In this document: positions 1 to 64,000 of the stretch, one piece after another
How positions within the stretch are numbered: the first letter of the stretch is position 1
Layout of the letters: each line of letters begins with the position of its first letter
Origin: Methanosarcina mazei S-6
GTDB taxonomy: Archaea; Halobacteriota; Methanosarcinia; Methanosarcinales; Methanosarcinaceae
Reading direction: 5' to 3'
Assembly (NCBI RefSeq): GCF_000970205.1
Contig: NZ_CP009512.1
Span: forward strand, 744,001-808,000
DNA: 64,000 nucleotides
Made by a program: the position numbers and the translations under genes
The notes under the pieces: model-generated
What the model saw: the letters and a program-made list of their open reading frames with translations, nothing else
What the model was told of the DNA's origin: nothing
Databases searched by the model: none

Positions 1-1394
1 TCCAGGCTCGAGACCAGTTCGAGTTCAATCAATGTATCCATAACTTCCCTGGCGCTTTCTCCTGCAATTGCTGCTTTCTCATGTTCGGCTACAATGAGTC
101 CGCCATTTCCGTTAATTTTATCCGGCACAATCCTGACTCTTATTGGGCCTGCAGGGTCCTGACGCCAGTTTTTCGAAGCTCTGGCAGTAATCACTTTTTT
201 GGGGAGGGGGCTGTCAGGGCGTTTTCGTTTTTCCTTTATGAAGAGGAGGTCAATGCCAAGATCCTTGGGGGAGCTTTCCCTTATCCTGCAAAGCTGCATC
301 ATCTCAGAGGCTTTTTTCAGCTCTCCTATGGAGCCCTGGGCTTTATCGCTGTACTCGGGGGTAAAAAGGATACTTGCCCCGGTTTCGGCTCCTATTCCGC
401 AGAGTGTGGCATTTACTCCTATCGTATCCACGTCCATGAGTTCGGTTACATTGCCTGCCCCAAAGAATAATGGAATGTCAGGATATCTCCTGTGAAACTC
501 ATGGTAGCGAACAATGGATTCCGTTATATTATGGCCTACAGGGTCAAGGATAGGGTCGGCTATAATTCTTTCAATCCCGAGCCTGCGTGCGGATTCGATA
601 TTATTTACAAGGCTTTCCAGACTGTTTCCTTCATCAGGAATTATGACTGCTGCAACACCTGCTTTTGCAACCACGGAGCCTGCTGTTTCCATATTTGTGC
701 TGTTAAGGCTCAGAACAAGGTCTGCTCCTGCTTCTATTCCTTCCTTTATCAGCTCAGGGTCAAGGGTATCTATACTTATCGGAATATCTGTGAGAGATTT
801 TGCAAGGAATACCGTACTTCGGACCTGTCCCGGAAGGGTGTTAAGTGTAGCTCCGAGGTCGATAATATCTGCTCCACGGGCGATAAAAGCTTCGATTTTT
901 ATCTCCAGGTCAGCAGGGTTCAACTCGGCTGCTCCTACAATCTCTCCCATAACTTTCATTCGGGAGTTTCCTCCCAGTTTTACTCCTCTCAGGCTAAGTG
1001 GAGAAACGGCTTCTTCTTCGGCTTCTCTTATAAGCTCAAGAGCTTCTTCCTTTCTTACGTCTGCAAGGAGCTCACAGGCAGGGACCTTTACGGAAAACTC
1101 CACTTCTTCTGCAAAACGGAGCACAAAGCCAAGGTCATAAGCATGTTTAGGGCCCAGCCGGATTTTACAGTCAAGCTCGTCCGATACCTTTGAAAAATCA
1201 CCCGGTACAAGTCCGGGAAGCAGAATGAGGTCATATTTTTTTGATAATCCGGCTTCCTCAAAGGCTCTGGTAAGTTTTTTCGGGGTGATAAAGGCAGCAA
1301 TGTCGATATCTGCTACAAGGACGTCTGCTTTTTCTCCAGCCGCTTTTCTCACGGTATTTTCCGCAAGCCGCCCTGTTGCAATCAAAATTTCCAT
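1..1394 (-). CDS. Dihydropteroate synthase-like protein (DUF6513/TIGR00284 type), 3' end outside window
   Basis: Reading the minus strand from an ATG at 1394 gives an uninterrupted frame to the window edge, beginning MEILIATGRLAENTV. The N-terminal ~150 residues resemble the DUF6513 domain. The middle, from about residue 150, is a TIM-barrel related to dihydropteroate synthase, with segments such as ADIIDLGATLN and DIPISIDTLDPELI, and NATLCGIGAETGASILF later. The family is annotated in methanogens as dihydropteroate synthase-related and is suspected to act in tetrahydromethanopterin or related pterin chemistry; the reaction is not proven. No clear ribosome binding site precedes the ATG. It lies downstream of ftsZ on the same strand, with a terminator-like hairpin between them. 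At least 464 codons are visible. Confidence 0.8.
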   Translation of the reverse strand, partial: MEILIATGRLAENTVRKAAGEKADVLVADIDIAAFITPKKLTRAFEEAGLSKKYDLILLPGLVPGDFSKVSDELDCKIRLGPKHAYDLGFVLRFAEEVEFSVKVPACELLADVRKEEALELIREAEEEAVSPLSLRGVKLGGNSRMKVMGEIVGAAELNPADLEIKIEAFIARGADIIDLGATLNTLPGQVRSTVFLAKSLTDIPISIDTLDPELIKEGIEAGADLVLSLNSTNMETAGSVVAKAGVAAVIIPDEGNSLESLVNNIESARRLGIERIIADPILDPVGHNITESIVRYHEFHRRYPDIPLFFGAGNVTELMDVDTIGVNATLCGIGAETGASILFTPEYSDKAQGSIGELKKASEMMQLCRIRESSPKDLGIDLLFIKEKRKRPDSPLPKKVITARASKNWRQDPAGPIRVRIVPDKINGNGGLIVAEHEKAAIAGESAREVMDTLIELELVSSL

Positions 1395-1537
1395 GTTTTT
1401 TAGATAGAATAGCTAATAAAAAAGAGTATCTATCTGTAGCTGCCTCAAAAAATAGCTTCCCGGTCAGGAAAACTCTAACTTTCCGCTCCGAGGAAGATTT
1501 GTTTCTCCAGGTCTCCGGTAGCTCCCCGAATATCCTG

Positions 1538-1579
1538 AAAAAATAACTGAGGGAGCCCGAAAACCTGCAGATTCGGGCT
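1538..1579 (-). terminator. Hairpin plus T-run downstream of ftsZ
   Basis: AGCCCGAA (1554-1561) and TTCGGGCT (1572-1579) form a perfect 8-bp stem with a 10-nt loop. On the minus strand it is followed about 10 nt later by a run of six T (1538-1543). It lies just after the ftsZ stop codon. Confidence 0.6.
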
Positions 1580-1594
1580 TTTGCCTTAACGTAA

Positions 1595-2773
1595 TTAATT
1601 TATGAAATCAATAATTGATTCTTCGTGCTTTTTTCTCAGAGGACCTGCAGTCCCGGCTTTCCTGGCTTCAAGTGACAGCCTTCCAAATCTTTTTTCCTGG
1701 ATAGGGTCAGCTTCGGCTCTGGACTCCAGGATTCCAGCTCCTGCCTGAGGGCCCAGGATCTGGGCAGACTGGACACCGGTCATTATTGCCATTACCCGGA
1801 CCTTACCTTCATAATCATCCCTTATCCTTGCGCCCCATATCACATTGGCGTTCGAGGAAAGTTCATAGGTAAGCATGGAGGCAATTTCTTCGGCTTCCTT
1901 CAGGCTGAGGTCAGGCCCGCCTGTTACATGGACAAGGCTACCGGTTGCGCCCTTATAATCAACATCAAGCAGCGGGTGGTTAAGGGCAGTCCTCACGACT
2001 TCGGTGCTCTTGTCCTGGTTCTTTGACTCTCCTACAAGCATTACGGCAACTCCGCCGCAGCTCATGATTGTCCTTATATCTGCATAGTCAAGGTTGATCA
2101 GAGAAGGCACAGTAATGGTTTCGGTTATTCCCTTTACGGTTTCTGCAATTAACTGGTCCATTACTGAGAAAGCCTGGTCAATGGGAAGGTTGGGTACATA
2201 ATTGAGCAGCCTGTTGTTGTCCAGGACAATTACCGTGTCTGCTGCCCTGCGCAGGTCTTCGAGACCCTCTTCGGCTTTAAATATGCGGGCTCTTTCGACT
2301 CTGAAGGGGCTTGAAACCATGCCCACAACGATTGCTCCCTGTTCTTTTGCAACTTCGGCAACTACCGGGGCAACTCCTGTTCCAGTGCCTCCTCCGAGGC
2401 CTGCGGTAACGAAAACAAGGTCAACATCCTTCAGGACTTCTTCAAGGGTGCCTCTTGCAAGTTCTGCGGCTTTTTTCCCTGTTTCTGGATAGCCGCCTGC
2501 TCCCAGTCCTCTTGTAAGGGTTTTTCCAACAAGGATCTTCTTGTCAGCCCTTACATTGTCAAGGTGCTGCTTATCCGTATTGATGCAGACTGTTTCTGCG
2601 CCTTCAATTCCAATGTTGTAGAGACGGTTTACGGTATTATTCCCTGCGCCCCCACACCCTACAATCATAATTCTCGGCTGTCCGAATTCTTCGAATTCTT
2701 CATCGGACGTCGTTTTTCGGTATTCCTTTTCTTTTTCGCTGAACTTCATTGCTTCCTGTACTATAGATTGCAA
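1595..2773 (-). CDS. ftsZ: Cell division protein FtsZ
   Basis: This is a tubulin-family GTPase that polymerises at midcell to form the division ring. The product is 392 residues. The tubulin signature GGGTGTG lies at residues 127-133, the phosphate-binding GCGGAGNN at about 39-46, and a T7 synergy loop region NLDYADIR near 230, so all catalytic elements are present. The start is a TTG at 2773, preceded by GAGGGG at good spacing. An internal ATG at 2749 would give a version eight residues shorter. The charged N-terminal extension and a C-terminal tail ending in EESIIDFIN are typical of archaeal FtsZ1/FtsZ2 proteins. It appears monocistronic, with about 1 kb of non-coding DNA upstream. Confidence 0.96.
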
Positions 2774-3794
2774 TTTATCCCCTCGGTCGGATTTCGTTTA
2801 TTATATCTTCTCTATTTTTTCTTTCACTCCCCACCCTCTTTGTCGGGGGGTAAATTTTGCTGATATCAATTAAACTGGGGATAACCTGTAAAAACCTAAT
2901 AAAAGATTTTCATCCGTTATCTTTAATAAGTTGTCACTCTACTAAACCTTAAACATTTCGGACATATTTAAACAGTGCTTTTAAATTGTATATGAAGTTT
3001 AAATACATCATCCATAAATTTCATATATTTTACTCATCTCTGCTTTTTAGTCCTGAAACCTCAGGGCAAAAAGCCGAAGACTTACGTAATACTTATATAC
3101 AGTAGCTTAAATTTCTCTAGAAAGTCTCGTTTTTCAGGAAAGCTGTCCTGATTATATATATCAGGGCAATTTTTATTTTCTTTCTTGCCTGTTATTTTAC
3201 TGCCATGCTTCCCTCAAATAATTGAATATGTAGTATCTATACTGCGTTTTCTCGAGACCTCTAAGATGGAAACCTGCAATTTAATGGAACTGTTTATATT
3301 ATTACTATTTAAGTAGAGTCCTCCTCTTAAAAACTTTTTCGGTATCTTTCGAAGATTTTGAGGCTCTTGCTTATTTTTTCCAGTATTGAAGAATAGCTGC
3401 ACATAAATGTTTATATAAATTTAAGCTCAATATCTCGAATTCCTGGCAATCTTTTAAATTTTATTTCCATAGTAAGCGGTTGGCCCGTTTGCCCGATAGA
3501 AGGCTCTATATAACCGTTTTCATTCTATAAGGAATGTCTCAGGACCTGCACTCTTCCAAAACGATAGTAAAAGACCTCTTAGATAGTAAAAGACCTCTTA
3601 CATTGTAGCCATACATAAATCTCAGTAACCCGGGAATCCCTGGAAAGCTTTAAGAACGCAAAGTCATTTTACTTTGAGTCACCTGCTTTAATTCTTATCG
3701 GATATGAAATTCAGAATGTGTCTTTATCTATTAACTAACTCGCTGTACTTACTTCCCCGAAAACCCCATTCCTTTTGGTTCAGGAGTCAGAAAC
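2774..3794. other. 1-kb gap between ftsZ and the HAD gene
   Basis: No convincing protein gene is visible. The region is AT-rich and holds the ftsZ promoter on the minus strand. It also holds a TATA-like element with a downstream hairpin near 3088-3180 (listed separately). A short direct repeat of AGTAAAAGACCTCTTA lies at about 3565-3600. Confidence 0.6.
3088..3180 (+). ncRNA. Possible small RNA: TATA box followed by hairpin and T-run
   Basis: A TATA-like CTTATATA at about 3090-3098 is followed about 50 nt later by CCTGAT (3147-3152) and ATCAGG (3160-3165), extendable to 8 bp with one G-U pair. Then comes AATTTTTATTTT. This is promoter plus terminator architecture with no reading frame between. 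No known RNA family is recognised. Confidence 0.25.
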
Positions 3795-4475
3795 GTGTTA
3801 AAAGCATTAATTTTTGATATGGACGGAGTTCTTGTAGATTCCATGCCTTTTCATGCAGCAGCCTGGAAGAAGGCTTTTCTTGAAATGGGCATGGAAATCC
3901 AGGACGAGGATATCTATGCAATCGAAGGTTCAAATCCCAGAAATGGTCTTCCTCTGCTGATCAGAAAAGCCAGGAAGGAGCCGGAAGATTTTGACTTTGA
4001 AGCTATCACTTCAATTTACAGGCAGGAATTTAACCGGATTTTTAAGCTGAAGGCATTCGATGGAATGAAAGAGTGCCTTGAATTTCTTAAATCACGATTT
4101 CTGCTCTCAGTAGTCTCAGGTTCGGACCGTTTAATTGTTAACGGAATTGTTGACCAGCTTTTCCCGGGCATATTCGACACTGTTGTCACGGGAGACGATG
4201 TCCTGAACTCAAAGCCGGATCCTGACCCATTCCTGAAAGCGGTTGAGCTTCTTAATGTCGGAAAAGAGGAATGTGTTGTGATAGAAAACGCCGTCCTGGG
4301 CGTGGAAGCCGCAAAAAAGGCAGATATTTACTGCATAGGTGTCCCCACGTACGTAAAACCTTCCGAGCTTGACAGGGCGGACCTTGTTGTAGGAAATCAT
4401 CAAAAATTGATGGAACATCTCCTCAGTCTCGAGCCTCTTTTCAGCCCTGAATTTATTCCCGGGCGCAGGCGATAA
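3795..4475 (+). CDS. HAD-superfamily phosphatase, beta-phosphoglucomutase-like
   Basis: The 226-residue protein starts with the HAD motif I FDMDGVLVDS, where the two Asp are nucleophile and acid/base. A helical cap domain spans about residues 18-85, motif II is VVSGSD, motif III has the Lys in LNSKPDPDPF, and motif IV is VIENAVLGVEAAKKA. This is subfamily I, the group of beta-phosphoglucomutase, phosphoglycolate phosphatase and sugar-phosphate phosphatases. The substrate cannot be told from sequence. The start is GTG at 3795, with CAGGAG upstream. It is a single plus-strand gene convergent with aCPSF1. Confidence 0.85.
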   Translation: MLKALIFDMDGVLVDSMPFHAAAWKKAFLEMGMEIQDEDIYAIEGSNPRNGLPLLIRKARKEPEDFDFEAITSIYRQEFNRIFKLKAFDGMKECLEFLKSRFLLSVVSGSDRLIVNGIVDQLFPGIFDTVVTGDDVLNSKPDPDPFLKAVELLNVGKEECVVIENAVLGVEAAKKADIYCIGVPTYVKPSELDRADLVVGNHQKLMEHLLSLEPLFSPEFIPGRRR

Positions 4476-4578
4476 AAATTTCTGTACATCTCTTTACCTG
4501 CTTTTAATCTTTACCCGGGAATCCTTCAGTATTCTTTTTTATTCAAATTTTTCAAAAAAAGGTGTGGTTCACCAGGGA

Positions 4579-6492
4579 TCACAGCAGTCTTACGGTTTCG
4601 AGGTTTGTGAGCGCACGTGTCTCTATCTTCAGTTTCTTGTAAACGGAACTTGCGAGGTCAACACAGGCTTTTTCATCTCCGTGCTCCGTGAATACTCTTT
4701 CCGGGCGGGGCTGCATCCTTTTAACATATTCCATAAGCTGCCTCCTGTCCGAGTGGCCTGAGAATCCGTCTACAACCTGCACCTCCATGTTCATTTTCAG
4801 CATTTCGGTGCTTCCGTTCTTCCCTGTCATCGGAATTTCTTTCCATCCCTTCTGGATCCTGCGCCCTATTGTCCCGTCAGCCTGATAGCCCACAAACACA
4901 AGGGTATTGCGCGGGTCTTCTGCAAAAGCCTTGAAATACTCCATAACAGGGCCTCCGTTCATCATGCCCGAAGTTGCCAGGATTACGCAGGGCTGAGGGT
5001 TCTGGATGATCTTCTGGCGTGCTTCATGTGAGTCCACAGGCTTGAAGCACTCTGACAGGAAGGGGTTCTGGCCTTTCTGGAAGATCAGTTTCCTCAGGTC
5101 ATTATTCAGGTATTCCGGATGAGTTGCATGGATTGCAGTTGCTTCCCAGATCATTCCGTCAAGGTAGACCGGAACTTCGGGGATAAGTCCTTTCCTTATG
5201 GACTCTTCGAGCACAATCATAACTTCCTGGCTTCTGCCCACAGCAAAAGCAGGAATGACTGCAATTCCTCCGCGCTCAATGGTATTCTTTACGACCATCT
5301 GCAGGTGCTTTTCCGCATCTTTAAGTGCAGGCTGGAAAGCGTTTGCATTTCCATAAGTAGCTTCACTGATGACCGTTTCGACCCTCGGGAACTTGTTGAC
5401 AGCAGGGTCAAAAAGCCTGGTTTTCTCATATTTGTAGTCTCCTGTAAAGACCACATTATGGAGGCCGTCTCCTATATGGAAATGGGAAATAGCTGAGCCC
5501 AGGATATGACCTGCATTATGGAAAGTCAGTTTTATGTCGGGGGCTATGTCTGTTACTTCCTCGTAGTCCAGAGGTATGGTGTGTTTGAGGGTTTTTGCTA
5601 CCATCCCTGATTCATAGGGAATCTTCTTCCCTTCTTTAGCTGCCACATCTATGTAGTCGAGCTGGAGCAGCACCATAAGGTCTCTTGTTGGAGGAGTACA
5701 GTAGACAGGTCCTTCGTACCCGTACTTGAAAAGCAGGGGGACAAGTCCCTGGTGGTCAAGGTGAGCGTGGGTAACTATCACGGCATCTATCTGGTTTAAT
5801 GGAAAAACTTCAGGAACATAAAGGTAAGGCGTCATGTTTTCATCAGATCCCACATTGACTCCGCAGTCAATCAGGATTCTGGATTCAGGTGTAGAAAGCA
5901 AAAAGCAGCTTCTTCCTACTTCTTTACATCCCCCAAGGGCTGTAACCCTTACCCACTGGTCTTTTGAAGTACACTCCCTGTGAATTTTCCTCCCCACTGT
6001 TTTCAGGATTTCCTTCCTTTCTTTGAGGTTGTTCCGCATGAACTCCCGTATGTTTTTTACCGTACGTGACTTTATAGGAGGTGTCCTGACAACTTTTGGA
6101 ATCCAGCCAATCTGCTTTGTAATCTCTCTGAGGGTTGCGCCATGTTTTCCTATTACAAGCCCGGGCTTTTCGGCTTCGATAATTACTTCTCCTGAATCAG
6201 GGTCAAAATAGTAGCTCGAGATTACGGATTCTTTTGGAACAACTTCTTCAATTATAGAAATAGAGTCCTCAGGAGTTGCGAGAACCCTGGGATCAGGCCG
6301 CATAGCAATCCGCGTCCTGAGTTCTTTTGCCAGGTTGCGGATAATATTCCCGTCATCAGCGAATTTTCTGGGCTCCTCGGTATACAGAACAAGCTGAGGG
6401 CCCTCAAATTCGACGTCGGTAATAGTAACGCCTGCGGGTAGGTTTTTCTCAATTTTGTGTTTGAGGTCTAATAGCACGTCTTCTATAGGCAT
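4579..6492 (-). CDS. aCPSF1/FttA, KH-domain beta-CASP ribonuclease and transcription termination factor
   Basis: This 637-residue protein has two N-terminal KH domains (about residues 1-140; a GKHG loop is at 115-118). A metallo-beta-lactamase fold follows with the zinc motif HAHLDH at 242-247, then a beta-CASP domain and C-terminal metal-binding histidines (GFSGHSDRRQL, TEHGDEKACV). The family is the archaeal homologue of CPSF73. It is known to cleave nascent RNA at U-rich sites and drive transcription termination. The ATG at 6492 has AGGAAG upstream. It lies 111 bp downstream of psmB on the same strand and probably shares a transcript. Several T-rich intergenic stretches in this window are plausible substrates for it. 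Confidence 0.95.
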   Translation of the reverse strand: MPIEDVLLDLKHKIEKNLPAGVTITDVEFEGPQLVLYTEEPRKFADDGNIIRNLAKELRTRIAMRPDPRVLATPEDSISIIEEVVPKESVISSYYFDPDSGEVIIEAEKPGLVIGKHGATLREITKQIGWIPKVVRTPPIKSRTVKNIREFMRNNLKERKEILKTVGRKIHRECTSKDQWVRVTALGGCKEVGRSCFLLSTPESRILIDCGVNVGSDENMTPYLYVPEVFPLNQIDAVIVTHAHLDHQGLVPLLFKYGYEGPVYCTPPTRDLMVLLQLDYIDVAAKEGKKIPYESGMVAKTLKHTIPLDYEEVTDIAPDIKLTFHNAGHILGSAISHFHIGDGLHNVVFTGDYKYEKTRLFDPAVNKFPRVETVISEATYGNANAFQPALKDAEKHLQMVVKNTIERGGIAVIPAFAVGRSQEVMIVLEESIRKGLIPEVPVYLDGMIWEATAIHATHPEYLNNDLRKLIFQKGQNPFLSECFKPVDSHEARQKIIQNPQPCVILATSGMMNGGPVMEYFKAFAEDPRNTLVFVGYQADGTIGRRIQKGWKEIPMTGKNGSTEMLKMNMEVQVVDGFSGHSDRRQLMEYVKRMQPRPERVFTEHGDEKACVDLASSVYKKLKIETRALTNLETVRLL

Positions 6493-6603
6493 TAAGAATC
6501 TTCCTTTTTATCAAAAAATCAAAAAGATCTGGATGTTGAAAAAATAATATTTGAAAAAGGTGTTAGTTTGTATGATGAAATAAAAAACCAACAATTAAAT
6601 TAT

Positions 6604-7236
6604 TTAGTTTAATAAAGCTCTTCTGGATTTTACTTCTTCAGGATCCAACCTTTTGAATGCCTCCTTTGTAATTACGACTACATCGATATTTTCTCCGGAA
6701 GCTGAGTCTCTTTTCGTTGCATTGTGAATTGCTCGAATCGCAAGATCAAGACCTTCTTTTACAGCTATATCCTCTCTGTACTGGTCTTCCAGCACTCCGT
6801 AGGCCATGGGAGAACCCGAGCCGGTTGCTGAGATTCTTGTCTCTTCAATGCTTCCTCCCATAGGGTCCAGTGAGTAGATTGCAGGACCGTTTTTGTCAAC
6901 CCCTCCGATAAGGAGCTGAACCATCATAGGATAATAGCGGTTAGCATTCAAGAAATTGGACATCAAAGTGGCAATCCCTTTGATCGTCATGGATTCGTTC
7001 CTGCGCATCTTGTAGAGCTGTGATTCCACACTTACCAATCGCACGAGCTGCTGAGCGTCCCCTACCGAACCGGCAGTGGTCATCCCTACCAGGTCATCTA
7101 TCTGGTAAACTTTCTTTGCAGTTTTGCTTGCGATGAAATGCCCCATAGTGGCTCGCTGTTCACTTGCGAGCACAATTCCGTCGGTACAAACTACTCCTAC
7201 GGTAGTTGTGCCCTTTAAATATTTGTCATTATCCAT
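6604..7236 (-). CDS. psmB: Proteasome beta subunit
   Basis: This is the catalytic subunit of the archaeal 20S proteasome. After a nine-residue propeptide MDNDKYLKG, autocleavage would expose the nucleophile Thr of [11 protein letters not shown]. The family signature around [12 protein letters not shown] and the [11 protein letters not shown] segment are present. I place the start at the ATG at 7236 (210 aa), not the one at 7242. GAGGGT is then 8 nt upstream instead of 2, and the short propeptide fits the Methanosarcina protein as known. The aCPSF1 gene follows in the same direction. Confidence 0.96.
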
Positions 7237-7483
7237 AAACATACCCTCATAATAAGCTGAAAATGAGAAAATGGCGCTAAAAAAAATGTTTTAGTTGAGG
7301 TGAGCATTTTTAGCTTAAATCGCAGGATTTAGCAATCCATTATCTCATTATTAATATCGCTATATATAAGTTTTCCTCCCTTTTTCTAAATGCGTTCGCA
7401 TTTGGAACCGGAGGATCAATTCGATAAAATAACTCCTTCTTTTTTGTGACTGAGCGTTCATTGCAGCTGAAGAAACCCGGAAT

Positions 7484-7996
7484 TTAGTGTGAAAGTTTTT
7501 CCACTTCTTCAGCCAGCCTCTTTATTCTCTGGATTACATCTTCAGATACGTTTTTTTTACGCATGAGCTCCAATCTGTCCTGTGCCGTTATCCTCTTTGT
7601 TCCTTTTACAAGGTTGTCCGCATGCGCAACAATCTTTTCCTCAAGGCTCCTGGGAAAATAGTCGTCTTCAGGAAGCCCCAATTCTTTTGCTTCTTCTTTA
7701 GAGATTCCGGCTCCGATATGCCTTTTTATTATCTCGGCAACTTCAGGTTCTATTCCCCTGCTCGTAGCCAGCCGAAACCCTTCAACAGCATGTGCAATCC
7801 CGTGTGTCCTGCACCTTCCCGCATCATGCAAAAGGGCCCCCGCTTCCACAAGTTCCAGGTCCACTTCCTTTCCTGCTGCTTTTGCCTTTTCTGCAATCTC
7901 AACTGCAAGCGAGGCGACCTCTTTGCAGTGTTCAATCACATTCGGGGCACAGCCTGATTCCTCAAGAAACCTGATCGCTTCGGCTCTGGTGATCAA
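7484..7996 (-). CDS. HD-domain metal-dependent phosphohydrolase (TIGR00295 type)
   Basis: This is a 170-residue HD-domain protein. The metal-binding HD pair lies in LLHDAGRC at about residues 55-60, with His ligands upstream (IEHCKEV) and downstream (IKRHIGAG, VAHADNLV). The TIGR00295 group is conserved in methanogenic archaea and called an uncharacterised HDIG protein; likely substrates are phosphate mono- or diesters. The start is TTG at 7996, only 10 bp after the TFE stop, which indicates an operon and possible translational coupling. Confidence 0.85.
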   Translation of the reverse strand: MITRAEAIRFLEESGCAPNVIEHCKEVASLAVEIAEKAKAAGKEVDLELVEAGALLHDAGRCRTHGIAHAVEGFRLATSRGIEPEVAEIIKRHIGAGISKEEAKELGLPEDDYFPRSLEEKIVAHADNLVKGTKRITAQDRLELMRKKNVSEDVIQRIKRLAEEVEKLSH

Positions 7997-8006
7997 GATT
8001 AATCCC

Positions 8007-8501
8007 TTATGCGGAACTCAAAGCTTCTACGCGCTTTTTCAGAACTCCCACAAAACGGGAGTTGTCATAGTAAACCAGGTCTTCTCCGCACATTGGGCAG
8101 AGAAATTCCGTTTCCGTTGCTTCGTCAAAAAGAAGGCGAACACAACCCTGAGGACAAACGTAAAATACATGATTTTCTTCAAATTCAAGGCGGGTCTTCA
8201 GATTCCTTAGCAGTCTTTTCTTTTCCCTCATAAGCTGGTGCTCTATGTCGGAAAAGTCCAGATGCCAGAGATAAGTCAGCCATCCGCTATTTGAATCTCT
8301 TTCCCTTACAACTATTGCAAATTTATTCTCATAAAGTATAAAAAGAGTTCTTCTCACGGTATTCAGCAGAACTCCGGTCTTCGCCGCAATTTCTTCATCC
8401 GTGACATTGCCTTCGGGCATCTGTTCTATCATTTTAAGCCCGTCATCCCCTACAAGGCTCCTGAGGTATCCTCTAATTACCTTGTCATTTAAATCGACCA
8501 A
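8007..8501 (-). CDS. tfe: Transcription initiation factor E, alpha subunit (TFE)
   Basis: TFE assists promoter opening by archaeal RNA polymerase. It has an N-terminal winged-helix region (about residues 1-90) and a C-terminal zinc ribbon with CPQGC...CPMCG at about residues 116-140. I choose the TTG at 8501 (164 aa, MVDLNDKVIRGYL) over the GTG at 8510. GAGGTGA is 5-8 nt upstream of the TTG but overlaps the GTG. The HD-domain gene follows 10 bp downstream. Confidence 0.93.
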   Translation of the reverse strand: MVDLNDKVIRGYLRSLVGDDGLKMIEQMPEGNVTDEEIAAKTGVLLNTVRRTLFILYENKFAIVVRERDSNSGWLTYLWHLDFSDIEHQLMREKKRLLRNLKTRLEFEENHVFYVCPQGCVRLLFDEATETEFLCPMCGEDLVYYDNSRFVGVLKKRVEALSSA

Positions 8502-8619
8502 AGTGTTCACCTCGCAAATCCCTTATATGAATTGAACATACCATTATTAAAGCTTACATTAAAATTTTTATTTAAAAGATTCCATGTCCGGAAAAAACTG
8601 CAATCTCAGCAGCTGAACC

Positions 8620-9819
8620 TCATGCTTCTCCGGCAGGACTCAGGGACTCTGCTTCTCCTGTAATTCGTTCTGCAATAAAAGTCTTTATCCGCTCTGCCCC
8701 TCCCTCGAGAGATTTGATTGCCTCTTCTCTTGTTGAGGCGAATTCAAACAGGGAGGTCAGAGGCCAATCAGGCTCGATAACAGTTTTCTGAGGCGGAATG
8801 TCCGCGCTTTTTTCCCTGAGAATGACTTCCATGAGTTTTCTGTCTATAAAAAGCTCTCGATCCGAATAAAGAACTCCTCTTGCTGCAAATAGTTTTGCTT
8901 TCGGTTTTTCAGGAAGTTCTCCCCTGAAACAACCGGCATGAGCTTCGAAAAGGTTAATTCCCATCGCTTTCTCAACCGTGTCCAGGCTTCCCTGGAACCT
9001 GGGATTTACTTCAAGCACCACAGGCCCCTGTTCTGTGACCAGAAAATCAACTCCACATGACCCGAGGAGCCCGAGTTCAAGTATCAGTTCTTCTGCAAGT
9101 TTTTCCATCTCTTCTGCGTACTCTGTTATGAAAGGGGTTATATTTCCGCAGTAGGCAAACGGCAGCCTTGAAAGCCAGGGTATGCCTGTTAATTGCTCGT
9201 TCACAGCAACTGCCAGGGCTTCATCCTTTGTAGAAAGCACAGAGACGCTTGAAGGGGTTCCTTCCAGAAACTGCTGAATCACGATTTCATTTTCCGTAAG
9301 GCCCTGGTCAGGACCGGATAATTCTTCCAGCACTTCCAGCATTTCCTGTCTGTTATTTGCAACCCTGTTGAATATCCCTCCTCCTCCTGTAGCCGGTTTG
9401 AGAATAACAGGATATTCGATTGCTTCCGGCTCGTTGGAAGAATAACAGCGAGGATGTGGCATTCCCATAGCTTCAAGCCTTTTTGCAAGGTGAAGCTTGT
9501 TTGAAGCTTCCTTCACTGCTTCAGGGCTGCTGGCAAGCACGGGGCAGGGAAAACGAGACGGGTCCAGCATCTCCATCCCCGAGCCAGGCACGATGGCATC
9601 AAAGTCAAGCCCGAAACCATTCATTTTAGCTACTATCCATCCAGGGTCAAGCTGGCGGAGTTCGCCTGAAGTCCTGCATTCGAGAAGAGCTGATGCATAT
9701 GCACATTCCTGAAGGTCAAGGTCACGGAATGCATCTATGGAGCAGACAGTATAGCCTGCCCTGCTTGCGGAGCAGACAATGTTTCGCGTGTCAAAGCCAA
9801 TTGCAAGGATATTCTGCAT
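8620..9819 (-). CDS. ATP-grasp superfamily ligase, substrate unknown
   Basis: The 399-residue protein has an N-terminal pre-ATP-grasp Rossmann-like region (ILAIGFDTRNIVCSASRAG). The ATP-grasp fold follows: PVILKPATGGGGIFNRV is the ATP-binding Lys and glycine loop (about residue 135-150), and VDFLVTEQGPVVLEVNPRFQGS is the Mg-binding Glu/Asn segment (about 260-280). It belongs to a group (COG2232-like) found in methanogens without an assigned substrate. It lies 17 bp after the NMD3-like gene and is probably co-transcribed. Ligation of an amino acid or carboxylate to a cofactor or protein is possible but unproven. Confidence 0.75.
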   Translation of the reverse strand: MQNILAIGFDTRNIVCSASRAGYTVCSIDAFRDLDLQECAYASALLECRTSGELRQLDPGWIVAKMNGFGLDFDAIVPGSGMEMLDPSRFPCPVLASSPEAVKEASNKLHLAKRLEAMGMPHPRCYSSNEPEAIEYPVILKPATGGGGIFNRVANNRQEMLEVLEELSGPDQGLTENEIVIQQFLEGTPSSVSVLSTKDEALAVAVNEQLTGIPWLSRLPFAYCGNITPFITEYAEEMEKLAEELILELGLLGSCGVDFLVTEQGPVVLEVNPRFQGSLDTVEKAMGINLFEAHAGCFRGELPEKPKAKLFAARGVLYSDRELFIDRKLMEVILREKSADIPPQKTVIEPDWPLTSLFEFASTREEAIKSLEGGAERIKTFIAERITGEAESLSPAGEA

Positions 9820-9836
9820 ATTTCCTCGTTAAACTT

Positions 9837-10901
9837 TTATTTTTCCTGCGGAATATCGGTGTGTGCCAGTGCAAAGATTCCATATTCTGTTTTCAGGACA
9901 GGAATCTCGCTTCCCGCCTCTGCGTTAAAGAACATGGGCTTTTTTATCGCGACGGTTTCATAGGTCTCAGGGTCAAGGACAAGAATTGCATTTTCTTCGA
10001 TTGAGACCAGAACCGTAAGTACCGCATCTCCAATGTTTGCAATCTTTTCTGCGCCCTTCAGTTCTTCAGGAGTTGATAGAAACCGGGAACCGTCTTCAAG
10101 GCTTATCCCGTTTACTTTCTTGCCTGAACTTCTGATCTGAATGATTCTTCCTCTGAACCTTATCACATCGCCTGGTCGGAACTCAGGAAGGCGCATGGCA
10201 AAAGTAATCCTGTAAAGGTTTTTTCCGTCTTTCATACCTACGAGCGTAGGAGATTCAGCAAAACTGCCCCCCAGTTCAGAGATAATCATACGGCAAACCT
10301 GCCTGCTCGCATTCATGGAACCCATGTAAAGATCGATGCCTTCTTTCTGTTCCTGGTAGTCACTTATAAATGCCAGCCGATCTCCCTTTTTTTTCATGCT
10401 TTCCATAGCTTCTCTGGCTATGGCGGAGCAGCGCCTTTTTTCCTCTTCTGTCGGAAACCTGCCTGCTGCCCTTATCTGGATAATTGCTTCAAAATAACCT
10501 CCGGATTCACGGCTGCACATGTCGCAGGCTATCCTCTGAACCCTTACTTCGGTTGCAGCCTCGGCATGGACCGGTTCTCCCCTTACAATTGCATCTACCT
10601 CGGCTCTCACCATGTATATATATGGAGTAATTTCCTTCGGCTCAAGGTAGAGTTCCACATCTCCTGCTTCATCGTGGATGAAAAGGGCGTTTTCTACGGC
10701 TTTCAGCACCACTTCCTCCAGATTGCCGATGTTTTCCCAGCGGCTCCTGTGGAAATATGCTCCGCAGCTGGAACAGATCTTTACATGAAGTACGAGAGGC
10801 AGATCAATCAGTTTGAAAGTTTCAAAGAAACAGTCCCTGCAAACGGAATCAAAAAGTTTGTCGCATTCTGTGCCACATTTCGGGCATGTAATGGAATTCA
10901 T
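9837..10901 (-). CDS. NMD3-family protein (ribosome-associated zinc protein)
   Basis: This 354-residue protein begins with a zinc-binding region of paired CxxC motifs: CPKCGTECDKLFDSVCRDCF, CSSCGAYFHRSRW, and a later CDMCSRESGGYF near residue 130. This matches the N-terminal domain of eukaryotic NMD3, the 60S subunit export and maturation adaptor. Archaeal members probably act in large-subunit maturation, since there is no nucleus. The C-terminal part (RPGDVIRFRGRIIQIRSSGKKVNG) is a small beta-barrel domain. It is the first gene of a probable pair with the ATP-grasp gene. Confidence 0.88.
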   Translation of the reverse strand: MNSITCPKCGTECDKLFDSVCRDCFFETFKLIDLPLVLHVKICSSCGAYFHRSRWENIGNLEEVVLKAVENALFIHDEAGDVELYLEPKEITPYIYMVRAEVDAIVRGEPVHAEAATEVRVQRIACDMCSRESGGYFEAIIQIRAAGRFPTEEEKRRCSAIAREAMESMKKKGDRLAFISDYQEQKEGIDLYMGSMNASRQVCRMIISELGGSFAESPTLVGMKDGKNLYRITFAMRLPEFRPGDVIRFRGRIIQIRSSGKKVNGISLEDGSRFLSTPEELKGAEKIANIGDAVLTVLVSIEENAILVLDPETYETVAIKKPMFFNAEAGSEIPVLKTEYGIFALAHTDIPQEK

Positions 10902-11441
10902 CTATAATCCTTATTCTTCAGTCTTCTTGGAGTAATAGCTTTAAAAAGTATTCAAAATATGTTTTCAGTAACATTGGGCAGTTCATTTGTTAAGCACACT
11001 TATGTTATTTAAGAATAGCTGAATCTGCAATTATGTCTTGAATCTGCAATTATATCTTAATATCTATGCTCGTTATTTTTGAGACACAATAATTGCATAT
11101 CAGAAGGGAACTGCTATGTTCAATTTATAAATAAATATTGTTAAATATATAGTTTAGAAGCATATTAAATAGGCATTTTCCTTATATAAACATTTGTATA
11201 ATTTTACGTCGTATCGATAATCTCTGACAACTGGTATCTTCCTCAGAGCTTTATTAAGTATCTCTAAAACAAAACACCTAAATTATAATTTTAAAGTGGC
11301 CAATTACTGCCATATTATGATCCCAAAGTTCGCCTGCAAAGTGTATATAAAAACCCTCAAGTGCGTTCTAAAAAAGAGTAAAGTATCCGTGCAGGTTAGC
11401 ACGGATGCTTTCAGGTTTAAATTAGTCTTTTTCACTTTATT
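10902..11441. other. Gap between cdhE and the NMD3 gene
   Basis: The 540 bp is very AT-rich and holds the cdhE terminator at its right end and the NMD3 gene promoter at its left end. No gene is seen. A short direct repeat (TGAATCTGCAATTAT) occurs at about 11019-11055. Confidence 0.6.
11369..11406 (-). terminator. ACDS operon terminator
   Basis: ATCCGTGC (11385-11392) and GCACGGAT (11399-11406) form a perfect 8-bp stem with a six-base loop. On the minus strand the stem is followed by a T-rich tract (complement of AAAAAAG at about 11370). It lies about 35 bp beyond the cdhE stop. Confidence 0.75.
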
Positions 11442-12854
11442 TTATTTCTTTGGTGGCCAGTTCTTCTCCATCCAGCCTGGTAGCCTTCCTGAGTCCATTG
11501 GACCAACCATAACTTTTACATTGAGTTTGTCCTCAATATCACCCTGTAGACGGGCGGCAAGACCCGGAATAACTACACTGTTATGGGTAACATCGCTCTT
11601 GAGGTCAAATCCTGACTTCTCAAATGCATCCTTCACCTTATCAGCTGTCAGCTGTCCACCTGCAGCCGCTGCTTCCACACCAATACCATCTGTGTTAACT
11701 GCAAGCAGCCAGCAGTCTATTCCGTTTGATGCAAGGTCGCTCTCTACTGTGTAGTAAGTAAGGGCGAAGTTTGTGGTAAAGAGTACAGGTGAATCTGCTG
11801 TTGGGTTTCCTACCTTATACATCTTTGAGTCTACGGCAACAGGAGACCTGGGGTCAGTGTATATTGTCTCTGCCAGGTGTACTTCTGGCATGGTGGCATA
11901 TGGCTCCATGCTGTGGAGGAGCATAATGTCTCCGTACCTGATAGTAAAGATTGATGCAAGAACAGTTTCCCAGTATGATGCACTGACAGGGTCAGCAATT
12001 CCCGCCATCCAGGCAGTAAGCGGCATAGCCATGATCGGATACGCGATCTCGGTGTCTCCCATAATGCCTGCTCTCCTGATCTTCAGGAAGTTGGTGAAAG
12101 TATCCTTCAGACCTTTCCCGGTTGGGTAAGTTCCCGGATCAAGCACAATGTCCTTAATTCCAGCCTCTGCAAATGTCTTTGCAAGAGTCTTCAGGCCGTC
12201 AAGGTCATTAAACGCTGAAACAACCACAGGCACGTTATACTCGAGTGCTAGTTCTCCTACCTCTTTCCAGTTGTCCTTGTTTGCAGCATACAGCAGCGGG
12301 TTTTTACCCTTTGCTACCTCAAGTCCTGCCTTCAGGACTGCAGGATTGAAAGAACATAGAATTACAGGCAGTTCTGTGTTTTCTATAACTTTCTTGACAG
12401 CTGCTGCAAACTTTGCAGGATCATTGGATGCTGCTCTTATTGCCACACCATCGAGAAGCAGGTTACGTCCTACATAGAACTTCTTGTAATCACTGATCTT
12501 CTTCACTCTTTCAACAATGGCAGCTTCGTCCATGTTGTCTGCCACATCGAAGAACATCTTTGTCTTGTTAAAGAATGTCAGTTTGTGGCGGTACAGTACA
12601 TCGTCTCCACCAATATTGGCTGCTCTTTCGCCAACACCAATAGTAACCTGGCGAATTTCAGGAGCAAGGAGCCTGTCTAGTTCTGCCAGTTTCTTTGCAA
12701 ACTTCTTTTCTTTAATCAGGGGAGGGCAGTCTGTTGTCTTGCCTGACCTATCGATCAGCGTGGAGGCAAATGCCATACATGTAGGCTGACCACATTCTCC
12801 ACAGTTGGTCTGAGGCAGGTACTTGTACGCTTCTAATGGGCTGTTAATCTTCAT
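11442..12854 (-). CDS. cdhE: ACDS complex subunit gamma, corrinoid/iron-sulfur protein large subunit
   Basis: CdhE with CdhD forms the corrinoid Fe-S protein that carries the methyl group between acetyl-CoA cleavage and tetrahydrosarcinapterin. The 470-residue product begins with a [4Fe-4S] motif in LPQTNCGECGQPTCMAFAST (Cys near residues 18, 21, 26), followed by the TIM-barrel corrinoid-protein region and a C-terminal cobalamin-binding domain. The start ATG at 12854 has GGAGGTG upstream, inside or next to the cdhD stop, so the two subunits are translationally linked. It is the last gene of the operon. Confidence 0.96.
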   Translation of the reverse strand: MKINSPLEAYKYLPQTNCGECGQPTCMAFASTLIDRSGKTTDCPPLIKEKKFAKKLAELDRLLAPEIRQVTIGVGERAANIGGDDVLYRHKLTFFNKTKMFFDVADNMDEAAIVERVKKISDYKKFYVGRNLLLDGVAIRAASNDPAKFAAAVKKVIENTELPVILCSFNPAVLKAGLEVAKGKNPLLYAANKDNWKEVGELALEYNVPVVVSAFNDLDGLKTLAKTFAEAGIKDIVLDPGTYPTGKGLKDTFTNFLKIRRAGIMGDTEIAYPIMAMPLTAWMAGIADPVSASYWETVLASIFTIRYGDIMLLHSMEPYATMPEVHLAETIYTDPRSPVAVDSKMYKVGNPTADSPVLFTTNFALTYYTVESDLASNGIDCWLLAVNTDGIGVEAAAAGGQLTADKVKDAFEKSGFDLKSDVTHNSVVIPGLAARLQGDIEDKLNVKVMVGPMDSGRLPGWMEKNWPPKK

Positions 12855-12857
12855 TTT

Positions 12858-14168
12858 TCACACCTCCGCTCCGATCCAGTTTGCAATATCAACCTGTTCC
12901 GTGTCTATGGTACCGAATAGCGTCTGGGTAATCTGCTTCAGGACAGCAACCGATGTTGGGTGCATCATCATGAATAGGTCGTTTCCTGCAATTGCAAGTG
13001 ACAGACCAGTGACAATCTCCCATATAGGTCCTCTGTATTCCCTTGGTCCCCAATCAGAGTCTTCCTTAAGTGGTGATCCCACCATCCATGACTCACGGGC
13101 ACCCCATGCATTTGTGGTACCTGATGACATCGGGAATGTGAGTTCATCGTCACCCATAAGGGCTGCGAGTCTGATACGCTCCATGTTTGTGTAAGCGTAG
13201 TCGAGACCGTATCCCAGAGCTGCAGTGGTCGGGTCCATTATGATCCTGTCTCTTGGGACATTGCACTGCTTCATGAGTTTCCTGTTAAGCTCCTTCTGTG
13301 CGTTCATGTCCAGCTGAGTCCAGGAAAGGACGTCGTGGTCATATTTGAGTGCTGCTTCTGCAATTGCTGCATAGTCCAGGTTCAGGCTTGCAGATGCAAG
13401 CAGGCATCGTTCTCCTTCTGCAACTTCCGCTGCTCTTGCGAGGACTTCGGGGTCTTTCTGCGGGTTACCTGATCCGCCGATTGCTATTGGGACATCAACA
13501 GCCTGGAGAACTTCTTCTACTGTCTTTGCTGCTTCTTTTGGAGGTGTGTCCTTTACAAGCGGGTCAGTTGAAATCAGGTGAATGGTGATCATATCTGCGT
13601 TGAACTTCTCAACGTTCTTCTTTGCCCATTCTCCCGGGCTGTCCATGACCTCATCATAATTTTCTTTGACAGCTTTTGCAAGCCCAATTCTCATATCGAA
13701 CACGTCAATTGTTACCTGGTTCCTGTTGGGCATTGGCGCGTCAGGGAAGAACGGCAGGGCTTTTTCTCCACCTACCAGCACTCTCTTTCCACGGCTTCCA
13801 CCGTCTGCTGATGTGTTTCCTATTGGTACTTCCTGAATCTGAGTTGCCCATTCTGCAATATTGGCAACATCAAACTTTGCAGGTATGAGATCCTTGAGTT
13901 TGGGTGCTGCCAGAGCAGGTGAAATTGCCGGAGCTGCTGGTGCACCTATGCCTACCGGGTACCCGAACATGCCTGCAATTCTTGCGAAGTGCTGGGCGAG
14001 TACTGCGCTCTCCTGCCCCAGGGCAGCGGCAAGCATGGGGTCAAAGCCGCCTCCGAGTCCACCGAGATCAATCTCAATGTCCCCTTCTATAGTAACACCT
14101 TCGAGGGCTTCTACATCCATGCCCGCGAACATGTTTGTAATATCAGATAACTTCATTTTCTTTGCCAT
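12858..14168 (-). CDS. cdhD: ACDS complex subunit delta, corrinoid/iron-sulfur protein small subunit
   Basis: This 436-residue subunit is the partner of CdhE in methyl transfer. A long glycine-rich N-terminal segment ([21 protein letters not shown]) precedes a TIM-barrel methyltransferase-like domain with [16 protein letters not shown] and [16 protein letters not shown]. The start ATG at 14168 has GAGG upstream at normal spacing. It sits 337 bp after cooC, an unusually large gap inside this operon, and only 3 bp before cdhE. Confidence 0.96.
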
Positions 14169-14505
14169 GTAAACCTCACCGTTTCCGTAATTTATCCGTT
14201 TTTATGAGTGGCTTATAATAAAGGATATAATACAGGATGTGTTTCCATATTTTTTGCCCTGATAATACAGGGTCCGAAGCAGGAATCATTCCGTTCCTTT
14301 GAATCATTCCTTTGAATCATTCCGTTCCTTTCCTTTAATTCTGGAACAGATTCTGCCCCGTTCTTTTTATTATTTTAATTTTGATTTTGGTTTAAATCCC
14401 GTTTCAAGCTCTTAAACCGGATAAGTTCACCTGTTCTCTGTCCCGGTGATTTTCTGCATTTTTTGTGGTTTTCTGCTGATCCACAGATTCAAAAGTAATC
14501 TGGGG
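14169..14505. other. 337-bp intra-operon gap with short repeats between cooC and cdhD
   Basis: No gene is seen. It holds a repeated block: GAATCATTCCGTTCCTTT at 14283-14300 and again at 14314-14331, with a shortened copy at 14301-14313. It also holds a CCCTG/CAGGG inverted repeat near 14258-14272. It may hold an internal promoter or processing site for the cdhD-cdhE part of the operon. Confidence 0.5.
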
Positions 14506-15300
14506 TTAGAACCCCAGTTTTTTCACAATATTTTCTATTTCCACTGCAGCAACCGAATCGTCGGGTATTTCAAAGAGAGGTATACCTTTTATGTCCATTT
14601 CCTCAATTTTCGGGTCAAGAGGAATCATACCTATCAGGTTCAGTTTCAGTTCCTCTGCCAGTTTAACGAGCTTTTCCCGGTTAGCATCTGTAACCTTGTT
14701 TGCAATAACGTGAATACTGCCTATATTTGACTCGAGCTCATTCACAAGTTCATGAATTCTTTCTGCAGTTCGGAACCCTCTTCTTGAGGCATCAGTTACC
14801 ACAATAAGATCATCAATATCCCGGATGATTTTTCGGCTGAAATGCTCAAGCCCGGCTTCTGCATCAATCACAACCAGATCATAGTTTTTGACCAGTTTGT
14901 CCATAATGCCCCTCAGGAGGTTGTTTACATAACAGTAACACCCTGAGCCTTCGGGCCTTCCCATTACCAGCAGGTCGTAACCCGGCATCTCTTCAATGAT
15001 CTCATATACCTTGCTCTGGAGCACGGACTCCTTGTTCATATCGGGATTGTCAGGCCTTGGTTTTGTTATCTCAGCCTGTAAAAACTCCTTTGCATCCCCT
15101 ATCGTTTTTACGTTCTCACATCCAAGGGTTTCCGGCAGGTTAGTATCTGCATCTGCATCAACTGCCAGTATGAACTGCCCCTTTTTAGAAAGGGAGCGGA
15201 TCAGAAGAGCCGCTACCGCTGTTTTTCCAGTTCCGCCTTTTCCCGTTATTGCAATTACTTGGTCACAGAATACCCTTTGATTGTTTTCGGTTTTAGGCAA
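14506..15300 (-). CDS. cooC: CooC-like nickel-insertion ATPase
   Basis: This 264-residue P-loop ATPase of the MinD/ParA/CooC group has a deviant Walker A GKGGTGKT at about residues 20-27, a DADADTNL switch segment, and VIDAEAGLEHFSRK as Walker B. A Cys-containing segment GSGCYCYVNN fits the CooC metal-binding CxC that dimerises around nickel. It probably helps load Ni into the CdhA C-cluster or CdhC A-cluster. The start is TTG at 15300 with no visible SD, 18 bp after the cdhC stop. This suggests lower synthesis than the structural subunits, possibly by coupling to cdhC. Confidence 0.9.
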   Translation of the reverse strand: MPKTENNQRVFCDQVIAITGKGGTGKTAVAALLIRSLSKKGQFILAVDADADTNLPETLGCENVKTIGDAKEFLQAEITKPRPDNPDMNKESVLQSKVYEIIEEMPGYDLLVMGRPEGSGCYCYVNNLLRGIMDKLVKNYDLVVIDAEAGLEHFSRKIIRDIDDLIVVTDASRRGFRTAERIHELVNELESNIGSIHVIANKVTDANREKLVKLAEELKLNLIGMIPLDPKIEEMDIKGIPLFEIPDDSVAAVEIENIVKKLGF

Positions 15301-15318
15301 TTGCCCGTTGTTGTTCAG

Positions 15319-16728
<1,410 letters not shown>

Positions 16729-16751
16729 TATATTTCGCCTCCTAAATCAAA

Positions 16752-17264
16752 TTATAAAAAATCAACTAGCTCATCCAGGGCAGCGTAGTGTTCTGCCTTG
16801 CTAAGGTTTCCGAAAGACATTGTTGCGTTCTGGATGTAGCCTCTTTCAATTGCAATTGCTTTCACGTTGCTGAAGTTCTTTGCTGCGGACAGTACCTGGT
16901 TGATGTAGAATTTCTTGAACCCTATGGATATGACCATGTCATAGTTTCCGTTTCCGTCAAGACCAGGCCAGTTGGGGTCGGTCAGGTAGAAGCCAAGCAT
17001 GTGAGCGTTGATGTATTTTGCATCTACATCTTTGTCAGCAAGGGCTGCCAGGGAACTACCGGTTGCAGCAATAGGGATATTTGCAGTCTTCGAAATTTTT
17101 ACCACGCGGTCAAGGATTTCCGGGTCGAGAGCCAGGGTCCCTACCATAAGGAGAGGTCTCTTTGCTTTTGAGATAAGCTTTGCAGCCATTTCAGGAGCAA
17201 CGGTTTTTGAGGTGCTCACTCCGTAGCTGGTAAAGAGCTTTGTGTTCTTGGTAGTGTCAACCAT
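16752..17264 (-). CDS. cdhB: ACDS complex subunit epsilon
   Basis: CdhB is the small partner of CdhA in the CO dehydrogenase subcomplex (alpha2-epsilon2). Its fold is related to the DHS-like NAD/FAD-binding domain (GPLLMVG-like segment KRPLLMVGTLALDPEIL). I place the start at the ATG at 17264 (MVDTTKNTKLF, 170 aa). It has GGAGG 8 nt upstream, and this SD lies in the last codons of cdhA. The ATG at 17282 would put the SD inside the coding region. The start is 3 bp from the cdhA stop, so synthesis is probably coupled. Confidence 0.95.
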   Translation of the reverse strand: MVDTTKNTKLFTSYGVSTSKTVAPEMAAKLISKAKRPLLMVGTLALDPEILDRVVKISKTANIPIAATGSSLAALADKDVDAKYINAHMLGFYLTDPNWPGLDGNGNYDMVISIGFKKFYINQVLSAAKNFSNVKAIAIERGYIQNATMSFGNLSKAEHYAALDELVDFL

Positions 17265-17266
17265 TT

Positions 17267-19690
17267 TCAGGCCTCCTTGCAAAGTCTCTTGAGGTTGGTG
17301 GGCTGTGCCGAGACATCGAATTTGATCTTCGGACCGGAAATGATCTTCTTCTTCTTCCAGTCAATCTCCCAGCCGCGTTCTGCCTCGAGCTTCTTGAGGA
17401 GCGCTTCACGGTTAGCCAGCGGGAGGTCAGCTTCGTTCCTGACGAACTTCCACCAGTCTTCAGGTTCTGAACCACCAAGGTATTTCTTGTGCAGCTCCAT
17501 CCAGTGGGTCAGCTTTATGGCTCTTCCCATGCTGTTGTCAGACGGGCGGATGCATGCCTTTGCCATCATCGGGATTGCTTCCTGCCAGGTTTCTGCTGTG
17601 GTCAGGAGGAATTCTGGTGCTGGTGGGATTGGCATCTCCTGTCCGTTCCTTGCATCATAGACTTTCCACTTGTCTTCTTCATAGGTCTTGGCAATCAGGG
17701 CTCTCCTGTACTTCGAGGAGTGTGGGCCAAGAACTGCTGGGATACCAAGAATGTTACAGCCGGTACCGATTGAGGAAGCTTTCTGTGAGAATGCACCCCA
17801 TGCAAGTCCGCAAGCACCTACACGGTTAAGGATGTAGTCTGCGATCTCGGCGAGGTTGCCTTCAAGGGTCCTCTGGGCAAAGATAGCTGCGACTTTCTCG
17901 GCTGCTCCGGTAATATGGGCGTTAGAAACACAGGATCCTATGTTAACGAGTCCACCGCACTGGAATCCGCCAGGGTACCTCTCATAGAGAGTCTTGCCGT
18001 CGTCGTCCTTGAACATACCAATGTCCATTGCTCCACAGCCGGTCGTAACCACAATGAAGTTCCTCTTCAGGAATTCTTCAGCAATGTAGTAGACGTCCTT
18101 TGTGCCTTCTGCATAGTTCGGGCATCCGATGATTGCGATGATACCTGGGGTTGTACCCATGACGAGGTTAAGACCTTCTGCACGGATTTCGGCATCAGAT
18201 ACCTGTCCTCTGCCGGCTCTCATCCAGCCTTTCTCTTCTGCAATCTGCTTCTGGGAAACTTTTTCGATTATGTTAAGAATTGGAATTTCCTTCTTACAGA
18301 CCTGTTCGCAGCGGCGGCAGCCGATACATATGTCATGCAGGCCTTCGAGGTATGAGTAATCTCCTTCCTTTGCAAATCCCATAGCTTCGGGTATGTCGAG
18401 TTCTTCAGGGCAGGCAATCAGGCAGGCTCCACAATCTGCACACTTTGCGACCCAGTTTGCTAATTCCTCATCTGTTGGAATCGCAGTGATACCGGATGCA
18501 TCGCGGATCGGGGCCATTTCCATGGTAAGCCTGATACAGAGTTCACCGAGTTTCTCGTAGTCCAGCATTACACAGCCTGGAATTGCTCCGGACTTGAGTT
18601 CCTCGATAGTCTCATTAACATCTGCATCGGTCCTGTTTGGAAGCCCGAACATAATCTTTGCATTTGATGCAATGACCGGAATCTTGAGTTTCTGTGCTTC
18701 GGGTACGATGTCACCGCGTACACACTGTTCGTCCACAACAATGACATCAGGCATTCCGGAGCGGATAACCTTTAGTTCCTTGGCCATGGAACCGATGACC
18801 TTGGCATATGGTGGTCTCCTGTCAGCTTCCTTGTACCTTGTAAGGTCGATTGCGGTACAGCAGAGCCCGGCAATTTCCATCTTGTCAGTCAGGTTGTTTT
18901 CTTCCATGTAGTCCATCATGTAGGTTACACCGCCTACATTGTGCCCTATAACACAGAGGAAGGGCTTGGACTTGTCGATGGTCCCCATGCCGATTTCGAT
19001 CAGGGGGGCTTCGGGGTCAGCTTTCGGGAAGTCGTAGGCTGCAACCTGTACAACATCGGAAATTTCCATGCCTACGTGGTCCAGGCTACCGCTGAAGAGG
19101 GCTTTTGAGTCGTAATCGATCTCTGCGGATTCCTGTCCTGCGTGGACGGTTGCAAGCAGCTGAGTCAGCTGTTCTTCAACGAATTCCATTGCTGGCTTGA
19201 CTTCGCCAAGGTTCTTGGGGCTGAGCCCTGTGCTGATTGTGATGTTCGGAGTAAGGACATTTGACTGCCCAAGGTTGAGGGGTAAGTCTTCTCCGAAGGT
19301 TTCGATCAGGTGATCAAGCAGGTGGCGGCCGTGGGCTGCGTGGCAGGCAGTACCTGTAATTACACGGAGGAAGAATTCCCTTCCGTTGTGGCCCATCATG
19401 TCGATACCACAGGCACCTCTTTTGTTCCCTGAAAGATCACAGGGTCCATAGGTACAGTAGCAGCACTGGTCACACATTGGGGTAACAACAGGCTCGTAGC
19501 GGTCAAGAAGTTTGAAGTTCCAGTCATCTCTGTAGGACTCAAGTCCTGGGAAAAGAGTGGGACCAGCCTTAACGAGCTCCTTTGCTTTTTCTTCAGCAGC
19601 CTCCTTTGCTGCCCCTACAATGTTGTTAATAGTGATCTGAACGGATTCAAGATCTTCTATTGAAAAACTCCCGGTAGTTAGTTTGCTCAT
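17267..19690 (-). CDS. cdhA: ACDS complex subunit alpha, Ni-Fe-S carbon monoxide dehydrogenase
   Basis: CdhA oxidises CO at a NiFe4S4 C-cluster and passes electrons through Fe-S clusters to ferredoxin. The 807-residue protein has N-terminal cysteines ([17 protein letters not shown]) for the B and D clusters. The C-cluster region includes [28 protein letters not shown] and [10 protein letters not shown]. Two ferredoxin-type motifs sit mid-protein ([14 protein letters not shown] and [14 protein letters not shown]), which mark the archaeal alpha subunit. The SD AGGAGGT lies 9-10 nt before the ATG. It is the first gene of the operon. In M. mazei an sRNA (sRNA41) is reported to act at ACDS ribosome binding sites; this window cannot test that. 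Confidence 0.98.
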
Positions 19691-20086
19691 TTGAGCTTTA
19701 CCTCCTAAATTTGTTTAAAGTCAACTTCGCCAAGACGATTGCAATCTTATCTTCGGCATATTCTTAATGATTATTAATTATATATTTTGCCGTCTGCTTT
19801 AAATTTACAACCGTTTAAATGACGTTTCATGGCAAAACACTCTTAGCTCTCTATTTGAATATTGAAGGTTTTACCAGCGTTTTTTCAAATAAAAGCGTTT
19901 TTGTAGGGAATATTTTTCTTGTAAAAATCGTTTTTAGGGCATCAATGCTCTTCAAAATCCTTTTTTACGCCCTTTTTCTCAAAAAAACCGTTTTTGCCAA
20001 CGATTGGGACCTTAATCTAGAGCAGAGGTCGCTACCGATGGATAATAAACACTAATTAAGTGACTAAATGTACCAAATCTATATAA
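19691..20086 (-). promoter_or_regulatory. cdhA promoter and long 5' leader
   Basis: On the minus strand a TATA box TTATATAG lies at 20086-20079. That places transcription start near 20055 and gives a leader of about 365 nt before cdhA. This agrees with the long (about 371 nt) cdhA leader described for M. thermophila. The leader holds three A-run/CG/T-run palindromes at 19891-19902, 19923-19935 and 19981-19995, an AGGGC/GCCCT pair, and several T tracts. The TSS is inferred from TATA spacing only. Confidence 0.6.
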
Positions 20087-20733
20087 CATTTTCTAATTTG
20101 TAACACCTTATCCGAACAGGTAAAAATGGAATGTGGAGACCCGTTCTTCTTAAAAAAAACCTCAAAGACTTTTTGATCAAAAAAGATACTCTATGTCAAA
20201 GCATATCGTTTTTTAATGAGAGTAATATTGGATCTCAATATTTTTTTTATTTGATTTTAATATTTGTTATTATTTCTAATATTTTCTCATACTAAGTGCA
20301 AATAGCCCTAAAGATTTTTCTTACTTGAGCTGCAAATTTTGCATTAATTTAATTCAGATTTTCCTTATTAACTTTTTAATATATTATTAAATATTATTTT
20401 TTTCAAATCTATATTTCACTACCTGATAAAAATATCAAAACATATTTATATCGGTACTGTCTTTAAACGAATTCGTACAGTAAACGCTGTAAACCGTTTT
20501 CATGATTTTTCTCTGGAAATAACTAAATATTATTTCCTCTCTTTAATATTAATCGATTTAATTTTTGATCTAAATAATATTTGTTCTAATTTAATAGGCA
20601 CTCTAAATCTATATGCTACTGCTGGACACCTGTTACCAAAACAGAATAAATAAAATAATAATATAAATTATGACCGTAAACCCTGAGCAGGATCTTTCCG
20701 GATCTGGAGATTAAAACCAGGAATTTTGATTAA

Positions 20734-20769
20734 CTGGAACCCGGGTCGACTTTTGCTTGCGGGTTCCAG
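20734..20769. repeat. Perfect 10-bp inverted repeat in a GC-rich island
   Basis: CTGGAACCCG (20734-20743) and CGGGTTCCAG (20760-20769) are exact inverted copies with a 16-nt loop. Nearby segments CCGGATCTGG and CCGGAATCTGG are near-copies of each other. This may be a structured RNA or the relic of a mobile element. Confidence 0.5.
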
Positions 20770-20861
20770 GCCGGAATCTGGACTGGTCAGGATTTGGAGT
20801 GATCGATTCCGGGTTTGGGGCTTCTACACTTCAATACGAGTTTCTTACACTGAATTTAACT

Positions 20862-20990
20862 ATGGAGTTGTTTACGACAGCTTTTTCAGGATACGAACCT
20901 TTTATTTATCAGCCTACTTATCAGAATCTGTTCCTCATCCCTGTCTGGACAATATTCTTGTGTCTGGACGCCATTCTTATATTTGAATAA
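20862..20990 (+). CDS. Possible 42-aa hydrophobic small protein
   Basis: An ATG frame starts MELFTTAFSGYEPFIYQ and ends with a hydrophobic stretch (FLIPVWTIFLCLDAILIF) that could span a membrane. The composition looks protein-like, but there is no SD and no recognised homologue. It could be a leaderless small gene or the tail of a decayed one. Confidence 0.25.
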   Translation: MELFTTAFSGYEPFIYQPTYQNLFLIPVWTIFLCLDAILIFE

Positions 20991-21102
20991 TATTCTGATT
21001 TCTTTAAGGGCATTATAAAATCGCTTATTATTATACTGCCCCATTAATCAGTAATTTTAATCCAACAATTTTATACTGGAATTAAATAGAGAGCAATCAA
21101 AC

Positions 21103-21771
21103 ATGTTTAGCCGTGATACACCATATGAGCCCGGAGGCGGAACGAGCGACAGGATCAAAAGTTCTATTTCTGCAAGCCCGTCGATGGCGATTATTTTTCT
21201 CTGTATAGTTTCTTTCTTTCTGGAAATGGTCCCTGGCATAGGATCTCTCTATATAGACACCTTTCAGTTTAATCCCAGCTCTATTTTGACAAGGCCCTGG
21301 ACTCTTGTCACGTATATTTTCCTGCACGCCGGATTGGGGCATCTTTTTTTCAATATGATTGTCCTGTATTTCTTCGGGACTGCTCTCGAGCGAAAGGTGG
21401 GGAATAAGCAGCTCCTCGGAATCTTCTTTACGGCAGGAATTCTGTCCGCTATAGGGTATACTTTCTTAAGCAGGCCCATTTTCGACATCTATCCCGGTCC
21501 TATGGTAGGTGCAAGCGGAGCTATTTACGGGGTTTTTGCAGCTCTAACCGTACTTGAACCAAATCTGAGGGTGTATGTTTATTTTGTCCCCATGCGTCTG
21601 AAGCATGCCCTGTTGCTTTTTGCCGTTTTTGACTTTCTGATGGTAAATTCAACGGACATGATAGCCCACACTGCCCACTTAAGCGGGCTCTTTGTCGGGC
21701 TTTACATGGGTTACCGTATAAAGAGAATGCATGATAAATACATTAGAACGAGGTTTGCCGGCAGGTGGTGA
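21103..21771 (+). CDS. Rhomboid-family intramembrane serine protease
   Basis: This 222-residue membrane protein has about six transmembrane helices. The catalytic Ser is in VGASGAIYGVFAAL (GxSG, near residue 140) and the catalytic His in AHTAHLSGLFVGLYMG (near residue 190). HAGLGHLFFNMI supplies the conserved His/Asn of the oxyanion region, so it should be an active protease that cleaves transmembrane segments. The next gene overlaps its last codons. Confidence 0.9.
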   Translation: MFSRDTPYEPGGGTSDRIKSSISASPSMAIIFLCIVSFFLEMVPGIGSLYIDTFQFNPSSILTRPWTLVTYIFLHAGLGHLFFNMIVLYFFGTALERKVGNKQLLGIFFTAGILSAIGYTFLSRPIFDIYPGPMVGASGAIYGVFAALTVLEPNLRVYVYFVPMRLKHALLLFAVFDFLMVNSTDMIAHTAHLSGLFVGLYMGYRIKRMHDKYIRTRFAGRW

Positions 21772-22196
21772 GGCTGGATGAAGAGGCTTTTTCTCAGGAC
21801 AGGTACTATCATCCCAGACCTGGTCCAGGGGAAAAAGTTCCTGTTCAGATCTTAAATTTCACCCGTGTCTTTGCAGCCTGGTCTCCAGAGCTGAAAGCCA
21901 CTCTTTTTTTTGAAAAAGCTCCTGATGAATCCGAAGCAGACGGGCTTAAAAGGGTGCGAGAAGTTGTCATTCTTTATGTCTATGACTGGCTTGCGGGAAG
22001 GGAAGGGATAATAGAACTTACAAATGCGGAGTTTGCACAGTTTATGGAGGTCTATGAAGCTTTTCTTCGGAAATTAGGGGAAATCCAGTACAGCAGGGAG
22101 AAAAAAGGACGAAAAACTGAGAATGTCTTTGAACTTAAGGAATCTCCTTTCATTATCAGGGAAGTTAAAAAAGGTCCCTTCTCCGATAAATTATAA
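21765..22196 (+). CDS. Conserved hypothetical protein, 143 aa
   Basis: The frame starts at a GTG at 21765 (or the next GTG, 21768) overlapping the rhomboid stop, so the two genes are translationally coupled. The product begins MVRLDEEAFSQDRYYHP and is mixed alpha/beta and soluble, with many acidic and basic residues and no signal or membrane segment. I do not recognise a family. Coupling to rhomboid suggests a shared membrane-protein quality-control or signalling role, by context only. Confidence 0.7.
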   Translation: MVRLDEEAFSQDRYYHPRPGPGEKVPVQILNFTRVFAAWSPELKATLFFEKAPDESEADGLKRVREVVILYVYDWLAGREGIIELTNAEFAQFMEVYEAFLRKLGEIQYSREKKGRKTENVFELKESPFIIREVKKGPFSDKL

Positions 22197-22623
22197 TTCT
22201 AGAAAATATATCCTGTGTTCTATAGCCAGAAATGTTTAATCTGAAGGGGTTTACTCATCTCGCAGGACTTATCTTTTCCGGGATTGGATAGAAATTTCAG
22301 TCAAAGTTCTCAGACTGGTAATGTTAAGACCTTTTATTGCCAAAGTATGCAAATGTTTTACTACAGAAAAGCAAATATTTAGATATAACCAGATTGTTGC
22401 CCGAACTGCCGTGATAAGGGTAATACCTGAAAAGCAGTAACTGTAGACTCATATATGGAACTGTTATTCTCTGAAGGTTAAAATAGAAAACCCAGTCCTG
22501 TGAGCGTTAAATGGCTTCGGGGAACTCTGCTGCCCTCACAGGTCAGTTCTCCGTTAATTGCGGAGATTAAAGAAAAAAGATGCAGGTTGAGTAAAACTGT
22601 AAGTATCATAGAGGACATTGATA
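22197..22623. other. Gap upstream of the NYN gene
   Basis: The 427 bp has no convincing gene. A 39-codon frame beginning at 22321 lacks an SD and is not called. The right end holds the promoter and SD (GAGG at 22611) of the NYN gene. Confidence 0.5.
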
Positions 22624-23217
22624 ATGAAGCCTGTAAAAAGCGGACTTGATTCCATCTCCAAATACCTCCGTACCAAGAAAGAAGTCGGCAGGAGGAAAAT
22701 AGGCCTTCTGGTAGACGGACCGAACATCCTCAGAAAAGAGTTTGATGTAAATCTCGAGGAGATTAGGGACGTTCTGAAGGACTACGGGAATATCAAGATT
22801 GGACGCGTTTTCCTGAACCAGTATGCCTCGGACAAGCTTGTCGAGGCTATTGAAAACCATGGACTTGAACCCATAATCTGTTCCAGTGATGTGGATGTGC
22901 GCCTCGCAGTAGAGGGCATGGAACTGGTCTATAATCCCAATATAGACACCCTTGCAATCGTAACCCGCGATGCGGATTTCAAACCACTGCTTAACAAAGC
23001 AAACGAACACGGGAAAGAAACCATTATCTTTGGGGTTGAGCCCGGATTTTCTACGGCACTCAAGAACTCTGCGGACTACGTCATTCTCATGGGCAAAAAC
23101 CACATGAGCGGTTATGATGATGAAGATGAAGAAGGGAAACCTGATGCCTCGGAGCGTGAAGAATACCACGAGGAATATCCCGAAGATGAGTATGGAGAAT
23201 CTATGGAAAAGACCTGA
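22624..23217 (+). CDS. NYN-domain (LabA/DUF88-like) protein, TIGR00288 type
   Basis: This 197-residue protein has a PIN-like NYN nuclease fold. Asp motifs are in IGLLVDGPNILRKEF (about residues 28-42), SSDVDVRLAVEGMEL, and IVTRDADFKPLLNKANEHGK (about 112-130), the expected acidic metal site. A C-terminal tail rich in Glu/Asp/Tyr (from about residue 165) is probably disordered. It likely acts on RNA. I choose the ATG at 22624 because GAGG lies 9 nt upstream; the TTG at 22618 would be too close. The stop codon lies within the terminator hairpin. Confidence 0.85.
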   Translation: MKPVKSGLDSISKYLRTKKEVGRRKIGLLVDGPNILRKEFDVNLEEIRDVLKDYGNIKIGRVFLNQYASDKLVEAIENHGLEPIICSSDVDVRLAVEGMELVYNPNIDTLAIVTRDADFKPLLNKANEHGKETIIFGVEPGFSTALKNSADYVILMGKNHMSGYDDEDEEGKPDASEREEYHEEYPEDEYGESMEKT

Positions 23218-23234
23218 TTAGAGGTCTGATTTTT
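23210..23234. terminator. Bidirectional terminator between the NYN gene and marker 12
   Basis: AGACCT (23210-23215) and AGGTCT (23222-23227) form a 6-bp stem, flanked by TTTTT on the plus side and by the complement of GAAAA on the minus side. The stem contains the NYN stop codon. It can serve both convergent genes. Confidence 0.6.
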
Positions 23235-23258
23235 CTCTTCAGGATACTCTCTCATTTT

Positions 23259-24236
23259 TTAAGGATAATCCACGTCTATTCCGAGAATATGGTTTTCTCC
23301 GGCAAAAACATCTCTTGCTATCCCGGCACAGCCAATTGCAGCATGCCATTTCCCAAGGCTGAGGCATTCCTGGCCAAGGTGCCTGCTGATTTTTTTCTGC
23401 ACATATTCCACTTCTCCTACAGAGCCTGCAAGAAAGGCAGCTCCCGTAACTCCGTATTCTTTCAGGAGAAGCTGCATTGAAACTATTTCCATAGCTGCAA
23501 AAAGTGATATGGTATCCAGTGCGAGCAGTGCGGGCTCTTCTCCATTTTCGGCTGCATTGAGAAGTTCTCCCCTGTCTTTATAAGGAGTCATCTTCAGAGC
23601 TCCTGCTTCCATAAATGCCTGGTTCGCTGTCCTTAGCCCGTCATCAACATTTCTGATAGCTTCAAGGTCAAGAGGTCCGTGGTGAACTCCGGGAGCGAAA
23701 ATACAGGCATCGATTGCCCCGATAACTTTTCCAGAGGCAACCGCAAGAGTTACAGTATTGGAGCTGATATCTGAAACAACAAAGTCTTTGTAGCCCATGC
23801 ACCGGATATGATATGCAATCCCCAGCTTTTCCGGGCTTGTAAGGTGGGAAAACACCTTCATTCTCGGGTCTACTTTACTTCTCGTGTGCAGGCCGGGAAT
23901 CGCTATTGCCGGAATGCCGGAATTCTTCACAGCATCAAAGACCCGTGTGCCTCCTCCGGTCTTTTTTCCCGCGCCTTCCGTACTCTGAAGCCCCCGCCCT
24001 TCAATCTTTTTTACGTCTTTAATCTCGGAAAAGCCGTCTCCCATCGAGTAAGTCAAAGCAATCAAATCTATATCTTTAACTTTGACTCCGAACTCTTTTT
24101 CAATAGATTCCAGAATTTCTTTTTCTGACATTGCAGCAGCTTCAGACCTTCCGAGTTCAAAGGTCAGAACCTTTTCACCTTCGATAAGTGCAAAACGCAT
24201 TGCGGTTGTTCCGTGGTCAACTCCTATGAATGCCAA
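23259..24236 (-). CDS. Methanogenesis marker protein 12
   Basis: This 325-residue protein of the TIGR03281 family is found only in methanogens and relatives. The N-terminus MAFIGVDHGTTAMRFALIEG is an ASKHA-type phosphate-1 motif. VVSDISSNTVTLAVASGKVIGAID is a second phosphate loop, and AGSVGEVEYVQ is close to the adenosine motif, so it is probably an ATP-binding kinase-like or acetate-kinase-like fold. The substrate is unknown. The start is TTG at 24236 with AGGAGAG at good spacing. It lies 20 bp after the DUF2103 gene and should share its transcript. Confidence 0.92.
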   Translation of the reverse strand: MAFIGVDHGTTAMRFALIEGEKVLTFELGRSEAAAMSEKEILESIEKEFGVKVKDIDLIALTYSMGDGFSEIKDVKKIEGRGLQSTEGAGKKTGGGTRVFDAVKNSGIPAIAIPGLHTRSKVDPRMKVFSHLTSPEKLGIAYHIRCMGYKDFVVSDISSNTVTLAVASGKVIGAIDACIFAPGVHHGPLDLEAIRNVDDGLRTANQAFMEAGALKMTPYKDRGELLNAAENGEEPALLALDTISLFAAMEIVSMQLLLKEYGVTGAAFLAGSVGEVEYVQKKISRHLGQECLSLGKWHAAIGCAGIARDVFAGENHILGIDVDYP

Positions 24237-24256
24237 GTGATCTCTCCTGTAAAGCC

Positions 24257-24610
24257 TCAGAGGGCATTTTTTAGTATCTCATTCAGTTCATTCATTATTC
24301 TGTCCCCCTCTTCAGCGGTACCAACTGTTGTCACCAGCCTGATTTCCTGGAAACTTCTGCCTTCGGAGAGCAATAGCCTCAGGTTTCCCCTGGCGTCAGC
24401 TCGCAGGACTTTTCCTGCAAGTTTTCCCCCTGCAACACCTTTTACGGAAATTACGGATGGAATTACTTTTTTAAGCTCAGGATGCTGGCTTATAAGTTTT
24501 ATCAGTTTTTTTCCAGCTCTCCCTCCAATAACCGTAGTATGGGTTCCACCAAGTTTATTCTTTGAAAGATTTTGAGCGTTTTCCTGTAAGCTGTCTTTAT
24601 TCTCTATCAT
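24257..24610 (-). CDS. DUF2103-like predicted metal-binding protein
   Basis: The 117-residue protein carries the conserved segments KLGGTHTTVIGGRAGKKLI and ISVKGVAGGKLAGKVLRAD, which I associate with the DUF2103 family (predicted metal-binding, mostly in methanogens). No catalytic motif is clear. It precedes marker 12 in the same operon, which suggests a shared role in methanogen-specific cofactor or enzyme maturation. The family assignment is moderate. Confidence 0.6.
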   Translation of the reverse strand: MIENKDSLQENAQNLSKNKLGGTHTTVIGGRAGKKLIKLISQHPELKKVIPSVISVKGVAGGKLAGKVLRADARGNLRLLLSEGRSFQEIRLVTTVGTAEEGDRIMNELNEILKNAL

Positions 24611-24926
24611 CTAGTCAAACCGGCTGACTTTACTTTTTTGTAAATGCAGCCCAGATCTCTTTATATGGGCCGCCTTTTCTTTATTCTCAGAAAAGTTCTT
24701 CTCTGTTTGTTCTTTTTATATTTATAATGTATATCTATTTACTCAGTGGAAAAGTGAATAAAATACCGGTAAATTTTTCAGGTTATATTTCATGATTATG
24801 AAAAAAGAGAATTCCAGATGTCCGGTACACCGATAAACTCAGGCACATCATATAATGTACCGTGTCTCTGGATTATTTTTCGGCTTTTTAATATTTCTTT
24901 TTCGTAAAACCCGGTATTCAATAAAA
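24611..24926. other. Gap between the ACT and DUF2103 genes
   Basis: The 316 bp contains the terminator of the ACT-domain gene (listed separately) and the promoter of the DUF2103-marker 12 pair. No gene was seen. Confidence 0.6.
24800..24871 (-). terminator. Terminator after the ACT-domain gene
   Basis: CCAGA (24814-24818) with CGGTACA (24823-24829) pairs with TGTACCG (24856-24862) and TCTGG (24867-24871), with a four-base symmetric internal loop. On the minus strand a run of six T follows (complement of 24801-24806). Confidence 0.6.
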
Positions 24927-25376
24927 TCAGATCTTTTCAAGTTCTTTCATGCCAATTAGCTTTATATTATTTTCTTCCAGGGTTTTTATCGCTTTCTGAG
25001 TGTCATTTACCCGGACAATAAGAAGGGCTTTCTGATCCCTGGTGACAAAAGCATAGGCATAGTCAAGGTTAATATTCGCTTCCCCGAAGACTTCCGCAAT
25101 CCGGGACATACTTCCAGGGACGTCTTCCATTTCAATTCCCAGAACACTGGTTTCCGAAACTGTGAACCCTGCATCGTGAAGCACACGGTGGGCATAATCC
25201 GATTTATCCACAACCATTCGGATGATCCCGAAATCTCCTGATTCGGCAATGGTAAACGCTCTTATGTTTATGCCGGCACTTTTCAGTTTATTTGCCACGC
25301 TTGCAAGTCTTCCAGGTTTGTTTTCCGCAAAAAGGGAAATTTGTTTTATCACTTTATCTTCCATTCCAGCACCCAT
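24927..25376 (-). CDS. Tandem ACT-domain amino-acid-sensing protein
   Basis: This 149-residue protein consists of two ACT domains: KQISLFAENKPGRLASVANKL (about residues 10-30) and LGIEMEDVPGSMSRIAEVFGE (about 78-98). Each has the GR/PG loop that binds amino acids. Stand-alone ACT pairs are commonly found next to archaeal phenylacetate-CoA ligase genes, as here. Binding of an aromatic amino acid is likely by context. The start may be the ATG at 25376 or that at 25364 (MEDKVIKQ). Confidence 0.85.
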   Translation of the reverse strand: MGAGMEDKVIKQISLFAENKPGRLASVANKLKSAGINIRAFTIAESGDFGIIRMVVDKSDYAHRVLHDAGFTVSETSVLGIEMEDVPGSMSRIAEVFGEANINLDYAYAFVTRDQKALLIVRVNDTQKAIKTLEENNIKLIGMKELEKI

Positions 25377-25733
25377 GTCCTTTTAATCCCTTATTCCTTT
25401 AAATTTATTCTTTTCTTCGAACGAATTAATTAAAATTTTGATTTCCTTTCTTTTCCTGCTTTTTAATTCCTTCTTTTCTCCTCTCACTCTTTTCTCAATA
25501 TTTTCCTCTGAATATAATATAAGTTTCTGTCTGTATTTTAAACTTACAGGTGTATTATTTTTCTATATTGGGACTTGGTCTGAGCTTTAAAGAGTATTAA
25601 AAAAGGAACTGAAAAAGGAATACCTGTAAGGAATAATGTTTTACATTTTTCCGCAATTCCTTTTTCTCTGTGGAAAATCAAATTTCTTGGCCTTCTTATT
25701 TCCTGGCTTTTCTGATCTTCAAATGTAAAGCTT
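25377..25733. other. Gap between paaK and the ACT gene
   Basis: The 357 bp is AT-rich with pyrimidine tracts. No gene is seen; it may hold a promoter for the ACT gene on the minus strand. Confidence 0.5.
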
Positions 25734-27047
25734 TCAGATCTTTCTCTTGTCTATAACTTTCTTTGATTTCCCTTCCGAACGTGGAAGAGAGCCGTGTTCG
25801 ACAAGCTCTACTTCGACTGCAAGGTTAAGCACGCTCTTTAAAGCGCTTGCGATTTTCCCTTTAAGGGCCATCATATCCGACATTTTATCACTGAAGGCAG
25901 ACTCATGCATCTCTATCTGCACCTTCATTGAGTCGAGCGGACCTATTCTGTCCACAATTATCATGAAATGGTTTCCGACTTCAGGGATATTCATCAAAAC
26001 CGATTCTACCTGGCCGGGGAATACATTTATGCCGCGCACGATGATCATGTCATCCGAGCGTCCGCTGATGCGTGTAATCCTCGGGTGCGTCCTGCCGCAT
26101 TTACAGGGATCAGACAGTTTTCTGGTAAGGTCTTTGATTCTGTAGCGGATAAGGGGGTTTGCTTCTTTTGCAAGGGTGGTAATTACAAGTTCCCCTGTCT
26201 CTCCATCAGGAACAGGCTCACCGGTTTCAGGGTCCAGAATCTCTACAAGGAAAAGGTCTGCCCAGATATGGATGCCGCACTGTTCGTCGCATTCGGTAAA
26301 AAGAGGGCCGCTGAGTTCCGAAGTCCCGTAAATATCATAGGCTTTAATCCCTGATTCCTCTTCTATTCTCCTCTTGAGCTCCTCGGACCAGGGTTCGGCT
26401 CCGAAGAATCCCTTCCTTAATTTTGTATCATTCCTGATGTTGATTCCTTCTTTCCTGGCGGTCTCAATCATGTACAGGAAGTAAGAGGGGGTGCAGGCTA
26501 TGGATGTCGTGCCGAGGTCTTTCATGAGTTCAAGCTGCCTTTCTGTGTTTCCCGAACTTGTGGGGAGTACGGTTGCTCCCACTTTTTCACTTCCATAGTG
26601 GGCGCCGAGTCCTCCTGTAAAAAGCCCGTACCCGTAGCTTACCTGAAGGATATCTTCTTTCCCCACTCCTACGGAGGTGAGAGCACGGGCAAGGGATTCT
26701 GCCCAGTTGTCAATATCCTTATGTGTGTATCCTACAACAGTTGGTTTGCCTGTGGTACCCGAAGAAGCATGGAAGCGGGCAAGCTTTGAATTGGGAACGC
26801 AAAACATCCCTGTAGGGTAGGTATCTCTGAGATCCTGCTTATATGTAAAAGGTAATTTCCTGACATCTTCGAGAGTCTGGATGTCTTCCGGGCGAACCCC
26901 GTGTTCGTCAAACCTTTTTCTGTAAAAAGGAGAGTTCTCATACACGTAATGTACAAGTTTTTTCAATTTTTCTTCCTGCAACTTTCTCAAGTCGTCCACA
27001 GGCATTGTCTCGATTTCAGGATCCCAGTATTCTGGCATTTTTTTCAC
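25734..27047 (-). CDS. paaK: Phenylacetate-CoA ligase family protein
   Basis: This 437-residue AMP-forming aryl-CoA ligase has the P-loop-like HASSGTTGKPTVVGYT at about residues 90-105, YDIYGTSELSGPLFTE near 240, a hinge around RISGRSDDMIIVRGINVFPGQVE near 335, and a C-terminal lysine region. In methanogens these enzymes are thought to activate arylacetates for reductive carboxylation to aromatic amino acids by indolepyruvate oxidoreductase. The downstream ACT gene supports an amino-acid link. All expected motifs are present. Confidence 0.9.
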   Translation of the reverse strand: MKKMPEYWDPEIETMPVDDLRKLQEEKLKKLVHYVYENSPFYRKRFDEHGVRPEDIQTLEDVRKLPFTYKQDLRDTYPTGMFCVPNSKLARFHASSGTTGKPTVVGYTHKDIDNWAESLARALTSVGVGKEDILQVSYGYGLFTGGLGAHYGSEKVGATVLPTSSGNTERQLELMKDLGTTSIACTPSYFLYMIETARKEGINIRNDTKLRKGFFGAEPWSEELKRRIEEESGIKAYDIYGTSELSGPLFTECDEQCGIHIWADLFLVEILDPETGEPVPDGETGELVITTLAKEANPLIRYRIKDLTRKLSDPCKCGRTHPRITRISGRSDDMIIVRGINVFPGQVESVLMNIPEVGNHFMIIVDRIGPLDSMKVQIEMHESAFSDKMSDMMALKGKIASALKSVLNLAVEVELVEHGSLPRSEGKSKKVIDKRKI

Positions 27048-27441
27048 GCTCTTTATTCTTTATTCAGAGACCTTTTTGTTTCAGGCTGCGTCTCTTCCGG
27101 CCTTTTTTTATGTATATTTTTCATTTCATGCCCCTTGAGGTCATGCTTAATATGATTCTCTTTTCTTACCGGTTTTTCGTTTCGGAAAGTTGGGATTTTT
27201 CCCGGCGTATACGAACTTCCGATAGATATGGTAATGGAAGATTAAGTTTGATTCTCATATAAATAATAGTTGTTGCTATCGAATGGAAAAAAGATCTTAT
27301 TCAGCTTTAATTGAGAATACAACAGAAAAGGCATGAGAAAAAATAATAATTTTTAGACAGGATAAAAAGTTGAAGTTATTTTACCATCTTTTGCTATTGC
27401 TTGTTCACTGTTATTATTTGCCAGTTATCTGCTTTATCAAT
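27048..27441. other. Gap between the DHH gene and paaK
   Basis: The 394 bp is AT-rich. It holds a TATA-like sequence on the minus strand around 27255-27265 that could serve the DHH gene downstream stretch or paaK. No gene is seen. Confidence 0.4.
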
Positions 27442-28446
27442 TTATTCGTCCTCATTGACTTCGATTTCTTCCTCGGAAATCTCTTTTGCCGTGGTTCCGA
27501 GGCAGTTCTCAAGGATTTTCTTTGTCATCTCCCTGCATTTATGGAGTACTTCATCCATATTGGCAATTATATCTATTCCCGCAGCTCCTGAATGTCCGCC
27601 TCCGGTGCCGTTATATTCATTGCTAATATCTTCCATCAGCTGGCCGAGATTGACTCCCGCATTTACAGCGTCGCGTTTTGCCCTTGCGCTCACTCTGACA
27701 CTTTCTCCTTTCGTCGTGCCCACAAAAGCCACATCAGCCCCGATGTTAATGAGCATGGAAGATGCAGAGCCTCCGAAAGAACTCACATGAGAAGAAGCTA
27801 TGATCATATCTCCTACTCTGTCGAGTTCAACCCTGCTTGCAGCTTTCAGGATAGCTATGCGCATTGAGATGTCCTGGGGTGTAGCAGCCATAAGGTCAAG
27901 GACTTCTCCATACTCTACCCCACTTGCCTCAATAATTTTCGCCACAGTTTTGAAAGTATCGGCTGAAGCATGCTTAAAATGCCCTGTATCAGTTACTATT
28001 CCTGTGAGCATGCCAATTCCCATCCTGCGGTTAATCGGAGCTCCCATTGCTTTCAGGATATCGTAGACTATCTCTACAGTGGAAGTTGTATTCCTGTGCA
28101 GGAAAAATTCTGCGTTTTCTGTGAGGGCAGTAGTGGTATGATGGTCAATTACGCAATAACTGGTCAGCTCTATATCATTTAGCTGTGCTTTTGTCGAGGT
28201 ATCGACCACGACAACAAAACCATAATTTGCAGGGTCTGGCTTATCCACTACCTCGATTCCGAGCCTGTCGATCAGGACAGATGCTACACGGTTACACCCA
28301 TCCACCAGTCCGACTGTTCCTCCTATAGCTTCAGAAAGAGCGAAAGCACTGCTAACGGCATCCGGATCTGCATTCCTGTGACACAAATATAAAATGTTTC
28401 GATAGTCAAGGAGCCGGTTAAAAAACTCCGCTTCATCAACTCGCAT
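27442..28446 (-). CDS. DHH-family phosphoesterase (NrnA/RecJ-like)
   Basis: This 334-residue protein has DHH motifs: LCHRNADPDAVSSAFAL (motif I, about residues 21-36), VVVDTSTK, VIDHHTTT (the DHH signature, about 120), and a C-terminal DHHA1 GGGHSGAAGIDI. These enzymes hydrolyse nano-RNA, cyclic dinucleotides or pAp. Which one cannot be told. The extremely acidic C-terminus (EEEIEVNEDE) is unusual but short. It stands 122 bp downstream of prefoldin beta. Confidence 0.88.
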   Translation of the reverse strand: MRVDEAEFFNRLLDYRNILYLCHRNADPDAVSSAFALSEAIGGTVGLVDGCNRVASVLIDRLGIEVVDKPDPANYGFVVVVDTSTKAQLNDIELTSYCVIDHHTTTALTENAEFFLHRNTTSTVEIVYDILKAMGAPINRRMGIGMLTGIVTDTGHFKHASADTFKTVAKIIEASGVEYGEVLDLMAATPQDISMRIAILKAASRVELDRVGDMIIASSHVSSFGGSASSMLINIGADVAFVGTTKGESVRVSARAKRDAVNAGVNLGQLMEDISNEYNGTGGGHSGAAGIDIIANMDEVLHKCREMTKKILENCLGTTAKEISEEEIEVNEDE

Positions 28447-28568
28447 TGTCCTCTCTGGCTACCGTTTTGTATGGGTTTCGAAAATCCCGGAAACGCGGGA
28501 TTTCGGCACAATCTCCATTACAGATATAGTCCTTTTCCGTATTCTATATGTGTAGACGAAAATTAAAA

Positions 28569-28922
28569 TTATTGTGCTCTGGGCCCAAGAGCCTGCTGGA
28601 TCTGCTCCTGAAGCTGTTTGAAGCGGGCAGTAAGTCTTTCTTCCTGCCTGGAGATAGACTGAAGCCTGAGAGAGAGGGTTTCTTCTCTGTCTTTAAGTTT
28701 TGAAACGGACTCCTCTTTAGTTGTTTTTATAACCAGCTCTCCGACACTGCGGTAAATAACCGCATCGTCAGCCAGTCTTTCCAATTCCTCAAGAGCCATT
28801 TTTGACTCTTTTTGCATAGCTTCAATCTGAGATTTTTGCATGGACAGAGCCTGAACTTGCTGCTGTACCTGCTGAAGCTGTGCTATCTGGTTCTGGATTT
28901 GAGGAGGTAATTCTGAAGTCAT
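28569..28922 (-). CDS. pfdB: Prefoldin beta subunit
   Basis: Prefoldin is a jellyfish-shaped alpha2-beta4 chaperone that passes unfolded proteins to the thermosome. This 117-residue subunit has two long coiled-coil helices (Gln-rich NQIAQLQQVQQQVQALSMQK and the C-terminal LSLRLQSISRQEERLTARFK) around a beta hairpin (DDAVIYRSVGELVIKTT). The start is placed at the ATG at 28922 (MTSELPPQIQNQ) because AGGTG is 8 nt upstream; a longer form from 28943 has no SD. Confidence 0.93.
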   Translation of the reverse strand: MTSELPPQIQNQIAQLQQVQQQVQALSMQKSQIEAMQKESKMALEELERLADDAVIYRSVGELVIKTTKEESVSKLKDREETLSLRLQSISRQEERLTARFKQLQEQIQQALGPRAQ

Positions 28923-29603
28923 GTAATTTTCACCTGAGTCCACAATAAACCTGAAGGGATTTTAATGTTTCTGTCCTGCAGCTTCCGAAAATTCCCTCCT
29001 CCACAGAATCGGATTAAAAACACCTGCCAAAAACTTAAACAACAAGTTGAACTTAAATAAAGACATTTAAACAATTTAATTAATATCAAAAAGATTTGGT
29101 GAAATAAATATGTTCAGATATGTCCAGATCCAGAAGAGGAAACTTTCACATTTATTATCTTTAATCTTTAATCTTTAATCTTTAATCTTTAATCTTTAAT
29201 CTTTAATCTTTAATCTTTAATCTTTAATCTTTAATCTTTAATCTTTAATCTTTAATCTTTAATCTTTAATCTTTAATCTTTAATCTTTAATCTTTAATCT
29301 GTATATCTCACCAGTCATCTGGCAAAAGATAATCATAAATGAACATTTATAATACTATAATTATACACATTTATAACGCTATATTATACCGTATAACGAA
29401 CATTTAATTACTGCATTATACCGATATAACTGGACATTTATATTACTGCACTAATATCGATTAATTAGCAAATAAGTTGGTTAGCGAATCGTTTCAGTGC
29501 AAGTAAAGCCGATAAACTATCCACAGTACTAACCTGTAATGTATTAACCTGTGTTCTTCAAATTGACATTCCAGATTTAAACAGGATTCAGGAGATTTGT
29601 TAA
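28923..29603. other. Divergent gap between pfdB and the M42 peptidase, with a large microsatellite
   Basis: It holds promoters for both flanking genes and a long 7-bp tandem repeat (29157-29300). From 29340 to 29460 it also holds loosely repeated blocks around ACATTTATA. No gene was seen. Confidence 0.6.
29157..29300. repeat. Perfect 7-bp tandem repeat ATCTTTA, 20.6 copies
   Basis: The unit ATCTTTA runs without error for 20 full copies plus four bases (144 bp). Base-by-base phase checks across each 60-bp line agree. It lies upstream of both pfdB and the M42 peptidase gene. Confidence 0.95.
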
Positions 29604-30689
29604 ATGGAAAAAAATACGGAAAAAGGCGAAAAGCTTGAAGAAATAAGATCCCTTCTCGAAAAGTTCACGAATGCTCACGGAATTTCCGGCTTTGAAGGCG
29701 AAGTCCGGAAACTGCTTGAGAAAGAGCTTGAGCCCTATGTTGACAGTATGCGGGAGGACATTATGGGGAACCTCATCGCTGTTAAAGAGGGCAAAGGTCC
29801 TTCTGTAATGCTGGCTGCTCATATGGATGAAATCGGGCTGATGGTCAGATATATTGATGAGAACGGTTTCCTGCGCTTTGTCGGGATTGGGGGATGGTTT
29901 GACCAGACTCTTCTGAACCAGAGAGTTATCGTGCATGGCAAAAAGGGCTCCATTTATGGAGTCATAGGGTCCAAACCTCCTCATGTGATGAAAGATGAGG
30001 ACAGAAAAAAGCCCGTGAAACTCGAGGACATGTTTATCGATATAGGGGCAAAGGACAGGGAGGACGCTGAAAATCTGGGTGTCGAGATAGGTACTTCAGT
30101 ATCAATCGATCAGGAATTCACGACCCTGGCAAACGGAAAGGTTACCTCCAAGGCTTTTGATAACCGTGCAGGAGTTGTAATTCTCGTCAGAGTTATGAAA
30201 GAGCTTCATGAACGCGGGATTGAAGCAAATGTCTATGCTGTCGGCACGGTTCAGGAGGAAGTAGGGCTTAAAGGAGCAAAAACCTGTACTTTCTGCATCT
30301 GCCCGGATGTTGCCCTTGCCCTTGACACCACCATCCCTGGAGATCATCCGGGAATCAGCAAAATCGATTCAGCCCTGGAACTTGGAAAAGGACCGGTGAT
30401 AACTGTAGCAGACGCGTCCGGAAGAGGTCTCATAGCCCATCCGCAGATTCTCAAATGGCTCCGGGAAACCGCCGATAAAAATGAGGTCCCCTATCAGCTG
30501 GGTGTAGGTTCTGGAGGCACCACAGACGCTACATCAATCCACCTCACCAAAGAAGGTATCCCTACAGGTACGGTCAGTATAGCCACACGCTACATTCACT
30601 CTCCTGTAGAGGTTCTGGATATGGCTGATATAGACGCCTGCGTTTCTCTCATTGTGACGGCAATAGAAAATTTAAAATCATACTTCTAA
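29604..30689 (+). CDS. M42-family metallo-aminopeptidase
   Basis: This 361-residue binuclear zinc aminopeptidase (glutamyl or deblocking aminopeptidase group, forming tetrahedral dodecamers) carries the metal ligands His in MLAAHMDEIGLMV (about residue 70), Asp in KAFDNRAGVVI (about 187), Glu-Glu in GTVQEEVGLKGA (about 218), Asp in ALDTTIPGDHPG, and a late His in TRYIHSPVEVLD. All ligands are intact. It digests peptides released by the proteasome. ATG at 29604 has AGGAGAT at good spacing. Confidence 0.92.
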   Translation: MEKNTEKGEKLEEIRSLLEKFTNAHGISGFEGEVRKLLEKELEPYVDSMREDIMGNLIAVKEGKGPSVMLAAHMDEIGLMVRYIDENGFLRFVGIGGWFDQTLLNQRVIVHGKKGSIYGVIGSKPPHVMKDEDRKKPVKLEDMFIDIGAKDREDAENLGVEIGTSVSIDQEFTTLANGKVTSKAFDNRAGVVILVRVMKELHERGIEANVYAVGTVQEEVGLKGAKTCTFCICPDVALALDTTIPGDHPGISKIDSALELGKGPVITVADASGRGLIAHPQILKWLRETADKNEVPYQLGVGSGGTTDATSIHLTKEGIPTGTVSIATRYIHSPVEVLDMADIDACVSLIVTAIENLKSYF

Positions 30690-31430
30690 AGCTACCGATT
30701 TTCAAGCCTGGCAAGTTTCTCCGGCTTTGCTCGCCCAAAGAGGCGATCTCCAGAGCCGGGGCGGCTGCACCGGAACAGCACCAGTAGAGTTGTATCAACA
30801 GGGCTGGTGCTGTGCAATTCTCTTTTTATACTTACTGTTTAACAGGACAGGTTTACGGGCTACAATTTTGTGCACTTTTCATATTCTTCTTTGGCTTCTT
30901 TATTTTTCTGACTTTTATCGTCAAATAGATTAAATAATAAAAAATTGAAGATTCTGGTTCAGATTCCGGTTACCAAATGTAATACTTAAAATCTCCGGTT
31001 TTATCTTAAGCATTATATGTTTAATGATTTCCGGAGCTCAATTGATTTTTAAAGTTATTTTGCTGTTTACACAGCACCAGGTTTTGTAGCAGGATATAGT
31101 ACCTGTGATAAGATTTTTGGTCAAAGTCTCTGGGCCTTTCTTATTGATTTTGATTAAAGACTTGATTTCTTTTGTTAATTCAAAAACTTAATATAGATAT
31201 GCAAAAATTACTATATTTTGGAGATCAGTGGGAAATACGTGACATATATAATTATATTTATATATGATAGTTAATTCATTACTAAATGAGTTAAATCTTT
31301 TCTTTTTGTCATCTTAATTGATGAAATCAAAAAAGAAAGGCCGGAATTTAAATGCATAATTGAATATGGTATTTTAAGAGATTCCCATGTATGTGGTAAA
31401 TTATTTGTAAATATGTAGGAGGTTCTTAAG
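30690..31430. other. Gap with structured RNA-like segment downstream of the M42 peptidase
   Basis: The first 140 bp holds strong hairpins (listed separately). The rest is AT-rich and contains the promoter and SD of the FemAB-like gene. No gene was seen. Confidence 0.6.
30721..30829 (+). ncRNA. Structured region with nested hairpins and a T-run, possible ncRNA or complex terminator
   Basis: CCGGCT (30721-30726) pairs with AGCCGG (30754-30759). Inside, TCGCC (30731-30735) pairs with GGCGA (30742-30746). A second element, CAGCACCAG (30776-30784) and CTGGTGCTG (30804-30812), is a perfect 9-bp stem followed by CTCTTTTTAT. The segment is clearly more GC-rich than its surroundings. Confidence 0.45.
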
Positions 31431-32534
31431 ATTATTTGCAGGGAGATAAAAGCTGAAGATAAAGAACAGTGGAATAACGTAGTTAAAGAAAGTCTTAATG
31501 GGACCTTTTATCATACCTGGGAATGGAAAGAGGTTATAGAAAAGGGGTTAAACTCCAAATCTTTGTCAGTGGCAGTTGAAGACGAGAAAGAAAATAAATT
31601 AATAGGGATCTTTCCATTTTTTATAAGAAATATTTTTGAAGATTACAGAATTAACAAATATTTACCGATTATTTCTAATAACTTTCAAATAGGCTGTTCT
31701 CCTCATCATAAATTATACAGTTTTGGAGGCCCCTGTGTCCCTTCCAGTCTTACCAGTTGTGAAGAGATTTACAGGTTGATGTTTGATTTCATTGATTCGT
31801 ATAGTAAAAATGAAAAAAGCATTATGGATCATTTGATATATCCCTATCATAATTGCCTGGACTCGGCACTAATTCAAAACGGATATATCAAAAATGGAAT
31901 TAAAAAAACTGCTATAGTTAATATAGATAGGGACCTTAATGAAATATGTAAGGGGTTTAAGAGGCAATTCAGTAGAGATATAAAAAAAGCTTCAAAAAAA
32001 GAAATAATTATATACGAAAGTCAGAACTATGAGGAAGATATAGACCTTTACTATAATCAGTTCCAGAAACTATTAATTGACAGAGTTATCGAAAGGACTG
32101 GAAATTGTTATAAGAGAGTATCATATGCCCTGGTTCCATATTCGTATTTTGAAATGCTCCGTGACGTCCTTTTTCCGAAAAAAATGGCGAGGTTATTCTT
32201 TGCAGAATACAATGGAGTAAAAATTGGAGCATTAATAAATTTTTACTATAAAGATACTATATATCTGGGTCACACCTCGGTATTGAGAGGCGAATACAAC
32301 GGTCTTAACGCTTATAAGCTCTTAATCTGGCACATCATAGTGGATGGAAAGAAAAATGGCTTCAAAAATCTTGATGTAGCGGGCCTTCACCCTGATGAAA
32401 CACATGGTCAATATCACTTTAAAATGGGATTTAACGGTCAGGTCAAAGAGATCGGAGTATACAGTAAATCGTACAGATATGACGAGATTAAACATGCAAA
32501 AGCAATTTATAATGAATTGAGAGGGCTAAAATAA
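31431..32534 (+). CDS. FemAB-like/GNAT-fold acyltransferase, apparent ATT start
   Basis: The frame opens at a stop-free region whose best start is ATT at 31431, giving MICREIKAEDKEQWNNVV (367 aa). A strong SD, AGGAGGT, ends 7-8 nt upstream; no ATG, GTG or TTG occurs in frame until a TTG at 31563, 44 codons inside the conserved fold. The protein resembles FemAB/BioF2-like GNAT acyltransferases (FYHTWEWKEVI; LFFAEYNGVKIGALINF; YKLLIWHIIVDGKKNGFKNLDVAG). In bacteria such enzymes add amino acids to cell-wall precursors; here a role in modifying surface glycans is only a guess. The gene is AT-rich relative to its neighbours, which suggests horizontal origin. Confidence 0.8.
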   Translation: MICREIKAEDKEQWNNVVKESLNGTFYHTWEWKEVIEKGLNSKSLSVAVEDEKENKLIGIFPFFIRNIFEDYRINKYLPIISNNFQIGCSPHHKLYSFGGPCVPSSLTSCEEIYRLMFDFIDSYSKNEKSIMDHLIYPYHNCLDSALIQNGYIKNGIKKTAIVNIDRDLNEICKGFKRQFSRDIKKASKKEIIIYESQNYEEDIDLYYNQFQKLLIDRVIERTGNCYKRVSYALVPYSYFEMLRDVLFPKKMARLFFAEYNGVKIGALINFYYKDTIYLGHTSVLRGEYNGLNAYKLLIWHIIVDGKKNGFKNLDVAGLHPDETHGQYHFKMGFNGQVKEIGVYSKSYRYDEIKHAKAIYNELRGLK

Positions 32535-33131
32535 TCGTTTTTTCAAATATTACTCCTGGTCTCACCTGGAAAATAGCAGGGATCTCCCACAAAGGCTACT
32601 CTGTTATCAGCTTTTCTTGAATGCCTTTGCTCGGATCTCAGGAGTTTTTCCAGGCATCTCAATCTTTTAGTTATTGAGTTCCTCGCTTTCGATCTTCCGA
32701 AGACCGTTTCTCAGCTGTATTATTTCTGCTTCTCAGATGTATCACTTCTAATAGATTTCTCCGCGGGATTATTTATTATTCTAATAACTCTTATACTATG
32801 GATCGGCGTCTTTTTTAAACTTTTATTAATGGAATTCTAATCATATATCTGGTCTTTCCAGACCCATTTTTCGGGCGGCATGCTTTTAAAATAAATATAT
32901 TGTTAACTGGAAACTAAAAATACTATGGTCTACCTATTGGAGAGAAGTCTTAGAGAAAGCGGGAGTAAGCCCGGGAATAATCCGGTGAACTCTCTCTCCT
33001 GAGATAAATATATGTAATATGTATAATAAAATGAGTTTTGCAAAATAGTATGTAATTATATAATATAGTAGTAATACTATATTTCCTGTTCTGCAGAACC
33101 AATCTATCCAAATAAAAACCAATACTGAGGG
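32535..33131. other. Gap and structured leader upstream of cimA
   Basis: A TATA-like AAATAAATATATTG near 32888-32901 suggests a transcript start near 32925 and a leader of about 200 nt. In the leader GGAGAGA (32939-32945) pairs with TCTCTCC (32993-32999) around an inner GC-rich CGGGAGTAAGCCCG hairpin. The upstream half shows no gene. Confidence 0.5.
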
Positions 33132-34622
33132 ATTATATTATTTGAAAACATCCGTTTTCTGGATACTACTTTGAGAGATGGTGAACAAACACCTGGCGTA
33201 GCCCTGACGAAAGAGAAAAAGCTCTTAATTGCAAGAGCCCTTGATGAGATGAAAATCAATGTAATCGAGGCAGGCTCTGCAATTACTTCCGCAGGCGAAA
33301 GGGAATCAATCAGGGCTGTAGCGAATGCAGGGCTCAGTGCCGAAATCTGCAGCTACTGCAGGATTGTAAAAACCGACGTTGACCATGCTCTTGAGTGCGA
33401 TGTTGACTCTATCCACCTTGTCGTTCCGGTTTCTGACCTGCATATCAGGACGAAAATCAAAAAAGACCGGGATACAGTAAGGCAGATTGCAGCCGATGTA
33501 ACCGAGTATGCCAAAGAACACGGTCTGATTGTGGAACTTAGCGGTGAGGATTCTTCGAGGGCAGACCTTGGCTTCTTAAAAGCCGTTTACTCGGACGGAA
33601 TAGACGCCGGAGCTGACAGATTATGCTTCTGCGATACGGTAGGTCTTCTGGTGCCCGAAAAAACCACTGAAATCTTCCGTGACCTGTCTTCTTCCCTGAA
33701 AGCCCCTATCAGCATTCACTGTCACAACGACTTTGGTTTAGCAACTGCAAATACGGTCGCAGCGCTCGCGGCAGGAGCAAAACAGGCTCATGTAACAATT
33801 AACGGTTTAGGTGAAAGAGCAGGAAATGCCTCTCTTGAAGAAGTCGTAATGTGCCTTGAGTGGCTGTACAAATATGACACCGGCATTAAGCACGAGCAGA
33901 TATACCGGACTTCGAGGCTTGTGAGCCGCCTTACCGGAATTCCGGTTTCTCCCAATAAAGCCCTTGTGGGAGGAAATGCCTTCACCCATGAAGCAGGCAT
34001 TCATGTGCACGGGCTTCTGGCTGACAAGGCAACCTATGAGCCAATGAGCCCTGAATATATTGGACGGCAGCGCCAGATCGTACTTGGAAAACACGCGGGA
34101 AGAAGCTCTATTACCCTTGCTTTAAAGGAAATGGGGCTTGAAGCTGATGATGCCCAGACTGAAGAGATTTTCAACAGGGTCAAGCAGATGGGCGACCAGG
34201 GTAAACATGTTACAGATGCTGACCTGCAGATCATCGCAGAAACCGTGCTTGATATCTACAAAGAACCTCTGGTAAAGTTAGAAGAATTCACCATAGTATC
34301 CGGAAACCGGGTGACTCCAACAGCTTCCATAAAGCTCAATGTAAAAGACAAAGAGATCGTACAGGCCGGAATCGGAAACGGACCTGTGGATGCGGTTATC
34401 AATGCTATCCGGAGAGCTGTAAGTTCCTGTGCTGAAGACGTCATCCTTGAAGAGTACCATGTAGACGCGGTTACCGGCGGAACCGATGCCCTTGTAGAGG
34501 TAAGGGTAAAGCTTTCCAAGGAAGGAAAGTCAATCACCGCAAGTGGAGCCAGGACGGACATTATCATGGCTTCTGTAGAAGCCGTAATGAACGGACTTAA
34601 CCGCCTTGTCCGGGCAGAATAA
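33132..34622 (+). CDS. cimA: (R)-citramalate synthase (CimA, 2-isopropylmalate synthase family)
   Basis: The enzyme condenses pyruvate with acetyl-CoA to citramalate, the first step of isoleucine synthesis by the threonine-independent route. The sequence follows M. jannaschii CimA closely in the segments [46 protein letters not shown] (metal HxH region) and [13 protein letters not shown], then a LeuA dimer/regulatory domain ([15 protein letters not shown]). The codons before the TTG at 33171 encode [10 protein letters not shown], completing the [14 protein letters not shown] strand, so translation must begin upstream. The frame is open from 33129, but only ATT (33132), ATA (33135) and TTA (33138) are available. 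GAGG at 33127-33130 fits a start near 33138 best. I report the outer limit. A close LeuA is the alternative. Confidence 0.88.
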
Positions 34623-34656
34623 GTCACAAAAAAGCATGGAACTTCAAAGGTTTTTC

Positions 34657-34683
34657 AGAGGACTTTTTGTCCTCTCTTTTTTT
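34657..34683 (+). terminator. cimA terminator
   Basis: AGAGGAC (34657-34663) and GTCCTCT (34669-34675) form a perfect 7-bp stem with a TTTTT loop, followed by a run of eight T (34676-34683). Confidence 0.8.
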
Positions 34684-34747
34684 CTGTTTGAAGAAATTTT
34701 TGAAATCGGGGTCTCTGGTACTCTGAAAACCCGGAGAAACCCTCATC

Positions 34748-34925
34748 CATATATAACATGATTGATTATGATATATTTGCGAAATTCGCAATCAAAAAAG
34801 TGTGAGTGTGAAAGATAAGATAAATAATATAGTATTTCTTATTACACACCCTGACTGGAAAGGCTCACCTGTAATGTGAGCGCCCAGCCGGACAAAATCT
34901 CAAGAAATAAGTAAGGAGATAAATA
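34748..34925 (+). promoter_or_regulatory. ilvB promoter, operator-like palindrome and structured leader
   Basis: A TATA box CATATATAA at 34748-34756 places the start near 34780. The palindrome TTGCGAAATTCGCAA (34777-34791, perfect around a central A) lies on that start point, where a repressor would block polymerase. The leader of about 145 nt contains GCTCAC/GTGAGC (6-bp stem, about 34861-34881) within a larger GG/CC pairing. SD AAGGAG precedes the ATG. Confidence 0.55.
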
Positions 34926-36620
34926 ATGACAACCGGGTCAACAGACAAAGTCAACGGCGCAAAGGCTCTTATAAAGTGCCTCGAAAAAGAAGGAGTTGAC
35001 ACTCTCTTCGGATACCCCGGAGGGCAGATCATTCCTTTCTACAATGAACTCTATGATTCAGATCTTCGCCACATACTTGTACGCCACGAACAGGCAGCTG
35101 CTCATGCTGCGGACGGGTACGCCCGTGCTACTGGAAAAACCGGGGTCTGCGTATCCACTTCAGGTCCCGGAGCAACCAACCTGGTAACAGGTATTGCTAC
35201 TGCATACATGGATTCTGTGCCGATTGTAGCATTAACCGGCCAGGTGCCGAGGTCCCTTATCGGAAACGATGCTTTCCAGGAAGCGGATATTACAGGCATT
35301 ACCATGCCGATTACCAAGCACAACTATCTCGTACAGGATCCGCAAGAAATCCCGAGGATTGTAAAAGAAGCCTTCCACATAGCGTCTACCGGAAGGCCTG
35401 GCCCGGTATTAATTGATCTCCCGAAGGATGTACAGAATATAGAGATTGACTTACACTATCCTGAGAGGGTAGAGCTCAGGGGCTATAAGCCTACTTATAA
35501 AGGAAACACTCAGCAGATTAAACGAGCCGCTGAAGAGATTGCAAACTCCTGCAGGCCTATAATCTACGCAGGTGGCGGAGTGATAAGTTCCAATGCAAGT
35601 GCAGAGCTTGTTGAGTTTGCCGAAACTATCAAGGCTCCCGTCACAACCACACTTATGGGTATAAGTTCTATCCCGACTGAACATCCCCTGTATGTCGGAA
35701 TGCTGGGGATGCACGGGTGTAAGTACGCAAACTATGCGATTCAGGAATCCGACCTGATTATTGCTGTGGGAGCAAGATTTGACGACCGTGTTACCGGCAA
35801 ACTCGAATCCTTTGCCCCCAACGCCAGAGTTATTCATATTGATGTTGACCCTGCAGAGATTTCCAAGAATGTAAAGGTACATATCCCCATTGTCGGGGAT
35901 GCAAAACAGGTTCTCAAATCCCTGATCAGATATGTCCAGTGCTGCAGGTCAGCAGAATGGATTGAAAAGGTAAACCTGTGGAAGAAAGAATATCCTCTCA
36001 ACTACAGGGAGTGCAGGGATACTATAATGCCCCAATTTGTTATCGAACAGATCTCCGAAGTCTGCAGGGATGCAATTATAGTTACCGAGGTCGGACAGCA
36101 CCAGATGTGGGCTGCCCAGTTCTTCAAATACAGCAAACCCAGGACTTTCCTCACTTCTGGCGGACTCGGCACAATGGGATACGGGTTCCCGGCAGCCATG
36201 GGGGCCAAGGTGGGCAGGCCGGACAAAACCGTTATCAATATCGCAGGGGACGGCTCTTTCCAGATGAACTCCCAGGAGCTTGCAACTGTGGTCCAGAACG
36301 ATATCCCTGTTGTTTCCGTGATCCTGAACAACGGCTATCTGGGCATGGTCAGGCAGTGGCAGGAACTCTTCTATGACAGGAGGTATTCCTACACATTCAT
36401 TAAAGGCAGTGTTGACTTTGTAAAGCTTGCTGAAGCCTATGGAGCCCTTGGACTTCGTGCAGAGAGGCCGTCTGAAGTCAGGCCTGCAATCGAAGAGGCT
36501 GTTAATTCCGGAAGGCCGACAGTTGTTGAAGTTATTGTCGAGTGCGAGGCAAATGTTTATCCAATGGTTCCGGCAGGGGCTGCAATTAATGAGATCATTG
36601 ACCTGGAGGAACACAGATGA
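34926..36620 (+). CDS. ilvB: Acetolactate synthase large subunit
   Basis: This thiamine-diphosphate enzyme makes acetolactate and acetohydroxybutyrate for valine and isoleucine. The 564-residue protein begins the PYR domain with [23 protein letters not shown]. The catalytic Glu is in [24 protein letters not shown]-binding lies in the middle, and the TPP-Mg motif [22 protein letters not shown] (GDG...N) is near residue 440. All parts are intact. ilvN overlaps its stop by ATGA, so subunit synthesis is coupled. Confidence 0.96.
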
Positions 36621-37102
36621 AACATACACTTGCAGTCCTTGTGGAAAATAAGTCGGGTGTGCTCTCCAGAGTTGCTTCTCTCTTTTCAAGGCGTGGATAC
36701 AATATCGACAGCCTTGCAGTGGGAGTAACCGAAGACCCTGACATCTCGAGAATAACCATTGTTGTGCATGGGGATGACCATGTGCTTGAACAGGTTACAA
36801 AACAGCTCAACAAGCTCATTGATGTTATCAAAGTCTCGGATATCGGAAGCGATGATGCCGTTGAAAGGGAACTTGCCCTTATCAAGGTCTCAGCTGATGT
36901 GGACACAAGGGCAGAGATTATCCAGATTGCAAACATTTTCAGGGCCAGGATAGTTGATGTTGCGCCGAAGTCCATGACTGTTGAGGTAACAGGTGATGAA
37001 GGCAAGATCCAGGCAATCGAAAAACTACTCCGCCAGTTCGGGATCAAGGAAATGGTCAGGACAGGCAAGATTGCAATGGTGCGCGGGCCAAAGAAGGTTT
37101 AA
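36617..37102 (+). CDS. ilvN: Acetolactate synthase small regulatory subunit
   Basis: The 161-residue subunit contains an N-terminal ACT domain ([30 protein letters not shown]), which binds valine for feedback control, followed by the ALS_ss C-terminal domain ([24 protein letters not shown]). It stimulates IlvB and confers feedback inhibition. Its ATG overlaps the ilvB TGA. Confidence 0.95.
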
Positions 37103-37495
37103 ATATTAAGGGCAGGTAAAGAGAGGTAGCTGCTCAATTATTTTTTACAGATTGGGGCAGCCGGAAGCCTTTTCAAGTTCTGAAGGTCTTCTTAAAAACG
37201 CTCCGGGTTTCCGGCCTCTCTTTCATTTTAAAAGACCGCCCGGTTCCAGAGGCAGTGATTTTTCAAAACTCAGTTTAATTTCTGGGAAATGATTGTTGTA
37301 AATTCAAAACTCTGTTAAATAATACAGAGAATCTTATTACAAAATAAGTTCTAAAATTAAACCCTAAATTTAATTCTGAAATTAAACCCTAAATTTAATT
37401 CTAAAATTAAATTCTATAATTCAATTTTAAAATTAAGGAATTAAAGGAAAGGAATTAAAGAATAATCAGTTAAAAATCAATCAGGAGAATCGAGA
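37103..37495. other. ilvN-ilvC gap with hairpin and AT-rich direct repeats
   Basis: A long-loop inverted repeat, GCCGGAA (37160-37166) with TTCCGGC (37209-37215), is followed by a pyrimidine tract and may end the ilvBN transcript. Then come two near-identical 25-bp direct repeats (37349-37373 and 37374-37398, one mismatch) and a diverged third copy. ilvC has its own SD (AGGAG). Confidence 0.55.
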
Positions 37496-38503
37496 ATGGC
37501 AACGATAATTTATGACGACGAAACCACTTTTGATGCACTTAAGGACAGGACCATCGCAGTAATGGGTTACGGAAGCCAGGGGCACGCCCATGCCAGGAAC
37601 CTCCACGAATCCGGGCTTAATGTTATTGTCGGGCTCAGGCAGGGAAGTTCAAGCTGGGCAAAAGCCGAGTCTGACGGTCTTAAAGTCATGACTGTTGACG
37701 ACGCCTCCAGAGCTGCGGATGTTATCATGATCCTCCTCCCTGACGAAAAGCAGGCAGCAGTTTACTATTCTCAGATTGAGCCCAACCTGAAAGCCGGAGA
37801 CGCCCTTGTTTTTGCTCACGGCTTCAACATCCACTATAACCAGATAGTGCCTCCAAAAGATGTCGACGTCTTCATGGTTGCCCCCAAAGGTCCCGGGCAC
37901 ATTGTCAGGAGGACCTACACTGAAGGCATCGGGGTTCCGGGCCTGATCGCAGTCTACCAGGACGCGACCGGAAAAGCCAGAGACCTTGCTCTTTCTTATG
38001 CAAAGGGAATAGGCGCCACAAGGGCGGGAGTCTATGAGACCACTTTCCGTGAAGAAACCGAAACCGATCTCTTCGGAGAACAGGTTGACCTCTGCGGAGG
38101 GCTTTCTGCACTTATCAAGACCGCTTTTGAAGTGCTTGTAGAAGCAGGGTACCAGCCGGAAATGGCTTACTTTGAGACCTGCCACGAAGTTAAACTCATT
38201 GTTGACCTTATCTACGAAGGCGGGCTTGAGAGAATGTGGCACTCAGTTTCCAATACTGCCGAATATGGTGGCATGACAGTTGGTCCCAGGGTCATCAACG
38301 AGTATTCCCGTGAAGCCATGTACGAGGCACTTGAGAGGATCCAGAACGGAGAGTTCGCAAAAGAGTTCGTACTCGAAGGCATGGTCAACCACCCTGTTCT
38401 TAAAGCCATGGAACGCCAGGAAAAGGAACACCAGCTTGAGGTTGTCGGAAAACAGATCCGTGCAAACATCCCCTGGCTCAACAAGAAGATTGATGACGAC
38501 TGA
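37496..38503 (+). CDS. ilvC: Ketol-acid reductoisomerase
   Basis: The 335-residue class I enzyme converts acetolactate to dihydroxyisovalerate with NAD(P)H and Mg. The N-terminal Rossmann loop is [19 protein letters not shown] (about residues 22-40), and the cofactor-specificity loop is [13 protein letters not shown]. The knotted C-terminal domain has the metal ligands in [17 protein letters not shown] (about 185-200) and [14 protein letters not shown]. Intact and family-sized. The SD is CAGGAG. It is the last gene of the branched-chain block, with its own terminator. Confidence 0.97.
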
Positions 38504-38530
38504 ACGTGAAATTGCTCTTTCTCATTTCTA

Positions 38531-38567
38531 GCCAGGTCAGTTATATGGCCTGGCAGGCTCATTTTTT
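38531..38567 (+). terminator. ilvC terminator
   Basis: GCCAGG (38531-38536) and CCTGGC (38549-38554) form a 6-bp stem, followed by ATTTTTT at 38561-38567. Confidence 0.7.
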
Positions 38568-38588
38568 ATGAAACATTTCCTTGATGGT

Positions 38589-38726
38589 TCATTTTTCTCG
38601 TTGCTTTTTTCTGCCGCTTCTTTTTTGACCTGCACCCGGCAGTCCTCTGGATTCTTTTACCGGGTCTTCCCGAACCTTCCGGTAAAGTTTAATTGCCTGC
38701 TGCCAGTATTTTAACAGAAGATTCAT
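38589..38726 (-). CDS. Possible 45-aa basic small protein
   Basis: On the minus strand the frame reads MNLLLKYWQQAIKLYRKVRE, then continues as a very basic tail with the segment GAGQKRSGRKKQREK. The amphipathic start and Lys/Arg tail look protein-like. The upstream SD is weak and only 36 bp separates it from the divergent nitroreductase gene. I do not recognise a family. Confidence 0.3.
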   Translation of the reverse strand: MNLLLKYWQQAIKLYRKVREDPVKESRGLPGAGQKRSGRKKQREK

Positions 38727-38762
38727 AAATCCGGAATTGGAAATTCAATCAGGAGTGAAATC

Positions 38763-39305
38763 ATGCCAGCATCAGGAGAAAACAAAGTCATTGACATCAT
38801 ACTCAACCGACGGAGTGTCCGGGAATTTAACGACAGACCAATCAGCAAGGAAGAAATCAATAAAATTCTTAATGCAGGCCGCTGGGCTCCTTCCGGGTTG
38901 AACAACCAGCCCTGGCGCTTTATCGTTATCAGGGACCCTGAAACCATTCTTAAGCTTTCGGAATGCACACATTATTCCATTATTATTGAAGGAGCTCCCC
39001 TGCTTATAGCAGCTTTTCTGGATACTGAAAATTCCTACAACAGGACAAAGGATGTCCAGGCAATAGGAGCTTCTATCCAGAACATGCTTCTTGCCTGCTG
39101 TGACCTTGGCCTTGGTGCCGTCTGGCTGGGAGAGATCCTGAAACAGAATGAAAAGGTTAACTCAATCCTGCACTGCCCTCCAGAACTTGACCTTATGGCA
39201 GTCCTTGCTATAGGGGAGCCTGCGCCCGGAAAACGTACCTCTTCCAGAAAACCCCTTTCCGAGCTTGTTTTTAATGAAAAATACGGACAGAAATGGGAAG
39301 AATAA
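38763..39305 (+). CDS. Nitroreductase-family FMN protein
   Basis: This 180-residue protein has the FMN-binding RRSVREFNDRPISKEEINK at about residues 15-33, then GRWAPSGLNNQPWRFIVI. The middle shows dimerisation helices (AIGASIQNMLLACCDLGLGAVWLG). These enzymes reduce nitro compounds or quinones, or act as F420/FMN oxidoreductases; the substrate is not predictable. ATG at 38763 has AGGAG at good spacing. It seems monocistronic. Confidence 0.88.
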   Translation: MPASGENKVIDIILNRRSVREFNDRPISKEEINKILNAGRWAPSGLNNQPWRFIVIRDPETILKLSECTHYSIIIEGAPLLIAAFLDTENSYNRTKDVQAIGASIQNMLLACCDLGLGAVWLGEILKQNEKVNSILHCPPELDLMAVLAIGEPAPGKRTSSRKPLSELVFNEKYGQKWEE

Positions 39306-40102
39306 ATTCCTGAATTTTGAGCATAATCAGGGATCTGAGCCAGCCTGGGAGAAGTTTATTCTGCTCAATTTTTTTCTGGTTTCTTCGCTGGCTGATACGG
39401 ATTGTGCCTGATACTGATTTTTTGGCATTTTCCTTCAGGGAGTTTATTTTCTTTCATCATGTCTTACAAATTTTCAATATAATAACATTAAATATTATGA
39501 ACTTAAAGAAAAGTATTAAATATAACTTCCTCATACATACATATGTCTAGCGAACAGACGTAAAAATGGGAAACGCCTCCTAAATATATTGTACAAACTT
39601 GCAATGCTGGAATTCCCCACCTGTGGTGCAGGCAGGTGTGGAGTTTCAGGTGCAAGGGAGTCACAAAAAATCCGGCTTTTTTCCTTTATTGATTATTTTT
39701 CTAAACTTTTCTAAATTTTTTTATGGATCTCTCCTGAAAAATGCCGTTAATTCGGGATTCTTGAGTTCACCTGCCCGGGCGGGTTGTTCTCTATCTTATA
39801 CTGCTGAATTTCTACGGGTATTTTTCCTAAGAACAATCGTTTGGTTTGTGAGCTAAAGAGGATGTCCCGGGGCTTCAGGGACAAACAAAAAACAGAAAAA
39901 ATTGCCATATTCTCTGGAAATGGCATTTTCTCAATGCATAAAGGAATGAAAAATTGGATCCGAATTATCCGGTGAATTTCATATATTTTTCAGGTCTTTT
40001 TTAAGGCTCCCTGTGTTGATTAATACGCGTCAATTTATACACACTTATTTATATATTTTAATTTATATATGTTGATTTATATATTGATTTATATGTGTTG
40101 AT
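39306..40102. other. Gap between nitroreductase and nikR
   Basis: No protein gene is visible. It contains a promoter-hairpin-T-run unit at 39581-39682 (possible sRNA). A run of loose repeats around TTGATTTATATA occurs at about 40016-40110, at the 3' end of nikR. Confidence 0.55.
39581..39682 (+). ncRNA. Candidate small RNA with GC-rich hairpin
   Basis: A TATA-like TAAATATATT at 39581-39590 precedes a GC-rich island. CCCCACCTG (39615-39623) pairs with CAGGTGTGG (39633-39641) with one mismatch. The segment ends with a run of six T at 39677-39682. The island is unusual in this AT-rich gap. No known RNA family is recognised. Confidence 0.35.
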
Positions 40103-40543
40103 TTAGATTACGATGGAAGGTTCATCCGTTTCATTTGATTCTGTGGTTATTAGCTTTGAGAGTTTCACTCCTTTGAGCGCCATTATAGCTTCAGCAAGTT
40201 CGGTAATTTCTTTACCTTCTCCTTCCAGGACCACTATCTCGAAACAGTCTTCACGATCAGGATAGATATGAATTGAAGACCTTATCAGGTGAGAATAATG
40301 GTGCTGTATATCTGTCAGGACATTTGAAAGGCCGCGCTGTGTATGGTCGTAAATAATCACAATCGTTCCTACATGATGGCCTTTAATGTTACCCATCCAC
40401 TCGTTGTAGGAAATATAACTCCTGATGGAGTCCCTTATGGCTTCCGAGCGGGAAGAATAACCTCTTTTTTCGATAATCTCATCAAATTTACCAAGAAGGG
40501 TATCAGGAAGGGAAACCCCTATCCTCATAAGTTCTGTTTCCAT
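40103..40543 (-). CDS. nikR: NikR-like nickel-responsive regulator
   Basis: This 146-residue protein has an N-terminal ribbon-helix-helix ([21 protein letters not shown]) and a C-terminal ACT-like metal domain ([42 protein letters not shown]). It would sense nickel for nickel enzymes such as ACDS, F430-dependent methyl-CoM reductase and hydrogenases. Aligned on E. coli NikR, His87 and Cys95 are present but the His89 position is Tyr. The tail beyond residue 130 is acidic. The ATG at 40543 has GGTGG upstream. Direct repeats of GTA(T/A)G...TATTAC in the promoter region are candidate operator half-sites. Confidence 0.85.
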
Positions 40544-41004
40544 AGTACCACCCGCCAGGCAATTTCACATTTGCTGGTATGATATTACTTTGATAATTGT
40601 AAGTATTACTATATATGTTTAATTCACTTAAAGATTAATATAAAAGAGTTCTGTTGCAGTTAATACGGAAAATCTAACTGTATCCAAATATTTGAGTCAC
40701 TTTACAGTCGTGCTGGATTATGTTGGACTATAATAATATCCCATTTCCAACCTTATCCTGACCCTGCAAAATGAAAAATGCAGCCCAGCTAGATGCTTTT
40801 TGATAGTCCTAACATAAGTAAAACAGTCTTTTGTTGCAGCAAAAGGCTCTTGAAATGCTGGCATCTGGTTTGAAATTTTTCTGGAAAACCGGAGTCTTTG
40901 CGACCTGATTGAGGATTAAATTTATAAGCTATTTAGCACTATAAACAGCCAGTTAACTGATCCCGGTCTTTTGAACCAGCTAACCTGCTGAGCTTTAACA
41001 ATGA
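40544..41004. other. Gap between nikR and tRNA-Arg
   Basis: It holds the nikR promoter on the minus strand (TATA at about 40616-40608) with direct repeats at 40577 and 40599. A hairpin CTTTTG/CAAAAG lies at 40828-40845. A TATA-like ATTTATAAGC at about 40918-40927 is upstream of the tRNA. No protein gene was seen. Confidence 0.5.
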
Positions 41005-41076
41005 AGGTCTGTGGTGTAGAGGATATCACTGGAGCCTCCGGAGCTCCGAACCTGGGTTCGATTCCCAGCAGACCTG
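41005..41076 (+). tRNA. tRNA-Arg (anticodon CCG)
   Basis: The 72-nt cloverleaf has a perfect 7-bp acceptor stem (AGGTCTG with CAGACCT), a D arm with GG, an anticodon stem GGAGC/GCTCC around loop CTCCGGA (anticodon CCG), and a T arm CTGGG-TTCGATT-CCCAG. The discriminator is G. CCA is not encoded. Confidence 0.95.
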
Positions 41077-41223
41077 CTTCTTAACTCCACTGCAGGCTTT
41101 TTATAAGTTCACTGTGGAGCCGTTGAAAATCGGTTTTAATTTAAGCTTTGTATCCGGTTTTTTTCAGTCCGCCCTCCTGACCGATTTTCTACTCTATTCC
41201 GGATAAATCATTTTATTTAGATC

Positions 41224-41299
41224 AATTCAGGTCGATCATTAAGATTACAGGAACATTCTTAAATTCAGGTCGATTATTAAGATTACAGGATCATTCTTA
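41224..41299. repeat. 38-bp direct tandem duplication
   Basis: Two adjacent 38-bp copies (41224-41261 and 41262-41299) differ at two bases. They lie between the tRNA and a small membrane-protein gene. Confidence 0.9.
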
Positions 41300-41370
41300 T
41301 CTACGGGCAAAAAATATAAAAAGAGAAGTGAAGTAAACATATACAAAAGAGAATTCTGGAGGTTTACAGG

Positions 41371-41553
41371 ATGGCACGCGGATTAAATCGTCGCTCTATA
41401 CGTATGGGGGGAAGAAGAATTTCCTTAATTCAGTTAATTCTCATAGCAATAATACTTTATTTCCTGCTTCGGTTTCTTCTGCCGCTTGTATGGACTCTGT
41501 TTTTGATCATTGTTTTGATCATACTTTTGAAAATAGTGCTGGAAAATCTTTGA
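41371..41553 (+). CDS. Small membrane protein, 60 aa
   Basis: The product has a basic head (MARGLNRRSIRMGGRRISL) and one long or two closely packed hydrophobic helices (LILIAIILYFLLRFLLPL, WTLFLIIVLIILLKIV). A strong SD GGAGGT sits 7 nt upstream. No family is recognised. The charge pattern places the N-terminus inside the cell. Confidence 0.7.
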   Translation: MARGLNRRSIRMGGRRISLIQLILIAIILYFLLRFLLPLVWTLFLIIVLIILLKIVLENL

Positions 41554-41792
41554 TTCATCTATATTTTCTTATTTATTTCACTTTTCTTTTTTCGATTTTA
41601 TATCTTGAATTTAAATTTGCAAATATTATTATTATTTTTAGTAAAGTTAATCTCTGAGGAGTCCAGATTTACTCTTATTTTTAGAAAAGTTTTCCCGATT
41701 GGAGCTTAAAGTTACTTTAATTGTTTACTTCATTGTGGAAAGCTTAGCCTTACAAGTTTGATTTCCTTTAGTCACATTGGGGGTTGAGAAAT

Positions 41793-42746
41793 ATGGGGAT
41801 AAAAAAGAACATAATTATTGGCAGAACCGTTCTGGTTCTTCTGGGACTTGCATTGATTACTTTTTGCTCCGGGTGTGTGGAAAAAAATATTTTTGCTGCA
41901 AATTTAGGGAGTAAAGTTTCTGCTGCAGACGAAATCAACACTTCTGCTTCACTTATCAACAGTGCTGAGACTCGAATTATGTCTGTAAGGCAGGACGTAG
42001 AGTCTAGCACCTATTCTAATGCAAAAATTAATCTGAATGCCTCAGAGACTGATTTTGAGGAAGCTTTAAAGATTCTCAATAATGCCTCTTCGGATTATGA
42101 GGAGGAAATTCAGGACATTGAGACATATAAAACTCTAGCTGAAGGCGGCCTGGATAGGGTTCATTCTCTGGAGAGTCTGATTACAGCTATGGAACATTCA
42201 GATAAATCCATGGCATATGCATATTCAAAAGAATTCAACCTGAGCAGAAAAGAACTTAATATAGCGAATGAAGCTTTAAATGAGTCTGCTGCTTCATCAA
42301 TCTCGGCAAAAGAAAAAGTCTTTACGATCGATCCTAAGTCAGTACCGATAGAGCAAAAGAGTTCTATTATTCTGTTAAGAAACGATCTGGAAGCCAGCGA
42401 AACTATGCACAGCGAATTAAGACAGATGATGAGCGGAATGTATCCATACATGGACGGGTATGTGTGTCTTTCAAATGGAATAGAATATGGTGACGCTGAG
42501 GAATGGGGTAAAGCTGCCGATGAATTTGGAAAAGCTTCTGATAAGTTTTCTGAATCTCAAAAGATTCTGGAGACACTGAAAGATTCAGAGTATTCAGAGG
42601 TTTCTGTGACAGCCATCGAAATTTGCGGAATTCTGACTCAAGCGCAAAAAGATTTGCCACATATCGAAGCTGGCTGCAGATATATGGAAAAAGGCCGTTA
42701 TTATCAGGCAAATGCAGAATTCAATAATGTTTCTTATTATTATTAA
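41793..42746 (+). CDS. Putative lipoprotein with helical repeats
   Basis: The 317-residue product starts MGIKKNIIIGRTVLVLLGLA, a signal peptide ending in the lipobox-like TFCSGC. The mature part is almost all alpha-helical with many Ala, Ser and Glu and heptad character (EEALKILNNASSDYEEEIQ, AADEFGKASDKFSESQKI), as in TPR or coiled-coil surface proteins. I start at the ATG at 41793; the TTG at 41784 is in frame but too close to the G-rich SD. No function is assigned. Confidence 0.75.
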   Translation: MGIKKNIIIGRTVLVLLGLALITFCSGCVEKNIFAANLGSKVSAADEINTSASLINSAETRIMSVRQDVESSTYSNAKINLNASETDFEEALKILNNASSDYEEEIQDIETYKTLAEGGLDRVHSLESLITAMEHSDKSMAYAYSKEFNLSRKELNIANEALNESAASSISAKEKVFTIDPKSVPIEQKSSIILLRNDLEASETMHSELRQMMSGMYPYMDGYVCLSNGIEYGDAEEWGKAADEFGKASDKFSESQKILETLKDSEYSEVSVTAIEICGILTQAQKDLPHIEAGCRYMEKGRYYQANAEFNNVSYYY

Positions 42747-42861
42747 TCCTGCTAAAAACACAATACAAAGAAACTGAGATAAAAGAATAATAAATGAAGA
42801 AGTTTCATCTTTCTTTTATCTCACTGCTATTTCATTACTACTTTTCTTTATTTCTCTGGTT

Positions 42862-44271
42862 TCACTTTTCTTTCAAATATTCATCAATTGCTTTTGCAGC
42901 CTTCTTACCTGCGCCCATTGCGCTGATAACGGTTGCTGCCCCTGTAACCACGTCTCCGCCGGCAAAGACTCCACATTTGGAGGTCGCTCCGGTCTCCTCA
43001 TCAGCAACTACAGTTCCTCTCTTATTCTGTTCAAGCCCTTCCGAGCCTTTAAAAATGATCGGGTTTGGAGAGGTGCCTATCGCAATAACCACAACATCTG
43101 CCGGCACAAGGAATTCCGAGCCTTCAACAGGGACAGGGCTTCTCCTGCCAGATTTATCGGGTTCGCCAAGTTCCATCCTTATGCATTCGACACCTGTGAC
43201 GTTGAACTTCTCGTCACCAAGGATGCGTACGGGGTTTGTAAGGAGCCTGAAAGTAATGCCCTCTTCTTTGGCGTGCTCGATCTCCTCACGGCGGGCGGGC
43301 ATCTCATCCTCTCCGCGGCGGTAGACTATGCTTACCTCGTCTGCGCCCAGGCGGAGAGCAGAGCGGGCTGCGTCCATTGCCACATTTCCGCCTCCTACAA
43401 CCACAACATTCTTCCCGCGCCTGACCGTGGTATCGTATTCGGGGTCATAGGCTTTCATGAGGTTTACCCGGGTCAGGAATTCGTTAGCTGAATATACGCC
43501 ATTCAGGTTTTCGCCCTCTATTCCCATGAAGCTCGGGAGCCCTGCCCCGGTTCCAAGGAAAACGGCATCGAAATCGTCACATAATTCGTCAAGAGTCTTG
43601 ATCCTGCCTATGATATAGTTGGGCCTGACCTCAACACCGAGTTTTTCAATGTACTCGATTTCCTGCCGGACAATTTCTTTTGGCAGCCTGAACTCGGGGA
43701 TGCCGTAACTCAGGACTCCTCCGGCTTTGTGCAGGGACTCAAAGATTGTTACTTTGTGCCCGAGTTTTGCCAGGTCTGCTGCGGCAGTAAGTCCTGCAGG
43801 ACCGGAACCTACAACTGCCACCCTCTTGCCTGTGGGCGGCATGACCTGTGGAGACTTCACACCTTTTTCGCGCTCATAATCTGCACAGAAACGCTCAAGC
43901 CTTCCGATTGCAACAGGCTGGCCCTTTTTCCCCAGTACACAGTGGGCTTCGCACTGGCTTTCCTGAGGGCAGACGCGGCCGCAGATTGCAGGGAGAGCGT
44001 TTGTGGCTTTAATCCTTTCAATTGCCCCTTCAAAATTCTCCTCACATATAAGCTGAATAAATCCCGGAATATCCACGTTCACAGGGCAGCCTTCAACACA
44101 TTTCGGTTCTTTGCAGGCAAGACACCTGGAAGCCTCTGCAAGGGCATCTTCTTTCGTGTAGCCGAGGGCAACTTCATTGAAGTTCTTCCTGCGTTCCCCT
44201 GCAGGCTGCTCTGGCATTGGGGTTCTCTCTTTCTTTGCTTTTCCTGTCTTTTCTCCGTGTAATTCTTGCAT
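42862..44271 (-). CDS. NfnB/SudA/GltD-like flavoprotein (large subunit)
   Basis: This 469-residue NADPH-dependent oxidoreductase has an N-terminal double Fe-S segment (CLACKEPKCVEGCPVNVDIPG and CGRVCPQESQCEAHC), then two FAD/NAD Rossmann domains (VAVVGSGPAGLTAAADLAKLG and VVVVGGGNVAMDAARSALRLG) and the terminal GDVVTGAATVISAMGAGKKAA. Size and order match NfnB, SudA and the small subunit of glutamate synthase. The adjacent partner makes an NfnAB/SudAB complex most likely. GGAGG lies 10 nt before the ATG, at the end of the partner gene. Confidence 0.88.
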   Translation of the reverse strand: MQELHGEKTGKAKKERTPMPEQPAGERRKNFNEVALGYTKEDALAEASRCLACKEPKCVEGCPVNVDIPGFIQLICEENFEGAIERIKATNALPAICGRVCPQESQCEAHCVLGKKGQPVAIGRLERFCADYEREKGVKSPQVMPPTGKRVAVVGSGPAGLTAAADLAKLGHKVTIFESLHKAGGVLSYGIPEFRLPKEIVRQEIEYIEKLGVEVRPNYIIGRIKTLDELCDDFDAVFLGTGAGLPSFMGIEGENLNGVYSANEFLTRVNLMKAYDPEYDTTVRRGKNVVVVGGGNVAMDAARSALRLGADEVSIVYRRGEDEMPARREEIEHAKEEGITFRLLTNPVRILGDEKFNVTGVECIRMELGEPDKSGRRSPVPVEGSEFLVPADVVVIAIGTSPNPIIFKGSEGLEQNKRGTVVADEETGATSKCGVFAGGDVVTGAATVISAMGAGKKAAKAIDEYLKEK

Positions 44272-44289
44272 TTTTTCTTCCCCTCCAGT

Positions 44290-45135
44290 TCAGTGCAGTC
44301 CGCACCTGCATTTCTCTTCATACTTTTCCGTTGCTTCTGTTTCTTCGCCGCGGTACATAGCAAGCCTGTTCATGAGCTGGACAAAATCGACCTTCCTTGC
44401 ATCAAATTCAGGACCGTCGACGCAGGTAAACTTTGTTTCTCCGCCAACAGTAACCCTGCAGCCTCCACACATCCCTGTTCCGTCCACCATTATGGAGTTA
44501 AGGCTTACAAGGATTTCCACATCATAAGGAGAAGCAACCCCTGCTCCTACTTTCATCATAATTGGGGGTCCTATAATTACCACTCTTGCAACCTTTTCCC
44601 CGCTGTCCAGGATTCTTTTCATAATATCGGTCACAAACCCGTGGTGACCTTTTGACCCATCATCGGTTGCTATATAAAGCTCGGAACTGGCTTTCTCCAT
44701 TTCATCTTCAAGGATAAGGAGGTCTTTGTTCCTGGCTCCGATTATGGAAATTACTTTATTTCCTGCATTTACGTAAGCTTTAGCCTGAGGGTAGACAGGG
44801 GCAACTCCTACTCCTCCTCCTACAAGAATTACAGTGCCAAGCTTTCTGATGTCGGCAGGAGTTCCAAGGGGTCCGACAAAATCTTCAAGGGAATCGCCTG
44901 CAGAAAGTTTTGCAAGCTGCTTTGTGGTCTTGCCCATTTCCTGAAAAATTACTGTAACCGTTCCTGTCCCTTTTTCAAAATCAGCAATTGTAAGAGGAAC
45001 TCTTTCCCCCCTTTCATCAATCCTGAGGATTATAAACTGTCCGGCTTTTGCAGCCTTTGCTACATCAGGGGCATCTATTACCATCCTGTGCACCGATGGA
45101 GCGATTTCTTCCTTTTCCAGTATTCTATATACCAT
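44290..45135 (-). CDS. NfnA/SudB-like FAD/NAD-binding subunit
   Basis: The 281-residue protein is a ferredoxin-NADP reductase-type module: FAD domain (FIILRIDERGERVPLTIADFE), NAD domain (VILVGGGVGVAPVYPQAKAY), and a C-terminal [2Fe-2S] site of dihydroorotate dehydrogenase B type (GTGMCGGCRVTVGGETKFTCVDGPEFD). The family includes NfnA, SudB and PyrK. With the downstream large subunit it would form NADH-dependent ferredoxin:NADP oxidoreductase (bifurcating) or sulfide dehydrogenase. The stop lies 18 bp before the partner start. It is first in the operon. Confidence 0.88.
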   Translation of the reverse strand: MVYRILEKEEIAPSVHRMVIDAPDVAKAAKAGQFIILRIDERGERVPLTIADFEKGTGTVTVIFQEMGKTTKQLAKLSAGDSLEDFVGPLGTPADIRKLGTVILVGGGVGVAPVYPQAKAYVNAGNKVISIIGARNKDLLILEDEMEKASSELYIATDDGSKGHHGFVTDIMKRILDSGEKVARVVIIGPPIMMKVGAGVASPYDVEILVSLNSIMVDGTGMCGGCRVTVGGETKFTCVDGPEFDARKVDFVQLMNRLAMYRGEETEATEKYEEKCRCGLH

Positions 45136-45798
45136 AAGATCACATTTTCCTGACTAAGAGCATATCTTCTGAACAAATGATAGGGTAAATTTAAATGTAA
45201 CTGAAGTTTATGAAGGGTTAATCACATGAAAGATTTTTCCCATGAACTGTTTTTTCCATGAAGGCCTGTCCCTTTAACTTTCCGAATGGACGTTCTCCTT
45301 ATACTGATTAATGGGATATATATTCTACCAAATAATTTTAATTATTCTAGCCTGTTTCGCTTCTTCTTATTTATTGAAACAAACGCCTTCTTTTTTGGCA
45401 TCTTTTTTGAAAATGAGCAGGGTTTTTCAGGCCTTCTTATCCTTCCTACAAAAATTTAATAAATCTGGTGGGTGTAATAAAATTAGGGGTAAATTCCCAG
45501 GTCTATTTTATCCGGGAATAGCTGAAAGGAGGGATGAAAGAAAATAAGGCTCAGAGGCCTGAATATAACCATCTCGTTCAAAAGCAAATAGAAAATACTG
45601 TTCAGGAGACCGTTTGTTTGCTGCGAGGGACCTGATGATCAGCCTTAAAATCCCATAGATTAAGGTCTGCTAAATATAACCCATGACGCCTGAAAAGCGG
45701 GAGTCCTTAAAGGTTAACCGGGTCCTGGAACGCTGGGTTGAAACCTGTGGTATAAATTATATTTTCTAAGGTATAAGCTGATCAGGGGAGTTGAAGAT
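45136..45798. other. Gap upstream of the small charged-protein gene
   Basis: The region is AT-rich with the nfnA-type promoter at the left. A 78-codon frame at 45311-45547 lacks an SD and looks like chance. At the right a TATA-like GGTATAAATTATA near 45749-45761 fits the small gene at 45799. Confidence 0.5.
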
Positions 45799-45972
45799 AT
45801 GCCAGAACATAAGAAAAAGCCTCTTGTAAGTTGCGACAAGTATGACGAGGAAGAGAAAAAAGAACTTCTTACGGAAGAAAAGAAAGATGTAGAAGAAGTT
45901 AAAGTTGAACCAATACACCCCTCCGAACAGAGAGGAGGTAAAAAGAAAAGCCTTCTTGACACGTGCAAGTAA
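45799..45972 (+). CDS. Small charged protein, 57 aa
   Basis: MPEHKKKPLVSCDKYDEEEK is followed by a Glu/Lys-rich stretch and ends GKKKSLLDTCK. It has two cysteines, no hydrophobic segment and strongly mixed charge, so it is likely disordered or helical and cytosolic. GGGGAG is 11 nt upstream of the ATG and a TATA box lies at about -45. No family is recognised. Confidence 0.6.
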   Translation: MPEHKKKPLVSCDKYDEEEKKELLTEEKKDVEEVKVEPIHPSEQRGGKKKSLLDTCK

Positions 45973-46247
45973 GCAGGCTGACATTTTTTAATTTTTTTCT
46001 ATTTTTTTACTTTTTTAATTTTTTCTGTTTTTTTACTTTTTTAATTTTTTCTGTTTTTTTACTTTACTAGCTTCTTTCTCCGTTTTTTTATTTTTCAAAC
46101 TCCTTTTCTTATTTTTACTTTTCATCTTCTTTTCCTGTTTTTGCTTTTCTAGCCTCTTTTCAGTCTTTATTTTATTCTGCTTTTCCCTTTTTAATAGCAA
46201 GTTTTCTCAAATAATATATTGATATATGCTCATATATCCATATAACA
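45973..46247. other. T-rich gap with tandem repeat and the arsR promoter
   Basis: A 26-bp pyrimidine-rich unit repeats 2.6 times from 45999 (45999-46024, 46025-46050, then a partial copy). The run of T tracts could act as a strong terminator. The right end holds the arsR TATA box and operator. Confidence 0.8.
46216..46243. promoter_or_regulatory. arsR operator, 13-2-13 inverted repeat
   Basis: GATATATGCTCATATATC at 46221-46238 is a perfect 8-2-8 inverted repeat. It extends by ATAT on each side with a single T/C mismatch, giving a 13-2-13 element. It lies between a TATA-like sequence (46211-46220) and the ATG at 46248. This is the typical layout of ArsR/SmtB autoregulatory sites (12-2-12). 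Confidence 0.75.
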
Positions 46248-46667
46248 ATGCTTTATAATAAAGTAAAATTCTTTAAAGCCCTCGGGGATGAGACCCGGCT
46301 TACTATTCTCTCTTATCTGCTCGAGCATAGCTACTGTGCCTGTGATTTTTCATCCCTTACAAAAAAAGACCAGACAACCGTTTCAAAACATTTGAAGGTT
46401 CTTGTTGAAGCTGATATTTTAAAGTACGAAAAAAAGGGACGAAACATAATTTACAGCATTAAAAACAGGGAGATAGAATGCCTGTTAAGATCTCTTGGAA
46501 TCAGGGATGTAAAACCCTGTTGCGACAGGCAACAGGCATCCTGGCTCTGTTTTTCGGTCGTGGCTGAAAACAGAGCTGGAAATCTTATCGATGAGGAGAT
46601 TGAAGACCGGGCTGAAAGCGAAGCTAAGGATAAGTCGAAAGTAAACCTTCAGGCAAAAAAGAAATGA
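46248..46667 (+). CDS. arsR: ArsR-family metal(loid)-sensing repressor
   Basis: This 139-residue winged-helix protein has the ArsR features KALGDETRLTILSYLLEH, a Cys-containing SYCACDFSSLTKKDQTTVSKHL recognition region, and IIYSIKNREIECLLRSL. Further cysteines sit near the end (KPCCDRQQASWLC), so arsenic(III) binding by thiolates is likely. No SD precedes the ATG; TATA spacing suggests a leaderless mRNA. It is followed by arsM. Confidence 0.88.
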   Translation: MLYNKVKFFKALGDETRLTILSYLLEHSYCACDFSSLTKKDQTTVSKHLKVLVEADILKYEKKGRNIIYSIKNREIECLLRSLGIRDVKPCCDRQQASWLCFSVVAENRAGNLIDEEIEDRAESEAKDKSKVNLQAKKK

Positions 46668-46681
46668 AGTTAAACAAAAAT

Positions 46682-46707
46682 GAGGTAAAATAATGGACGC
46701 AAAATAA
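46682..46707 (+). promoter_or_regulatory. Mini-ORF MDAK with TAATG coupling ahead of arsM
   Basis: A 14-bp duplication of AAAATAATGGACGC creates an extra ATG at 46693. GAGGT (46682-46686) is 6 nt from it but 20 nt from the true arsM ATG. The first ATG reads four codons and stops at TAA, which overlaps the arsM ATG as TAATG at 46705-46709. Confidence 0.75.
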
Positions 46708-47456
46708 TGGACGCGAACGAGAAAAAAGAAGTCATCAAGAAGAGATTTCAGGAAATTGCAATGTCAGGGGGGACATGCTGTTCCGGGGGAGGGTGTTGTG
46801 GAGATTCAAGTTCGTCAGATATTTCCAGAGCTATCGGCTATTCTGAAGCTGATATTGAGGCTGTTCCGGATGCAAACATGGGGCTCGGCTGCGGTAACCC
46901 CGCCTCTATTGCTGAATTAAAACCCGGTGATATTGTCCTTGATCTGGGTTCAGGCGCTGGATTTGATTGTTTCCTTGCTGCACAGAAAGTCGGAAACTCA
47001 GGAAAGGTTATCGGGGTCGATATGACTCCTGAAATGGTTGAAAAAGTGCAGGCTAATGCCCGAAAATATGGCTACTCAAATGTTGAGTTCCGCCAGGGAG
47101 ATATTGAAGCCCTTCCGGTTGAGGACAGTTCCGTGGATGTTATTATCAGCAACTGCGTAATTAACCTGGCGCCTGATAAAGAAAAGGTTTTCAGGGAAGC
47201 TTTCAGGGTTCTGAAACTTGGAGGCAGGCTGTATATCTCAGATCTGGTTCTCCTTGATGAGCTGCCTGAAGACCTTAAAAACGACAGGGATCTTCTTGCA
47301 GGCTGTGTTGCAGGAGCCGTGTTAAAAGAAGAGTATCTGAAGCTTTTGAAAAGAGCAGGCTTTTCAGTTGAAATCCTGGCTGAGGATCCGGATATCAGTA
47401 AAAGTCAGTATAAGGGTCTGCCTGTAGAAAGCCTCAAATTGAAAGCGTGGGTATGA
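46707..47456 (+). CDS. arsM: Arsenite methyltransferase
   Basis: This 249-residue SAM-dependent methyltransferase has a Cys-rich N-terminus ([15 protein letters not shown]), the SAM motif [14 protein letters not shown] at about residues 78-91, and the class I motif [19 protein letters not shown] with the arsenic-binding Cys. The C-terminal part also carries a conserved Cys (LAGCVAGAV). It methylates As(III), which in methanogens gives volatile arsines. It forms a unit with arsR. Confidence 0.9.
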
Positions 47457-47777
47457 CCATAACAGGAGCTTAATAAAATCTTCAAACAGAACAGGAAATT
47501 AATAAGATCTTCAAAATCAATTTTTTTCTTTTTCCTCTCTTTTTTAATGTTTAAATCTCTATTTCTTCTATTTCATCGGTTTCGGGAAAAGCTTATTTAA
47601 CGGCTTCTTTATATATGGCTTGAAGAATCATGTTTTCATGTACTTATGTCTGATTCAATGTCTTTGCTTCCATAAATTCTCTTAATATTTCATCACTTCA
47701 GAACAATCTATATATTAATATAGAGTGGGGTATACTTAATTGGATAGATTTTATCAACATCTAAAGGAGATGACAGG
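47457..47777. other. Gap upstream of the mannose guanylyltransferase
   Basis: The 321 bp has a TATA-like TTTATATATGG near 47609-47619 and another, CTATATATTAATATAG, at about 47708-47723. No gene is seen. An SD (AAGGAG) lies at 47764-47769. Confidence 0.55.
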
Positions 47778-49145
47778 ATTAAGTCGATAATTCTTGCAGG
47801 TGGTTCAGGGACAAGGCTCTGGCCTCTCAGCCGGGAAATGTATCCCAAACAATTTTTAAAATTCGGGGAAACTTCACTTTTTCAGGAGACTGTACTTCGA
47901 TGTCTTGAGGTTTCGGACATCTCTGAAGTCTTTGTCGTAACCAATGAAGCCCAGAAGTTTTTCGTTATTGGGCAGATCAAAGAAGCAGGGTATTCAATTC
48001 CTCCTGAGAATATATTGATAGAGCCTGAAGGCAAGAACACGCTTCCTGCAATTTTCTTTGGGATGAAAGAAATTGAAAAAAAATTCGGGGATTCAATTGT
48101 AGGAGTATTCTCCTCAGACCATGTCCTTGACAGGGCTGCAATGGCGACAATTTCTTCAGCTGAAAATCTGGCTTCGGATTATCTCGTCACTTTTGGGGTT
48201 GTTCCTACCTTCCCTCATACCGGGTATGGCTACATCAAAGCTTCAGAGGCATGCAGTCCGGGCTACAGGGTCTCAGAATTCAGGGAAAAGCCTGATTTTG
48301 AAACCGCAAAAAAATACATTGAGGAAGGGTGCCTGTGGAACAGCGGGATGTTCCTTTTTGAGACCAGGCTCTTTTTTGAAGAAGCCAGAAAACATGCTCC
48401 TTCAGTTTATGGCTGCTTTGAGAAAGAAGGAGATATTAATCAAATTTACGAATGTGTGGATAACATCTCCATCGACTACGGCATAATGGAGAAATCCGAT
48501 AAGGTTGCGGTTGTAAGGCTGGATCATAAATGGAGCGACCTTGGAAATTTTGCAGCAATTTATGATGAGCTCGAAAAGGATTCTGTAGGAAATGTCATCC
48601 ATGATTGTGACCCGATGCTTCTTAACTCCGACGGGAACCTGGTGTATTCGAGATGCGGCAAAATTGTTTCTTTGATTGATGTTAAGGATATGGTTGTCGT
48701 TGATACAAGTGATGCCCTGTTAATATGCCCCAAATCCAGCAGCCAGAAAGTAAAAGAAATAGTTTCCGAGCTGAAAGGCAGAAAAGACGAACGGGCGTTT
48801 ATAGGACAGACAGTTTACAGGCCATGGGGGTCATATACATTGCTCGATGCCTCTCCCGGGCACAAAATTAAGAATATCACCGTGCTCTCAGACCATAAGC
48901 TGAGCCTTCAATTACATTACCACAGGAGCGAACACTGGGTGGTCGTAAAAGGTATGGCATGCGTGGAAGTTGATGGAAAGCAGTTTTTCCTGGGACCTGG
49001 AGAAAGCACATTTATCCGGGCAGGACAAAAACACAGGCTGTCGAATCCCGGAAAGCTCCCTCTTGAAATTATCGAGGTGCAGCTGGGAGAGCTTGTGGAT
49101 GAAGAGGATATTGTCAGGTTTGATGATGTGTATGGGAGAAGATGA
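47778..49145 (+). CDS. Mannose-1-phosphate guanylyltransferase / mannose-6-phosphate isomerase, ATT start
   Basis: The bifunctional enzyme makes GDP-mannose for surface glycans. Reading from ATT at 47778 gives MKSIILAGGSGTRLWPLSRE, the exact family N-terminus and nucleotide-binding motif. No ATG, GTG or TTG is in frame between an upstream TAG and the ATG at 47838, which would delete that motif. GGAG is 8 nt upstream of the ATT. The nucleotidyltransferase domain runs to about residue 270 (FREKPDFETAKKY; GCLWNSGMFLFE). A cupin isomerase domain follows (KLSLQLHYHRSEHWVVVKG, with zinc His). 455 residues, intact. Confidence 0.93.
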   Translation: MKSIILAGGSGTRLWPLSREMYPKQFLKFGETSLFQETVLRCLEVSDISEVFVVTNEAQKFFVIGQIKEAGYSIPPENILIEPEGKNTLPAIFFGMKEIEKKFGDSIVGVFSSDHVLDRAAMATISSAENLASDYLVTFGVVPTFPHTGYGYIKASEACSPGYRVSEFREKPDFETAKKYIEEGCLWNSGMFLFETRLFFEEARKHAPSVYGCFEKEGDINQIYECVDNISIDYGIMEKSDKVAVVRLDHKWSDLGNFAAIYDELEKDSVGNVIHDCDPMLLNSDGNLVYSRCGKIVSLIDVKDMVVVDTSDALLICPKSSSQKVKEIVSELKGRKDERAFIGQTVYRPWGSYTLLDASPGHKIKNITVLSDHKLSLQLHYHRSEHWVVVKGMACVEVDGKQFFLGPGESTFIRAGQKHRLSNPGKLPLEIIEVQLGELVDEEDIVRFDDVYGRR

Positions 49146-49296
49146 GTGAACTAGCAATATGATACGAAGTTGATATTTTTAATAAAATGATTGTGAGCAT
49201 GGGAAACATTGGGGAAATGATATATGTATCAACAACGGTAAAAAGAAAGGTTTGAATGCTCCAGAAATTTTATGAAACGTAAACGATGTTTTAGAC

Positions 49297-50781
49297 GTGC
49301 TCAACATAAATGCTATTTTCTCGAATATTTTAAAAATAGATCCTATTCAACGCCAGAGCATAATTTCATTGTTCTGGCAGGTATCATTTACAGCCATAGG
49401 CTTCCTGAGCACCATGTACTTCGCACGTGCGGTAGGTGCTTCAATTCTTGGTTCATATTTCCTTTTTTTAGCATATTATAGTATTTTTGGTATGTTCACC
49501 GATGGTGGATTTGGTGGAGCTGCAGTTAAACGTATCAGTGAGGGCGAAGAGCCAGATGCATATTTTAGCGCATACTTTATACTCCGGTTAGTGTTCACGA
49601 TTACTGGAGTACTGGTTTTGATCCTGTTTAAAGATTACTTTGTGGATCTCATCAACTCCGGTATATTTGTCTGGTTGTTGATGTTATTGCTAGTCACAGC
49701 AATTGCGGGACCAATTTCAAGTGGGATTGCCGGTACAGGCAAAATGGGAGTACGCAACACCTGTGAAGGGATAAACAATATTTCGCGTGTTATAATCCAG
49801 ATACCGGCAATATATCTTGGCTACGAGACCGCAGGTCTGGCTGGGGGCATGTTGGCTGGAGTGATCATAGCAGCAATAATTGAGTTCCGTTTTTTTGATC
49901 TGCATTTAGTAAGTTTCAAATGGGAGCATATAAAAAGCTTATCCGTTTTTTCTTTCTGGTTGTTTTTAACATCCAGTGGTGTGCTTGTGTTTTCACAGGC
50001 AGACACTGTTCTTATCGGGTACTTTATGGACATTGAAAATGTTGGTATTTACAGGGTAGTGCTTCAGTTTACAGGAGTTGCTACATTCAGCTCAAGTGCG
50101 ATAAGGATGACGCTTTGGCCCAGAGTTAGCCAGTGGAGTAAAACCAATGAAATTCCTCTTATAGAGGAATCCCTGTCACGTGCGATTAGCTACTCATTAA
50201 TTCTGGCAGTCCCCGTACTTGTGGGTGGTATATTATTGGGGGATCGACTGCTATATTCTTTTTACGGTGAAGACTTTGCCCAGGGATACCAGGTATTGAT
50301 AATATTACTTGGTGTGCAGGTAATTAATGTGTTCCAGTATTTTTTTACAATGTATCTGGATGCTCTGGATCATCCTCAAGAATCATTTAAGGTCACAGCG
50401 GTCGGTGTTGGAGCAAACATTGCGTTGAATATAATACTTATCCCTCTCATGGGTATAAACGGAGCAGCAATAGCAACACTGGCAACAATGTCACTCAACG
50501 CCTTACTCGCCTGGAGTGCTTTATCCAGGCATATGACAGTAAGATTGGAACGTCAAAGTCTGTCTAATATCATGATATCTTCGGCCATCATGGGAGTGAT
50601 TGTTGGTGGGTATCGTTTGTTTGTGCCGCTTTCCAATGTCTGGGTTACGATACTTGTGGTTGCTATCGGTGGGGTAGTATACGGTTTCTTGATCCTGAAA
50701 TCTGATAAAAAAGTGTACACTGAAATGAAAGATATTGTGGAGAAGGTCGGTATAGGTTTTGTTTGGCCAGGATGGTTGTGA
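49297..50781 (+). CDS. Polysaccharide flippase (Wzx-like, MOP superfamily)
   Basis: This 494-residue integral membrane protein has about 12-14 transmembrane helices (e.g. SLFWQVSFTAIGFLSTMYF, FVWLLMLLLVTAIAGPISS, SLILAVPVLVGGILLG). It belongs to the RfbX/Wzx family that moves lipid-linked oligosaccharides across the membrane. In this locus it would present glycans to AglB. The start is GTG at 49297 with no clear SD. Confidence 0.85.
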   Translation: MLNINAIFSNILKIDPIQRQSIISLFWQVSFTAIGFLSTMYFARAVGASILGSYFLFLAYYSIFGMFTDGGFGGAAVKRISEGEEPDAYFSAYFILRLVFTITGVLVLILFKDYFVDLINSGIFVWLLMLLLVTAIAGPISSGIAGTGKMGVRNTCEGINNISRVIIQIPAIYLGYETAGLAGGMLAGVIIAAIIEFRFFDLHLVSFKWEHIKSLSVFSFWLFLTSSGVLVFSQADTVLIGYFMDIENVGIYRVVLQFTGVATFSSSAIRMTLWPRVSQWSKTNEIPLIEESLSRAISYSLILAVPVLVGGILLGDRLLYSFYGEDFAQGYQVLIILLGVQVINVFQYFFTMYLDALDHPQESFKVTAVGVGANIALNIILIPLMGINGAAIATLATMSLNALLAWSALSRHMTVRLERQSLSNIMISSAIMGVIVGGYRLFVPLSNVWVTILVVAIGGVVYGFLILKSDKKVYTEMKDIVEKVGIGFVWPGWL

Positions 50782-51479
50782 ATCGACATTTATACTTGGC
50801 ACTTATAATGCGGCTTCTAAGAATTCATGTTTTTAAATAAGACCCCAAATTTCCTAAACCACTTATGCCCTGCATAGTTACGTATAATTTTGCAAAAACC
50901 AGGATTTATGTTCAGTCTATTTTCCTAGTATCGTGAAAACCCAAATGTTGAACATATATTTTAATGACTACCATCAGCTGATATTGTTTTGATCTAAATT
51001 GATGATCCATAATTAAGTTTTCATGGTACTAGTGCTTAGATTCCAAAATAGATTCATTGGTGAACAGAAAATTTGTTGATCAATAGACCGATTCAAAATC
51101 AATGTGCATATGAACACACTTTGGAATCGCAGTACTAGATTACAGATACATGAATCTTTGTTCCTTTTTTCTTTTTTAATCCATAAACCATCTTCAGACC
51201 GTTTTTTTAGCCATTTTCACGCAGTTTCTAAGGCCCGTATTTTTTGGCATATCTGCTCGTAAAAATCTATAACAGGAGTATAAAGATTCCATTGATATCC
51301 TGACAATATATGGTCATTATTTTTTCTTTTAACTTTTGGTTGAGATTGAAAGTGCATGTGAACATGCCCCAACTAAACATCACCGTTCTTCAAAGCGTAT
51401 ACTATCCTCTATATAACATAAACTTAAATTATACACCATTTTAAAAGGGGTCTATGGATAACTTAGCACAAAGATCAAG
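50782..51479. other. Gap holding a decayed reading frame
   Basis: The 698-bp gap has no intact gene. A minus-strand broken frame (51014-51378) is listed separately. Imperfect inverted copies of a TTTGGAATC...TACTAG block lie near 51026-51052 and 51118-51140. The right end holds the promoter of the next glycosyltransferase. Confidence 0.5.
51014..51378 (-). pseudogene. Decayed gene remnant with in-frame stop
   Basis: The minus strand reads HMHFQSQPKVKRKNNDHI and then SGYQWNLYTPVIDFYEQICQ, and after ALETA meets a TGA, then continues KWLKKRSEDGLWIKKEKR. It then loses protein-like composition before a TAA at about 51016. The amino acid composition on both sides of the stop is clearly protein-like. 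I do not recognise the family; a transposase remnant is possible. Confidence 0.5.
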
Positions 51480-52349
51480 TTGGAAAATGTGAGAAAGATG
51501 ACTGGAATTAGCGTCATTATTCCTACATGGAATAGAGCAGAAACACTTGGTAAGGCTATTTCAAGCGCCTTAAACCAAACTCTTCCTCCTCTTGAAATCA
51601 TTATTTGTGGTGTTGAAGGTTCACCAGATCAAAAAGTTGTTAACTCAATCAACGATCCTCGGGTGAGATGGATAGAGGGTGGGCGTGATGGGCTTGCCTC
51701 AATCCCTCGTAATAGAGGTATTAAAGCAAGCAGGGGAGAGTGGTTAGCATTTTTGGATAGCGATGATGAGTGGTTACCGGACAAACTTGAAAAACAGCTC
51801 AAGCACGCTAACAAAATGGGATGCAGTGCTGCATGCTCTGACGCAATAAGGTATATTCCGTCTCAAGGGTACGCAGGAACGATAATTAACGGGGCTGTTT
51901 CTGGAAATTTAATATCTTTTCCTTTACTTACTTGTGATAATTATGTGGTTTGCAGTTCGGTTTTGATTAGAAAAGACATTGTGGAAAAATGCGGTGGATT
52001 CCCAGAAAGCAGATCATTGAAAGTTGGGGAAGACTACGCATTGTGGCTGCGTACCGCTACATTTACGGATTTCGCCTTTGTAAATGAACCATTATTAATT
52101 TATAGAGACGAACCTCAAACAAGTATAAGAGCTTTTAGCCCACCTATTTTGGATCTGAGAGTTAATGTTTTTAAGTCATTTGTCTCATGGGTAAATAATC
52201 CTGACTATGATATAAACAACAAAAAATATCTCTATCTAGCAAAAAAATTACTTTTTGAAGCTCGTACCCGAAAAATATTATCCAATTTCTCCGAAAACAC
52301 AAAAAGAGTACTTAAAGAAATAAACCTGAAAAATTATAACATACGATAA
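51480..52349 (+). CDS. Glycosyltransferase family 2
   Basis: This 289-residue GT-A enzyme has an N-terminal nucleotide-sugar fold (ISVIIPTWNRAETLGKAISSAL), the DxD-type LAFLDSDDEWLPDKLEKQL (about residues 90-105), and the ED motif GEDYALWLRTA. It is predicted cytosolic and to add one sugar to a lipid-linked glycan. The start may be TTG at 51480 or ATG at 51498 (MTGISVII). The next gene begins 3 bp after its stop. Confidence 0.88.
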   Translation: MENVRKMTGISVIIPTWNRAETLGKAISSALNQTLPPLEIIICGVEGSPDQKVVNSINDPRVRWIEGGRDGLASIPRNRGIKASRGEWLAFLDSDDEWLPDKLEKQLKHANKMGCSAACSDAIRYIPSQGYAGTIINGAVSGNLISFPLLTCDNYVVCSSVLIRKDIVEKCGGFPESRSLKVGEDYALWLRTATFTDFAFVNEPLLIYRDEPQTSIRAFSPPILDLRVNVFKSFVSWVNNPDYDINNKKYLYLAKKLLFEARTRKILSNFSENTKRVLKEINLKNYNIR

Positions 52350-52352
52350 AAC

Positions 52353-53534
52353 ATGAAAATATTACATACCGTTGAGTTATATCATCCCTCAGTAGGAGGA
52401 TCACAGGAAGTAGTACGTCAACTTTCGGAAAGGCTGGTCCGATTGGGTCACGATGTGACTGTAGCAACAACAGATTTGCCAGAAAGGAATTTTAAAGTTT
52501 ACAATGGTGTCAAGATTGAAGAGTTTAATATCTGGGGAAGTGAAGTAACAGGTTTTTCAGGTGAAGTAGAGAGTTATAAACAGTTCCTGCTTGAGTCCAA
52601 TTTCGATATCATAATGAATTATGGTGCACAGCAGTGGGCTACCGATCTGATGCTACCTATACTGGATAAAATTTCTGCAAAAAAAGTTATTGTACCTTGC
52701 GGCTTTTCCGGACTATACCTGTCAAAGTACGGCAAATACTTTGAAAAAATGAAGTCCTTGCTCAGACAATATGACAGTTGTGTCTATCTTTCAAACAATT
52801 ATAGAGACATCAACTTTGCCCGAAAGTATGGAGCTGCTGAAAATTGCATAATTATTCCAAATGGGGCAGCACTGGATGAGTTTGAGCTGAAGCCTAATAT
52901 TGAAATTAGAGCGGCACTGAATATTCCAAAAGACCACTTTCTGATAATGCATGTGGGATCTCATACAGGTATGAAAGGACATAAAGAAGCTATTAAGATC
53001 TTTAAAAAAGCAAAAATAAAACACAGCACTTTTTTGATAGTGGCCAACAGCTTTGGCGGTGGATGTATAAGACGCTGCCTGCTGGCTGAAAAGCTATACA
53101 AATATAGCCCTTTTTCAAAATTATCTGACAAAAAGATTGTAATAACATTTCTCACAAGAGAAGAAACTGTTGCTGCATACCACGAAGCCGATCTTTTTCT
53201 CTTCCCTTCGAATGTAGAGTGCTCTCCGATTGTTCTTTTCGAGGCTATAGCTTCAAAGACACCTTTTCTAGTAACAGATGTTGGTAACTCTAAAGAAATT
53301 ATTGAGTGGACAAACGGCGGTGAACTTTTGCCAACATTAAAACGTGCAAATGGCTTCGTCAAAGCTGATGTCAATAAATCGGTTAAGACCCTTGAGAATA
53401 TATATAACGATAAAGGCAAACGTCAGTTTCTTTCTGTTAATGGGTATAACTCGTGGAAAAACTCATTTACCTGGGAACTGATTGCAAAAAGGTACGAAGC
53501 CTTATATCTGAAACTGATAGATGATAACAAATAA
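52353..53534 (+). CDS. Glycosyltransferase family 4
   Basis: This 393-residue GT-B enzyme has the N-terminal glycine region PSVGGSQEVVRQLSERLVRLGHDV, and the C-terminal Glu-containing donor-binding segment VAAYHEADLFLFPSNVECSPIVLFEAIASKTPFL with the EX7E-like pair. It lies directly after the family 2 enzyme (3-bp gap), so the two are co-translated. The sugar is unknown. Confidence 0.9.
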   Translation: MKILHTVELYHPSVGGSQEVVRQLSERLVRLGHDVTVATTDLPERNFKVYNGVKIEEFNIWGSEVTGFSGEVESYKQFLLESNFDIIMNYGAQQWATDLMLPILDKISAKKVIVPCGFSGLYLSKYGKYFEKMKSLLRQYDSCVYLSNNYRDINFARKYGAAENCIIIPNGAALDEFELKPNIEIRAALNIPKDHFLIMHVGSHTGMKGHKEAIKIFKKAKIKHSTFLIVANSFGGGCIRRCLLAEKLYKYSPFSKLSDKKIVITFLTREETVAAYHEADLFLFPSNVECSPIVLFEAIASKTPFLVTDVGNSKEIIEWTNGGELLPTLKRANGFVKADVNKSVKTLENIYNDKGKRQFLSVNGYNSWKNSFTWELIAKRYEALYLKLIDDNK

Positions 53535-53543
53535 AATTTTTTA

Positions 53544-53636
53544 AGCCCCTATGCCAATTCAGATGCCGGGGTGGAAGGTCTGGTTTTTTCACGTGAATGG
53601 AAAAATGCGGTACTTAAATCACTGATTCCGGAATAA
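53544..53636 (+). pseudogene. Vestigial 3' end of a lost glycan gene
   Basis: In frame, the segment reads SPYANSDAGVEGLVFSREW then KNAVLKSLIPE and a TAA at 53634. It has no start and no upstream body. The composition looks like the C-terminus of a glycosyltransferase or acetyltransferase. Confidence 0.4.
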
Positions 53637-53685
53637 AAGAGGCGAAATGAGCATAAACTTTTCGAAAACTGGATGAGATCATAAG

Positions 53686-54744
53686 ATGCCAAAAGTAACC
53701 GTATTAATGGCTGTATTTAATGCAGAAAAATATCTGAATGAGGCAATTGAGAGTATTTTAAACCAGACTTTCAGTAATCTAGAATTTCTGATTATTTATG
53801 ATAAATCTCAGGACAAAACCCTTGAGATACTGAAAAGTTATAGCGACCCGAGACTTAGAATAATCGAAAATGAGGAGAGACTGGGCTTTGTAAAATCCTT
53901 AAACAAAGGTCTATCCCTTGCTGAGGGTGAATTTATTGCAAGAATGGATGCAGATGACATCTCACTCCCGAAAAGATTGGCTATACAGCTCGATTATTTT
54001 GATAGTCATCCCTTTATTGATTTTGTATGCAGTTCGATTAGTGTAATGGATGAAACAGGGTGTGTCATCGATTACATAGCTGATATATCCTCCTCCGATG
54101 AAATATATTATACACTAAACTTTAGAAATTGCATTGCTCACGGCTCTGTTATGTTCCGAAAAAGTATAATTGATCTGGTTGGTAATTATGAAGAAAGCTG
54201 TGCAGCTGAAGATTATAATTTATGGCACAGAATCTCAAAAAAATACGTTATCCATAAAATAGATCAGCCACTATATGGGTGGAGAACACATAAAACGTCA
54301 ATCAGTTCCGTAAACTCTACCAGACTCAGAGAAGCTGCATATGGAATTTTTCGGGCGAATTTAATAAACTTACTTGGAAGAAACGTTGAAGGCAAATTAA
54401 CCAGGCTTGTGTGGGATAATTTCTGCAATACTCATTATGCTGACCTCAATGACTATTCGTACAAAGAAATAGCCACTATAGCAGAGCTGATCAGGGAGTT
54501 GAATATAAAAATTGTAAATACTACGCCACCCGGTTTAAGTAAACGTGTGATAACCGATCTGGGTAATGAAAAGTATATGCGATACCTGTTTGTAACGGGA
54601 AGAAAAATGGGTTTATTTAAAACGCTTGAACTAATCAATAGTATCGATGAAAATAGTATATATAAAGTCTCAATAATCCGAAAACTGATTAACAATTTTA
54701 TAAAAAGCACGATAAATAAAAAAGACATCGGAAGAAATTATTGA
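53686..54744 (+). CDS. Glycosyltransferase family 2
   Basis: This 352-residue protein starts MPKVTVLMAVFNAEKYLNEA, with the GT-A motif FIARMDADDISLPKRLAIQLDYF (DxD at about residues 88-90) and an acceptor-side AAEDYNLWHRISKKYVIHKI. The C-terminal third is helical and Asn/Ile-rich, with lower GC than the housekeeping genes of this window, as is common for glycan loci. It ends just before a 13-bp repeat array. Confidence 0.88.
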   Translation: MPKVTVLMAVFNAEKYLNEAIESILNQTFSNLEFLIIYDKSQDKTLEILKSYSDPRLRIIENEERLGFVKSLNKGLSLAEGEFIARMDADDISLPKRLAIQLDYFDSHPFIDFVCSSISVMDETGCVIDYIADISSSDEIYYTLNFRNCIAHGSVMFRKSIIDLVGNYEESCAAEDYNLWHRISKKYVIHKIDQPLYGWRTHKTSISSVNSTRLREAAYGIFRANLINLLGRNVEGKLTRLVWDNFCNTHYADLNDYSYKEIATIAELIRELNIKIVNTTPPGLSKRVITDLGNEKYMRYLFVTGRKMGLFKTLELINSIDENSIYKVSIIRKLINNFIKSTINKKDIGRNY

Positions 54745-54797
54745 ATCATCCTGGGGCCTGTTGCAAACTAACTCCAGTGGCATACGGTTGTTTCTTA

Positions 54798-54862
54798 ACA
54801 AAATAGGTTGATAAAATAGGTTGACAAAATAGGTTGATAAAATAGGTTGACAAAATAGGTTG
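54798..54862. repeat. 13-bp tandem repeat, five copies
   Basis: The unit A(C/T)AAAATAGGTTG runs five times (54798-54810, 54811-54823, 54824-54836, 54837-54849, 54850-54862). The second base alternates C, T, C, T, C, so the higher-order unit is 26 bp. It lies between two convergent glycosyltransferase genes. Confidence 0.92.
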
Positions 54863-54912
54863 GATAACTTATCAAGATAATTGAGTACAGCGCGAGAGTT
54901 TACTTGAGCCAT

Positions 54913-55779
54913 TTAACCATGGGTCTTAAGATTATTTCTTATAATCCTGCGACTCAGTTCCAGTAAAAAACAGGGTATCATGTATACTGATTTGATACCA
55001 AAAATCTTAACCAAAAACACGATATGGTTTCTTGCATAATAGTAAGTCTGACTCAAGGGATCGGATATTCTGCAGCCACCAGTGTTAATTTTTGCGTGAT
55101 CTGCCACGGCCTTTGGCTGAAAATAATACCTGTACCCTTTCTTTGCGAGTCTGAGCTGCAAATCACTCTCTTCTCTACAGTAGTTTCTTTTATACGTGTT
55201 TTCAGTATACCCTCTCACTTCTCTTAATATTGAGGTATCATAAAGACTGCACGCATGTCCAATGACAACTTCCATAAGTTTACCACCAAAATCTTTGCTG
55301 TAATTATTAAAGATCTCACCGGTCCATTTATTTATCAAGAAAGGTACATTCTGTTTTGCAGCCTGGTTTACAGCTTCACTTCGCTGGTCTATTTTTTCAA
55401 TAAGGCGAGGAACTACTATTGCTCTTATTCCTCTTGAACGCAACAAGTTATAAGTATCAACCATTACCTCCAAAAAATCAGGATGTAATATCAAGTCGTC
55501 CTCTATATATAGTGTTAATTCGCCTGTTGCCATAGCCAACGCTATATTTCGATTTCTTGGACTGCCCTGATTATTCGCATTTATGTTCACTTTTATCCGG
55601 GAATCAAGTTTAGTAAACTCCATCACAATAGTTGCTGTATCATCAATTGACCCGTCATCCGAAATTATCAATTCCCAGTTAGTATATGTTTGTTTTAGTA
55701 TGGAGTCAACACAGCGTCTCACAAGTGAAGACCTGTTATACGTAGGTAAAATTATCGAAACTCTGGGTGTTTTATTCAC
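54913..55779 (-). CDS. Glycosyltransferase family 2
   Basis: This 288-residue GT-A enzyme begins TPRVSIILPTYNRSSLVRRC, with GELTLYIEDDLILHPDFLEVMV holding the acidic metal site (about residues 93-103) and REESDLQLRLAKKGYRYYF as the acceptor motif. It follows the family 4 gene on the minus strand with an ATGA overlap (55776-55779), so the two are co-translated. Confidence 0.88.
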   Translation of the reverse strand: MNKTPRVSIILPTYNRSSLVRRCVDSILKQTYTNWELIISDDGSIDDTATIVMEFTKLDSRIKVNINANNQGSPRNRNIALAMATGELTLYIEDDLILHPDFLEVMVDTYNLLRSRGIRAIVVPRLIEKIDQRSEAVNQAAKQNVPFLINKWTGEIFNNYSKDFGGKLMEVVIGHACSLYDTSILREVRGYTENTYKRNYCREESDLQLRLAKKGYRYYFQPKAVADHAKINTGGCRISDPLSQTYYYARNHIVFLVKIFGIKSVYMIPCFLLELSRRIIRNNLKTHG

Positions 55780-56855
55780 AGTTCATCCACCTGTTCATAG
55801 ATCTCGCGAGTTTTTCTCGCGGCTTTTTCCCAGCTAAACATTTTTGATCTGTCAAGTCCCTTCCTGATCATCTCTTCTCTGAGCCCGTCTTCTGTTAATA
55901 CTTCATACATTTCTTCAGCAAATTTATTTGCGTCGTATGGGTCTATAATTATAGCAGCATCCCCTACAACTTCAGGCAGTGAAGAGCTGTTTGATGTTAT
56001 TACCGGGGTCCCGCAAGCCATAGCTTCGAGAGGTGGTATTCCAAAACCCTCATACAAAGATGGAAATACAAATAAGTCTACAGCATTGTATATTTTTGCT
56101 AATTCACTCTCTGGCACATACCCTGCAAAGATAACATCCTTCTGTAAATTCAGGGACTCTATTTGTTTCAGGAGTTTTTCTCTTACTCGCAGGTAATTTG
56201 GCGTTCCGACTTTCAATAATTTTATCTGTGAAATTTTACTTTTTAATTTATCGAATGAATTTATTAAAACTTGAATATTTTTTCTTGGTTCTTCCGCTCC
56301 GACATACAGGATTACTTTCTCATCTTCTTTTATTCCATACTTTTTCAAAATTGACTTATTTCGATTTTGATAGTATAAATTGTGGTTTACAGCAGGAGGT
56401 ATAATCTCTATCTTATCTTCTGGATATCTTATATGTTTAATAATATCGTTTTTAGAAAATTCGGATACCGTAATTATTTTTTCTGCTTTTCTCAATCCTT
56501 TTGCATTAAGTTTCCATATGGGGTTCTGGGTATGATAGTATGCAATAGGTATAATATCATGGCAGGTAACAATTGTTTTTTTTAAATCTATTAGCTCGAG
56601 AAGAAACGCCAGATCCTGGCGGGTCACATGCTTAACGTTATTCTTAGTTACTTCTTTCTTTACAATGAATGGATATACAAAGTATTCAACAATTTTATTA
56701 ACCCCAGGTGTCTTTGATATGTCCGGATATTCAATCCTATTTAATTTGACGTTCCCTAGCTTGCTATTGATTTCACTTTGATATTTTGACATCCCGAATA
56801 TCTCATCTGTTTTCAGGCCGTTTATATAATCAATTTCCATATCTAAATTCCCCAA
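55776..56855 (-). CDS. Glycosyltransferase family 4
   Basis: This 359-residue GT-B enzyme has the donor-domain [21 protein letters not shown] and the catalytic [34 protein letters not shown] with E-x7-E (about residues 275-290). It is mannosyltransferase-like but the specificity is unknown. The start may be the ATG at 56855 or the one at 56840. Its stop overlaps the next minus-strand gene. Confidence 0.9.
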
Positions 56856-56898
56856 AAATCCAGGAATAATTCTGCAAAGGTTGCTTTTAATGAAAAAA

Positions 56899-58011
56899 TT
56901 AATGATTTGTCTTATTACTTTGCTTTATGTACTCTTTTTCTATTCTAGCTGATACTTCATTCCAGTCCATTATTCCCTTTAATCTCCCAGAAACCGGTTC
57001 TCTTTTAAATATCTCAATTTTTTGAAGCGAATCAATCACTTTTTCTACTGTTACAGGATTCTCAATCCCTGCGCAATTTTCCCCATCAACAAACTCTTCA
57101 AGTGCACTCCCCTTTGCAACCACACATGGTATTCCTGCAGCCAGTGCCTCAGCAACCGTTATTCCATATGCTTCATGGGAAGAGAGCATCAAAAATATAT
57201 CGGCATCTGCATAACATTCGAGAAGCTCCTCTCTTGAAAGATTTTTCAACCACTCGGCCCTTTCAGCCACCTCCATGCTTTTTGCCATATTTCGGAGCTC
57301 TTCTTCGTAGGGTCCCTTTCCAACAACCCTTAACCTGAAATCTTTCAGTTCAGGCAGGCTTTGAATTATATACTGCACCCCCTTATACTCTTCCAGACGA
57401 CCAACATAAAGGAGAGTTTTCTCTTTTCCTCTTTTCTTTTCAACGCCTTTACCTTTTTGACTATTTCTCAGATGCTCAAACTCTTTGAGATTGACCCCAT
57501 TTGGAATTTTTACAGTTTTTCCTTCAACTCTAAAATCAGCCTCAACTAGCCTTTTTTCGTACTCTGAGACACATATCACGGAATCTGACCTGGAAAATAT
57601 CACTTTTCCAAAGAGCCTGTACGGCTTATGCAGCAGGTTTCTAAATGCTGTATGCCCGCTCCTGTGGTAATGAGGTGTAAATACAAACCTTCTTCCACGT
57701 TTTCCAAGAGCTGCAAATAAAGCAGGAAGAGCGTGATAGCTGTGTGCATGAATCACATCAAAATTGTGCTTTTTAAGATAAAAATAGATCTGCGGGGCAA
57801 AGTAGTATGCATTTCCTGGGGCGAAAGACCTGAACCTTAATATCTTTACCCCATTTATAGTGTCCCTTTTTTCAAGTTTTCCAGAAGGGTCTGTTGTTAT
57901 AACCTCAACATCATGCCCTGCCCTGACCAGCCTCTCGCTAATTTCTTTGACATGTGTTTCCACTCCTCCAATATCAGGAGAATAACGAGGACAGATCTGG
58001 GCTATTTTCAA
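56899..58011 (-). CDS. Glycosyltransferase family 4
   Basis: This 370-residue enzyme has the N-terminal RYSPDIGGVETHVKEISERLVRAGHDV and the donor domain LLYVGRLEEYKGVQYIIQSL. The catalytic EX7E region is LMLSSHEAYGITVAEALAAGIPCVVAKG. It is divergent from the next glycosyltransferase across a 79-bp gap. It probably starts a three-gene minus-strand transcript with the two genes above. Confidence 0.9.
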   Translation of the reverse strand: MKIAQICPRYSPDIGGVETHVKEISERLVRAGHDVEVITTDPSGKLEKRDTINGVKILRFRSFAPGNAYYFAPQIYFYLKKHNFDVIHAHSYHALPALFAALGKRGRRFVFTPHYHRSGHTAFRNLLHKPYRLFGKVIFSRSDSVICVSEYEKRLVEADFRVEGKTVKIPNGVNLKEFEHLRNSQKGKGVEKKRGKEKTLLYVGRLEEYKGVQYIIQSLPELKDFRLRVVGKGPYEEELRNMAKSMEVAERAEWLKNLSREELLECYADADIFLMLSSHEAYGITVAEALAAGIPCVVAKGSALEEFVDGENCAGIENPVTVEKVIDSLQKIEIFKREPVSGRLKGIMDWNEVSARIEKEYIKQSNKTNH

Positions 58012-58090
58012 GAATAAACCTCTTTTACACGAATAATTATAAGGAGTAATGCATTAGCTTAATATAAAGATAATGTGATAGTTAAGATAG

Positions 58091-59245
58091 ATGGCATTCA
58101 GCAGAAGCATTTGCATAGTCGGACCTTCCAAGCGTTTTTTAAGTGGAATCAGTTATTATACTATTCGTCTGGCAAATGCAATGCATTCGGAAAAAGATGT
58201 TTCTGTTATCTGCTTCAGACAGTTGTTGCCAACCTTTCTTTTTCCCGGAAAGTCTCACGTCGGAAAAGATATCTCTAACCTGAACTTTTCTTCCGGAATC
58301 CCTGTTTTTGATGGAATGGACTATAATAACCCACTGACGTGGCTCAGGGCATATAATTTCATTAAAGAACAGAAACCTGATGTCATAATTTTGCAGTGGT
58401 GGACCTCCTCAGTTGCCCATATGCAGCTCCTGTTAAAGATATTTGCAGGCATGTCAAATAAGCCAAAAATTATAATCGAATTTCATGAAGTCGTGGATCC
58501 CTTTGAAGAGTCCATACTTCCTATTCGGTTATATTCGAAAATAACGGGAAAACTGCTTCGCAAAAACCTTGATGCATATATTACCCATTCGGAATCCGAT
58601 AAACAGCTTGTTGCAGAAAGATATACAATTGCCCCTGAAAAAATCCATGTAATTCCACACGGGCTTTATGACCAGTATGGAAAACTGCTCGACACAAAGG
58701 AAGCAAAAAAGAATCTCTTGATAAATGAAGAGTTTGTGATTCTATCTTTTGGTTTGATCCGAAAGTACAAAGGGACTCCCTACCTTATAAGAGCCTTTGA
58801 GCAGCTTCCTCCCGAAATCCTTGAAAAAAGCAGGCTATTGATCGTCGGAGAAATCTGGGAAGACCGAAAAGAACTGTTTGACCAGATTAATGCGTCTCCA
58901 GCACACGATAAAATTACGCTTATAGATGAGTACGTTCCTGATGATAGGGTAAATATTTATTTCAGCGCTGCAGATGTGGTGGTTCTGCCCTACCTGAGGG
59001 CTTCCCAGAGTGGGATTGCCCATATTGCTATGTCTTTTGGAAAACCGGTGGTAGTCTCTGAAGTAGGCGGCCTGAAAGAATCAATGGCAGGGTATGAAGG
59101 TACTTTTTTTGTCCCTCCCGGAGATGTCGAATCCATCAGGGGAGCTGTCCTGAGCCTTCTAGGGACAGGGGAGTATTATGAAGCTCCGGACCAAAAATGG
59201 GATAAAATTATAAACTGTTACATTGAATTAACACAATCCATTTAA
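58091..59245 (+). CDS. Glycosyltransferase family 4
   Basis: This 384-residue enzyme starts MAFSRSICIVGPSKRFLSGI, and has FVILSFGLIRKYKGTPYLIRAF in the donor domain and YFSAADVVVLPYLRASQSGIAHIAMSFGKPVVVSEVG as the substrate-binding strand, where the second Glu of EX7E is replaced. Its last 50 bp are echoed upstream of the second aglB (see findings). It precedes aglB in the same direction. Confidence 0.88.
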   Translation: MAFSRSICIVGPSKRFLSGISYYTIRLANAMHSEKDVSVICFRQLLPTFLFPGKSHVGKDISNLNFSSGIPVFDGMDYNNPLTWLRAYNFIKEQKPDVIILQWWTSSVAHMQLLLKIFAGMSNKPKIIIEFHEVVDPFEESILPIRLYSKITGKLLRKNLDAYITHSESDKQLVAERYTIAPEKIHVIPHGLYDQYGKLLDTKEAKKNLLINEEFVILSFGLIRKYKGTPYLIRAFEQLPPEILEKSRLLIVGEIWEDRKELFDQINASPAHDKITLIDEYVPDDRVNIYFSAADVVVLPYLRASQSGIAHIAMSFGKPVVVSEVGGLKESMAGYEGTFFVPPGDVESIRGAVLSLLGTGEYYEAPDQKWDKIINCYIELTQSI

Positions 59246-59340
59246 TTTTTTCTTCTGTTGGTGCATCTCTGAAGCCATTTTAATCAGTTTTACGGTGAGA
59301 AAATTGAAATTATTATAAGTAATACAGGAAAAGTAAAACC

Positions 59341-59452
59341 GAATAAATACAACTGAATAAATACAACTGGATAAATACAACTGAATAAATAAAACCGAAT
59401 AAATACAACTGAATAAATAAAACCGAATAAATAAAACCGAGTAAGTAGAACC
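59341..59452. repeat. 14-bp tandem repeat, eight copies
   Basis: The unit GAATAAATA(C/A)AAC(T/C) repeats eight times without indels (59341 to 59452). Copies 1-3 and 5 end in ACT and copies 4, 6, 7, 8 in ACC. It lies upstream of the first aglB promoter. Confidence 0.92.
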
Positions 59453-59497
59453 GAAATATACATAACCTTTGAATCTCTCTGATTCTCTTCTAATACA

Positions 59498-59510
59498 AAT
59501 TATATATTTG
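59498..59510 (+). promoter_or_regulatory. aglB-1 TATA box
   Basis: AATTATATATTTG at 59498-59510 is identical to the copy at 62352-62364 ahead of the second aglB, each 31-33 bp before the start. It predicts a very short or absent leader. Confidence 0.7.
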
Positions 59511-59541
59511 TCGCGAAATGAACCTCTTGAAGGGGATTATT

Positions 59542-62064
59542 ATGGTTTCTCAGGATCGTCCTGCAACAACGTTCAAGTCTAGAATAAAGTCCAGCTTGCC
59601 TTATACCCTGGTAGTTGCGATAATTGGCTTTGTTTCCCTGTGGATTAGAACACGTCCGTCTGAGTATGTTTTTCTATCCAATGGGTTTGTAAGGTTTGGG
59701 GGCAATGATCCCTGGTACCATATGCGTACCCTGAATGTTCTTCTCGAAAATTATCCTCAAAGGATGTTTTTCAACCCTATGACCAATTATCCTTATGGCA
59801 GTTACATCCATTTCGGTCCTCTTTTTGACCAGATGATGGCCATAATATCCTTAATTTTAGGACTGGGCAGCCCGAGTCAGGATCTTATCAATACTGTTGG
59901 TGCTTATTTCCCTGCAGTTCTGGGTGCTCTTACTGTTATTCCTGTTTACTATATCGGAAAATACCTCGGAGGTCGTAAAACCGGCATCCTCGCTGCAGTC
60001 CTTATTGCTTTTGCTCCGGGACAGTTTTTGTCACGTTCGATAATTGGTTTCACGGACCATCACGTGGCTGAGTCTCTATTTAGCACATTCTTCATGATGT
60101 TTTTCATGCTGGCAATAATTACTGCAAAGAAAAATAATTTGCGTTTTGAAGATTTATTCAATAAAAACTTCAATGTGGTTAAGGAGCCGCTTATTTATTC
60201 TGTAATTGCTGGTGTCATGTATTCCGCTTACCAGCTTTCCTGGCCAGGAGCTTCTCTTTTCTTGTTTATTGCCCTGGTTTATGCTGTTGTCCAGTATATC
60301 CTTGATAACTTTAATGGCGAATCGAGTGATTATCTCGGGTTCACAGGTATTATCACATTTCTGGTAAGTGCAATACTTATACTTCCATTTGTCCACCCTG
60401 ATATGGGATTCTCTCTATATTATTACTCCTGGTTCCACGTTGCAACAGCCACCGGAATAGTAGTTTGTTTTGGAATTTTGAGCTTTATTGAAAGAGAATT
60501 CAAAAACCGAAATCTAAAAGCTTACTACTATCCTCTGGCAATATTCGGACTTGGCATTTTCGGACTCCTTGCAATAAGAATCGCGTCCCCACCCATTTAT
60601 TCACTTATTATAAACGCTCCACATACCGTATTTGGAGTCCAGACAGGCGGTCCTTCCACGATTGCCGAAGTATCCTCAATATTTTACGACGGTGGGGTTT
60701 TTACCCTCTCAAGAGTCTTTGGAAACTTTACTGCCTCGGGTTTCTTTGCTTCTTTGCTTGGAATGCTCGTCCTGATTGCAAATGCTGTCCGGAAACCGAA
60801 ACCTGAAAAGGTACTGGTTCTTGTCTGGAGTGTTTTAATTCTCTTCACAATTTACGGCCAGAACCGCTTCGCGTACTATTACTCAATAAATGTTTCAATT
60901 CTCAGTGCCTACATAGGAGGTTTACTTCTTGAAAAGGTAAAGTGGAATGAACTTGATGAAAAATTCAAGTCCACTGTTAAATCTCCTGCAGATATTCCGG
61001 GCTTTTTGAAGTTCCTAAGGGTAGAGCAGGTTCTTACGGTCCTGGCTATAGTGGTTGTACTTATTTATCCTGTGTACGGGTCTGCAATGGAACTTACAAA
61101 AGGCACAGGTGGTCCTGATGGACCCTGGATAGAAACGTGTCTCTGGCTCAAATCCTATACTCCTGACCCGGGAATGGATTATAACGGAATTTACGAAGCT
61201 CCTGAAGACGGGAAGCTTTTCGATTATCCTGATTCTGCATACGGAATTATGTCCTGGTGGGATTATGGTCACTGGATTGAAACTATCGGGCAAAGGATGC
61301 CCAATTCAAATCCTTTCCAGGCAGGAATCGGAGGACGCAGGGGAAGCATGGAGGAAGAAAATCAGCCTGGCTCTTCTACTTTCTTTACAGCTCAGTCTGA
61401 AGAAGAAGCAACTGAAGTGCTGGAGGCTATCCATCCCGACCCTGAAAAAGAAGGCGCTCGCTATATCATCTCGGATATTGAAATGGCCACTGGCAAGTTT
61501 TACGCAATGACTGCCTGGACCCTTGATACCGAAGGCTACTACCAGCCTTACTGGACTGGCAGTGACTACCAGTATCTTCCCTCCACACGTTATTTCGATT
61601 CAATGGTGTCAAGGCTTCACCTTCTGGACGGAAATGGGCTTAAACATTACCGCCTTGTCCATGAGACCTGGGCTTATCAAACCCAGGAAGCAGGATACAA
61701 GCAGGTCTATAATTTACTTTATGGAAGCAGCGTCCCTGAAGTTGATTCCGGCTATGTCAAGATTTTCGAGTATGTAATGGGTGCTAAAATCACAGGAACA
61801 GCTTCCCCCAATGAGACCGTTAATATAAACACAACAATTTTGACAGGTCAGGGAAGAACGTTTGAGTATTCCCAGTCAACAAGTTCTGACTCTGAAGGAA
61901 GGTATGAATTTACTGTTCCTTATCCGACAGAAGGTCCCATCCCCGGGGAAACACAGTTCGATACTGCACCTGCGGGCGCTTATGTCGTAAGCTATGGGGA
62001 TATAACAAAAGAAGTAAGGGTGAATGAGGAAGCAGTGCTGAATGGACAGGAAATAAAAATCTAA
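59542..62064 (+). CDS. aglB: Oligosaccharyltransferase AglB, copy 1
   Basis: This membrane enzyme transfers a lipid-linked glycan to Asn of N-glycosylation sequons. It has about 13 transmembrane helices, the first metal motif GGNDPWYHMRTL (about residues 50-60), a second acidic GFTDHHVAES, and the catalytic WWDYGHWIE (about 555). A DM-type motif DIEMATGK follows (about 645). A C-terminal beta-rich domain follows at the outer face. I start at the ATG at 59542 (840 aa), which aligns with copy 2 and has GAAGGGG upstream; the ATG at 59518 adds eight residues. A copy 2 start in the matching place supports this. Confidence 0.95.
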   Translation: MVSQDRPATTFKSRIKSSLPYTLVVAIIGFVSLWIRTRPSEYVFLSNGFVRFGGNDPWYHMRTLNVLLENYPQRMFFNPMTNYPYGSYIHFGPLFDQMMAIISLILGLGSPSQDLINTVGAYFPAVLGALTVIPVYYIGKYLGGRKTGILAAVLIAFAPGQFLSRSIIGFTDHHVAESLFSTFFMMFFMLAIITAKKNNLRFEDLFNKNFNVVKEPLIYSVIAGVMYSAYQLSWPGASLFLFIALVYAVVQYILDNFNGESSDYLGFTGIITFLVSAILILPFVHPDMGFSLYYYSWFHVATATGIVVCFGILSFIEREFKNRNLKAYYYPLAIFGLGIFGLLAIRIASPPIYSLIINAPHTVFGVQTGGPSTIAEVSSIFYDGGVFTLSRVFGNFTASGFFASLLGMLVLIANAVRKPKPEKVLVLVWSVLILFTIYGQNRFAYYYSINVSILSAYIGGLLLEKVKWNELDEKFKSTVKSPADIPGFLKFLRVEQVLTVLAIVVVLIYPVYGSAMELTKGTGGPDGPWIETCLWLKSYTPDPGMDYNGIYEAPEDGKLFDYPDSAYGIMSWWDYGHWIETIGQRMPNSNPFQAGIGGRRGSMEEENQPGSSTFFTAQSEEEATEVLEAIHPDPEKEGARYIISDIEMATGKFYAMTAWTLDTEGYYQPYWTGSDYQYLPSTRYFDSMVSRLHLLDGNGLKHYRLVHETWAYQTQEAGYKQVYNLLYGSSVPEVDSGYVKIFEYVMGAKITGTASPNETVNINTTILTGQGRTFEYSQSTSSDSEGRYEFTVPYPTEGPIPGETQFDTAPAGAYVVSYGDITKEVRVNEEAVLNGQEIKI

Positions 62065-62396
62065 TGGCAACTTAAAGCCGGAAGCGGGATCTAAAGCTGA
62101 TATGTGCCGGGATATGCAGATCCTGGGATGTGCAGAAAAAATTAAACTGCACCTGAAAATCTAAACTGCGTTTCTTTCTGCATATCTCTCTTCATATCTT
62201 TCTTTAGTCTTTCCGCCTTTTGTGATTTATCTGCCATAAATTCTCTGTCAGAATTCTTTTTTGTGGAGATGGCTGGCGAGATCGAAACCGGGATAAAATT
62301 ATAAACCTTCAGATTTAATTAATACAATCTGTTCTACTTTCTTCTCACATAAATTATATATTTGATTGTAAAAATCTAGTCCTAAAAGGAATTACT
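62065..62396. other. Gap between aglB copies carrying the duplication scar
   Basis: The 332 bp has no gene. From 62287 to 62345 it matches the last 50 bp of the glycosyltransferase gene before copy 1, including an identical 17-bp block. From 62352 the copy 1 TATA box recurs. Confidence 0.8.
62352..62364 (+). promoter_or_regulatory. aglB-2 TATA box
   Basis: It is the same 13-bp AATTATATATTTG as at copy 1, 33 bp before the ATG. The 14-bp repeat array of copy 1 is absent here. Confidence 0.7.
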
Positions 62397-64000
62397 ATGA
62401 ATTCTGAGAATCATCCTGCAACAACGTTCAAGTCTAGAATAAAGTCCAGCTTGCCTTATACCCTGGCAGTTGCGATAATTGGCTTTGTTTCCCTGTGGGT
62501 CAGAATGCGCCCTTACGATCATGTGTTTTTGTCCAACGGATTTGTAAAGTTCACGAGTAACGATCCCTGGTACCATATTCGTACCCTGAATGTTCTTCTC
62601 GAAAATTATCCTCAAAGGATGTTTTTCAACCCTATGACCAATTATCCTTATGGCAGTTACATCCATTTCGGTCCTCTTTACGACCAGATGATGGCGATAA
62701 CATCCTTAATTTTAGGACTGGGCAGCCCGAGTCAGGATCTTATCAATACTGTTGGTGCTTATTTCCCTGCAGTTCTGGGTGCTCTTACTGTTATTCCTGT
62801 TTACTATATCGGAAAATACCTCGGAGGCCGTAAAACCGGCATCCTCGCTGCAGTCTTTATTGCTTTTGCTCCGGGACAGTTTTTGTCACGCTCACTTATT
62901 GGTTTCACGGACCATCACGTGGCTGAGTCTCTATTCAGCACTTTCTTCATGATGTTTTTCATGCTGGCAATAATCACTGCAAAGAAAAAGAATTTGCGTT
63001 TTGAAGATTTATTCAATAAAAACTTCAATGTGGTTAAGGAGCCGCTTATTTATTCTATAATTGCTGGTGTCATGTATTCCGCTTACCAGCTTTCCTGGCC
63101 AGGAGCTTCTCTTTTCTTGTTTATTGCCCTGGTTTATGCTGTTGTCCAGTATATCCTTGATAACTTTAATGGCGAATCGAGTGATTATCTCGGGTTCACA
63201 GGTATTATCACATTTCTGGTAAGTGCGATTCTTATTCTTCCTTTTATTCATCCTGAACTGGGCTTTTCAATGTACTATTACACCTGGTTCCATGTGGCGA
63301 CAGCCATTGGCACTATGGCAGGCTTTGCAGCTCTGAGTCTTATCCAGAGGGAATTTAAAAACAGGAATCTAAAAGCTTACTACTATCCTCTGGCAATATT
63401 CTTACTTGGCTTCCTGGGACTCCTTGCAATAAGATTTGCATCTCCGTCCGTTTATTCTCTTATTATAAGCGCTCCGAATACCGTATTTGGAGTCCTGACA
63501 GGAGGAGCGGCTACAATTGGTGAAGTTTCCTCTATGTTTTATTATGGAGGCACTTTCACTTTATCGAGAGCCTTTGGAAACTTCACAGTCTCCGGATTTT
63601 TTGCCTCAATAATTGGATTAATTATCCTTCTTGTGAGCGTAATCCGGAAAGCAAAACCTGAAGAAGTGCTGGTTCTGGTCTGGAGTATTTTGATGCTTTT
63701 TGCAATTTACGGCCAGAACCGCTTCGCGTACTATTACTCAATTAATGTTTCAATTCTCAGTGCCTACATAGGAGGTTTACTCCTTGAAAAGGTAAAGTGG
63801 AATGAACTTGATGAAAAATTCAAGTCCAGTGTAAAATCTCCTGCAGATATTCCGGGTTTCCTGAAGTCCTTCAGGGCAAAGCAGGTTCTTGCGGTCCTGG
63901 CTATAGCAGTTTTTCTTATCTACCCTGTATATGGGGCTGCAATGGTACAATCAACAGGTTCAAATGACCCGGATTGGGCATGGATAGAAGCCTGTTTGTG
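62397..64000 (+). CDS. aglB: Oligosaccharyltransferase AglB, copy 2, 3' end outside window
   Basis: The frame is open from ATG at 62397 (MNSENHPATTFKSRIKSSL) to the window edge, about 534 codons. The first metal motif reads SNDPWYHIRTL where copy 1 has GNDPWYHMRTL, and the GFTDHHVAES motif is kept. Most of residues 60-275 are nearly identical to copy 1 at DNA level, while blocks such as the loop at 63250-63350 differ. The WWDYG catalytic motif lies beyond the window, so activity cannot be judged. SD AAAGGA precedes the ATG. Confidence 0.93.
   Translation, partial: MNSENHPATTFKSRIKSSLPYTLAVAIIGFVSLWVRMRPYDHVFLSNGFVKFTSNDPWYHIRTLNVLLENYPQRMFFNPMTNYPYGSYIHFGPLYDQMMAITSLILGLGSPSQDLINTVGAYFPAVLGALTVIPVYYIGKYLGGRKTGILAAVFIAFAPGQFLSRSLIGFTDHHVAESLFSTFFMMFFMLAIITAKKKNLRFEDLFNKNFNVVKEPLIYSIIAGVMYSAYQLSWPGASLFLFIALVYAVVQYILDNFNGESSDYLGFTGIITFLVSAILILPFIHPELGFSMYYYTWFHVATAIGTMAGFAALSLIQREFKNRNLKAYYYPLAIFLLGFLGLLAIRFASPSVYSLIISAPNTVFGVLTGGAATIGEVSSMFYYGGTFTLSRAFGNFTVSGFFASIIGLIILLVSVIRKAKPEEVLVLVWSILMLFAIYGQNRFAYYYSINVSILSAYIGGLLLEKVKWNELDEKFKSSVKSPADIPGFLKSFRAKQVLAVLAIAVFLIYPVYGAAMVQSTGSNDPDWAWIEACL

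What the first reader, a model, noticed from the sequence alone, without database searches (positions are those of the whole stretch)
47764..47838. Mannose guanylyltransferase appears to start at ATT
Reading from ATT at 47778 gives MKSIILAGGSGTRLWPLSRE, the canonical start and nucleotide-binding motif of this family. In frame between the upstream TAG (47745) and the ATG at 47838 there is no ATG, GTG or TTG. The ATG at 47838 would remove the motif. GGAG ends 8 nt before the ATT. Non-AUG/GUG/UUG initiation is rare in archaea.
Basis: partly seen in the sequence, partly recalled or inferred. Interest (0 to 1): 0.65.

Follow-up and report, generated by a model that had tools for sequence, protein, structure and literature searches.

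The report
Conserved AUU/AUA start in archaeal manC
The gene for a sugar-activating enzyme in this methane-making archaeon very probably begins at the unusual codon AUU instead of AUG, and the same kind of unusual start (AUA, AUU or AUC) is kept at the same place across the whole order Methanosarcinales, so it is a real, ancient feature and not a sequencing error.

Summary
In detail: the manC frame (47748-49145) has no ATG/GTG/TTG between the stop at 47745 and ATG 47838. The ATT at 47778 lies 8 nt after GGAG and begins the family's conserved N-terminus. Related genomes exclude a sequencing error. Of 128 manC genes in three families of the order, codon 1 is ATA 69, ATT 31, ATC 8, GTT/GTC 3, GTG 1, ATG 15; one distant homologue is misaligned. 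Forty genes, from all three families, have no canonical start anywhere from the upstream stop through codon 20. The Shine-Dalgarno motif ends 6-9 nt before codon 1 in 101 of 111 non-canonical genes. The ATG inside GGAGATGA is in frame, out of frame or absent from species to species, so it is best read as Shine-Dalgarno sequence. Codon 1 swaps with ATG about as often as a synonymous site, unlike internal Ile codons. The same genome has further likely cases: a FemAB-like gene in this window (31431, AUU), a glycosyltransferase (AUA), and ATA or ACG where sister species have ATG or GTG. Six well-supported cases in 241 screened genes suggest a few percent. There is no protein-level proof. I found no evidence that AUG is selected against, so regulation is unproven.

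The parts
47745..47747 (+). in-frame stop codon TAG that closes the frame upstream
   Evidence: sequence
47709..47723 (+). AT-rich TATA-box-like stretch, possible promoter (inferred from sequence only)
   Evidence: sequence; not tested
47764..47773 (+). Shine-Dalgarno region AAGGAGATGA; GGAG core 47766-47769; complementary to the 16S 3' end GGATCACCTCCT of the same genome
47770..47790 (+). out-of-frame mini-frame ATG ACA GGA TTA AGT CGA TAA; judged to be part of the Shine-Dalgarno sequence, not a start
   Evidence: its frame relative to manC is not conserved between species
47778..47780 (+). proposed start codon ATT (AUU) of manC
47778..49145 (+). manC: mannose-1-phosphate guanylyltransferase/mannose-6-phosphate isomerase, 455 aa
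   Evidence: TIGR01479 447 bits, cutoff 372.95; PF00483, PF22640 and PF01050; PDB relatives 2x5s and 2cu2
47838..47840 (+). first in-frame canonical start (ATG, codon 21); would delete the LAGGSGTRLWP motif; ATG at this codon in only 34 of 127 relatives
31431..32534 (+). second likely AUU-start gene in the window: FemAB/GNAT-like protein, 367 aa, GGAGG 8 nt upstream; ATT/ATC/ATA at this codon in 8 of 8 genes from 7 species

Best explanation
manC is translated from a genuine non-canonical start codon, AUU at 47778. The 30S subunit is placed by pairing of GGAG(ATGA) with the 16S 3' end (GGAUCACCUCCU). The codon 8 nt downstream sits in the P site and pairs with initiator Met-tRNA (anticodon CAU) at its first two bases, with the third base mismatched. 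The protein therefore starts Met-Lys-Ser-Ile-Ile-Leu-Ala-Gly-Gly. Across Methanosarcinales the first two bases of this codon are kept (AU, rarely GU) while the third drifts, so this start has probably been non-AUG since before the three families split. Shown: the anatomy, the conservation, and the absence of any usable canonical start in many species. Inferred: Met incorporation by initiator tRNA, reduced or tunable output, and tolerance by archaeal factors such as aIF1.
For: (1) No canonical in-frame start between the stop at 47745 and codon 21. (2) Codon 1 in 128 genes of the order: ATA 69, ATT 31, ATC 8, GTT 2, GTC 1, GTG 1, ATG 15. (3) 40 of 111 non-canonical genes have no ATG/GTG/TTG from the upstream stop through codon 20, spread over families f1 (22), f3 (9) and f5 (9); in several the upstream stop is only 9-15 nt away. 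(4) Shine-Dalgarno end to codon 1 is 6-9 nt in 101 of 111. (5) Upstream positions are variable, apart from the Shine-Dalgarno positions around -12 to -9; codons 2-20 vary mostly at third positions. (6) Codon 1 interchanges with G-ending codons 12 times on the tree, against 3 and 0 at internal Ile codons 4 and 5, as expected if every variant is read as Met. (7) Same anatomy elsewhere in the genome, including ATA or ACG where sister species have ATG or GTG.
Against: No N-terminal peptide, ribosome profile or reporter assay was available. Many Methanosarcina species have an in-frame ATG at -9, although with zero spacing to GGAG. Eight of 111 genes have no recognisable Shine-Dalgarno motif. A few Methanoperedens genes have in-frame ATGs 15-27 nt upstream that could be used. 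The tree used for counting changes rests on only 147 nt of coding sequence.
Confidence: 0.88

Rival explanations
1. Translation starts at the ATG of GGAGATG (47770) and reaches the manC frame by a ribosomal frameshift; in sister species the same ATG is in frame and simply is the start.
For: The ATG is frequent, and in 23 of 31 Methanosarcina genes it is in frame, giving M-T-G-I-K-S...
Against: It abuts GGAG with zero spacing, whereas codon 1 has 8-9 nt. In the order the nearest ATG is in frame in 44, out of frame in 41 and absent in 42 genes, with 24 changes on the tree, which would be lethal to the gene if it were the start. 23 of the 111 non-canonical genes have no ATG in any frame within 24 nt. 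The mini-frame meets a stop after 6 codons, and no slippery heptamer is evident.
Confidence: 0.06
2. Sequencing or assembly error: the true codon is ATG.
For: A single-base change would do it.
Against: Eight Methanosarcina genomes show ATT and 20 show ATA, and other genera show ATT/ATA/ATC, in both named and unnamed assemblies.
Confidence: 0.01
3. Translation starts at ATG 47838 and makes a 435-residue protein; the conserved stretch before it is untranslated.
For: It is the first canonical start; much of the protein still matches its family (403 bits).
Against: It removes the nucleotide-binding motif. Codons 2-20 are conserved as protein with variation mostly at third positions. ATG at codon 21 exists in only 34 of 127 relatives. 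The Shine-Dalgarno motif is at codon 1.
Confidence: 0.03
4. The AUU/AUA start is kept as a deliberately weak, regulated start (as argued for bacterial infC), for example sensing aIF1 activity or limiting GDP-mannose synthesis. This adds a purpose to the best explanation and does not exclude it.
For: Order-wide persistence; surface-glycan genes recur among the cases (manC, GT2-flippase fusion, FemAB-like).
Against: G-ending codons arise at codon 1 about as often as at synonymous sites (12 changes), so there is no sign that AUG is selected against. Unrelated genes are also among the candidates. No unusual leader folding (z 0.5 and -1.0) and no Rfam element.
Confidence: 0.25

Closest known systems
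Bacterial AUU-start genes infC (IF3) and pcnB of E. coli (from general knowledge)
   Same: An AUU codon behind a Shine-Dalgarno sequence serves as the only start; the third base mismatches the initiator anticodon.
   Different: Those are bacterial and IF3-discriminated. Here the start is archaeal (aIF1/aIF1A/aIF2 machinery), drifts among AUA/AUU/AUC (GUU/GUC), and is one of several in the genome.
Canonical AUG/GUG/UUG initiation with Shine-Dalgarno in archaea (review PMC7531240)
   Same: Shine-Dalgarno placement and spacing (6-9 nt) are ordinary.
   Different: The start codon is outside the AUG/GUG/UUG set named in that review; the term AUU does not occur in its text.
Mannose-1-phosphate guanylyltransferase/mannose-6-phosphate isomerase (TIGR01479; PDB 2x5s, 2cu2)
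   Same: The protein is an ordinary member of this family.
   Different: Only the start codon is unusual; homologues in bacteria and Methanothermococcus start with ATG.

Membership tests
GMP_PMI (TIGR01479) mannose-1-phosphate guanylyltransferase/mannose-6-phosphate isomerase | whole-protein score above the curated cutoff | tested here: met
   447 bits against cutoff 372.95
GMP_PMI (TIGR01479) mannose-1-phosphate guanylyltransferase/mannose-6-phosphate isomerase | N-terminal nucleotidyltransferase domain with LAGGSGTRLWP motif plus C-terminal isomerase/cupin domain | tested here: met
   PF00483, PF22640 and PF01050; motif in codons 6-16
Non-canonical (AUU/AUA-type) translation start | no ATG/GTG/TTG in frame between the upstream stop and the conserved N-terminus | tested here: met
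   window; 40 relatives in three families:
Non-canonical (AUU/AUA-type) translation start | Shine-Dalgarno sequence at initiation distance | tested here: met
   GGAG, 8 nt; 6-9 nt in 101 of 111; 16S tail GGATCACCTCCT
Non-canonical (AUU/AUA-type) translation start | protein N-terminus is Met encoded by the AUU | not testable with these tools
   needs mass spectrometry or ribosome profiling
Non-canonical (AUU/AUA-type) translation start | regulation through initiation-factor discrimination (infC-like) | not tested
   no expression data; evolutionary counts give no support for selection against AUG
Programmed ribosomal frameshift | conserved upstream start in another frame with a conserved slip site | tested here: not met
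   frame of the upstream ATG not conserved, ATG often absent

The most novel reading that the evidence does not exclude
Methanosarcinales initiate a few percent of their genes at codons outside AUG/GUG/UUG (AUA, AUU, AUC, sometimes ACG or CUG) behind strong Shine-Dalgarno sequences. Third-base discrimination by their initiation machinery would be unusually relaxed, some such starts would be as old as the order, and many archaeal proteins in databases would be wrongly truncated or extended.
Probability: 0.55. Interest if true: 0.85.

Novelty: new variant of a known kind. Interest (0 to 1): 0.72.

Why it matters
A start codon outside AUG/GUG/UUG that has persisted across an archaeal order would be a clean natural test of how archaeal ribosomes (aIF1/aIF1A/aIF2) judge the third codon base. 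It also has a practical side: gene finders that allow only ATG/GTG/TTG cannot place the start of manC in many of these genomes and would cut off its active-site motif. The FemAB-like and glycosyltransferase genes would be misplaced in the same way. The further cases in this genome suggest the effect is not confined to one gene.

Tried and rejected
Sequencing error: rejected by relatives. Upstream ATG plus frameshift: rejected, frame and presence of the ATG not conserved. Truncated start at 47838: rejected. Selection against AUG at codon 1: tested and not supported (12 G/non-G changes on the tree, like synonymous sites). Leader RNA element: no Rfam match, no unusual folding; the terminator scan found nothing and its single promoter-like hit was not above the shuffled expectation. 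An unusual Met/Ile tRNA: none seen, but only the 1.2 Mb fetched was scanned. HflX (G000 949390, ATT in 17 of 17 listed) is ambiguous because some species have ATG or GTG two codons earlier. AblB (G000 462669, ACG) is ambiguous: its family profile begins only at residue 33. The candidate at 815265 looks like a broken gene. Archaeal public annotations were not in the searchable collections, so how databases annotate this start was not checked. Literature searches found no report of AUU/AUA starts in Methanosarcina, but the library lacks most subscription papers.

Full report
OBSERVATION. The window lies in a Methanosarcina-type genome (G000, one contig of 4,142,816 bases; window = 744001-808000). 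The frame that encodes manC is open from 47748 to 49145, closed upstream by TAG 47745, and has no ATG, GTG or TTG before ATG 47838. The ATT at 47778 is preceded by AAAGGAGATGACAGG, with GGAG ending 8 nt before it. From ATT the protein reads (M)KSIILAGGSGTRLWPLSRE. The full version scores 447 bits against TIGR01479 (cutoff 372.95) and 403 when cut at 47838; PF00483 drops from 167.9 to 122.3 bits. Solved relatives (2x5s, 2cu2) align from query residue 2-3, consistent with the N-terminus being at this codon.

SAME CODON IN RELATIVES. Orthologues were collected from the genus, family, order and class; within the class, matches at the thresholds used came only from the order. Reading the aligned codon in 128 genes gives ATA 69, ATT 31, ATC 8, ATG 15, GTT 2, GTC 1, GTG 1 and one distant homologue that is misaligned. 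All 28 orthologues in the genus have ATA (20) or ATT (8). Named records include Methanosarcina, Methanolobus, Methanomethylovorans and Candidatus Methanoperedens with ATA/ATT, while Methanococcoides seepicolus, Methanothermococcus and bacteria have ATG. A sequencing error is thereby excluded.

NO OTHER START WILL DO. Of the 111 genes with AUH or GUY at codon 1, 45 have no ATG/GTG/TTG between the upstream stop and codon 1, and 40 have none through codon 20 either. Those 40 come from 12 genera and all three families (22/9/9). In some, the upstream stop is only 9-15 nt away. The first downstream ATG of the window (codon 21) is ATG in only 34 of 127 genes. Positions 2-20 show protein-type conservation with third-position variation, while upstream positions are variable apart from the Shine-Dalgarno positions around -12 to -9.

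THE ATG IN GGAGATG. An ATG directly after GGAG (47770 in the window) is out of frame here but in frame (-9) in many sister species. Across the order the nearest ATG within 16 nt is in frame in 44, out of frame in 41 and absent in 42 genes, changing state 24 times on the tree. 23 of the 111 genes lack an ATG in any frame within 24 nt. It stands at zero spacing from GGAG, whereas codon 1 stands at 6-9 nt in 101 of 111 genes. The 16S rRNA of this genome ends GGATCACCTCCT, so GGAG plus TGA pair with it around one mismatch. The ATG is best read as Shine-Dalgarno sequence. Neither a frameshift nor an upstream AUG start survives as a general explanation.

HOW CODON 1 EVOLVES. On a tree built without codon 1 (127 genes, codons 2-50), codon 1 switches between G-ending and other codons 12 times; internal Ile codons 4 and 5 do so 3 and 0 times; synonymous third positions mostly range from a few to about 30. 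So codon 1 is freely exchangeable with ATG, as expected for a start read as Met whatever its third base, and unlike an internal isoleucine. It also means I see no selection against AUG. A regulatory, infC-like role is possible but unsupported. The tree rests on 147 nt, so the counts are rough.

NOT ALONE. A screen of 1.2 Mb of the same genome for coding signal and Shine-Dalgarno sequence ahead of the first canonical codon and checks in relatives gave more cases. (a) A GT2 glycosyltransferase/LPG_synthase_TM fusion at G000 574155 starts ATA or ATT in 20 of 20 listed Methanosarcina, without a canonical alternative upstream in 19, and ATA in Methanoperedens-type genomes behind GGAGG or GGGGG. (b) A FemAB/GNAT-like gene in this window (31431) has ATT, ATC or ATA in 8 of 8 genes, with GGAGG-type sequence in nearly all. 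(c) A YfcE-like phosphoesterase at 686536 is ACG here and ATG in 15 listed relatives. (d) An aconitase-family gene at 1064728 is CTG here and in G001, TTG in 15 others. A comparison with syntenic stretches of two relatives over 241 genes added 585150 (ATA; ATA and GTG in relatives), 648531 (ATA; ATG in relative) and 604897 (ATA; ATG in relative). When every codon type was put through the same Shine-Dalgarno and conservation filter, hits at least 7 codons ahead of the first canonical codon were ATA 4, ATT 3, ACG 1 and six single codons, four of which merely neighbour the ATA/ATT sites. Six distinct well-supported genes (manC, FemAB-like, 585150, 648531, 604897, 686536) among 241 suggest a few percent; 39 canonical starts passed the same filter. 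HflX and AblB candidates remain ambiguous.

MECHANISM. Shown: anatomy, conservation, absence of canonical alternatives. Inferred: the 30S is anchored by the Shine-Dalgarno helix and initiator Met-tRNA (CAU) pairs with AU at the first two positions, tolerating a third-base mismatch. In Sulfolobus, aIF1 favours discrimination against non-canonical starts (cited in PMC6237735), so tolerance here would say something about the factors of this order. An in vitro bacterial study found that first and second codon bases must pair while the third is more tolerant, with IF3 acting against weak third-base pairs (PMC10158994).

COMPARISON WITH THE KNOWN. AUU starts are known in bacteria (infC, pcnB; general knowledge). 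A survey of start-codon evolution in prokaryotes counted 1 AUG-to-AUU switch among 61,358 ancestral AUG starts (PMC5622118), although that rests on annotation. In the passages returned, a review of archaeal initiation names AUG, GUG and UUG as starts (PMC7531240). The M. mazei Ribo-seq paper reports ATG, GTG, TTG and CTG among small genes, and a search of it for AUU returned nothing (PMC11456600). I found no report of AUA/AUU starts in this order in the searchable library, which is incomplete.

VERDICT. The finding grows from a single odd codon to an order-wide conserved non-canonical start, with signs of a wider habit in Methanosarcina. Protein-level proof is missing.

Noticed in passing
window 31431-32534 (+): FemAB/GNAT-like gene whose first ATG/GTG/TTG is 44 codons downstream; ATT behind GGAGG here, ATT/ATC/ATA in 8 of 8 genes from 7 species. 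A second conserved AUH start in the same window.
   Followed up: yes
G000:C1 574155 (-), locus L220: GT2 glycosyltransferase fused to an LPG_synthase_TM domain starts at ATA/ATT throughout Methanosarcina and at ATA in Methanoperedens-type genomes.
   Followed up: yes
G000:C1 686536 (-), locus L226: YfcE-like phosphoesterase with GGAGG 7 nt before ACG; 15 listed relatives have ATG at that codon. Lineage-specific ACG start or an inactivated gene.
   Followed up: partly
G000:C1 1064728 (-), locus L245: Aconitase/isopropylmalate dehydratase-family large subunit: CTG start in this genome and in G001, TTG in 15 other listed species.
   Followed up: partly
G000:C1 585150 (-), 648531 (-), 604897 (-), 845108 (+), 696107 (+): Further likely ATA/ATT starts behind Shine-Dalgarno-like motifs; at the first three a sister species has GTG or ATG at the aligned codon.
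   Followed up: partly
G000:C1 949390 (+), locus L239: HflX GTPase: ATT at the presumed start in 17 of 17 listed species, but the codon two positions earlier is ATG, GTG or GTA in some; the start is unclear and may also be non-canonical.
   Followed up: partly
G000:C1 815265-815283 (-): Short piece resembling a longer gene of G001, probably a broken copy.
   Followed up: no
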